From: a virus
Strand: one strand, 5' to 3'
DNA: 32,871 bases
IMG/VR virus record: IMGVR_UViG_3300042343_000477
Coordinates: 1-32,871 of that record
Shown: one piece after another, positions 1 to 32,871 of the stretch
Position numbering within the stretch: the first letter of the stretch is position 1
How the letters are laid out: the number at the start of each line of letters is the position of its first letter
Notes under the pieces: generated by a model
What the model was told of the DNA's origin: nothing
Database searches by the model: none
Seen by the model: only the letters and a program-made list of their open reading frames with translations
Program-made: the position numbers and the translations under genes

Positions 1-157
1 AAACAAATTTGCTTTTACTGTCTGTCATAAGTTATAATTTCAATATCAGGATTATAAGTAGTTACCGAAAGTTCATTGAATCCGTACAAAATCTTGCCAC
101 GTTCTAAAAGTAGTTCAGTTGCGCTCGGCTCAGGATTACTTTCAAATCTTGTATAAA
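1..157. repeat. Left copy of imperfect terminal repeat
   Basis: These 157 bases recur at 32715-32871. I count ten substitutions (left positions 36, 51, 52, 54, 75, 78, 93, 96, 105 and 112) and no indel. Eight fall at third codon positions of the gene ending here. The two at second positions change one Asn to Ser and one Leu to Gln. This is the pattern of real strain divergence under purifying selection, not of random sequencing error. The simplest reading is a circular or permuted phage genome of about 32,714 bp whose assembly ends came from two related variants. Confidence 0.9.
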
Positions 158-434
158 TATAGTATTCGTAGTTTCCAGTATCTTTCAAAAATACTTTGCC
201 TGCTTGTAAGTCTTCATCTACTGAATTTGCAACTAATTCAACATTAAAATTGTCTATTCTTGGGTAATAAATTCTAAGGTTCTCTACCCATACCCATTTA
301 GTCTGCTTAGTTACTTGCGAATAAATACCGAAATACCCATTAAACAGCTTATCCCAATTGCCTAAATTTGGCATTGTTATGTTTTCGCTCGCTGTTGCAA
401 ATACTTCGTTAAGTCCTAATTCTAAATGAATCAT
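15..434 (-). CDS. Virion-associated protein of unknown function, directly upstream of portal across the join
   Basis: A 139-residue protein that I do not recognise with certainty. It has no signal peptide or membrane segment and is rich in aromatic residues and beta-prone stretches, with a Tyr-rich segment around residues 86-96. Its stop lies 14 bases inside the portal gene when the genome is closed through the terminal repeat, so the two are translationally coupled. Its position between the putative tube gene and the portal suggests a small virion component such as a neck or decoration protein; that is inferred from context only. The start at 434 follows an AT-rich leader containing AATATATA. 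A second, slightly divergent 3' part of the gene lies at 32729-32871. Confidence 0.7.
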   Translation of the reverse strand: MIHLELGLNEVFATASENITMPNLGNWDKLFNGYFGIYSQVTKQTKWVWVENLRIYYPRIDNFNVELVANSVDEDLQAGKVFLKDTGNYEYYIYTRFESNPEPSATELLLERGKILYGFNELSVTTYNPDIEIITYDRQ

Positions 435-470
435 ATATCTATATATTAAAATTGCAAAAAGTTATAAAAT

Positions 471-497
471 AGAAAAGGCTACCATTTCTGATAGCCC
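471..497 (-). terminator. Rho-independent terminator candidate
   Basis: On the minus strand GGCTATC (496-490) pairs with GGTAGCC (483-477) around a 6-base loop, giving a 7-bp stem with one G-T wobble. TTTTCTATTTT follows directly. It lies between the putative tube gene and the next small gene, so it would end or weaken the capsid/tube transcript before the portal operon. Confidence 0.65.
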
Positions 498-537
498 AAT
501 CTAACTATGAAAAAACCCTACTTGAAGCTACAAAATA

Positions 538-1047
538 TTATCCTTCAATATTAAAACAACCCTGAGCAACTACTTGCGCTGGCTGTGCTTCCATACCAGT
601 CAAAGTTAATTGAACTCCGTTGAAATCACCCATTGCAGCTCCACTTGTATGTGAACCTGCACTAACTTCTAAGCCATTCACTTCTCCAAGTAACCAAAAA
701 GTTCCATCTTTCTTCTCAATGATAGTTAATAATCTTGCTTGAGCTAAAGTGTACCATTTATTTCTCTGAGCTTGGCTCATTTTAGCAAAGTTTGCCACTA
801 CTGTTTGAGTGTAGAAAACTGTTCCGTTTGCTGGTGTTGAAGTAATTTCTTCTGTGAATGAGTCAGCCGCTTGCGGCATTAACTCATACTTGTAGAAACT
901 AATACTTGCAATCTCAGAAATCCCACCACTTACTGAACTTGTGATAATTGCATTTATTGGGGTATTATCTGCAAAATAAATATTTTTTAAACCTCCTACT
1001 GCATCTTTGCAATCTAAGGTATATCCTGCTGTTACTGCACACGCCAT
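538..1047 (-). CDS. Putative major tail tube protein
   Basis: A 169-residue beta-rich protein beginning MACAVTAGYTLDCKDAVGG. This short Cys-containing N-terminus is familiar from structural proteins of Bacteroidota siphophages. The C-terminal part contains MGDFNGVQLTLTGMEAQPA, which resembles the final beta strands of tail-tube-like proteins. It sits directly after the major capsid gene and has the best Shine-Dalgarno site in the window (AAGGAG, 9 nt before ATG), consistent with high expression. Terminator-like hairpins lie on both sides, so it may be made from its own abundant transcript. A head-decoration role is the main alternative. Confidence 0.6.
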   Translation of the reverse strand: MACAVTAGYTLDCKDAVGGLKNIYFADNTPINAIITSSVSGGISEIASISFYKYELMPQAADSFTEEITSTPANGTVFYTQTVVANFAKMSQAQRNKWYTLAQARLLTIIEKKDGTFWLLGEVNGLEVSAGSHTSGAAMGDFNGVQLTLTGMEAQPAQVVAQGCFNIEG

Positions 1048-1056
1048 TTTTTTATT

Positions 1057-1062
1057 CTCCTT
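1057..1062 (-). promoter_or_regulatory. Canonical Shine-Dalgarno site AAGGAG
   Basis: AAGGAG lies 9 bases before the ATG at 1047. Most other genes here have A/T-rich leaders without such a site, as is usual in Bacteroidota. Its presence suggests that the 169-residue structural protein needs strong initiation. Confidence 0.6.
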
Positions 1063-1072
1063 ATATTTTTAT

Positions 1073-1106
1073 AAAAAAGGGGATAAGGCTTGAACTTTCA
1101 AACCCC
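1073..1106 (-). terminator. Terminator-like hairpin between capsid and tube genes
   Basis: On the minus strand GGGG (1106-1103) can pair with CCCC (1082-1079), with an inner TTGA/TCAA pairing in the loop, followed by TTTTTT (1078-1073). The stem is short and interrupted. It may attenuate rather than stop the capsid transcript. Confidence 0.4.
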
Positions 1107-1126
1107 ACCCCCTCTTAAGTTATTAA

Positions 1127-2083
1127 TTAAGCACCTACGAAATAAACAATCTCAGCAGGGAATGCGATTTGAACACCAGCTTTGAACTCAACTACATAGC
1201 GAACTTCCATTGCTTCTTGAGCCCAGAACAATTCAAACTTAGACTCTTCGCCTAATACGTCACAACCAAAGAACATGTTACTTGTTCTTAAAGCATAGAT
1301 TCTGCCAGTACCGTTCAATCCGTTTACACCTACTACCTTAATGTTAGTACCCGGCATAGTGATTTCAAAGTTTGCGCTTGAACCATCTGTGTTATAGTGG
1401 AACAAATTAGCATTAGTTAAAGCTAATTGGTAAGTTCTGAAAGTGTCAATACCGCAGAAAATAACTGTATCAGCTTTGTCAACTAAAGCAGCAGGAATAG
1501 CTCTGAAAACACCTTGCAAAATGTTAATCACGTTTGAAGTTGTAATGCCTCCAGTTGCTGAGTAAGGCGCACCAGTCATGTAAGCTGAACTGTTAGCAGC
1601 AATAGCACTTCCTGAAACTGAAGTTACCAATTTAATCATACCATCAAATTGAGCTAAGCTATTGTCACCTGAAGTGGTGTCACCTTGCCAGAAAGCTCTT
1701 TCTAAGTTTTGTGCAATTAAACCAGCTTTTAAATCTGTGTACTGTTGTTCAAATGGAATAGTTTTAGGATTAGAACCATTAGGTAAAGCTAATTGCAACC
1801 AAGTTGTTTCTAATGTTTTAGGACATAAAGATTCGTGAACTCTGATTGGAGAAACAGACATAGTTCTTTTTGTGAAAGTTGTAGTGCCTGAAGCTAAGAA
1901 ACCGCAAGAAGTACCTGATTGGAATACAGCGTCAGTATCCAACAAGTTAACTTGCATAGAAGATTTTACATTTGGCATTTTTGTCGCCAATGAAATTGAT
2001 TTTGCAGAGAATAAAGACTTAGTCAATAATTCTCTTTCGTTGGCTTTTACATAGCCTGTAATTGTACCTACCGAGAATGCCAT
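1127..2083 (-). CDS. Major capsid protein
   Basis: A 318-residue protein with no membrane segment. Its length and alternating short strands and helices fit an HK97-fold capsid subunit, and it lies directly after the prohead protease/scaffold gene, the usual place of the capsid gene. Features include a long segment rich in Ser, Thr, Gly and Ala (about 148-185), a conserved-looking PFEQQYTDLKAGLIAQNLER stretch near residues 108-127, and a C-terminal EVRYVVEFKAGVQIAFPAEI typical of capsid C-termini. The ATG at 2083 follows an A/T-only leader. The assignment rests on position, size and overall character, because no single diagnostic motif exists for this fold. Confidence 0.8.
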   Translation of the reverse strand: MAFSVGTITGYVKANERELLTKSLFSAKSISLATKMPNVKSSMQVNLLDTDAVFQSGTSCGFLASGTTTFTKRTMSVSPIRVHESLCPKTLETTWLQLALPNGSNPKTIPFEQQYTDLKAGLIAQNLERAFWQGDTTSGDNSLAQFDGMIKLVTSVSGSAIAANSSAYMTGAPYSATGGITTSNVINILQGVFRAIPAALVDKADTVIFCGIDTFRTYQLALTNANLFHYNTDGSSANFEITMPGTNIKVVGVNGLNGTGRIYALRTSNMFFGCDVLGEESKFELFWAQEAMEVRYVVEFKAGVQIAFPAEIVYFVGA

Positions 2084-2086
2084 TTT

Positions 2087-2674
2087 TTATTTATTTAATA
2101 TGTTTAAAATTTCGTTTAATTTATTGTATTGGTTGTCTTTTTCAGCTTTGAAATTAACATTGATTGCTTTAGTTTCAATAACCTCTGAAGGTGCATCTGC
2201 TAACTTTTCTACGATTTCAACTAACTTAGAAAAAGCCTCTTTTTGTGAGTTCATTTTCTCTTCAGTAGTTCCCATCTTTTCAGCAATCTTAGCTTCTAAT
2301 GCTGCAACCATTTCTTCCATTTTAGCAACCTTAGCTTCCATAGCCGAAAGCATTTCTTCAACTTTAGTTTCTGCTGCCTCAATCTCTATTTCAATTGGTG
2401 CTTCAGGAGTTTCAGCTGGTGCTTCAGGTAAAACTAATGCAGTTACTTTTCCGTTTTCAACTGTGATTTTTCTACCATCTTGTAACTCGTGTTCGCCATC
2501 TGGTGCAGGAACTTCTCCTGATTCACTAACTACTACTACACTTGTTCCCTCAGCTAATGGACCTTCCCACTTAATGATGGTAATTCCATCTGCTAACTTT
2601 GCCTCTTCAAAAGACATTGTATCTTCTGAGAAGATTTCTTTTAACTTTGTCAAAAGTTCTTTTACGTCGCTCAT
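2087..2674 (-). CDS. Candidate nested scaffold protein from an internal start
   Basis: The in-frame ATG at 2674 (MSDVKELL) would yield the 195-residue C-terminal part of the protease ORF: an acidic region followed by a coiled coil, as expected of a scaffold. The bases just before it, AAAATATATA then an AATAAT spacer, match the leaders of separate genes in this genome (starts at 434, 10722 and 29793), although here they are inside codons. In lambda the scaffold Nu3 is similarly nested in the protease gene C. This is inference from leader similarity and the family precedent. Confidence 0.4.
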   Translation of the reverse strand: MSDVKELLTKLKEIFSEDTMSFEEAKLADGITIIKWEGPLAEGTSVVVVSESGEVPAPDGEHELQDGRKITVENGKVTALVLPEAPAETPEAPIEIEIEAAETKVEEMLSAMEAKVAKMEEMVAALEAKIAEKMGTTEEKMNSQKEAFSKLVEIVEKLADAPSEVIETKAINVNFKAEKDNQYNKLNEILNILNK

Positions 2675-3700
2675 ATTATTTGTATATATATTTTGTTTGT
2701 TCAATTTTAATTTATCAACAAGGGCAATAGCTTGTTCTACATTACTAACTAATTCAACTTTTCTATCTGTGAATAATCCCTCAACTGAAAAGCCTTTGAA
2801 CTTTCCTGACTTGATATAGTCATTCCATATCTCCTCGTTATCTACCTTGCATGAAATAAACCAACTGCCATCGGGTAAATCTTCAAAGCCTTCTGGTGCT
2901 TTAATACCTCGCATTGAATCAATAATAAAAGACTCAATCAAGTAAACCCCATCAGCTAACATGTTCTTCTTATGCTGCAGATTGAAGTTGCTGTTGTATT
3001 GGTTTTTAAAATAACGCTCAACTATTTTTTGAATCGTACTCTTAGTAAAAACTACGTTGTATTCCTCGCCATCTTTTCCCCTTCTGTATATTGGCTGGTC
3101 TGGAATCATAGCTGGTCCTGATATTATTTGCTTGTCGGTAGTCTTAAAACTAAAGCCTTTCTTTTCCCACTTTGAATAACAAACCGCAGCGGCCTGCTCT
3201 TGACTCATGCCTCCATCAACTTCAATTCCAATGCACCTACTTACAAACTCGTTTTCTGATTCTCCAGCTTTTGGCTCAACTACAAAGTCAATCTGTTTAA
3301 GTTTTCTACTTGCCCACTCTACACCTTCATCGCCTCCCCAAGCTAACCACATTAAAGCTCCGCAGTCTTCTTTTGGATCACCTTTAGAGTTTTCTCTGTG
3401 ACGTTCAAAGCCTGACATTCTCGCAATGGTTTCTCTACTGATATTTTCTCCATTCGCTAATTGGTTCGCTCTTGTCCATCCAACTGGTGTTCCGCAATCT
3501 AACTTATATTCATCCCTAAGTTCTAATGCTCTTTTTGCGTTTTCACTTGCTGCTTTTGGATAGTCCCTGTAAGTTTCAAATTCACTTTTAAAAGCTACCC
3601 AGTCGTATTCAATTGCAGGTGAATCTACCAAAGCAATAAAATCAACTCCAGTTTCTTCGTCTTCGTTTATAAGTAGTTCGTATAAAGGTAATTTAGCCAT
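2087..3700 (-). CDS. XkdF-like prohead protease with embedded modules and C-terminal scaffold
   Basis: A 537-residue mosaic. Residues 1-40 and about 185-320 look like an XkdF-type prohead serine protease: ISGPAMIPDQPIYR, a likely catalytic His in LQHKKN (H243) and a Ser in FKGFSVEGLF (S305). Two modules interrupt it. One (about 45-136, with DCGTPVGWTRANQLANGE and CGALMWLAWGG) recurs in phage head proteins. The other (about 150-180) contains RCIGIE and AAVCYSKWE. After residue 340 come an acidic linker and a coiled coil (about 440-500) that look like a scaffold. The protein would form the capsid core and then process it. The ATG at 3700 follows an AAATAT leader. A candidate internal start at 2674 could release the scaffold alone. 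Confidence 0.78.
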   Translation of the reverse strand: MAKLPLYELLINEDEETGVDFIALVDSPAIEYDWVAFKSEFETYRDYPKAASENAKRALELRDEYKLDCGTPVGWTRANQLANGENISRETIARMSGFERHRENSKGDPKEDCGALMWLAWGGDEGVEWASRKLKQIDFVVEPKAGESENEFVSRCIGIEVDGGMSQEQAAAVCYSKWEKKGFSFKTTDKQIISGPAMIPDQPIYRRGKDGEEYNVVFTKSTIQKIVERYFKNQYNSNFNLQHKKNMLADGVYLIESFIIDSMRGIKAPEGFEDLPDGSWFISCKVDNEEIWNDYIKSGKFKGFSVEGLFTDRKVELVSNVEQAIALVDKLKLNKQNIYTNNMSDVKELLTKLKEIFSEDTMSFEEAKLADGITIIKWEGPLAEGTSVVVVSESGEVPAPDGEHELQDGRKITVENGKVTALVLPEAPAETPEAPIEIEIEAAETKVEEMLSAMEAKVAKMEEMVAALEAKIAEKMGTTEEKMNSQKEAFSKLVEIVEKLADAPSEVIETKAINVNFKAEKDNQYNKLNEILNILNK

Positions 3701-3729
3701 ATATTTAGATAGTTTATTTTAGTTTAATT

Positions 3730-5463
3730 TTAACCTATAACCGCTTTAGCTTTGATAGCGTCTACTTTCTTTTGAGTATTAGTTATGTCGGTTTCAGTAA
3801 CATATACTTTAGTTGCTCCAGTATTGTTTACGTCTAAAGGTGTTGAGTTGTCTATACGTGTAAATGAACTTGAAGGACGTGTCATTGGTGGAGCTGAAGG
3901 AACTGAACCTCCAGAACCTCCACCCGGTACCTGAACAGATAGAATCTTTTGTACATTTGCTATACCCGTTGCAACTGCTACTGCTGCTGCTAATGCCGCT
4001 CTAAATGGTGATGTCGGATCACCCGGTGTTAATTGTGAAGTATAAGCTTTCTGTGCTGATAAGTAAGTATCAATTGTCGCTGCTGCTACTGCTAAGGCTT
4101 TTCCCTCTGCTGTGCTTTCTCCTAATAAACTTGACAAAGATTTTAAGGCAGAGGAACTTAATTCAAAATTTTTAATTCTTGATTCTGTTAGCGCATCGTC
4201 AATTTTCTTTTGGGCATCTGCTGTATCTTTTGCAATACTTACTTTTTTCTGAGCTAATTGATACTCTAAATCAACTGTACTTTGACCGTACATTTTAGCG
4301 TTTTCAAGTTGCTGATTTAGTCTTTTTAAATCTAATTCGTCCTGCTCTTTTTTTAGTTGCTCAGTTGTTAAATTCTGATTTAAAAGTTTAGTTGATTCTT
4401 GCTTATAATAGTCCTCAGTTATTTTTGAAGTCTTATCAAATCCAGTTTTAACAGCATCTTCTCTTTCCTTTTGTGCCTTATCAAAGTCATCAAGTTGTTT
4501 TTGTTGACGTTCTAAACTCTTTTTCTGTTCTTCTTCAACTCTTTTTTGTCTTGCCTCCTGAGCTGATTTGTATTTCTGGTCTTGTGCATCTTTTACGTTT
4601 TGGATTCTTTCGTATTTCTGCTCATAGGTGCTTACTGTGCTTACTCTTTTCCCGTAATTCTCCTGAAGTGCAATTAAAGCTTTGTCTAAATCTTCATTAC
4701 CAGTATTCAACTCAGCAACTGAACGCCCCCTAACTATTTCAAGTATTTGCCTATTTGTGCCACCATATCCTTTGACCTTTAGTTTTAGTATTTCTGTTTC
4801 TTTCTGTTGGTTCTTTTGTAGGTCATCAATCTGCTGTTTTTGAAGTTTTATAGTTTCATTGATAATAGCATTTGATTCTTTTTCACTAATATTTTTGTTC
4901 TTTAGCTTTTTTAAGTTTACATCAATTGCTCTTTCTTGCTGTGCCTGAGTTAGATTTAAAGCTGATAAAGAATCTTCAAAATCTCTTGTGGCTCTTTCGG
5001 CCTCTTGCATTGCTAAAGCCTGCTCCTTTATCTTTTCAGTACTAAATCCAGTTCCTTGAATAAAGCTAATTACTTGGTTCTGTAATCCTGAAAAAGCCCC
5101 AGTAAGTAAAGCAATTTTATCAGATAGAAAATCAACTATCGGGCTGAACTTAGAAAATATAGCCACTAATGAACCAACTACAACCGCAACCGCTGCTAAT
5201 ACCATTCCTACTGGAGAAGCAATAATAGCTTTGAAAGAATTAAGCATCCCTTTGAAACCATCAACAGCCGAACCAATAGGACCGGGCATTCTCCCCACCG
5301 CATCGGTAGCTTTGTCTAATTTCTTCTCGGTTTCTTTAGCTTCCTTTTGGGTTTCCTTTAGATTGTCGTTGAGTTTATCCGTTGACTTACTGACTTCTTC
5401 AATCTTTGCCGCACTGTCACCAGTTACAACTTTGGTTTCTATTACTACTTCATTTTTAGCCAT
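3730..5463 (-). CDS. Tape measure protein
   Basis: A 577-residue protein with an N-terminal charged coiled coil (about 20-52), a hydrophobic segment (about 78-104, IIASPVGMVLAAVAVVVGSL) and very long Lys/Glu/Gln-rich helices (about 145-430). A Gly/Ser/Pro-rich stretch follows near 515-530. This layout is that of tape measure proteins, which set tail length and often insert into the host membrane during DNA entry. At 577 residues it predicts a fairly short tail, if the usual 1.5 angstrom per residue applies. Its start overlaps the preceding 42-residue gene by 8 bases. The gene order is odd because it follows the tail-tip gene instead of preceding it. Confidence 0.82.
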   Translation of the reverse strand: MAKNEVVIETKVVTGDSAAKIEEVSKSTDKLNDNLKETQKEAKETEKKLDKATDAVGRMPGPIGSAVDGFKGMLNSFKAIIASPVGMVLAAVAVVVGSLVAIFSKFSPIVDFLSDKIALLTGAFSGLQNQVISFIQGTGFSTEKIKEQALAMQEAERATRDFEDSLSALNLTQAQQERAIDVNLKKLKNKNISEKESNAIINETIKLQKQQIDDLQKNQQKETEILKLKVKGYGGTNRQILEIVRGRSVAELNTGNEDLDKALIALQENYGKRVSTVSTYEQKYERIQNVKDAQDQKYKSAQEARQKRVEEEQKKSLERQQKQLDDFDKAQKEREDAVKTGFDKTSKITEDYYKQESTKLLNQNLTTEQLKKEQDELDLKRLNQQLENAKMYGQSTVDLEYQLAQKKVSIAKDTADAQKKIDDALTESRIKNFELSSSALKSLSSLLGESTAEGKALAVAAATIDTYLSAQKAYTSQLTPGDPTSPFRAALAAAVAVATGIANVQKILSVQVPGGGSGGSVPSAPPMTRPSSSFTRIDNSTPLDVNNTGATKVYVTETDITNTQKKVDAIKAKAVIG

Positions 5464-5584
5464 TCAGTACCTCGTTTTCTGTTTTTATGATTATACTTAA
5501 TATAGTGGAATCAGCCGAATCAATTAATTTAACTAATTCAGTCAACTCGCATTTTTCAATAAGCTCTTTGAATTTATCCAGCAT
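5456..5584 (-). CDS. Small conserved-position protein between tail-tip and tape measure genes
   Basis: A 42-residue ORF beginning MLDKFKELIEKCELTELVKL. It starts 11 bases inside the end of the 870-residue tail gene and ends in an ATGGCTAA overlap with the tape measure start. Filling the gap exactly, with coupling on both sides, argues that it is real. It is predicted to be mostly helical and has no membrane segment. A tail-assembly accessory role is only a guess from position. Confidence 0.5.
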   Translation of the reverse strand: MLDKFKELIEKCELTELVKLIDSADSTILSIIIKTENEVLNG

Positions 5585-8186
5585 TTGTGTTATTGTTAAA
5601 TAGTACTGTCCATACCCCGTTGTAAGGAACGAACCAAGCGGTGTGTTTTGCTTTTAATGTAAAACTTGATGCTCCACCAATTGTCTGACCAGCTATCGGA
5701 TAAATATGTAAGTTACCTCCAGCTTGGTTATGAAGAATTATAAAAGGATAGCCAGTTTTAGGTTTCTGAATTGTCGCATCAGGTAAGTAAGTTCTGCTTG
5801 ATCCATCCACTAACCAAATCTTTTGACTGTAATCAGTAAAGACAAAAGTATCATTTGTGAATACTATGTCTGTGTAAGTCTTTTCCCTATCCTCTAAGAA
5901 TCCGCTATTACTTGTTTTGTCTAAATTAGGTAGTAAAATTTCATCTAAGTTTGGCTGCTCAGGTTCAAATGTCGCATAACCTCCATTAGTTGTAGTGTTT
6001 TCTGCTATGAAATCAGGCGCAACCTTTAATTTAAGGAACTCTATTTTAACTGGCTCATTTGAGTTTAGGTCATACTCTACCTGATGCAGTCTGTAGTATT
6101 GTTGGTCTATTCGGTAATAATTCCTGAATGATAAGTTAGCCAATTGATTAGGGCTTAAATGAAAGTACCCACTAACTAATTTTGAATCTTTGTCCGTAAT
6201 TTCGGTAATAGTTTTTAACCAATACGAATTATAAAGGTTGGCCGTAGTTATTGCAGGAGTACTTCCATAAAAGTAAGCCTTTGCAGTTGTGCATTCTAAA
6301 CTAAAAGTCGGTGCTGTTATTGAATCAAGCATTCCAGCGTAAGGATACTCAGTATAGTTTTGAATTGCGGTTCCGTTATAGTTTAAATTCCATCCCTGAG
6401 AAGTAGCTACCAATCCACCATATTGAAGGATTCTAATATTGTAAACTGGCAAATTATCTGAACCAGTCGCAGGGTCTTGAGGTCTTATCTTTGGAATTAT
6501 TCTATCGTTAGTAGTCGCATCAGCTGAAGGTGTTGGACTGAATCCGATTTCAACTAACTTAGTGTCCCTTATAAAGTCGTTATTAATATTGAACTTCTGT
6601 TTGCTGAATGGCTCTCTGTACACCATCTCATATCTTTGATTAAACTCGTCCGAATCTGTTTTATAAGACATCTCAAAAACTCTGAAGTCAAGTAAACCCA
6701 TAGGTTTAATTTCAAGCTCTTGAGATACGTCTAAATACTCGGTTAAGTCAACTAAGGTATCTGTGTAGAATTCATCTCTAGGCTCAATGATTAACTTTTT
6801 CTTGTCTATCTGGTCAACTTCTACATATAGATTGAACATCTTAATTAGATACTGAAGGAACTCCGTTTGTTTAGTCTTTTCGGGTAAGGCTGATACGATG
6901 TCAATAGTCTGTCCTTCTTGGTAGTTTGCATCAGGGTTTGAATATAATTCAAAACCGCTTTTAAAAGTTATAGTTGTATTTGTCGCATTACCACTTGAAG
7001 ATAAAGCGTTATAATACATAGTTAAATAGACAATATCCCCAGCTTGAATATCTACTAAATTACTTTCTAATTTAATCTGATATGTATTTGTTGGGCTTAC
7101 TATTTTGTAAGTTGCTGAAATGTTTAATAAACTTGTACCCCTTTTTCTAATTACTTGAATTGAAACACCCATATTCCCTCCAGTTCCAGTTGCTTCAATT
7201 TCTCCCTCAAAGGCAAAACGATAATTACCATTTAACCCAGCAGGGCAAGTCCACTCATGATTAGTTGTACTTACTCCTGAAGGGTTTGTATCATTGCCAT
7301 TAACATTAAACCCAATTTTAAATACTTGTGAATTGTATTGAGTAGAACTTGTATAACTTAATGCGCTTGCATTTGTCATTAAGAAAGTCCTATCTTCAAC
7401 TTCAGCTCCAGTCATTCTAAACTCACCACCGCAGAAAGGAATAATTAAATTCTTAAATCTTTGAGAGTTGAAAAAGTTTGATTCATAACGATAACCTGCA
7501 CCTAAAAAAATAGAATCAACTACTTGTTTTGCATAGACTGCTGGATACATTGTCCCAAAGTTGTAGTCATTCTCAGCCAAAGTTACTGAGTTGCCTCTGT
7601 CAATTAGTGGGTAAACATAACCAGCTCCGTTAGGTTGCGCACTTGCATTGAAGTTTACATAGGTTGTCCCGTTCTTTATTATTGAAGTTTCCCAACTGTT
7701 TTGAACATTAGTCTTATTCCAAACGTGGTTATAGTCCGATAAGTCAAGTTCTTGTAAGCTCAACTCTCCTAAGTCTTGAAATAGGTTTGCGAACTTTCCT
7801 ATTATTACACATTCGTACTCAATAGCTCCATCAACATTCTTAATACTTGCTAACTGAATGTACCCAGTCAATTGAGGAATACCCTTTCTGTATAGAATCG
7901 CATCTGCTTTTAAGTTCGGGTTAAAGTCAGGGTTAAAGTTTAGAGTAGAAGTGTTTATTGTGGCTCTGTCAAGATTGAAGATAGCCGAGAAAATAGAATG
8001 ATTGTTAGCGGTACCGGGTATTGTTAAACTCTTAGTATAGTCGCTCTGCCTTTTGTCGGGTTCTCTAATATCAACTATTGATTTATTGATAGGCATAGGA
8101 ACACTATCGTAAAGGTCAACATTCCAAGTATTACTAACAATACCTGAAGCGTTGTAAGCTATTATTTTTAATTCGGTCTGGTTCAT
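5574..8186 (-). CDS. Large tail-tip / baseplate hub protein with C-terminal adhesin-like domain
   Basis: An 870-residue protein. Its N-terminus carries PINKSIVDIREPDKRQSDYT, a motif I associate with large tail proteins of Bacteroidota siphophages. The middle is beta-rich and contains repeated aromatic and Asn-rich segments. The final roughly 95 residues (from about 775) form a separate beta domain with a TGYPFIILHNQAGGNLHIYP-type pattern, as found at the tips of phage fibres where it may bind a host receptor. It is the longest gene in the genome, which fits a central tail-tip hub or tail-associated protein. It overlaps the upstream 404-residue gene by ATGA. Confidence 0.65.
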   Translation of the reverse strand: MNQTELKIIAYNASGIVSNTWNVDLYDSVPMPINKSIVDIREPDKRQSDYTKSLTIPGTANNHSIFSAIFNLDRATINTSTLNFNPDFNPNLKADAILYRKGIPQLTGYIQLASIKNVDGAIEYECVIIGKFANLFQDLGELSLQELDLSDYNHVWNKTNVQNSWETSIIKNGTTYVNFNASAQPNGAGYVYPLIDRGNSVTLAENDYNFGTMYPAVYAKQVVDSIFLGAGYRYESNFFNSQRFKNLIIPFCGGEFRMTGAEVEDRTFLMTNASALSYTSSTQYNSQVFKIGFNVNGNDTNPSGVSTTNHEWTCPAGLNGNYRFAFEGEIEATGTGGNMGVSIQVIRKRGTSLLNISATYKIVSPTNTYQIKLESNLVDIQAGDIVYLTMYYNALSSSGNATNTTITFKSGFELYSNPDANYQEGQTIDIVSALPEKTKQTEFLQYLIKMFNLYVEVDQIDKKKLIIEPRDEFYTDTLVDLTEYLDVSQELEIKPMGLLDFRVFEMSYKTDSDEFNQRYEMVYREPFSKQKFNINNDFIRDTKLVEIGFSPTPSADATTNDRIIPKIRPQDPATGSDNLPVYNIRILQYGGLVATSQGWNLNYNGTAIQNYTEYPYAGMLDSITAPTFSLECTTAKAYFYGSTPAITTANLYNSYWLKTITEITDKDSKLVSGYFHLSPNQLANLSFRNYYRIDQQYYRLHQVEYDLNSNEPVKIEFLKLKVAPDFIAENTTTNGGYATFEPEQPNLDEILLPNLDKTSNSGFLEDREKTYTDIVFTNDTFVFTDYSQKIWLVDGSSRTYLPDATIQKPKTGYPFIILHNQAGGNLHIYPIAGQTIGGASSFTLKAKHTAWFVPYNGVWTVLFNNNTNAG

Positions 8187-9397
8187 AGTGATTGTCTGTA
8201 GTTATCAAAGGTGTACTCTAAAGTTAAGCTTAAACTGCTCAACTGTCTGTCATTAACGTATTGCTTTTCTTCGTAGTTCGTTTCTTTAATGTTTACGGGA
8301 ACATATAATGAATTTGCAAGTGGATAAGTTTGAATTTCCATCATAACAATAGGACTTAAAACTAATTGTTTAAGCATTGTCCATTCAGCATCCGTTAAGC
8401 CATCGGAGTTGATTTGTATGGTATCGGTAAACTTAGTGTAATAGTCTGTTTTAGCTCGGAAGGTTTTAGGGTAATTTAAAGGTTGGAACTTCTTAAACAT
8501 TTTCCTTTCAATGTCTGTAAAGTTTCGGCTAACCTTAGTAAACGTAAACGCATCAAATCCCCCCAAGTTGTTTAACCAATGTAAGCGGATTGGGTCGTAC
8601 TTTTGGCAAGTCTTATCAATCACAAACATTCGGCTAAATAATTCGTAATCTCCTTCGTTATTTTCACCTACTACTTGATAGTAAACAGCTGCTGGGTCTG
8701 TAAAAGCAAAATCATAAACAGATTTATAATACCCAGTTGCATTGCCTGATTTCGCCACGTTGATTGAAACAATAGAAGCAAATGGAGTATAAACAGCAAC
8801 CGACTGAATAAGTACGTTGTAATTCTTGTCTAATACCTGAATTCTAATTCTATCAAAATATCCATTAGGGTCGAATATAGTTAAGAACCTTTCTTCACCA
8901 TATCTTAACTTTTCTAATACTAAAGTTTGATTTAAAGTAAGTCCAGCATAAGAGACATCGTATGCAATTGAAAATAATTCATTACTCCAGTCTAAAAAGT
9001 CAAATATTGCATTAGTTGAATGAGCGTTTGAACCACTTGAGTAGAAGTTAGCTAAGTTCGGGTAAATAGTCGGAATCCCTGAAGCGTTATTTCTCACCTC
9101 TCCAAAGTCTACCCAATAATCCACCTTTGAGCTGGTGCAATGCTTGATGCCTGAACTATTATAACTTTGAAAGTCATAGCTTACATAGTTCCGTAATACT
9201 TCGCTAACATCCACGTCCACCGTATCAACACCCGGCTGTTTAGGAAAAGTTAGACGAGCGACTGGGTTAGTCTGTCCTGATACGTTAATATCAACTAAGA
9301 ATTGAAAACCCGCAGCAGAAGCGTTGGTACTTTCAAGTCCAAATACTAACTCATTATACACGTTTTGCCAATTGTTTGGCTGACTGTTTATTATCAT
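8183..9397 (-). CDS. Distal-tail-like structural protein
   Basis: A 404-residue beta-rich protein without membrane segments. Around residues 270-285 it has RLHWLNNLGGFDAFTFTK, a pattern recurrent in distal tail proteins of Bacteroidota phages. The N-terminal part resembles a paired beta-sandwich with the phrase VDTVDVDVSEVLRNYV near residues 55-70. It is coupled to its neighbours (ATGA overlaps at 9394-9397 and 8183-8186) and sits directly before the tail-tip gene, fitting a Dit-type protein that joins tube to tip. The exact role is inferred from position. Confidence 0.55.
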   Translation of the reverse strand: MIINSQPNNWQNVYNELVFGLESTNASAAGFQFLVDINVSGQTNPVARLTFPKQPGVDTVDVDVSEVLRNYVSYDFQSYNSSGIKHCTSSKVDYWVDFGEVRNNASGIPTIYPNLANFYSSGSNAHSTNAIFDFLDWSNELFSIAYDVSYAGLTLNQTLVLEKLRYGEERFLTIFDPNGYFDRIRIQVLDKNYNVLIQSVAVYTPFASIVSINVAKSGNATGYYKSVYDFAFTDPAAVYYQVVGENNEGDYELFSRMFVIDKTCQKYDPIRLHWLNNLGGFDAFTFTKVSRNFTDIERKMFKKFQPLNYPKTFRAKTDYYTKFTDTIQINSDGLTDAEWTMLKQLVLSPIVMMEIQTYPLANSLYVPVNIKETNYEEKQYVNDRQLSSLSLTLEYTFDNYRQSL

Positions 9398-10014
9398 TTG
9401 AATTTATTTATTATTGTTACTTCAATCGACCTTCCTAAGGCATCGGCTAAACTTTGGGCAAAAGTCTGAATGCTCTTTTCGCTCAGTGCATCGTCAATAA
9501 AATGAGTTGGCTCAATACCTTCCCTCTTTATTCCCATCCCAATAGCGTAAGCCATTTTGGTTTTTTCGTCTATTTGCTTTTTTGCCCTTGCTGATTTAGT
9601 CAAGTTGCGAGTTTGTGAATATCTGCTCTGAATCGGGATGCCTCTTTTGGTGATCCACTTGCGAAGGGATTTATTGAAAGCTGGACTAACTGATTCTTTT
9701 TTGAATGAGTAAGGCGAATTGAATTTGTTTCTGGTACCGCTTACCCCTTTGTTCAGGAAGTCTCCATAGTAGTTCATGTCAATACCCATACTAAAAGTAG
9801 TTCCGTTAGATACAATAGGCAAAGTTATTATTGATTGCACCAATTCCGAGTTAGCGTAGTAAGCATCCTTTTCAGTCAGGTTTGACTTCATCGCATCGGA
9901 CAAGCTATTGACAAACCTAATTACAGCCTCCTCAATTAACGAGTTGAACTCGGCTGGTTCTGATAAGTCAGTTCCTAAGTCGCTAAGTAAGTTAGTGTAA
10001 TCTTGTTCCTGCAT
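9394..10014 (-). CDS. Putative tail completion / neck protein
   Basis: A 206-residue protein, mixed alpha/beta and basic in the middle (a Lys/Arg-rich stretch near 130-150). The segment MNYYGDFLNKGVSG near residue 80 followed by a charged loop resembles HK97 gp10-like tail-completion proteins, but the match is weak. It overlaps the end of the frameshifted chaperone product by 23 bases and the next tail gene by ATGA. Its location between the chaperone and tail-tip genes supports a tail role. Confidence 0.45.
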   Translation of the reverse strand: MQEQDYTNLLSDLGTDLSEPAEFNSLIEEAVIRFVNSLSDAMKSNLTEKDAYYANSELVQSIITLPIVSNGTTFSMGIDMNYYGDFLNKGVSGTRNKFNSPYSFKKESVSPAFNKSLRKWITKRGIPIQSRYSQTRNLTKSARAKKQIDEKTKMAYAIGMGIKREGIEPTHFIDDALSEKSIQTFAQSLADALGRSIEVTIINKFK

Positions 10015-10249
10015 TCTGTCGCTTAATCTCTTCGGTGTGGTCTATGTGATAGCTTACTATATTCAAAAATTCTTTTAGCCCTAAATTAAAAAAGTAATCC
10101 CATTTGGTCTTGTCATGTCCTGCAAGGTTATCTATTGTCGCAACCCATCCCCATTTTGTGTTAAAGTTCTGAGCTGGTTCTCCATCGTTTCCGCTTGACT
10201 CAGGAAATAGTTTAGGATATTGTCCGATAATTTGGCGGATAGAGTGCAA
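9992..10249 (-). CDS. Second-frame part of tail assembly chaperone, reached by -1 frameshift
   Basis: An 84-85-residue reading frame in -1 relative to the upstream chaperone. It has no good start of its own (the first codon is TTG) but opens exactly at the T9 run at 10248-10256. Slippage there would give one 243-residue protein: 158 residues from the upstream frame plus these. The segment KWGWVATIDNLAGHDKTKW resembles the C-terminal part of siphophage assembly chaperones. Programmed -1 frameshifting in the G/GT chaperone genes is well established in siphophages. A homopolymer length error would look the same. Confidence 0.65.
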   Translation of the reverse strand: MHSIRQIIGQYPKLFPESSGNDGEPAQNFNTKWGWVATIDNLAGHDKTKWDYFFNLGLKEFLNIVSYHIDHTEEIKRQNAGTRLH

Positions 10250-10722
10250 AAAAAAAGCATGATTGGGTAAGCATCTTTGATTTTCATCTTGTTAAGTAGT
10301 AGTTCGCTTATTTCGTCGTGTTCGTCCCCGTTGTACTTTCCTGCCTTTCCAAATCTCCAGCTAATAGGTCTAATGCAACTTGCCACAATTCGGTGTATAT
10401 TGTCCAATGGATTAGACTTTGCAAAGTGGGTAATGTCAATAAACTGGGCTGAGCTTATTTGGCTTAATCTGTAATCAATAAAAAACCATTTACCCCCTAC
10501 CTTTACTTTACTTTTGTAAACTGCCTTAATCGGTTGGGCTTCTAATTTCTCAAAGTCTGAGTATAGCTCAATCACTTGGGCTGAGGTCATGCCATCAAAG
10601 AACTCCTTTTCCACCTTAAACAAGATTGAAAGCTTTTGTCTTTTCGCTTCCAAGTCGTTACCCTTCACCGAGTTTAGCTCTATGAAGTCCTTTAAGGTTA
10701 AATTGTAGTAAATGCTTTTCAT
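10132..10722 (-). CDS. Tail assembly chaperone, short (zero-frame) product
   Basis: A 196-residue, mostly helical, charged protein that probably coats the tape measure during tail assembly. It has no membrane segment or known catalytic motif. Residue 156 begins the CTT TTT TTT run, from which a -1 shift leads into the frame ending at 9992. Without a shift, translation ends after 38 more residues at 10132. The short and long products would correspond to gpG and gpGT of lambda. The ATG at 10722 follows an AAATATATA leader just after the large terminase stop. The gene lies four genes before the tape measure. Confidence 0.6.
   Translation of the reverse strand: MKSIYYNLTLKDFIELNSVKGNDLEAKRQKLSILFKVEKEFFDGMTSAQVIELYSDFEKLEAQPIKAVYKSKVKVGGKWFFIDYRLSQISSAQFIDITHFAKSNPLDNIHRIVASCIRPISWRFGKAGKYNGDEHDEISELLLNKMKIKDAYPIMLFFCTLSAKLSDNILNYFLSQAETMENQLRTLTQNGDGLRQ
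10248..10256 (-). promoter_or_regulatory. T9 slippery sequence for -1 ribosomal frameshifting
   Basis: On the minus strand the codons read ATG CTT TTT TTT TGC, so a T TTT TTT heptamer in the correct phase is present. The -1 frame is open from this point to 9992 and the zero frame to 10132. It is probably a programmed site in the tail chaperone gene; an assembly error in the nine-T run is the alternative. Confidence 0.6.
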
Positions 10723-10740
10723 TCTATTCTATATATTTTT

Positions 10741-11817
10741 TTAAGCCCTAATTGTAACATATTGACCCCGTCTGTGTTCTTGCAACTTCATTAAAGCCAA
10801 ATAGCGTGTAGCATCAATTAAGTGGTTATTAAAGTCCACAGGTTCGTTTACTATCTTGCCAGCCTTATCCGTTTTCCATTTGTAGGTGCGGAACTCCTTT
10901 TGAAGGTTGTTGCCTATCAAGTTAAGTCGGTACCGTCTAAGAATGTCAATAGAGTTTATAATTGAGTCTTTACCCTTCTGAGTAGGTTTGATATTAAAGC
11001 CTAACCTATAAACCTCCTCGATACTTTTTGGTTCAGCACTATCAGCGTAAATCTCCTTCCGAGCAATGCCCATATCCTTTAACCTTTCGGCTATGTCCTG
11101 ATTTGTCAGCCCTCTTTCGTAAAGCTCCTCCCTTACATACAGTTCCTGCTCATACTTCCAAACTGAAACTAATGCAGTAGGGTCGGCACTAAAACCCCAG
11201 TCTAACCCGTAACCTACAAAATTGGCGTTATCTGGTACCGCTAATTGATTCGTCCAGTTGTTAAAGACTAAGCCCATCAGTTGACCTCTTTCCCCTAAAC
11301 CAAATATTTTCCAATACTCTGGGTCTGCTTGTTCTAAACTTTCAATCTCCTTTTTAAGTGCATCGGGAAGGTGGGGATTGTCCTTATAGGTTGTAATGAT
11401 TAGACCGCAATCTTCTCGGGTTAATACCTGATCATAAATCCAATGTTCAAAGTCTGAAGGGTTGTAGTCAATAATGACCTTGCCAGTCGTCCTTAAAAGT
11501 AACTGCCTCCAGTCTTCCAAGTCAATCTCATTTGCTTCATTAACAAATAGGATATCACGCTTTCTACCTCTTATCTTTTGGGCATCGTCCACGCTAAAGA
11601 ATTCAATTAGATTCTTATTTAGCAGGTAGGTGTTTTCTGACTTGTTATGGTCTGCCTCGTTATAGTACCCTATTGAGTTTAGAATCTCTATAAAGTCCCT
11701 CATTGATGACGACTTCAAAGCAGGAAGGGTTTTCCTTACTATTGAGATGGTCATACCCTGATGCTTTAGACATAATCGGATAAGCCATTGTAAGGCTGAG
11801 TAGGTTTTTCCCGTCAT
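10741..11817 (-). CDS. terL: Large terminase subunit (main part, broken inside Walker A)
   Basis: The packaging motor ATPase and nuclease. From the ATG at 11817 it reads MTGKTYSALQWL, so it starts within the P-loop. Walker B with the catalytic Glu is RDILFVNEAN (about 87-96). The RNase-H-like nuclease has acidic residues in YGLDWGF (D206), YADSAEP (D259) and HLIDATRYL (D335). The missing N-terminus lies just upstream in another frame (11903-11814), ending in QGGTRS. Joining the two with a two-base skip restores GGTRSTGKT, a perfect Walker A. The two pieces overlap as ATGA. The break may be an assembly error, a real mutation or an unusual split gene. Confidence 0.88.
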   Translation of the reverse strand: MTGKTYSALQWLIRLCLKHQGMTISIVRKTLPALKSSSMRDFIEILNSIGYYNEADHNKSENTYLLNKNLIEFFSVDDAQKIRGRKRDILFVNEANEIDLEDWRQLLLRTTGKVIIDYNPSDFEHWIYDQVLTREDCGLIITTYKDNPHLPDALKKEIESLEQADPEYWKIFGLGERGQLMGLVFNNWTNQLAVPDNANFVGYGLDWGFSADPTALVSVWKYEQELYVREELYERGLTNQDIAERLKDMGIARKEIYADSAEPKSIEEVYRLGFNIKPTQKGKDSIINSIDILRRYRLNLIGNNLQKEFRTYKWKTDKAGKIVNEPVDFNNHLIDATRYLALMKLQEHRRGQYVTIRA

Positions 11818-11903
11818 GAACGCGTGCCACCTTGTAAGGCAAGCACGCGCTTTGTATTTATATTTTTTTCTAAAAAAACGAAGTTAGGGTTAAATATTTG
11901 CAT
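11814..11903 (-). CDS. terL: N-terminal fragment of large terminase
   Basis: A 29-residue frame from the ATG at 11903 to TGA at 11814-11816: MQIFNPNFVFLEKN, then NTKRVLALQGGTRS. It is exactly what precedes the P-loop in phage large terminases. Its start overlaps the end of the HNH gene by 14 bases, and its stop overlaps the ATG of the main terminase frame (ATGA). The intact protein would be about 387 residues. Confidence 0.75.
   Translation of the reverse strand: MQIFNPNFVFLEKNINTKRVLALQGGTRS
11821..11849. repeat. GC-rich inverted repeat at the terminase break
   Basis: CGCGTGC (11821-11827) and GCACGCG (11843-11849) are perfect 7-base inverted repeats around a 15-base loop that can form a further short stem. 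It is strikingly GC-rich for this genome. It overlaps the codons for RVLALQGGTR of the P-loop region and ends 4-7 bases before the ATGA where the frame breaks. Confidence 0.75.
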
Positions 11904-12441
11904 TAATCCAAAGTTGTTTATTATTCACTATATCTTGTATATGTTTTTCTGAAACTCCAAATTTTTTTGAAAGTTCTTTCCTTCCATAATGTTTTTTTTC
12001 TGAAGCTATTTTTCTTATTTCAATAACATCTTGTTCTAATAGTTTAGAGTTTGGATTTTTACTTCCTTGCTTTGGTTTTGACAATCCTATATTAAAAGAA
12101 TGTTTTATATTTTTAGAATGACTTATCCATTCAAGATTTAAATAATTATTATTTTGTCTATTACCATCAATATGATTAACCTCTAAAGATGATGAATAGT
12201 TATTGCAAAAATGCAATGCTACTAATCTATGAACTTTAAATGTTTGTAATTTTTTATTTTTAGATAGTGCAACTCTAAAATACCCATCTTCATCTTTTGC
12301 AGGTTTTAAAGTTTTACCTTTCAATTTTAAAATTCTTTTGCCTTCATGAGCATAAACATTTCTGTCAATTGACCTTACATTGCCATGAGTTGAAACCTGA
12401 TAATAGCCCTCAAACCCATTTATATCTTTCCATTTTTCCAT
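11890..12441 (-). CDS. HNH homing endonuclease with NUMOD4 domain
   Basis: A 183-residue protein. The N-terminal NUMOD4-like region is EKWKDINGFEGYYQVSTHGN. The HNH core (about 75-110) has LVALHFCNN, LEVNHIDGNRQNNNYLNLEW and SHSKNIKHSF. A C-terminal helix-turn-helix (about 150-175, GRKELSKKFGVSEKHIQDI) would read the target site. The ATG at 12441 is preferred to the TTG at 12447. The gene is more AT-rich than its neighbours, as expected of a recent mobile insertion. It lies between the terminase subunits, overlapping the large terminase start, and would be a free-standing homing gene; no intron structure was identified. Confidence 0.9.
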   Translation of the reverse strand: MEKWKDINGFEGYYQVSTHGNVRSIDRNVYAHEGKRILKLKGKTLKPAKDEDGYFRVALSKNKKLQTFKVHRLVALHFCNNYSSSLEVNHIDGNRQNNNYLNLEWISHSKNIKHSFNIGLSKPKQGSKNPNSKLLEQDVIEIRKIASEKKHYGRKELSKKFGVSEKHIQDIVNNKQLWINANI

Positions 12442-12500
12442 ATACAAATATAAACAATGTTTTTACTTTAATGCTATTTTGTTCCACCTTTTTATTAACA

Positions 12501-12935
12501 TTACTCAATCGGTTTAGTCAACCACTCAGGCAATTTATTGACGTTTATGTTTTGCTCAGTTTGAACCTTCTCAGTTAAGCCGTTTAGTCTTTGAGTTATA
12601 CTCGGATTGTACACCCCAGCAAGGCCACCTTGTATCTGGTCTTCTCTGACCTCTTTGCGTATATGTGTACAGACAGCGACATAGTCAGTGTATCTTTCAT
12701 CCTTATTTGAAAAATAGTGGCTTAAATCGCTTATAATGCCCTTTTTAAATAAATACAATTCAAACCCCTCAAGTGTCAAAGCCCTTTCCCTCTTTTCATA
12801 AACTGACTTTCCGTCTTTCCCAACAAATGTGTGTTTTAGTATTGGGTTGGCTTTTGCCTCCTCTCTGTACTTTTCAAAAAGCTCATACATTATTTCTGGG
12901 CTTTCTATTGCTTTTGGTTTACCTATTTTTGACAT
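12501..12935 (-). CDS. terS: Small terminase subunit
   Basis: A 144-residue protein that recognises phage DNA at the start of packaging. It begins with a helix resembling DNA-packaging gp3-like proteins (SPEIMYELFEKYREEAKANP), then has TLEGFELYLFKKGI and an HTH-like segment with ISDLSHYFSNKDERYTDY. The end (LPEWLTKP) is typical of small terminases. It directly precedes the large subunit apart from the inserted HNH gene, and it overlaps the upstream glycosyltransferase by 17 bases. Confidence 0.8.
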   Translation of the reverse strand: MSKIGKPKAIESPEIMYELFEKYREEAKANPILKHTFVGKDGKSVYEKRERALTLEGFELYLFKKGIISDLSHYFSNKDERYTDYVAVCTHIRKEVREDQIQGGLAGVYNPSITQRLNGLTEKVQTEQNINVNKLPEWLTKPIE

Positions 12936-13977
12936 TTTTAAATAACTCCTTTCTTAATTCGTTTATTCTTAATATATTAAAATTGGTGTAAATTTCCTGA
13001 TATAAGGCTTCGCCTAAGTCTTCTCTAAGGTCTTTGCTGTCTATTAACCTCTTTATGTTTTTAAACCAAGTATTCTTTTTAGCTGTTAGGCAGTTTATTC
13101 CATGTTTAGCTATATTGGTGTATGGGTACTGGTCTGAAACTACAACTGGAAGTCTTTTAGCTCCCATCTCCATCATTTTTAATTCTGACTTACAGCGGTT
13201 AAACTCGGTATCTTTTAAAGGAATTAAACCAACATCCATTAAATCGTAAGCACTTGCGTAAGTAAAGACATCCATTCCGTTTATTCTGCAGTACTGGTCT
13301 TCTGCTATTTTGTAACCTGAAGTAAAGATTTTTTGATATTCGCTCCATACTGAATCCCCCTCTACAAAACCGCTCAAAACTACCCTATATTTTTTGCTCG
13401 TGTCAGGATTAGAGTTTAACTGCATAAAAGTATCAGTCAGCATCATTACGTCATGAAAGTGTGTTACGCTTCCGCTCCATCCAATGTGAACTTTATCGGT
13501 TTTTAGGTCTTTTACTTTTTGATCAGGCTTAAATTGAGCTTGGTTAAAATCAATAGCGTTCGGGATTACAAACACGTTTTTGTTATATTGTCTAACTTTT
13601 TGAGCTAAGTACTCAGTTGGTACAGTTACAGCATCAGCCATCTTTAGATTATAGACTATTTGTTCAGCTGTCTTATTGGCTACCCAGTCCCTTTTCATTA
13701 AGTGGTCGTGTGGTAACTGCCAGTCGTCATCTCGGTCAACAATTACGGGAATGCCTAAGCGTTTAAGCTGCGCCCAGAGTACTTCTTGAAATCCTTGTTT
13801 ACTTACTACTGAACTTGTATAGATTAAATCAAACTGTTCAAAGAATGAATCCTGTTGCTGGTCTATTATCTCAACTGAGGTTACTTCGTATCCTTCCCCC
13901 ATATTCTCAAAGGGCATTAATAAGCGGTGGTATTCAACTCCCGTTATTGGCTTTGGTATAATTACAAGTATTTTCAT
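12919..13977 (-). CDS. Glycosyltransferase, GT-B fold (GT4-like)
   Basis: A 352-residue protein. The N-terminal Rossmann half contains YHRLLMPFENM and VIVDRDDDWQLP. The C-terminal half has HIGWSGSVTHFHD and the nucleotide-sugar site region GLIPLKDTEFNRCKSELKMM, with the Glu of the EX7E-like motif. It would transfer a sugar from an activated donor; the acceptor is unknown. It overlaps the upstream methyltransferase by ATGA. Its location in a three-gene sugar/methyl cassette just before the terminase suggests modification of virion protein or of DNA. Confidence 0.8.
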   Translation of the reverse strand: MKILVIIPKPITGVEYHRLLMPFENMGEGYEVTSVEIIDQQQDSFFEQFDLIYTSSVVSKQGFQEVLWAQLKRLGIPVIVDRDDDWQLPHDHLMKRDWVANKTAEQIVYNLKMADAVTVPTEYLAQKVRQYNKNVFVIPNAIDFNQAQFKPDQKVKDLKTDKVHIGWSGSVTHFHDVMMLTDTFMQLNSNPDTSKKYRVVLSGFVEGDSVWSEYQKIFTSGYKIAEDQYCRINGMDVFTYASAYDLMDVGLIPLKDTEFNRCKSELKMMEMGAKRLPVVVSDQYPYTNIAKHGINCLTAKKNTWFKNIKRLIDSKDLREDLGEALYQEIYTNFNILRINELRKELFKNVKNR

Positions 13978-14624
13978 TTTTCAGCTACTATTTGTTCATG
14001 ACCTACTTTGAACCTCTCAACTGAAATCGGAATGAATCCAGCTTCTACTAACATGTGTTTCATGTGCTGTATGCTATAAATCCAAATGTGTTCAATTTCA
14101 TGGAATGAGCTTTCCTCGTATAGACCATCTTCTAAAATCATTGGAGCTTGAATAATTAACCTTCCCCCATTAACTAAAAGTCTGTGGCACTCCTCAATAA
14201 ATCCTTTGCCATCTTCTATATGTTCAATGACATCTAAGGCGATTATGTTTGAGAATTGTTCACTTTCCCAATTCCCCGTAACTTCAGGAAAGAATCCAAA
14301 ATGTAAGTCTGAATCTTTTGCAAGTCCTTGAATGTCGTTTTTGTATCTTTCGTCTATCTCAATCCCAGTACATTTGAATTCTTCTGATAAGTCACCCAAT
14401 AAGATACCCGGTGCGCAGGCAATTTCTAAAACTTTCTTTGGTTCAATTTTAGTCAAAGCGTTTTTGACAAGTACGTTCTTTTCAACCACGTTCCCAACTT
14501 GTTGATGAATAGTTGAATGATTCATATTTGGTGACCAATAGTCATTGTAATAAATCTCTTCAGGTTTATGGAAGTAATTACTTTTGTAGCTTCCGTTTTC
14601 TAATTGTGTATAGTGACTTTTCAT
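13974..14624 (-). CDS. Class I SAM-dependent methyltransferase
   Basis: A 216-residue protein. Motif I is KVLEIACAPGILLGDL (about 64-79), followed by the acidic ribose-binding Glu in CTGIEIDERY, IIALDVIEHIEDG (motif IV region) and LLVNGGRLIIQAPM. This fits the small-molecule or sugar O-methyltransferase type (Methyltransf_23-like), not a DNA methylase, because no DPPY or PCQ motif is present. The Tyr/Asn-rich N-terminus (YNDYW) resembles methyltransferases that act with glycosyltransferases. ATGA overlaps couple it to both neighbours. Confidence 0.82.
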   Translation of the reverse strand: MKSHYTQLENGSYKSNYFHKPEEIYYNDYWSPNMNHSTIHQQVGNVVEKNVLVKNALTKIEPKKVLEIACAPGILLGDLSEEFKCTGIEIDERYKNDIQGLAKDSDLHFGFFPEVTGNWESEQFSNIIALDVIEHIEDGKGFIEECHRLLVNGGRLIIQAPMILEDGLYEESSFHEIEHIWIYSIQHMKHMLVEAGFIPISVERFKVGHEQIVAEK

Positions 14625-15376
14625 ATTAAATTATTTAGTGCGTGTTTAAATCCGTTTTGGTTGTACACATCGTAAAACTCCCCACCTGCAGGAATAACAT
14701 TTGGGCAACCAAAGTAAACCTCTAAAATCCTTTCCGTTTGAAGTTGCTCAGCTATCGCAAAGCACATTGATTGATTGCCAATAAATACTTTACTTGTTGC
14801 GATATAGTCTTTTAGTTCGTTAAAGTCTTTTACTTTTAAGTACTCAAGCTTTGGCAAAGTCTTTTTCATTACTTCAAATTCATCCTTAGTTCCTGCAAAC
14901 ATTTGCTTTATGTTGTAATCATTCAAATAAGAATAGTCAATCTGCCCATTTTGATACCTATTTGTGCGATTTATTAGCAAAAAGTCCTCTTTAGACCTTT
15001 CTGAACTAAAGATAGGACCTTCAATATCAAAAGTCAATTCAGGATGAGCGTAGTAATACCACTTCTTAATATCTCCAGCACCTAAATTTAAACCAATATT
15101 CCTGAACTTGTCTAAATCGTAATCAATCTTTTGGCCGTTGTAAACCATTACATCAGCAATAAAGTCACAACTAAGAAGTAAAGGTTTGAGCATCTTATAC
15201 ATGTACTCATTTAACATTACATTCCCAACTGGATGTCCTGCCATAATGTGTCTTAAAGGTTGATTCAAATGCAAATAAAGTACGCCTAAAGACTCATTAT
15301 CTTGACAAGCCTTTCTAATTGCGTTTAAAGAGTAGATAATATCACCAGCGTTTCCCGAATGTTTAAACTTTAGCAT
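14621..15376 (-). CDS. Putative glycosyltransferase, GT9/heptosyltransferase-like
   Basis: About 251 residues from the ATG at 15376 (MLKFKHSGNAGDIIYSLNAI); an earlier in-frame ATG at 15415 would run into the previous gene. The N-terminal SGNAGDIIYSL loop and a C-terminal GNQSMCFAIAEQL helix resemble the donor-binding regions of GT-B enzymes such as heptosyltransferases. It begins the three-gene cassette with the methyltransferase and the GT4-like enzyme, and it overlaps the previous gene by 14 bases. The function is likely, but the substrate cannot be told from the sequence. Confidence 0.6.
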   Translation of the reverse strand: MLKFKHSGNAGDIIYSLNAIRKACQDNESLGVLYLHLNQPLRHIMAGHPVGNVMLNEYMYKMLKPLLLSCDFIADVMVYNGQKIDYDLDKFRNIGLNLGAGDIKKWYYYAHPELTFDIEGPIFSSERSKEDFLLINRTNRYQNGQIDYSYLNDYNIKQMFAGTKDEFEVMKKTLPKLEYLKVKDFNELKDYIATSKVFIGNQSMCFAIAEQLQTERILEVYFGCPNVIPAGGEFYDVYNQNGFKHALNNLI

Positions 15377-15614
15377 TTCTTTTCTTTTTAGGTTGAATAG
15401 GAACAAACTTATCAAACTGGTTAAACACTCTACTTAGTAATTCCTGAACACAACTTTGACAGCCTAAGTTTCTTGGTGGTGCGCCAAACATTTTAGACCA
15501 TGCTTCCTGCACAATGTGAAAATCTATGTTGGTAAAAGTTGAATGGTGTTCAGTTTTGTAAGTTTCCCACTTTGGTTTCAAAGGAAGTAGTAAATCGTAA
15601 ATCTCTTGATTCAT
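15363..15614 (-). CDS. Small conserved phage protein with Cys pair
   Basis: An 83-residue soluble protein. The segment NLGCQSCVQELLSRVFNQF (about 49-67) has a CxxC pair within a helix, and the end is strongly basic (KKKRNAK). I have a general recollection of this pattern in small Bacteroidota phage proteins, but no function is known to me. ATGA overlap couples it to the preceding membrane protein. The basic tail suggests nucleic-acid contact; that is a guess. Confidence 0.6.
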   Translation of the reverse strand: MNQEIYDLLLPLKPKWETYKTEHHSTFTNIDFHIVQEAWSKMFGAPPRNLGCQSCVQELLSRVFNQFDKFVPIQPKKKRNAKV

Positions 15615-15856
15615 TGAGTAATTTTTTTAAAGATAATAGAAGATAGCACCGCACATAAACAAGCGTAACCAAACGCAAATAAAACGGGTTCAGTAATTAT
15701 AAAAGTTATTAATCCAATCCAAAACGATAGGCAATACCCACAGCTTAAAGGTTTTTTGGGGTAAGTATTAAAATTCTTCCTCCAAATCTCTATTATCGTT
15801 TGGCTCATCACATAACCGACCGAACCAATCAAAATGCAAATTATTAAATTGTTCAT
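15611..15856 (-). CDS. Small membrane protein with two to three segments
   Basis: An 81-residue protein. Hydrophobic segments cover residues 3-21 and about 45-75, with a CGYCLSFWIGL motif in the middle. It overlaps the end of the sigma-like gene by 89 bases, an unusually deep overlap, but its N-terminal membrane segment favours the full start at 15856. The function is unknown. It might alter the host envelope, and it is not next to the lysis genes. Confidence 0.6.
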   Translation of the reverse strand: MNNLIICILIGSVGYVMSQTIIEIWRKNFNTYPKKPLSCGYCLSFWIGLITFIITEPVLFAFGYACLCAVLSSIIFKKITQ

Positions 15857-16364
15857 TGTGTTTTGTTTTTAAATAGTTTATTGTTTGTAATATTGAATGT
15901 CTGACTGCTCCATATTTGATGTCTACCAGATTGCTAATTTTTCTAAAGTCACCGAATTGGATATAAAGTTTAAACAGTTCTCGGTCGTATTCTTCAAGTT
16001 CACTTATTGAGTTTTCAATGTCCTGAGTAAATTTCTCATTCTCATTTTCAAAATCGTTACTCTCAAAATCGCTTTCCGTTTTAATCTTATTAAAGTTGTT
16101 GGTATTAAATTCAAAATGTTTGTATTTTTTAGCAAATGGGCTGGTGTATGAAATGTAAGAATTGTAAACTATCTTGTAGAAAAGGTATGTAAGGTAGTTG
16201 TTATTGTAAGCATCAAGTATTTTGTTTTCGTCTAAGTCGTATAAGGTCAAGATACATTCGTGTAATAAGTCGTCGGTGTAATATTGATGGGAGATTTTCT
16301 TGCAAATCTGCATCGGGTTGGGGCTATTGTAGAACTGAAGTATTATTTGTTCCTTACTCAGCAT
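15768..16364 (-). CDS. Sigma-70-family-like regulator
   Basis: About 198 residues from the ATG at 16364. The N-terminal half (YYTDDLLHECILTLYDLDEN and a Tyr-rich helix) is like sigma region 2. The C-terminal part (LEEYDRELFKLYIQFGDFRK, then VDIKYGAVRHSILQTINYL) is like the helix-turn-helix of region 4. An acidic Asn/Glu linker joins them. Such small ECF-like factors occur in Bacteroidota phages and could direct host polymerase to late promoters. It lies at the border between replication and late genes, as a late regulator should. The acidic C-terminus (DLEEEF) is distinctive. Confidence 0.62.
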   Translation of the reverse strand: MLSKEQIILQFYNSPNPMQICKKISHQYYTDDLLHECILTLYDLDENKILDAYNNNYLTYLFYKIVYNSYISYTSPFAKKYKHFEFNTNNFNKIKTESDFESNDFENENEKFTQDIENSISELEEYDRELFKLYIQFGDFRKISNLVDIKYGAVRHSILQTINYLKTKHNEQFNNLHFDWFGRLCDEPNDNRDLEEEF

Positions 16365-16971
16365 AAATTCCAATGAACTTGTTACCCATATTTCTTAAAT
16401 AGATTCTTTGACTTACTAAAATTTGATTCTCGGTCTTATATTCTTTGACTATTTTTAAAAACTCTTTAGCCTTAAATATGTATTCCTTTAAATCTTCTTT
16501 ATCCAGTTTCATTTCTCGGTAAACTTCAGGCAACTTAGTGACTAACTTTAGCCAATCAGCCCCGAATACATCAATTAAACCCTTTGTAAATCCTATTGGA
16601 TTGCCTGACTTGTATAGATTATCAGCTACCGATTGAGAGTAAATGTTATGTAAGTTAAATCTTAAACTTGGATAAGCACCTACCGAGTAGTAATGCCCAG
16701 CTTGGTCGTTTGATTTGTATGGTCGGCCTGAGCTAATACAGTTATGTTCTGAATCTATTTCACGAATGATTGAGTTTATTACTACTTGTAAATCCTTGCG
16801 GTAATCTGCTGAACTTTTAATCTTTTCCTTTAACTCTTTCTTTACCTTAACTCTTTCTTTTTCCTTAACTTTTTCAGATAGTAAGATAGCGCAAGCAGGC
16901 GAACATACTTGTTGAAGTGGTTTAAATGGTTCAAACTTAACCTTGCAGATTTTACAGCTTTTTAGTTTCAC
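16354..16971 (-). CDS. NinG-like recombination protein
   Basis: About 205 residues. The N-terminus has KSCKICKVKFEPFKPLQQVC followed by SPACA, the zinc-binding CxxC...C...C pattern of lambda NinG (Rap), a structure-specific nuclease accessory for recombination. The middle has GHYYSVGAYPSLRFNLHNIY, with His and Asn residues typical of the NinG core. The start is uncertain: a GTG at 16971 follows AAGGGG and fits the family length, while an ATG at 16016+1000 (17016) and a TTG (17031) are open upstream. It overlaps a 37-residue gene and the sigma-like gene. Confidence 0.75.
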   Translation of the reverse strand: MKLKSCKICKVKFEPFKPLQQVCSPACAILLSEKVKEKERVKVKKELKEKIKSSADYRKDLQVVINSIIREIDSEHNCISSGRPYKSNDQAGHYYSVGAYPSLRFNLHNIYSQSVADNLYKSGNPIGFTKGLIDVFGADWLKLVTKLPEVYREMKLDKEDLKEYIFKAKEFLKIVKEYKTENQILVSQRIYLRNMGNKFIGIYAE

Positions 16972-17065
16972 TTTTTCCCCTTTTGATTTGTTGCTGAATC
17001 CATTTGTAAACTGCATAATCTTTCCACTCAATTAGGCTGATTACTTTTGTTGATGGCTTTTTCAT
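16952..17065 (-). CDS. Small protein between SSB-like gene and NinG
   Basis: A 37-residue ORF beginning MKKPSTKVISLIEWKDYAVY and ending in a Lys-rich stretch. Its ATG overlaps the stop of the SSB-like gene as TAATG, and its end overlaps the NinG start region by 20 bases. Coupling and the natural-looking amphipathic sequence support it. If it is real, the GTG start of NinG is preferred. Confidence 0.45.
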   Translation of the reverse strand: MKKPSTKVISLIEWKDYAVYKWIQQQIKRGKSETKKL

Positions 17066-17316
17066 TAGAAAGGTAAATCATTCTTTTCAGTTAATGCAGT
17101 CTTTTTTAGATTCTTTGCAGTACCAACAAACTTACGAGGCTGCTTTGCTTCCCTTTCGGCTTGCGATTGGTTAATGTAGGCAGTCAAGTCATTACCGAAT
17201 TGGTCAGGCTCTTTGCGGTCAGTTACGCAGATGGATAAGTACTTCTTGCCATTTTTAGAAGTAAAGATTTTGTCTTGAGGAATGTCACTAAGACAAAGGT
17301 TTATATTAATTAGCAT
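17065..17316 (-). CDS. Putative single-stranded-DNA-binding (SSB-like) protein
   Basis: An 83-residue protein. The N-terminal half (INLCLSDIPQDKIFTSKNGK, then KYLSICVTDRKEPDQFGNDL) forms short beta strands like an OB-type nucleic-acid binder. The C-terminus ends in LTEKNDLPF, which resembles the acidic-hydrophobic tip (DDIPF) through which bacterial SSB recruits replication and repair partners. It is shorter than a standard SSB. It lies in the replication block, next to NinG and downstream of a structured leader. An SSB role is inferred. Confidence 0.55.
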   Translation of the reverse strand: MLININLCLSDIPQDKIFTSKNGKKYLSICVTDRKEPDQFGNDLTAYINQSQAEREAKQPRKFVGTAKNLKKTALTEKNDLPF

Positions 17317-17512
17317 TTTTTATAAATTAGTTTTTTAAAAGTATGCAGGTCTTTCCCTGCGGTCAATAGAACTTAAAACTTACCGACGATAAACGGTATT
17401 CTATGTGCTTGTTCGCATTGCCCAAATCAGAGAATATTATAACTTGGGTTGCTCATCGTGTTATTGTGTAACAAATTTAAATTTATTTGTGTCGTAGTTT
17501 TTAACAAGTTTT
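17317..17512 (-). ncRNA. Gene-free structured leader (196 bp)
   Basis: No coding frame is visible. Three hairpins can form: GCAGG/CCTGC (17345-17360), TACCG/CGGTA (17381-17398) and CCCAA/TTGGG (17421-17448). On the minus strand they would lie in the 5' leader of the SSB-like gene if transcription starts at the candidate -7 box near 17472. It could be a regulatory leader or an origin-like element. The hairpin stems are only 5 bp each. Confidence 0.35.
17472..17479 (-). promoter_or_regulatory. Candidate Bacteroidota -7 box TAAATTTG
   Basis: TAAATTTG matches TAnnTTTG exactly and lies about 155 bases upstream of the SSB-like gene in a gene-free region. The nearest upstream TTG is 25 bases away, longer than the usual 19-21, so this is a weak promoter call. 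Confidence 0.3.
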
Positions 17513-17887
17513 TTACAATTCAAGCATATTTATTCTTGTTGCTAAATCGTAGTTCTGTTGTTCCAGTTCTAATATCTTTTGTTTTGCCTCGTCAAGTTTA
17601 GCCAAAGCGTACATCTCAGCAGTTAGCATTTGAGTAATTGTATCGTGAACTTTATAAAGTAACTTCAACTGGTCAAGTTTAGCGTTCCTTAAAGCCTCAT
17701 CAGGAATCTTTGAAATCTTGTTTTCGGAATCATTTAAAAAGTTTTCCAAGTCTATTACGGCCTGAATCCTTTGAGGTCGCCTTCCTATTCTGCGTTCAAT
17801 GTCTGCCATTGCGTGGTTGGTTAAAGTGAAATTAAATTGTCTGTCTTGTTGAGCTTTGTAATACTCATATCTTTCAAGGTTATTCAT
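17513..17887 (-). CDS. Coiled-coil protein of unknown function
   Basis: A 124-residue, almost wholly helical protein. It begins MNNLERYEYYKAQQDRQ and ends in a predicted coiled coil (about 85-124, leucine-spaced). It has no membrane segment or catalytic motif. Its start overlaps the cytosine methyltransferase end by 8 bases. Its first 13 residues recur, with one change, in a 16-residue mini-gene at 19086-19136 on the other side of the methyltransferase, suggesting past duplication or insertion. Confidence 0.6.
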   Translation of the reverse strand: MNNLERYEYYKAQQDRQFNFTLTNHAMADIERRIGRRPQRIQAVIDLENFLNDSENKISKIPDEALRNAKLDQLKLLYKVHDTITQMLTAEMYALAKLDEAKQKILELEQQNYDLATRINMLEL

Positions 17888-19082
17888 TTTTTAAGTAGTT
17901 AAGTATGTGGCAAATTACATCAATTGTCCATCCGTTACCAAGCATCTTATATCGTTGAGAGTCACTTACACAACTTGTATAATTATCTAATACTGTCTGA
18001 AGTCTTTCGCATTCAATTGGAATTAGTCTTCGGATTCGTGAGTTAATAAAAATACCTTTTCCTTGTAATTCTCCACCAGCTTGACTTCTCAAAGTAAATG
18101 ATTTATTTGATTTATTTTTTCTTAATCCTTCATCAATTCGTAAATCACAACTAAAAATTTCAACTGCATTAGTATTACCAGTATCTAAACAATAAGTTTT
18201 TCCATCGTTTCTGCTTAATGGTCCAGTTCCACCTTTACCTGTTGTACTTGATCTTGGCATTGTATTATGAATTATTATTGAATTGTCAGTCGCTGCTAAT
18301 GCTGCATTTGCTCTTAAACATGCGCCTTTTTTATTACCTTCAGTTGGTTTCCAATTAAAACCAGTTTGGTTTTTTTCTTCAATATGTCTTTTATTATGAT
18401 TTAAAAATCCTTGAATCATTTTCTCACTTAAAAAATATTTTTCATCTACTTCAGTTTCTAAAATATCCTTTAGTAAAATACCTTTGTCTTTTGGTTGTTC
18501 AATTATAGATTCTAAATCTCCAAATAAACCACTTGGTTTCATTCCTATGTTTGTCCAGTAAATTCTTTTCCTATTCTGAGCTGACACCAAAGCAGAGTTG
18601 ATATGTATTCCTTTTACTCCAATAGCTTTACTTAAAACAAGTTCCCACTTTTCACCCATTTCAACATTCTCAAGTAGAAAAAAGATATTAGGGTTTTTAG
18701 TTCTAAGCTCGTTTAATAGCCTCATATACTCCCAAAATAAATAAGACTGACCTTCAAATTCAAATCCTTCTTGTTTAAGTTGTAAGTAATGTTCTAAAGT
18801 AAGTATCTCTTGCTCATCTTTAGTAGACATACCTTTTCGTTTACCAGCAAAACTAAAAGACTGACAAGGTGAACCTCCTATCAATAAATCAATTTTAGGC
18901 AGTTCGTATCCATTTACATTAACTACTGATCCGAGCTGAACAGTATTTGGATAGTTGTGTTGAGTTACTTTTATAGCGTGTTTGTCAATTTCACTCGCAA
19001 AGTAGTTAGTAATTGTGAAATCGCATCGGTTGAGTGCTTGTTGACCACAAGACATTCCGTCAAATAAAGATAAAATATTCAT
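17880..19082 (-). CDS. DNA cytosine-5 methyltransferase
   Basis: A 400-residue enzyme that methylates cytosine in DNA at C5. Motif I is LSLFDGMSCGQ (4-14); motif IV is GGSPCQSFSFAG with the catalytic Cys (C73); motif VI is ENV (138-140); motif VIII is QNRKRIYW (169-176); and motifs IX/X are RRLIPIECERLQ and YKMLGNGWTID near the end. All key motifs are present, so it should be active. The recognition region lies at about 195-330. No matching restriction enzyme is nearby, so it probably protects phage DNA from host restriction. It looks like an insertion: direct repeats and a chimeric mini-gene lie just upstream. Confidence 0.93.
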   Translation of the reverse strand: MNILSLFDGMSCGQQALNRCDFTITNYFASEIDKHAIKVTQHNYPNTVQLGSVVNVNGYELPKIDLLIGGSPCQSFSFAGKRKGMSTKDEQEILTLEHYLQLKQEGFEFEGQSYLFWEYMRLLNELRTKNPNIFFLLENVEMGEKWELVLSKAIGVKGIHINSALVSAQNRKRIYWTNIGMKPSGLFGDLESIIEQPKDKGILLKDILETEVDEKYFLSEKMIQGFLNHNKRHIEEKNQTGFNWKPTEGNKKGACLRANAALAATDNSIIIHNTMPRSSTTGKGGTGPLSRNDGKTYCLDTGNTNAVEIFSCDLRIDEGLRKNKSNKSFTLRSQAGGELQGKGIFINSRIRRLIPIECERLQTVLDNYTSCVSDSQRYKMLGNGWTIDVICHILNYLKNE

Positions 19083-19100
19083 AGTTTAAAATGGTGTTTG
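19078..19100. repeat. Direct repeat copy 2 (methyltransferase start side)
   Basis: A 23-base segment covering the end of the 16-residue mini-gene and the methyltransferase start. It matches 19266-19287 apart from one extra A/T base. The repeats flank the 45-residue gene and the mini-gene. Confidence 0.7.
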
Positions 19101-19136
19101 AGCTTTGTAGTATTCGTAGCGTTCTAAATGGTTCAT
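19086..19136 (-). CDS. 16-residue chimeric mini-gene (remnant)
   Basis: MNHLERYEYYKAQTPF. Twelve of its first 13 residues match the start of the 124-residue protein at 17887, with different third codon bases. Its last three residues plus stop match the C-terminal QTPF of the DnaB-like ATPase upstream. The ATG overlaps the preceding gene as ATGA. It looks like a recombination scar, not a functional protein, although it may still be translated for coupling. Confidence 0.45.
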   Translation of the reverse strand: MNHLERYEYYKAQTPF

Positions 19137-19270
19137 AGATTTTGTTTTTTAAAAGATTTATAGTAAAACATAACCAATTTATTAGCTAATTTATCTAATC
19201 GCTGATAATATTCGTTTTGTCGCTTAATTTTAGTTATGTAAACCCAGTGCTTAAACTTTATTTTTTTCAT
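19133..19270 (-). CDS. Small basic protein (45 residues)
   Basis: A 45-residue ORF beginning MKKIKFKHWVYITKIKRQNE, very basic and rich in Tyr and Lys, predicted helical. It starts 3 bases after the ATPase stop and ends in ATGA with the mini-gene. It is flanked by the 22/23-base direct repeats. No function is recognised; the charge suggests nucleic-acid binding. Confidence 0.5.
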   Translation of the reverse strand: MKKIKFKHWVYITKIKRQNEYYQRLDKLANKLVMFYYKSFKKQNL

Positions 19271-19287
19271 AGTTAAAATGGTGTTTG
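19266..19287. repeat. Direct repeat copy 1 (ATPase end side)
   Basis: A 22-base segment at the end of the DnaB-like ATPase gene and the start of the 45-residue gene. It is nearly identical to 19078-19100 (one base of length difference). Confidence 0.7.
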
Positions 19288-20190
19288 TATTTCTAATCCG
19301 TTAAATGGTGTTTCTAAGTAGTGTCGTTCGCCTAAGTTTTCATAGTAAGCATTCCTGAACACATCAAAAGTAAGCTTAGCAGTTCCTTTTTCGCCTTCTG
19401 CTCTTTTTTTTATCTTGCGGATAATTATTTGAGCCTCGCTTGATTGCCTCCAACCTTCCCCATGTTCTTCGTAATCTCTATGAACACAAATAAGATTAAG
19501 AGCTTTAGCATACCAAACTGAACCTCCTTCAATTTCATCAGGTCGGGGTGCTGGTGGGTACTTATCTCCGCCTCGCATATCAGGGTTTCTTGCATGGGCT
19601 ACTATAAAGTTATGAGTATTATTTTTGCGAGCGTGTCTGTTTACTCTCGGTAGTTGTTGTTTAAGATATTCGCTTATAGTATTTGAGTATTTGTGTTCTA
19701 TATCGTTCCAGTTGTCTACTGAACTACTGAATATCCCATAGTCACGAATTGCCTCATCAGTCAAATTTAGCCATTCATCAAAGTCTAATCCTTTCTCGTC
19801 AACATCAATAACCTTAAAATAGTCTTGAACAAATGGGTAAACTGTATAAAGTTCCTTTTCGCTGATTTGATAGTTTATAGAACGCTTATCAAAGGTCTTT
19901 CCAGTCAAGCAGTGTATTATCTCTGCATAAATTTCATGAGCCGAACCAGTTTCAGGTGTATAAATCAAGCACTTTTTATTATGTTTAGTAGCTAAAGCAC
20001 AAAGAATTTGAATTAGGAACTGACTTTTACCGCTGGTTGGATGCCCGTATATGATAGTTGAGCGACCTTGTTTGATTGAGTAGAGTTTATCTAAGTTATT
20101 AAAGCCTATTTTTAACCCTGCATTCTGACCGTATTTGTGCAAGTGCATGAGTTGCTCTTGTATGTCGTTAGCTTGTATAATCTTTCCCAT
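19273..20190 (-). CDS. DnaB-like / RecA-fold replicative ATPase
   Basis: About 305 residues from the ATG at 20190. Walker A is GHPTSGKS (about 49-56). Other features are CLIYTPETGSAHEIYAEII (a DnaB-like helix with the catalytic Glu region), a central VDNWNDI, a HNFIVAHARNP strand with a sensor-like His, and a late IIIRKIKKRAEGEKGT segment typical of DnaB-family helicases (arginine finger zone). It lacks the N-terminal primase-binding domain of full DnaB (about 450 residues). It probably unwinds phage DNA and works with the initiator-like gene directly upstream. Its stop is 3 bases before the next ATG. Confidence 0.75.
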   Translation of the reverse strand: MGKIIQANDIQEQLMHLHKYGQNAGLKIGFNNLDKLYSIKQGRSTIIYGHPTSGKSQFLIQILCALATKHNKKCLIYTPETGSAHEIYAEIIHCLTGKTFDKRSINYQISEKELYTVYPFVQDYFKVIDVDEKGLDFDEWLNLTDEAIRDYGIFSSSVDNWNDIEHKYSNTISEYLKQQLPRVNRHARKNNTHNFIVAHARNPDMRGGDKYPPAPRPDEIEGGSVWYAKALNLICVHRDYEEHGEGWRQSSEAQIIIRKIKKRAEGEKGTAKLTFDVFRNAYYENLGERHYLETPFNGLEIQTPF

Positions 20191-20192
20191 AA

Positions 20193-20801
20193 TTACCAAA
20201 TTACTTTTGAAGGGTCAAAGGGTTTAGGTGCATTTTTTAGTACTGGTTTTTCAACTCTTAGTATCCAGTTAGCTACTGCATGAGTTACTGATTTCATTTT
20301 GTTTTTACCTACCATCCAATTATTTGATGAATAGTAGTTAAAGAATTTCTCAGCCTCTTTTAGAGCAAAGTCTTTAGTCCATTCTGTATCAGTCTTAGAA
20401 ATAAAAATAGATTGGATATTCTCTATACTATTATTTATTACATTTACATTAACATTTACATTAACAGCTTCGTTTGCTTCGGTTTGCTTAGTGATTGAAG
20501 CATTTGCTTCGTTTTGCTTCATTTTGCTTCGTCTTGCTTCGCCACTTTTAATGCCTCCTAATTTGCCTGATTCTGAACGCTTTGGCTTTATTTCAGTTTC
20601 CCACTTTTCCAAATCTCTTTTTAATTGTTGTTTGATTGGTTCAAATGTAAGCTCAATAATTAGATCATCAGTAATCGGATTCTGGTCATTGACATAGCGT
20701 AAAATATGTTTAAATAAATCCCCTGCCTTATCGTTTGGCATCTTCTCAATTGTATGTATCAAATCTGTATACAGTACAAAACTTTTTTTACCTACTGCCA
20801 T
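20193..20801 (-). CDS. Replication-initiation-like protein (DUF6291-type)
   Basis: About 202 residues from the ATG at 20801. The N-terminus (FVLYTDLIHTIEKMPNDKAG, then DLFKHILRYVNDQNP) and the basic SGKLGGIKSGEARRSKMKQ segment are typical of phage proteins that precede helicase genes. A low-complexity linker rich in QNEAN and NVNVNVNV (about 97-125) separates it from a helical C-terminal domain with WTKDFALKEAEKFFNYY and ANWILR, like helicase loaders. It probably brings the DnaB-like ATPase to the origin. The linker DNA is made of short repeats and may vary in length. Confidence 0.65.
   Translation of the reverse strand: MAVGKKSFVLYTDLIHTIEKMPNDKAGDLFKHILRYVNDQNPITDDLIIELTFEPIKQQLKRDLEKWETEIKPKRSESGKLGGIKSGEARRSKMKQNEANASITKQTEANEAVNVNVNVNVINNSIENIQSIFISKTDTEWTKDFALKEAEKFFNYYSSNNWMVGKNKMKSVTHAVANWILRVEKPVLKNAPKPFDPSKVIW
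20440..20541. repeat. Short tandem repeats inside initiator gene
   Basis: Two 12-base units ACATTTACATTA (20440-20463) followed by about six degenerate copies of TTTGCTTCG (20471-20541). They encode the NVNVNVNV and QNEAN-type linker. Such repeats are prone to slippage and could make linker length vary among relatives. Confidence 0.7.
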
Positions 20802-21135
20802 TTTTTTCAAAATAAAATATTACTGGGTTAAATGTTGGTTCAATTTGATTGAACTTAAAAAGTATTTTTAAATCGGTGCTTTTATCTAATGCAGAATCAA
20901 TCCTATTTTCAATAGATTTTCTCCAATCTTCAATTAAAAATGTCCCTTTACATGAATTACAAGTTGGACATGATGGATTTAAATTTTCAAAATCATTTTT
21001 ACCTTTTCTTGATTTTGGTATAATGTGATCAATATGAAAAGTATCTTGGTTTAATCTACAACCACAATACGCACATTTACCATCATACTTGAGAAAAACT
21101 CTTTCTCTTTTAGTAGCTGAAATACATTTAGACAT
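20788..21135 (-). CDS. HNH endonuclease, compact
   Basis: A 115-residue protein. The core is CAYCGCRLNQDTFHIDHIIP, then KSRKGKNDFENLNPSCPTCN, with two CxxC zinc pairs and the HIDH catalytic His, a classic HNH fold. A short helical tail follows, with no second DNA-binding domain. It is preceded by a 145-bp structured, gene-free leader and interrupts the replication block. It could be a mobile nicking enzyme or a phage replication/recombination nuclease. Its end overlaps the next gene start by 14 bases. Confidence 0.88.
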   Translation of the reverse strand: MSKCISATKRERVFLKYDGKCAYCGCRLNQDTFHIDHIIPKSRKGKNDFENLNPSCPTCNSCKGTFLIEDWRKSIENRIDSALDKSTDLKILFKFNQIEPTFNPVIFYFEKNGSR

Positions 21136-21280
21136 AAAATATAAGAGCCGACCAACTAAGAACTTCGCAAGGGTGTATGCAAACCCAGTCCTTAATCAAT
21201 CGGCAATATTTTATTATCGTGTAATACATACTTTGGCTGCGAAACCGATACAAACTTAACTAATTAAGTTGCAGGGTTTT
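21136..21280 (-). ncRNA. Structured gene-free leader before HNH gene
   Basis: The 145 bases have no coding frame but strong pairing: an outer stem GCCGA (21147-21151) / TCGGC (21200-21204), a second stem CTAAG (21156-21160) / CTTAA (21191-21195), an inner hairpin GGGT (21171-21174) / ACCC (21183-21186), and a loop TTCGCA (21164-21169) complementary to TGCGAA (21238-21243), which would give a pseudoknot. A 7-bp hairpin AACTTAA/TTAAGTT (21253-21270) precedes it. It ends 11 bases before the HNH start codon. It may be a cis-acting regulatory RNA or an intron remnant. Confidence 0.5.
21253..21270 (-). repeat. 7-bp inverted repeat
   Basis: Perfect arms AACTTAA and TTAAGTT around a 4-base loop, just after the HTH gene stop. 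No T-run follows on either strand, so it is more likely an operator or part of the structured leader than a terminator. Confidence 0.45.
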
Positions 21281-21586
21281 TCACTTCTTTTGCACATAGC
21301 TTTTAGAAAGTTCCTTACTTGCCTTGTTAGGTTTAAGTGAATACTCCATGTACTTTCCAGCCGTTCCAAACTTAGTTTTAAAGTGCTTAACCTCTCCAGT
21401 AATGTTGCAGCCTAAGTTCCTAAATTCGCTAACTCTTGCAGCTAATTTCATAGTTCCAGTTAACTTAAAAGCTTTCATCAAGTCAAGTTTGTGTCCTGAA
21501 TTTAATAGGCTGAATATAGCAGCCTTTTGTGATTTTGGTTTCATGTTATCAAAAGTTGTTTTTTTTGTAAGTTTTGCTAATTTCAT
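21281..21586 (-). CDS. Helix-turn-helix DNA-binding protein
   Basis: A 101-residue basic protein. The segment about 18-70 (SQKAAIFSLLNSGHKLDLMK, then GTMKLAARVSEFRNLGCNI) fits the winged helix family seen in many phage genomes (HTH_39-like), in which a helix pair reads DNA. The charged tail is flexible. It is coupled by ATGA to the DnaA-like gene. It could regulate early genes or assist replication. Confidence 0.6.
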   Translation of the reverse strand: MKLAKLTKKTTFDNMKPKSQKAAIFSLLNSGHKLDLMKAFKLTGTMKLAARVSEFRNLGCNITGEVKHFKTKFGTAGKYMEYSLKPNKASKELSKSYVQKK

Positions 21587-21993
21587 AGGGACTGATTATC
21601 CCCATGTAAAAGGTGTTTGTATTTGTTGAAAGTGTTTAAAAATGATTTTTGCTTAATATGTAGCATTGATTCTACAAAATCCCTAGAGTGTATTACAGTT
21701 GAATGGTCTTTGTGGCCAAATGCGTGACCGATTTCTGAGAGTGAACCTAACTGATTGTTCCAAGCTATATAGCGGCCAATATGTTTTACTTCAATAAGTT
21801 CTCGTTTTCTGCAAGTTCCTCTGATGTCTTCAAAGGTAAAACCGCTAATCTTGGCTAACTCGTATATCATCATTTCAATTTCGTTTAAATTGTCTTTGTC
21901 TTTTGCATCTTGTATGTAAATTGCCCATTCAGCAAGTACATTGAAATCGTACTTTTTGGCAAGTGTTTTTAAAAATGGGTTATCAAATTTCAT
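21583..21993 (-). CDS. DnaA domain-IV-like DNA-binding protein
   Basis: A 136-residue protein. Residues about 60-112 (CRKRELIEVKHIGRYIAWNN, then LGSLSEIGHAFGHKDHSTVI and HS) closely match the C-terminal domain of DnaA: the HTH that binds DnaA boxes, with the HKDHSTVIHS signature (normally RDHSTVIHA). There is no AAA+ ATPase, so this is domain IV alone behind a helical N-terminus. It would recognise an origin on phage or host DNA and may redirect replication. ATGA overlaps couple it on both sides. Confidence 0.75.
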   Translation of the reverse strand: MKFDNPFLKTLAKKYDFNVLAEWAIYIQDAKDKDNLNEIEMMIYELAKISGFTFEDIRGTCRKRELIEVKHIGRYIAWNNQLGSLSEIGHAFGHKDHSTVIHSRDFVESMLHIKQKSFLNTFNKYKHLLHGDNQSL

Positions 21994-22604
21994 GATCTAA
22001 AGTTTTGGATTAAATTGTTATAAAATTCATTCCTCATTTGGATTACTGGTTCGCCTCGTTCCAATAGTAAGTCGCTCCAGCCTTCCTCTTTTTTTACCTT
22101 AGTTATTATCATTCGTTTGTCGTAATCAACTGGGTAAGTTAGTCCATTGTCACTCATTCGGTTTGTCTCAAGTAAGTAAGCGCAAATGTGCCATTCAGGG
22201 CGGTCGTATAAAAACATATACATCTGAGCTTGATGGTACTGTTGGTCATCTATTCCTTCGTGTAAGTAATCTAACCAAGCTTCTAAACTCGTTGGACATT
22301 TAAAGTCCACTCCCCAATCATTTGCAATACAGTCAGCTGAGCCTCCGAACTCCATGTACATTTCAAATTGAGGTTGGTATTCTGCATCCTTGCAAAAGTG
22401 CTGTTGATAATACTCAAACGCTGAGCTTTCGGCTAAATGTCCATGTTCTGTTTGCCATGTTCCTTTCTCATCGTAGAACTTAAAGAACATTTGGTTAGCA
22501 AGTTGTTTAGCGTAGGTCCTTTGTCCTTTTTCGGCTGATCTCTTAGGAAATAATACTGAGCATTTGCTACCGGTTATTAAACCGAATCTGTTATTATCAA
22601 ACAT
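21990..22604 (-). CDS. YqaJ-like PD-(D/E)XK recombination exonuclease
   Basis: About 204 residues from the ATG at 22604, which overlaps the previous stop by 8 bases. It begins MFDNNRFGLITGSKCSVLF (the usual YqaJ N-terminal S/G-rich motif). It continues with TEHGHLAESSAFEYYQ (catalytic Glu helix) and GGSADCIANDWGVDFKCP, containing the D...D-x-K nuclease residues. It should resect DNA ends to give single strands for the ERF annealing protein two genes upstream. Together they form a Red-like recombination pair. Confidence 0.82.
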   Translation of the reverse strand: MFDNNRFGLITGSKCSVLFPKRSAEKGQRTYAKQLANQMFFKFYDEKGTWQTEHGHLAESSAFEYYQQHFCKDAEYQPQFEMYMEFGGSADCIANDWGVDFKCPTSLEAWLDYLHEGIDDQQYHQAQMYMFLYDRPEWHICAYLLETNRMSDNGLTYPVDYDKRMIITKVKKEEGWSDLLLERGEPVIQMRNEFYNNLIQNFRS

Positions 22605-23214
22605 TTTTAACCTCCAATTCTGTTTTATTAATTGCAAAATACAAGTTCTGAAGTTCATGTATATAATTTAACATACATAGTCTATGGCAAGAAGCATCAC
22701 TATCCTCAGTAAAATATGCCCATCCTGATTCTTCATTTAAAAATTTATCTTTTTCAAGGTATTTAATTGAATGAATACCGCCATCAGGATTTTGAATAAA
22801 ATAATAATTATCTTCTTTATTTAAAGTAAACCCAAACTTAATTAACCATTCTTCTGTTAGTGGGAGTGGATTACCATTATTTCTTTGTGCAAAATCAATA
22901 CAAAAGCCATCATCAACTTGAATAATTACTTTTTGGCGATTATGGTTTTCTGCTTCTATCCAATTACCAATTCTTAATTCAGTTTTCTTAATAGTCCCAG
23001 TGTAGTTTTTATAATAGTCAGCCCAGTTATCTTCATCATTGTATTTAAATCCTTTATTACTAAAAAAACTATTAGTCAAGTCTGTAATTAATTTACTTTT
23101 TTGCATTGCTTCCATTTCTTTGGCTTGTTCTAAGTCAACACCATTTTCAGCTAAACCTCTTTTTATTCCTAATGGTATTTCATTTAATAGCCATTCTACT
23201 GCTGTTTGTCCCAT
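22597..23214 (-). CDS. Two-module phage protein of unknown function
   Basis: A 205-residue protein. The N-terminal part (TAVEWLLNEIP...EQAKEMEAMQK) resembles a short module carried by many phage early proteins. The second part (ELRIGNWIEAENHNRQKVI, then LPLTEEWLIKFGF and YIHELQNLYFAINKTEL) is a module widespread in Bacteroidota phages and mobile elements. The two modules usually occur as separate proteins, so this looks like a fusion. The DNA is locally AT-rich. No enzymatic motif is visible. It lies between the two recombination genes. Confidence 0.55.
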   Translation of the reverse strand: MGQTAVEWLLNEIPLGIKRGLAENGVDLEQAKEMEAMQKSKLITDLTNSFFSNKGFKYNDEDNWADYYKNYTGTIKKTELRIGNWIEAENHNRQKVIIQVDDGFCIDFAQRNNGNPLPLTEEWLIKFGFTLNKEDNYYFIQNPDGGIHSIKYLEKDKFLNEESGWAYFTEDSDASCHRLCMLNYIHELQNLYFAINKTELEVKNV

Positions 23215-23215
23215 T

Positions 23216-23824
23216 TTATTTAAGTAGTTGATTAAGTTCTGATTTGTAAATAGTTGAAATTGTGTATTTATCTAATGCCCTTTTTACTTCCTCTTTTTTA
23301 CCTTCATTAATTGCCTCTTTCATCTTATCAAAGATAATTTGTGTTAGCATTGGCTTTGAAGGTATTTTAATATCATTTGAGTGCGTATTATCTGCATCGT
23401 CAATAGTTCCAGTCGGCACTAAAAATGTGTACAACAAAGTGTATTTTAAAGCGTATGTAGTAGCTTTCCCTGCTGACTTGTCCTGAGAGTCAACTCCCTG
23501 ACCATAACCAGCCAGCTCTATTGATTCACCTGATTCGTGACATAATAAATACTTGGTTGTAACTTCTGTAAAAACTGATTGTTTAACCTTATTCCCATAT
23601 TGCGTTTGCTCCTCATAGCGTTCAATAGTTGTTTTTGGTTCAATTGAAATAGGTAGTAAAACAAGTCCGTTTTTTTGCATAGATAAACCAATTTTCTTTT
23701 TAACTTCTTTATCACTTACGCCTTTGTAACTTGCTGAACCAGTACCTACATTCATTGTTTTGTCAATTCCTTTGACTTCATCCATTACGGATAAGACTGC
23801 TTTAATTAAGTTTTTTGTTTCCAT
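23216..23824 (-). CDS. ERF-family single-strand annealing protein
   Basis: A 202-residue protein. The central GYGQGVDSQDKSAGKATTYA (about 106-125) with a following LKYTLLYTFLVPTG is the hallmark of the ERF recombinases, which anneal complementary single strands. The N-terminal helix (LIKAVLSVMDEVKGI) and a basic C-terminal part fit. It is one base from the next gene. With the YqaJ-type nuclease it forms a recombination pair that can repair or circularise phage DNA. Confidence 0.85.
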   Translation of the reverse strand: METKNLIKAVLSVMDEVKGIDKTMNVGTGSASYKGVSDKEVKKKIGLSMQKNGLVLLPISIEPKTTIERYEEQTQYGNKVKQSVFTEVTTKYLLCHESGESIELAGYGQGVDSQDKSAGKATTYALKYTLLYTFLVPTGTIDDADNTHSNDIKIPSKPMLTQIIFDKMKEAINEGKKEEVKRALDKYTISTIYKSELNQLLK

Positions 23825-24068
23825 AGAATTTTAAGTTAGTAAATTGGTTAATTTCTTGATTGATTTTTTCTAAGTTATTGTTTTTTATTTGCCAGTTTTC
23901 AAGTGCCTGAGCCATTTGTGAGTAGTTTTCTTCAGTTTCATACTTTTCTACAAATTTCCTTGCCTGATTGTAAGTTTTCCAAGCCTCTACAAGCTCTTCA
24001 GTTGCTTGAATTTGCCTTAATCTAATTACCAGTTTTTCGGGGTATTTAGATTTAATTGGTTTGGTCAT
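23802..24068 (-). CDS. Small coiled-coil protein upstream of ERF gene
   Basis: An 88-residue, highly charged, helical protein (Lys/Glu/Gln-rich) with no motif that I recognise. It overlaps the ERF gene by 23 bases and the upstream 53-residue gene by 17. It may be a recombination accessory protein by position only. Confidence 0.55.
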   Translation of the reverse strand: MTKPIKSKYPEKLVIRLRQIQATEELVEAWKTYNQARKFVEKYETEENYSQMAQALENWQIKNNNLEKINQEINQFTNLKFYGNKKLN

Positions 24069-24213
24069 AAGTAAAGTGGGTTAAGTAGTTGATTCTTTCC
24101 GATACTTGCCTGATAAGTAGATCAGCTTGGATTTTTTTGCAAATGTTTGAGTCTTCAATTGCTAATTGTCTAAGTTTGATTAGCCTTTGTAATCTGTTGA
24201 TGAATAGTGTCAT
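24052..24213 (-). CDS. Small basic helical protein (53 residues)
   Basis: The ORF begins MTLFINRLQRLIKLRQLAIE and ends in TYDQTN. Its ATG overlaps the previous stop as ATGA, and its end overlaps the next gene by 17 bases, which supports it. It is mostly helical with two Cys-free basic stretches. Function unknown. Confidence 0.5.
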   Translation of the reverse strand: MTLFINRLQRLIKLRQLAIEDSNICKKIQADLLIRQVSERINYLTHFTYDQTN

Positions 24214-24404
24214 AGTTCAAATGAGTTTAAATTAGTTGATGTTGAGTTTGTAAATCCTTTTAGGTATTCTTCTTTAGCTTTTAGCTCTTCTTTTTTTAAT
24301 GCGTGTTCTACTAACAATTTAAAAGCAGGCATTAAATTTGGATTGATTAATGAGTATTCGTTAACCTCATCTGCCAACCATTGTACTGGTGAATTAGTAT
24401 CCAT
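24210..24404 (-). CDS. Small early phage protein
   Basis: A 64-residue protein with VQWLADEVNEYSLINPNLM followed by a charged helix (EHALKKEELKAKEEYLKGF). This WL...E...A..ME-like layout is common among tiny phage early proteins, and its first part resembles the N-terminal module of the 205-residue gene at 22597. Function unknown. Coupled on both sides. Confidence 0.55.
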   Translation of the reverse strand: MDTNSPVQWLADEVNEYSLINPNLMPAFKLLVEHALKKEELKAKEEYLKGFTNSTSTNLNSFEL

Positions 24405-24618
24405 TGTTTAAAGGGTTTGAAGTGTTATAAAGTAGTTCTTTTAATTCTTGGGCTTGCTCAGTTTGGTTTTGCTGGTTTACTTTTTCCATCATTCTAAGTT
24501 CAGCAGCAAAGTTCCAAAGTCCTAAACTCTCAGCAAGTTCTAAACAAGTAGGAAAGTCTTTTTCTCCCATTGCATACCAATTTGTTATGGTATCTTCTGC
24601 GAATTCTTCTAAGGTCAT
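24394..24618 (-). CDS. Small acidic early protein
   Basis: A 74-residue helical protein (TLEEFAEDTITNWYAMGEKD, then LAESLGLWNFAAELRMMEK). It has no recognised domain or membrane segment. It overlaps the upstream gene by 4 bases and the downstream one by 11. Function unknown. Confidence 0.55.
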   Translation of the reverse strand: MTLEEFAEDTITNWYAMGEKDFPTCLELAESLGLWNFAAELRMMEKVNQQNQTEQAQELKELLYNTSNPLNNGY

Positions 24619-24800
24619 AGTTCACCTCCTAACTTTTCAACTTCGTTTTCTAATGATTCTAAAATTGATACATCTGAATAAGTCATTGAACGCATCATCT
24701 GAACCATAATTCGCATGATTTCGTGGCTGGTTGCATCGTCTTCTAATTCCACTAAATGCTTAATTCCATAAGCTTCACAAGTGATTTTAATTTTGTCCAT
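24615..24800 (-). CDS. Small acidic early protein
   Basis: A 61-residue protein with a ferredoxin-like start (KITCEAYGIKHLVELEDDAT) and a Met-rich helix (MRIMVQMMRSM in part). No function is recognised. An ATGA overlap links it to the next gene, and only one base separates it from the gene before. Confidence 0.5.
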   Translation of the reverse strand: MDKIKITCEAYGIKHLVELEDDATSHEIMRIMVQMMRSMTYSDVSILESLENEVEKLGGEL

Positions 24801-24801
24801 G

Positions 24802-25029
24802 TTATTGTTTGTTTAATTGTTCAAGTAATGAATCTGCAATTTGTATTGACCATATTGCAATTAAATCATTTGTACTATTTGTAAAATTTGAATTACTAAG
24901 CATACCTTGCATGGCTAACCCAGCAAAGTATTCTCTTTTGGTTAACCCCCATTGGAAAACTTCTTTAGATCCACAAGCAAATGCGCCTAAATCTCCGTTT
25001 CCTTTTGGGATAAAATTATTACTCTTCAT
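24802..25029 (-). CDS. Small conserved phage protein (GLTKREYFAGLAMQG family)
   Basis: A 75-residue protein. The segment GLTKREYFAGLAMQGMLSN (about 28-46) and IADSLLEQL near the end form a pattern shared by many phage and prophage proteins of unknown function. It has no catalytic residues or membrane segment. It lies in the early operon, one base after the stop of the RHH-like gene. Confidence 0.6.
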   Translation of the reverse strand: MKSNNFIPKGNGDLGAFACGSKEVFQWGLTKREYFAGLAMQGMLSNSNFTNSTNDLIAIWSIQIADSLLEQLNKQ

Positions 25030-25030
25030 A

Positions 25031-25180
25031 TTATTTGGTTTTTAAAAAGTGATTAATTGCATCTGTTACAAGTTGGTCCTTTGTGTAGATTCCCTGGTAA
25101 GCGGTGCGTGATTGATTGATTTTGTCTTGATGAATTGAAATTTTACGAATCAATTCTTCTGAAAGTCTAAAACTTTGCAT
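25031..25180 (-). CDS. Ribbon-helix-helix-like DNA-binding protein (49 residues)
   Basis: The ORF begins MQSFRLSEELIRKISIHQDK and ends with TKDQLVTDAINHFLKTK. One short strand followed by two helices, with the size and polarity of an Arc/CopG-type repressor, is visible. It overlaps the preceding membrane gene by 14 bases. As a third gene after the candidate promoter at 25.65 kb, it may regulate early transcription. Confidence 0.55.
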   Translation of the reverse strand: MQSFRLSEELIRKISIHQDKINQSRTAYQGIYTKDQLVTDAINHFLKTK

Positions 25181-25334
25181 TCTTTTTTTCTCTGAGATCA
25201 TAAATATAAAGATTAATTTGTGTAACTATAATTAAAATTGAGCCTACAAGCATAGGTAAAAAGAACTTGTAAGGTAGGTAAGCTGTTGACTGAAATAAGG
25301 CCAAAGCTAAAAGAATGTAAAGTAGTTTTTTCAT
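25167..25334 (-). CDS. Small membrane protein (55 residues)
   Basis: The ORF begins MKKLLYILLALALFQSTAYL and contains two hydrophobic segments (4-20 and about 25-44), followed by a charged tail (DLREKKNAKF). It starts one base after the upstream gene and overlaps the RHH-like gene. Early expression suggests an effect on the host envelope or exclusion of other phages; this is speculative. Confidence 0.5.
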   Translation of the reverse strand: MKKLLYILLALALFQSTAYLPYKFFLPMLVGSILIIVTQINLYIYDLREKKNAKF

Positions 25335-25335
25335 G

Positions 25336-25599
25336 TTAGTAATTAAAATTAATTTTTTGATAAATGGCTATTTGTGGCATTCCATAATGACTGGTATTAA
25401 CATATTTAAGCCAAGTAGTTACTGAGCTTACGCATCCACAACAATCCCATTCGTGTCCACAACGACTCCTATAACTATTTTTTCTGCAATACCTATCAAG
25501 TAGTTTGTAATTCTTCTTGTTTAATGGTAAATTGATACATCTAACAGATAAGTTAAAATCAATATCACCTTCTAAAGAAATCCATTTATTGTTTTTCAT
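25336..25599 (-). CDS. Small Cys-rich protein, first gene of early operon
   Basis: An 87-residue protein with several Cys and His residues (RCIN, RYCRK, RCGHEWDCCGCV) that could bind zinc, and no membrane segment. It is the first gene downstream of the best promoter candidate in the window, so it is likely made soon after infection. No family is recognised. Being first in the operon, a host-takeover role is possible but not shown. Confidence 0.5.
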   Translation of the reverse strand: MKNNKWISLEGDIDFNLSVRCINLPLNKKNYKLLDRYCRKNSYRSRCGHEWDCCGCVSSVTTWLKYVNTSHYGMPQIAIYQKINFNY

Positions 25600-25631
25600 A
25601 ATTAGTTATTTTTAAGTGGTTAATTGTAGAA

Positions 25632-25662
25632 CGAAGATAGTACAATAGTTTACAATGGCAAA
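25632..25662 (-). promoter_or_regulatory. Bacteroidota-type promoter candidate
   Basis: On the minus strand TTTG (25662-25659), a 19-base spacer and TATCTTCG (25639-25632) match the TTTG-N19-TAnnTTTG consensus of Bacteroidota sigma-ABfr promoters with one mismatch (TTCG for TTTG). It lies 33-63 bases before the first small early gene, in the gene-free gap between the lysis and early regions. It would drive transcription toward lower coordinates. Confidence 0.55.
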
Positions 25663-25734
25663 CACCTGCTTACAAATTAGACAAAATAATTCCCTTACTT
25701 TTTGTAAAGTGCTATAAATCAGTAAGATTAATTT

Positions 25735-26076
25735 TTAAAAAATAAGTATCAGGCCTAAAATAATTGCTGAAGTTGTAGCAATTAGGCTAAGTTTTTGAAG
25801 TCGTTTAATTTTAATTTGAGATTCCCAGTTTTCTTTTTGTAGATTTTTGTTTTGTAAGTGGTATTGCTCGGCTATATCTCGGTAATTACCTACTTTTCTT
25901 TCAAGAATTTCAATCACTTCTTTTTGTGTGTGAGCAATGATGCTGTTACTTCTGTTCTGTTCCATGATAGATAGTATTTTTCGCATTTCCGAGTGAGTCA
26001 AAGTCTTGCAGTCCTGACTTGATGCTGTCAATGAGAAGGCTATCAGGAATAAGATAGATATAAATAATTTTTTCAT
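25735..26076 (-). CDS. Putative outer/unimolecular spanin
   Basis: A 113-residue protein. A signal-peptide-like N-terminus (MKKLFISILFLIAFSLTASS, then QDC) is followed by a long coiled coil (about 40-92) and a C-terminal membrane segment (about 95-113, LSLIATTSAIILGLILIF). The Cys after the signal could be lipidated, but the box is not canonical. It overlaps the preceding spanin-like gene by 131 bases in another frame, as Rz/Rz1 pairs do. It should help disrupt the outer membrane in the last step of lysis. Confidence 0.55.
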   Translation of the reverse strand: MKKLFISILFLIAFSLTASSQDCKTLTHSEMRKILSIMEQNRSNSIIAHTQKEVIEILERKVGNYRDIAEQYHLQNKNLQKENWESQIKIKRLQKLSLIATTSAIILGLILIF

Positions 26077-26269
26077 TGGTTTTAATCTTGGTTTTGTAAA
26101 TTAAAGAATCATATCTCTTGAGTATAGTATCAATTCTGAGGTTATCATTTAACCTATTTTGAATGGTTGTATCGCTTATCTGTTGAGCAGGTTTAAACTT
26201 ATACCAGTTCGTGTAGAATAATCCAATACACAAAGCTAAAATGATAAATAAACTATTTCCTTTTCCCAT
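25946..26269 (-). CDS. Putative inner-membrane spanin (Rz-like)
   Basis: About 107 residues from the ATG at 26269 (a GTG at 26287 is also open). One N-terminal membrane segment (SLFIILALCIGLFYTNWY) is followed by a charged, helical periplasmic part. This is the layout of i-spanins. The following gene starts within it in a different frame. It lies close to the M15 endolysin and holin-like genes. Function inferred from layout and context. Confidence 0.55.
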   Translation of the reverse strand: MGKGNSLFIILALCIGLFYTNWYKFKPAQQISDTTIQNRLNDNLRIDTILKRYDSLIYKTKIKTNEKIIYIYLIPDSLLIDSIKSGLQDFDSLGNAKNTIYHGTEQK

Positions 26270-26408
26270 TCTTAAGATATTCTCCACTTTTTTGTTTTTG
26301 ATCCCATTCTTTTTGCACCTCTGCTATTAACTTTTTTCTTTTCAATTCGTGTTCTGCGATGGCTTTAATCTGTTCTGGTGTGGCCTTATACTTTAATAAA
26401 CTTCTCAT
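26253..26408 (-). CDS. Small charged helical protein
   Basis: A 51-residue protein from the ATG at 26408 (MRSLLKYKATPEQIKAIAEH). Its start overlaps the stop of a 27-residue membrane peptide as ATGA; a longer reading from GTG 26447 is less likely. The rest is a Lys/Glu helix. Its place between the endolysin and spanin-like genes suggests a lysis accessory. No family is recognised. Confidence 0.45.
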   Translation of the reverse strand: MRSLLKYKATPEQIKAIAEHELKRKKLIAEVQKEWDQKQKSGEYLKNGKRK

Positions 26409-26488
26409 AATAATGTACTGAGTAAATAACTTACCCAAATGATGCACAAAATTAATATAATTATATCTTCTTTTTTTTGCTCGTTCAC
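26405..26488 (-). CDS. 27-residue membrane peptide
   Basis: A GTG-started ORF, MNEQKKEDIIILILCIIWVS then YLLSTLL: a charged N-terminus and a single hydrophobic helix. It overlaps the endolysin stop (GTGA) and the next ATG (ATGA), so it is placed exactly between coupled genes. It could be a small holin-like or antiholin-like peptide. Confidence 0.42.
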   Translation of the reverse strand: MNEQKKEDIIILILCIIWVSYLLSTLL

Positions 26489-26889
26489 TTTATGACTAAA
26501 ATTTGTTTGCGATTACCTGAAGTTTTATAAGAAATGTGAATCCATGAAAAATTATACTCATTGATAAGCTGGTCAAAATCTAAAGTTTTTGCAAGTTCAA
26601 ATAACTTTTTATTCTCTGTTTTGGTACCAGTAGTGATGTCTATTGCTTGTCCTTTTACATGCTGGCTTAATGGACTTCCACCTACCAACTGATTTAAACT
26701 TTGACTTCTAAAAAATGAATTCACTTTAATTGGCTTTCCCCACATTTTTCTTAATGGTTCAAAACAATTTTCAGCAACTAATTTCATATTGGCTAATTCC
26801 TGTTCATTAGGCTGGTTACTTATTCCGTTTCTAATCGCAGTTGGTGATAAGGTAGCCTCATCATAACTTATATGTTCGCTAATCTTCAT
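26485..26889 (-). CDS. Endolysin, M15 peptidase family
   Basis: A 134-residue peptidoglycan peptidase. SQHVKGQAIDI (75-85) carries the zinc ligands His77 and Asp84 of the SxHxxGxAxD motif, and WIHISY (116-121) gives the second His. The N-terminal helices are typical of the M15A family. It has no signal peptide, so it needs a holin. It should cut peptide cross-links of the host wall at lysis. Holin-like and spanin-like genes flank it. Confidence 0.88.
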   Translation of the reverse strand: MKISEHISYDEATLSPTAIRNGISNQPNEQELANMKLVAENCFEPLRKMWGKPIKVNSFFRSQSLNQLVGGSPLSQHVKGQAIDITTGTKTENKKLFELAKTLDFDQLINEYNFSWIHISYKTSGNRKQILVIK

Positions 26890-27109
26890 AATTTTCGTAA
26901 TATATTTCAGTTAAAAATCCTTCAGTCAGAATCAACGCCATTCGCCTGATATTGTCTATTCTGTCTTTGTCTTCTCGGCTCTGCATAGAGTAGTCGTAAT
27001 AATCGCAAACTCCCAAAGCAACTGAGCAAATGTGTATTATCTCCCCTCTTGTTTCAGCTGGTTCGTAGATAATTTCTTCATTTACTGTTTCCTCAGATAA
27101 CTGTTCCAT
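26879..27109 (-). CDS. Small acidic protein
   Basis: A 76-residue acidic protein (EETVNEEIIYEPAETRGEII, then EDKDRIDNIRRMALI). No membrane segment and no known motif. It overlaps both neighbours by 11-17 bases and sits between the phosphoesterase and endolysin genes. Function unknown. Confidence 0.55.
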   Translation of the reverse strand: MEQLSEETVNEEIIYEPAETRGEIIHICSVALGVCDYYDYSMQSREDKDRIDNIRRMALILTEGFLTEIYYENYED

Positions 27110-28058
27110 TGATTACCTCCTTTTGATAAACTTGTCCTTGATTAATTAAAATAAACCCATGCACCCAGTCATTAATCGGCATATAAGCAGGGGATAAATC
27201 GCAAAGACATCCACTTGAATAAGCATAGTAGTAAGGCTTTCCTAAAATCATTCCTGCATCTTTACTTTGTCGGTGAAAATGACCTATTATAAGTGGTCGG
27301 TTTATCTTTAATCTTGCTGTCCTTGCTGGGTTAATCCCTCCCGACTTCATTGGTAACTCGTGACCATGCAAAACTGCAATATCCCACATATAAGCCCACT
27401 GTAAATTGTCAAGCTGAATAATAGAAAGTTCATTAAGTCCAAGTATTTCAGCTAAGTTTATGTGCTCAATGTCTAAAAGTTCAGGAGCTTTTAACCGAAT
27501 CCACTTATCAAATCTTAAATCATGATTCCCGTACTTGTAAATAATCAAAGCCTTTGGAAACATCTCCCGCAATCCTTTTAAAAAGACTTTAGCACAATCT
27601 AACTCGTACTTAACTGAATGCTTAGTTGTGTTGTTTTCGTGTTTAGAAATCAATGCAAAGTCTAATAAGTCACCATTTATGTAGATGGTATCTACCTCTT
27701 CTTTTAACCCGTACTCCAATGCAGCAAAAAGAGCCTTATCGTCATGGTATGGTAAGTGGATGTCACTAATAACTAATACTTTTTTTCTATCCTTTGGTAA
27801 ATAATATGGTTCTACTTTTTCAGATTCTCCTTTAGGTAACTCATCTTTAAGTTTAGCTAAGTAATCTATATGGTCTTTTGCAAATGCTCTATTTTTATCA
27901 CCATCTGAACCTCTGTAATATCTTATAATTCTTCTTATTGCTTCTGAACTTTTGAATTGTGCAGGATTATGCGCATAAATCTTTTTAGCTAAAGTATGGG
28001 TTGCAGTATTTGGGAAATCTTTTAAGTATTGTAAAATTAGGGTATTTGGTTTTTTCAT
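27093..28058 (-). CDS. Calcineurin-like metallophosphoesterase
   Basis: A 321-residue protein. An N-terminal helical, HTH-like region (about 1-75) precedes the catalytic fold: SDIHLPYHD (98-106, metal ligands D99 and H101), NGDLLDF (128-134), YGNHDLRF (176-183), LHGHEL (about 230-235) and IGHFHRQ (258-264). All five motifs are intact, so it should hydrolyse phosphomonoesters or phosphodiesters with two metal ions; the substrate is unknown. It is coupled by ATGA to a membrane protein. Its position in the lysis region is unusual. Confidence 0.85.
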   Translation of the reverse strand: MKKPNTLILQYLKDFPNTATHTLAKKIYAHNPAQFKSSEAIRRIIRYYRGSDGDKNRAFAKDHIDYLAKLKDELPKGESEKVEPYYLPKDRKKVLVISDIHLPYHDDKALFAALEYGLKEEVDTIYINGDLLDFALISKHENNTTKHSVKYELDCAKVFLKGLREMFPKALIIYKYGNHDLRFDKWIRLKAPELLDIEHINLAEILGLNELSIIQLDNLQWAYMWDIAVLHGHELPMKSGGINPARTARLKINRPLIIGHFHRQSKDAGMILGKPYYYAYSSGCLCDLSPAYMPINDWVHGFILINQGQVYQKEVINGTVI

Positions 28059-28327
28059 ATATAAAGGCTAATAAATAACAAGCTCATTAAGGTAGTAACA
28101 ATTGGAAAAGCTAAAGTCTTAACAATTAAAAATGCGACTATGTTATACTGAATAAACTTTGCTAAGTGCCACATATCCCAGAACATCGGGAAGTATTGAA
28201 AGAACAAAGGCTTGAGCATCTCGCTGCGTTGCCTTGAAAAGAATCTACCTAACTTATAGTAAGCATCGTGATGAGCTATTGAATCTCTAATCGCATCTAA
28301 CCATACATATAGTAGTAATAAAATCAT
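28055..28327 (-). CDS. Small membrane protein
   Basis: A 90-residue protein with a short N-terminal hydrophobic part, an amphipathic middle (AHHDAYYKLGRFFSRQRSEM) and a long C-terminal membrane segment (about 62-90). It is ATGA-coupled on both sides. I do not recognise a family with certainty. Location in the lysis region suggests a lysis or envelope function. Confidence 0.6.
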   Translation of the reverse strand: MILLLLYVWLDAIRDSIAHHDAYYKLGRFFSRQRSEMLKPLFFQYFPMFWDMWHLAKFIQYNIVAFLIVKTLAFPIVTTLMSLLFISLYI

Positions 28328-28563
28328 TCACTCTTATTTTTGATTAACTTTTTTAAAGCTCCTTTTAAGTCATCGGGAATAACCAATAAGCATAAACCAA
28401 CAACTCCAATAGTAATAGGGTAGTAAATATCAATTTGTGTTTTCGGCTCATACAATAAAGGATAACCTATTAAGAATAGCGAATAAAAGAAACATACAAA
28501 CCCACAAATCGTTGTAATAGGATGGTTTAGAATTGAGATATTTTCTTTTATTTTTTTAACCAT
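28324..28563 (-). CDS. Holin-like membrane protein
   Basis: A 79-residue protein with two hydrophobic segments (about 17-34 and 46-63), a basic N-terminus and a Lys-rich tail (LKKLIKNKSE). Size and topology are those of class II holins, which let the endolysin reach the wall. It lies five genes before the M15 endolysin. Its start overlaps a 54-residue membrane protein gene by 16 bases. The holin call is from topology and context. Confidence 0.55.
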   Translation of the reverse strand: MVKKIKENISILNHPITTICGFVCFFYSLFLIGYPLLYEPKTQIDIYYPITIGVVGLCLLVIPDDLKGALKKLIKNKSE

Positions 28564-28712
28564 TTCTTAAACATTTGGGATAGTTGCCAAAGTGAAATAA
28601 TAACCGATAAAGTAAACGAAAGAAACTGAACTACGGGTAGCCAATGCGTCATAAAACCTATAAAAGCCAAAGCCCAGCTAACTATATTAAGTTCTAAAAT
28701 TTTTGAATCCAT
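28548..28712 (-). CDS. Small membrane protein (54 residues)
   Basis: The ORF begins MDSKILELNIVSWALAFIGF and ends FKKWLKK, with two hydrophobic segments (about 10-22 and 28-45). Its ATG overlaps the preceding stop as TAATG, and it overlaps the holin-like gene by 16 bases. Another holin or antiholin candidate by size and location. Confidence 0.55.
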   Translation of the reverse strand: MDSKILELNIVSWALAFIGFMTHWLPVVQFLSFTLSVIISLWQLSQMFKKWLKK

Positions 28713-29518
28713 TATAAAGCGTTAACAGCGGTTATATAATTTTGAATAGTTGTATTAAATGTAGCGGCTTCAGTAGTAAAATCACCACCAATAAAAACCA
28801 TTTTTATCTGTGTTGTTCCATAAGATGCCCCATTCCATAATACATACCAATTAGTTGTATCTGTTGTAACCCAAGCAGCAGGGTTTGGTGTAAGACCTGT
28901 TGAAGTTCCATTAACAAAAGAAGCAATTGTTCTTACTGGTCCAGCCGTTTCTGTTCTATTTAAATGAACAAATGAATTATTACTATAAGTAGATACAATT
29001 GATGAACCAGCAATTTGAGATGAACCACCAACATTTCTTATTCGTGAGTTAGAATTTTGTGTACTCAAAACTGCTGAACTTACTCCTGGTACTATACCAA
29101 CAAAACATCCCATTGATGCTCCAGTTGAATTAAAATTTCCACCTACTGGTATATGTTGTAAATTTAAATTTATTCCTTGATTACTACCATTTCCAGTAAA
29201 ACCTGATTTAGGAGTAATACTTGGTAAACTACTACCTTGAACAGTCCCATAATTAGCTGAAGGATTTTTCCAATTGATACGAGCGAATGCTCCAGTTGAA
29301 TCTGTTATGTTATTAGCGAACATGTAGAACGCATCCAACTTAGACCAGATACCAGCAGTCTTTAAATCAATTATTAACTGATTTTGTAAAGTTTGCTCAG
29401 CTCCACTTGGTCTTGTAAATCCACTCCCAGCAGTTAAAATAGCTTGATACTCGGCAGAAAATCCGCCAAGTGTACTGCCATTTCCAGCTATAACTGTACC
29501 TAATCCTAAACTAATCAT
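28712..29518 (-). CDS. Virion appendage protein with lectin-like fold (putative)
   Basis: A 268-residue beta-rich protein full of Ser, Thr, Gly and Asn, with no membrane segment. The end (FIGGDFTTEAATFNTTIQNY) matches the closing helix seen in many phage appendage proteins with a concanavalin-like domain. Such proteins often decorate fibres and may bind host glycans. It overlaps the 91-residue gene by one base (TAATG) and is the last structural gene before the lysis region. Confidence 0.55.
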   Translation of the reverse strand: MISLGLGTVIAGNGSTLGGFSAEYQAILTAGSGFTRPSGAEQTLQNQLIIDLKTAGIWSKLDAFYMFANNITDSTGAFARINWKNPSANYGTVQGSSLPSITPKSGFTGNGSNQGINLNLQHIPVGGNFNSTGASMGCFVGIVPGVSSAVLSTQNSNSRIRNVGGSSQIAGSSIVSTYSNNSFVHLNRTETAGPVRTIASFVNGTSTGLTPNPAAWVTTDTTNWYVLWNGASYGTTQIKMVFIGGDFTTEAATFNTTIQNYITAVNAL

Positions 29519-29793
29519 TAGCCCATTATATTGTAACCGTAACCAATAACAGAACCGCTTGAAGGTGTAATGTTTGCAATCGGGTCACCATTAAAAGCAG
29601 GAATTAACATACCTTGTTTTAAAGTTTTACCGCTCAATCCGTACTGAGTTAGTAGGTTTTGTCCGTTTACAGTTGACAAAGTAGTCAAAACGCAATCAGC
29701 ATTTACTACTATTACATAAAATGTATTTCCAGTTGAGGCTGAATCAATGAATTTACACCCATTCCCGCCTAACATTCTTTGCTCTAATACCAT
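29518..29793 (-). CDS. Small structural protein, unknown
   Basis: A 91-residue, beta-rich protein with Gly, Ser and Asn stretches (VIVVNADCVLTTLSTVNGQN) and no charged regions, as is typical of small virion proteins. Its leader contains AAATATATA, found before other late genes. It lies between the neck gene and the appendage gene. A head-decoration or fibre-attachment role is possible. Confidence 0.55.
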   Translation of the reverse strand: MVLEQRMLGGNGCKFIDSASTGNTFYVIVVNADCVLTTLSTVNGQNLLTQYGLSGKTLKQGMLIPAFNGDPIANITPSSGSVIGYGYNIMG

Positions 29794-29822
29794 ATCTTAA
29801 TATATATTTTTTATTTTTTATT

Positions 29823-30269
29823 TTAATTTGTTGGAACTAAGCAGCTATCGTAAGGGTTAGCAATGTTTAAAGTAAAATTACAAACCCATCCAGCTACTTC
29901 ATCCCCGTAACTATCTTTTATTGGTGTACAAGAAATATTTTCCTGCATTTCAAAGTAGCTTCCGTAATAAGTTGACTGCTTAATTTTAGCAATCACATCA
30001 GAGATTATTTGCAGCGTATCAGATAGTACGTCCCTTTCATTACTTAAGTCTTTTAATACGATGTCTATTGCAGTTAATTGCAAGTTTAAACTGAATACCT
30101 TACTCCCAAAATTAGAAGGTCTTACATCTCCCCAAAGCAAAGGATAAGATAAGGGCGCACTCGCTCCCAAATCTGCAACATCGCAAAAAGTAAAATTTCC
30201 ATTTAGTAGAGCGTTACTTGTTGCTATCTCTTGTAATAGGTTGACTATCTTGTTTAGGCTGGTTTGCAT
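29823..30269 (-). CDS. Putative neck / tail-terminator-like protein
   Basis: A 148-residue protein. A helix at the N-terminus is followed by beta strands with FSLNLQLTAIDIVLKDLSNE near residues 59-78 and a C-terminal GWVCNFTLNIANPYDSCLV. The order portal, adaptor, this gene fits a head-closure or tail-terminator protein in siphophages, and the size agrees. No firm motif. A 37-residue ORF overlaps its start. Confidence 0.5.
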   Translation of the reverse strand: MQTSLNKIVNLLQEIATSNALLNGNFTFCDVADLGASAPLSYPLLWGDVRPSNFGSKVFSLNLQLTAIDIVLKDLSNERDVLSDTLQIISDVIAKIKQSTYYGSYFEMQENISCTPIKDSYGDEVAGWVCNFTLNIANPYDSCLVPTN

Positions 30270-30327
30270 TTAAATAGATTCTTAGTTTTTCTAAATTCGC
30301 TTTATTTTTACTTCCTTTTTTTCTCAT
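30214..30327 (-). CDS. Possible 37-residue basic protein
   Basis: An ATG at 30327 opens MRKKGSKNKANLEKLRIYLN, a very basic peptide ending in TRDSNK. It fills the gap after the adaptor gene and overlaps the next gene start by 56 bases. The overlap is larger than is usual here, so it may be only translational coupling space. Confidence 0.3.
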   Translation of the reverse strand: MRKKGSKNKANLEKLRIYLNANQPKQDSQPITRDSNK

Positions 30328-30331
30328 AGTT

Positions 30332-30910
30332 TTATGTTCTTCGTCTAAAATTACCTTGATATTTAACGCTTGGTGGTACTAAATCCCAGTCAATGTCAGG
30401 ACCTAAATACATTCCGTTCTGGTAGTTGTTATCATTAGGGTAAATAGTATCAATATTTGCATTAATTTGTGTCAAATATAGCGGATAAGTAGAAGTATTC
30501 GCCAATAAAAAGTTGCTCAATCTCTCTGCATACCACTCAGCTCGGTTCTTTGTGTAGTCAAGTAAGTATCTTAGGTCCTCCATTGAAGCCTGATTACTAA
30601 ATTCAGAATTCTTAGTAGCTATGTTTTTGTTCTGAAATTTAAAACTCAACGGCAAAATTGACTCATAAATGCAGTACTTAACTAAAGTAGGAGTAATATA
30701 AGTATCTAATAAGGTTACATTTGCTGCGCTTACTGTGTTACTTGATACCTGAGTAACCAATTGATTGTAAAGCGAAGTCCCTAAAATAGGAAGTAAGTAA
30801 ATATTTTGCGCCTCTTTGATAGTTGGCACTAATAATTTCGGATCAACGTTTTCGCTGATTATAGTTTCCTGCTTGAGGGTTTCCTCTGATATAAATAATA
30901 CTGTTGCCAT
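30332..30910 (-). CDS. Head-tail adaptor (connector) protein
   Basis: A 192-residue, mostly helical protein directly after the portal. The N-terminal part (FISEETLKQETIISENVDPK, then PTIKEAQNIYLLPILGTSLY) resembles the Bacteroidota phage connector family (DUF6712-like), equivalent to HK97 gp6 adaptors that dock on the portal ring. It shares one base with the portal stop (TAATG). The family name is from memory; the structural role rests on location and fold pattern. Confidence 0.65.
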   Translation of the reverse strand: MATVLFISEETLKQETIISENVDPKLLVPTIKEAQNIYLLPILGTSLYNQLVTQVSSNTVSAANVTLLDTYITPTLVKYCIYESILPLSFKFQNKNIATKNSEFSNQASMEDLRYLLDYTKNRAEWYAERLSNFLLANTSTYPLYLTQINANIDTIYPNDNNYQNGMYLGPDIDWDLVPPSVKYQGNFRRRT

Positions 30911-32742
30911 TACTTCTTTTTAACTAAAATTGATGCCCATTGATGTCTGCAATATGGTAAGTGAATATCGGTACCAGGTTTAGTGTACCAACCTCCACGT
31001 TTTGTCCAAACATTTCTTCCAACTCTACCTGAAATTTTATTAATCTCATCTCTTGTATAGAGTTTATTCAAGTTTAATAAAGCCTTACAGAATGCTCTAT
31101 TCTTTGAATCATTTGGACCTTGATACTTGTATCTAACCTCGTACTTTTTTAACTCGTCTGCAATCTTTCCAATCGCTGATTGAGTTGGTAAAATATTTAT
31201 GACGTTCCAAGCTCCTTCCGTCAAGGTCAAAACTTTTTTAACTTTTAAAGATTTGATTAACTCGTCTAATTTACCTTCACTTATTTCTAAGTTTACTGCT
31301 AAATCTTTCTTTGAAATTAATGGGTCTTTTTTAACTTGACTAATTAACTTCTTTTCTTCTTCAGTTAAAGACTCAATCGCAAAAGCTAATTCGTGTAGTT
31401 CCTGCTCGTTAAATTCTAAATGTGATTCAAAAGAATAGTGGTCCTCAAATACTTCTAATTTTCTGCTTTCAAACTCTAAATAGTCTTCAGCGTTCACTCC
31501 GTACTCTGCGAAAACTTCTATTTCTGAATCATCTGAAAATGCTTGAGGTGTTACTGGTGTTGGCTCTTCAAGTTTTGGTAAGCCTGCCATCTCTCTTAAC
31601 TCGTTTTTAGTCGCAATCTGAATCAAAGTTTGTTCTGTAAATTCAGGACTGAATGGTTCTAAAGGCTGAACTTCGTAAGGCTGATTAATTCCGTTTAAAC
31701 CAATAATGTAATTAAATAACTCTTCAAAGTGTTGCTGATCAGGTTTGATTTCGTTTTGTTCAAATAACTTGAAAGCATCTACCATCTCATTTCTACCACC
31801 TAATTGACCTTCAACACGAATACCCATAAAAATAGGAGAGGTAACACGATGAGCAACGAATATTTCTTGTTGGATAGTGTCGTTTAGTATGTCAAATTGT
31901 TTGTCTAATTCGCTCGGTTGTAGATTAATTACATTAGGGGCTTTATCACTTCCATCAGAGAAGTTTATTATCCACCTTCCTGCGTTATCGGTGCTGCCAT
32001 GTTTGTTATTAATTCTGCGAACTAATGCTCTTTGCTCCTCGTCAGTCGGGATTCCGTTGTTAAAGTTTAAAATCCCACCAAAGAAAAAGTTATTTTGAAG
32101 GTTTGCTCTGTGAAAATTTGCTACCTCTACATCACTTTCAATATACGGAATAGCTCCGATATAATCAGGTAAAGGATAAGTATTTAAATTCGGTCTGTAT
32201 TCTCTATAGTAAAGAATCTGTACACCTTCTCTCTTTTCAGGATTGAAAGCGTCAAACTCGGTTACTTTTGGTCTGTAGTCGCTCCAATCATCAGCGTAGT
32301 AAAACGAAGTATTATCTACATTAGAACGAATTTTAGCGAAGTCCATGTGGTAAACTTGCGCCACTTTACCACTTAACTTACTCCATACAATCTGAAGTGC
32401 ATAGCCTCCGTATAATCTCTTATCAAGTACAGTCTTATTGAATATATCGCTTAATGTTTCAAACGTATTAGGACGTACTAAAAACGCCTGAGCCTTTATT
32501 GCCTGTTCAGTTACTAAACCTTTTTTGATTTTCAATCCACGTCCGTAAGTGTATTTCTGTTTAGCCGTTAAAATAGCATTGTGTTTAGCTGACCTATTAA
32601 ATAGATTAACTAAGTACTGAGGGTAGTTATTATCCTCGCCATAGTTTACGTAGTCCTTATTCTTGTCCTTGTCAAAAACTGGAACTGTATAAGTGCTAAC
32701 TGGTTCGTTATAAAAAACAAATTTGCTTTTACTGTCTGTCAT
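30910..32742 (-). CDS. Portal protein with C-terminal winged-helix and MuF-like extension
   Basis: A 610-residue protein. The core (about 1-390) is a portal: VNYGEDNNYPQYLVNLFNRS, DKRLYGGYALQIVW and IFVAHRVTSPIFMGI. It forms the ring through which DNA passes. An acidic linker (about 400-450) leads to a winged-helix-like part (about 455-515) and then a C-terminal domain (about 530-610) with NDSKNRAFCKALLN, LYTRDEIN, KRGGWYTKPGTD and PYCRHQWAS, resembling the minor head protein (MuF-like) C-terminus. Portals usually have about 400-500 residues, so this looks like a fusion with a second head protein. The ATG overlaps the preceding gene by 14 bases. Confidence 0.85.
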   Translation of the reverse strand: MTDSKSKFVFYNEPVSTYTVPVFDKDKNKDYVNYGEDNNYPQYLVNLFNRSAKHNAILTAKQKYTYGRGLKIKKGLVTEQAIKAQAFLVRPNTFETLSDIFNKTVLDKRLYGGYALQIVWSKLSGKVAQVYHMDFAKIRSNVDNTSFYYADDWSDYRPKVTEFDAFNPEKREGVQILYYREYRPNLNTYPLPDYIGAIPYIESDVEVANFHRANLQNNFFFGGILNFNNGIPTDEEQRALVRRINNKHGSTDNAGRWIINFSDGSDKAPNVINLQPSELDKQFDILNDTIQQEIFVAHRVTSPIFMGIRVEGQLGGRNEMVDAFKLFEQNEIKPDQQHFEELFNYIIGLNGINQPYEVQPLEPFSPEFTEQTLIQIATKNELREMAGLPKLEEPTPVTPQAFSDDSEIEVFAEYGVNAEDYLEFESRKLEVFEDHYSFESHLEFNEQELHELAFAIESLTEEEKKLISQVKKDPLISKKDLAVNLEISEGKLDELIKSLKVKKVLTLTEGAWNVINILPTQSAIGKIADELKKYEVRYKYQGPNDSKNRAFCKALLNLNKLYTRDEINKISGRVGRNVWTKRGGWYTKPGTDIHLPYCRHQWASILVKKK

Positions 32743-32871
32743 AAGTTATTATTTCAATATCAGGGCTGTAAGTAGTTACCGAAAGTTCGTTAAATCCGTA
32801 CAAAATTTTACCACGTTCCAAAAGTTGTTCAGTTGCGCTCGGCTCAGGATTACTTTCAAATCTTGTATAAA
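32715..32871. repeat. Right copy of imperfect terminal repeat
   Basis: Second copy of window positions 1-157, with ten substitutions and no gap. See the left copy for their distribution. Together the copies show that the portal directly follows the 139-residue gene in the closed genome. Confidence 0.9.
32729..32871 (-). CDS. Partial second copy of the small structural gene (3' end)
   Basis: The last 46 or so codons of the gene seen complete at 15-434, cut by the window end. Two residues differ (Asn to Ser, Leu to Gln); the other changes are silent. It ends 14 bases inside the portal gene. It is a strain variant produced by contig closure, or less likely a true tandem copy. Confidence 0.8.
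   Translation of the reverse strand, partial: YTRFESNPEPSATEQLLERGKILYGFNELSVTTYSPDIEIITYDRQ

Follow-up and report, generated by a model that had tools for sequence, protein, structure and literature searches.

A proposed translational bypass element in the Walker A motif of phage large terminases and its association with homing endonuclease genes

Results

Organization of the terminase locus

The window, which is the whole stretch of DNA analyzed here, corresponds to the IMG/VR record IMGVR_UViG_3300042343_000477 and comprises 32,871 bases. Its terminase locus consists of the small subunit gene terS, a NUMOD4/HNH_3 homing endonuclease gene and the large subunit gene terL, the latter distributed over two open reading frames (Table 1). 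Both domains of the endonuclease score above the curated Pfam cut-offs, and the 3' end of its gene overlaps the start of terL. The first terL frame (ORF1) terminates as QGGTRS followed directly by TGA, and the open frame with GKT and the remainder of terL (10741–11817, minus strand) is shifted in phase with respect to it. The product of this second frame (ORF2) matches the Pfam families Terminase_3 and Terminase_3C as well as PHROG terminase models, the Terminase_3 match entering at model position 13. Comparison with intact relatives, which read ...CGT TCA GGT AAG..., reveals five extra nucleotides, TGACG, in the window. The initial annotation had placed a break of the large terminase inside its Walker A motif, and both the frames and the relatives, intact or interrupted at this same motif, confirm it; the surplus amounts to five bases and not to the two originally proposed.

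Table 1. Features of the terminase locus in the window
Feature	Coordinates	Strand	Remarks
terS, terminase small subunit (GP3_package / PHROG 606)	12501..12935	-	profile matches
Left edge of the cassette, AAAGGTGGAACAAAATAGCA, directly after terS	12472..12491	-	common to L021, L052 and L064 (1–2 differences)
NUMOD4 + HNH_3 homing endonuclease gene	11890..12447	-	start ATG 12441 or TTG 12447
terL ORF1, 29 codons, MQIFNPNFVFLEKNINTKRVLALQGGTRS then TGA	11814..11903	-	first half of Walker A
Hairpin in ORF1 mRNA, 14 pairs, about -19.7 kcal/mol	11819..11851	-	3' foot reaches the take-off codon
Proposed take-off codon UCA (Ser)	11817..11819	-	suggested by the model
5-nt insert TGACG, missing from intact relatives, opening with an in-phase stop	11812..11816	-	from alignment
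Proposed landing triplet ACG	11814-11812	-	suggested by the model
terL ORF2, restarting at GGA AAA ACC (GKT)	10741..11811	-	remaining ATPase and nuclease domain

Two further observations concern the surroundings of the locus. Directly upstream of terS lies a glycosyltransferase-like gene (PHROG 7162, 12919–13977), similar genes being present in several relatives. Downstream of terL, on the minus strand, the region 9992–10722 holds two ORFs that overlap in different phases, together with nine consecutive T at approximately 10258–10250, an arrangement that resembles a frameshift or slippage site of the tail-chaperone type.

Recurrence of the interruption among close relatives

A search of IMG/VR yielded 80 relatives, and the Walker A motif is readable in 77 of them. 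The motif is interrupted at the same place in 36 and intact in 41 of these contigs, which are metagenomic, several of them short, and among which near-identical ones are not independent. Alignment with related terminases, which the initial annotation had advised, recovers the same break, although not uniformly. Intact relatives read QGGTRSGKT or a close variant. The insert measures 5 nt in 31 of the interrupted copies and 6 nt in the other five, and in all 36 its first three bases form a stop codon in the phase of the upstream frame. Following the Ser codon, the inserts TGACG, TGACT, TGAGCA, TAAGCA and TGATTA are observed, and an insert TGAGT occupies a second position, between QGG and TRS. 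The sequence ATGA in the window, earlier taken for a stop–start coupling, turns out to be incidental: it results from the Ser codon TCA preceding TGA, the Ser codons TCC and TCT yield CTGA and TTGA, respectively, and some relatives have an in-frame TGA or TAA with no start codon before GKT. In the relative L038, TAA replaces the TGA of the window, and this copy, which carries a 6-nt insert, nests on the tree among those with 5-nt inserts. The coexistence of both insert lengths and the nested position of L038 indicate that no single fixed frameshift fits the data. Moreover, the occurrence of the break in 36 contigs from other metagenomes means that it is due neither to chance nor to faulty assembly; the break in the terL of the window is real.

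Selection on both halves of the interrupted gene

Analysis of substitution rates in two groups of broken lineages gave dN/dS values of 0.026 and 0.076 for ORF2; in the 25 codons of ORF1 that precede the insert, the values are about 0 and 0.08. Both halves of terL are under purifying selection. No second terL was found in the window record, nor any other Terminase_3C gene in 11 records with a broken terL, including contigs of 33.4 and 31.5 kb. The ORF1 segment aligns with the solved chain of the gene 2 terminase at KGGRGSGKS, and by homology it is thus not dispensable. No tRNA gene, and hence none able to suppress the stop, was found in the window. A changed genetic code is not plausible either, since TGA ends several ordinary genes of the window and L038 uses TAA at the same place.

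An upstream hairpin specific to interrupted copies

In all interrupted copies of the window's terL family a strong hairpin forms, its 3' foot reaching the last sense codon; the intact copies have none. Folding was compared with that of 500 synonymous recodings of the same 18 codons; the resulting z-scores range from -3.6 to -5.3 in every interrupted type and lie above -1.8 in every intact one. Among 13 distinct sequences, 95.6% of the hairpin cells are paired, compared with 24–57% in slid controls. Compensatory changes occur at two of the pairs, a covariation that is modest, many cells being inherited together.

Endonuclease linkage and the replaced tract

A NUMOD4/HNH_3 gene between terS and terL is present in the window and in the relatives L021, L052, L064 and L065, all of them interrupted. 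The same break with an HNH gene at this place does exist elsewhere, as the initial annotation had envisaged, and its emphasis on the neighboring endonuclease was justified, this gene being found in the window's terL family only beside broken copies: in 4 of the 36 interrupted relatives and in none of the 41 intact ones, in addition to the window (one-sided Fisher p 0.04). Most interrupted copies in the family are without an HNH gene beside terL, and none was detected elsewhere in those whole records that miss it there, which is a weak negative. In the interrupted L094, a different ORF, HNH-like by eye and with no Pfam match, takes the place of the endonuclease. Two distant lineages share a small ORF that replaces the HNH gene upstream of interrupted terL (L001, 2500–2735; L077, 2560–2900). 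The pattern ACNCGTTCNTRANNNGGNAARAC was rejected as a search key; it also matched unrelated sequences (L116–L124).

The extent of the exchanged DNA becomes obvious when L064 is compared with its intact sister L068. Per 60-base block, terS is 93–100% identical between the two. Beyond its end they differ completely, across the endonuclease and the 5' part of terL, and they agree again once GKT is reached, so that the replaced tract extends from the endonuclease up to the break. Among the broken copies of the window's clade, identity amounts to 97.9% in ORF1 and to 83.5% in ORF2; against intact copies it drops to 67.6% in ORF1, whereas in ORF2 it stays at about 83%. In the ORF2 tree, broken and intact copies are intermingled, with 11 changes of state, at least 7 of which are forced by supported branches. 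Taken together, the replaced tract, the contrast between the ORF1 and ORF2 identities and the mixing on the tree show that the insert moves as a unit with the 5' part of terL, and in the sister phages also with the endonuclease. Homing should leave this pattern if its conversion tract stops at Walker A, a reading that the sequence comparisons support well.

Linkage is looser in other families. Five intact loci of a second terL family have an HNH gene within 1.5 kb, and in L127 (1777–3518) and L128 (1297–3038) a member of the same HNH family is located just upstream of an in-frame terL with the motif QGGSRSSKT. The association with HNH genes, which concerns few loci (p 0.04 in the window's family and 0.11 in the second), is supported mainly by the replaced tract.

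Longer gaps in a second terminase family

Through relatives of the HNH protein, further terL families with a break at this motif were identified. In the second family 104 of 106 loci are intact, and gaps of 36–47 nt at the Walker A motif were identified in a total of 24 contigs (L181, L183, L195, L203, L240, L298, L359 and 17 more from a DNA pattern search). Most of these gaps comprise a Ser codon TCC as putative take-off site, an immediate TAA, a hairpin and a Ser codon TCA or TCG as putative landing site, followed by the rest of the motif; the remaining take-off/landing pairs are TCG/TCA, GGT/GGC, GCT/GCT and GCC/GCA. Synonymous take-off and landing codons are thus found in this family and also in L194, from a further family, with five surplus nucleotides, CGG as take-off and CGT as landing codon. 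In L195, L203 and L183 the stop is situated one or more codons beyond the take-off codon. The gap hairpin of the main subgroup has 100% of its cells paired, with three pairs changed on both sides. Among the pattern-found contigs of the second family with upstream sequence in reach, a NUMOD4/HNH gene lies directly upstream of terL in L356, L358, L365, L366, L372, L373 and L376; in L183, L194, L195 and L203 both NUMOD4 and HNH_3 score above the curated cut-offs.

In the region 1–1100 of L359, a stranded terL 5' end (QGGTS followed by a stop) runs into the beginning of a gap. It is followed by an endonuclease-like ORF that has no Pfam match and by a second terL 5' end with a gap of 47 nt. This arrangement likely records that the site was invaded a second time. 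Finally, apparent inteins with HNH domains occupy the same Walker A position, in frame (...VHN/SGKT), in L134 (near 1013), L142 (near 1524) and L166 (near 3639).

Discussion

We hold it to be likely, with good confidence, that terL of the window contains a short programmed bypass element which has spread as a homing-endonuclease cassette, in analogy to mobA and gene 60 of phage T4. In the proposed mechanism, a ribosome translating ORF1 would reach UCA with UGA in the A site, upon which the peptidyl-tRNA-Ser would let go; the mRNA would slide by 5 nt, or by 6 in some relatives, and once the tRNA had re-paired with the triplet before GGN, translation would resume at GGA-AAA-ACC to produce an intact Walker A motif, QGGTRSGKT. 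Refolding of the upstream hairpin while the mRNA exits the ribosome may pull the mRNA forward, a role that was proposed for the 5' stem-loop of T4 (PMC5009743, PMC11194080) and that suits the position of the hairpin; this pulling model is tentative because the 3' arm of the hairpin should still be inside the ribosome when UCA is in the P site. At the DNA level, the NUMOD4/HNH nuclease would cut uninterrupted terL near Walker A, and repair would copy the endonuclease together with the insert and the part of terL, its 5' end, that bears the hairpin. The new copy would then be shielded from the nuclease by the insert, and bypassing would keep terL alive.

Several properties of the locus recall bypassing of the T4 gene 60 type, namely two out-of-phase frames of one conserved protein separated by a non-coding gap, a stop beside the presumed take-off site and an mRNA stem-loop, located upstream in the window's family and within the gap in the second family. 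ORF1 is conserved in sequence, but as this conservation also serves the protein it provides no separate mark of a stimulatory nascent peptide. In the 5–6 nt class, the take-off and landing triplets are compatible at positions 2 and 3 only, wobble allowed (UCA with ACG, ACU, GCA or UUA; UCU with ACG or GCA; GGY with AGU), a pairing judged by hand in which position 2 of UUA involves a G-U pair. A single rule, leaving the last sense codon and landing before the resume codon, restores the wild-type residues in all types. No event other than bypassing of the entire insert regenerates exactly the wild-type residues in every insert type.

Recoding, one of the options considered in the initial annotation, is strongly favored by these data, its type being better described as short bypassing than as slippage. 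A -1 frameshift before UGA in the 5-nt class, combined with stop readthrough in the 6-nt class, would indeed join the frames for every insert, both frames being in phase around the stop in the 6-nt copies, at the price of two extra P-loop residues. We regard this combination as unlikely: it requires two different events for interchangeable inserts behind the same hairpin, in its products (QGGTRS-x-T-GKT and QGGLSTRSGKT) the glycine spacing GxxxxGKT, which every intact relative preserves, is lost, and it leaves unexplained the gaps of the second family with their stops and out-of-frame hairpins. A conserved slippery site is missing as well; the heptamer GGGAAAA at 11812 lies 3' of the stop, in the wrong phase for slippage, and is not conserved, which agrees with the earlier remark that no standard slippery heptamer is visible. 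Termination–reinitiation, in which NTGA would couple a 29-residue peptide to a second chain beginning with (f)M-T-G-K-T, the two pieces then assembling, can draw on the NTGA created by all 5-nt inserts (with ATG, CTG or TTG) and on the fact that a protein split by a homing endonuclease can still function (PMC2988022). In relatives with 6-nt inserts and in the examined copies of the second family, no start codon lies between GK and the last stop before it, which is the case for 10 of the 14 listed broken loci (L038, L052, L058, L094, L183, L194, L195, L203, L240 and L298), so that reinitiation fails as a general account, and the ORF1 hairpin of the window sits where the ribosome-binding site of ORF2 would be. 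The split protein proposed as another option is on these grounds quite improbable.

Removal of the insert at the RNA level, as a very small spliced or edited segment, would suit the usual position of introns and inteins, that is a precise insert in a conserved motif beside a homing endonuclease, the more so as inteins occupy this motif in three of the loci described above. We nevertheless judge it highly improbable, given that 5–6 nt is far below the size of any known intron and that searches against Rfam returned no intron match, either in the window (E up to 1) or in L064, L203, L240 and L359 (gathering thresholds). The same result speaks against a group I or group II intron at the insert of the window, no catalytic intron RNA being recognized, and an intein was dismissed as the insert consists of 5 nt with a stop instead of an in-frame insertion with splicing motifs. 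As for an assembly error, the remaining option of the initial annotation, or a decayed and non-functional terL, nothing but the broken frame itself argues for it; the 36 contigs from other assemblies, the very low dN/dS on both sides and the conserved hairpin reduce its probability to a practically negligible level.

Compared with known systems, the proposed bypass element is closest to T4 gene 60, where a 50-nt insert is bypassed in a gene split by a homing endonuclease and was suggested to protect against the nuclease (PMC5009743), and where the neighboring mobA and a motor model for the 5' stem-loop have been described (PMC5009743, PMC3014915, PMC11194080). Common to both are a stop after take-off, a non-coding insert at a fixed site, stem-loops including a 5' one, an HNH neighbor and a proposed protective role of the insert. 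The gaps of the second family (36–47 nt, synonymous take-off and landing codons, hairpin within the gap) resemble it most. On the other hand, the element described here resides in the Walker A motif of terL, in phages that are presumably from Bacteroidota hosts; in the window its gap is only 5 nt long, its hairpin lies upstream instead of inside, and landing involves partial pairing (GGA/GGA in T4). It is also widespread and moves between lineages, whereas the T4 element was described as unique to T4 among its relatives (PMC5009743, PMC3014915, PMC11194080). A candidate bypass in a terminase gene is mentioned for the Streptomyces phage Hau3 (PMC5009743, its ref. 161); according to that description, with which the likeness is drawn at the level of text and not of sequence, it is linked to a UUA codon and suggested to be regulatory, with no homing endonuclease or Walker A insert described there. 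In the tape-measure gene of mycobacteriophage Corndog, thus in another gene, an HNH insertion lies upstream and bypassing is one of two suggestions (PMC4351075). Many short inserts are bypassed in essential genes of Magnusiomyces mitochondria (PMC5009743), a mitochondrial process apparently independent of mRNA context, whereas in the window's family each insert comes with a hairpin. The inteins in the Walker A motif of terL share motif and HNH endonuclease with the bypass element and differ by protein splicing of a large in-frame insert.

The host phylum is probably Bacteroidota, judging from the best cultured relatives, which include Parabacteroides and Flavobacterium phages at 38%, and from the second family, whose genome matches are mostly Bacteroidota. 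Prevotella loescheii is likewise a member of this phylum. A 29-nt hop has been reported for this species (PMC5009743). A first scan of bacterial genome contigs revealed no prophages of the window's terL family. Among the cultured phages checked (FpV9, elemoA and phi19:3) none was found to carry the element: terL of Flavobacterium phage FpV9 is annotated as one frame, and the HNH relatives in elemoA and phi19:3 are not beside terL.

We thus consider it fairly probable that phages, themselves probably of Bacteroidota, harbor, in the Walker A motif of their terminase, a large and diverse class of translational bypass elements borne by homing endonucleases, among them minimal ones of 5–6 nt driven by an upstream hairpin and with two-base landing pairing. 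Neither a description of such terL elements nor this latter architecture was encountered in the literature searched, from which subscription papers were mostly absent, and novelty is accordingly provisional. Few natural cases of bypassing are known, and counterparts acting over shorter distances have long been expected (PMC5009743); the elements described here would probably form the first large natural family of such ribosome skips in phages. Translational bypassing has until now been represented by a handful of natural examples, foremost among them T4 gene 60. If the proposal is true, dozens of natural variants at a single motif, with inserts of 5, 6 and 36–47 nt, hairpins upstream or in the gap and landing codons matched or mismatched, would allow the rules that govern ribosome sliding to be tested comparatively. 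In practice, pipelines that rely on terL as a marker probably annotate such genes as broken or truncated. The variants would also show that a selfish endonuclease can exploit the ribosome so that its target site is tolerated even within an essential catalytic motif.
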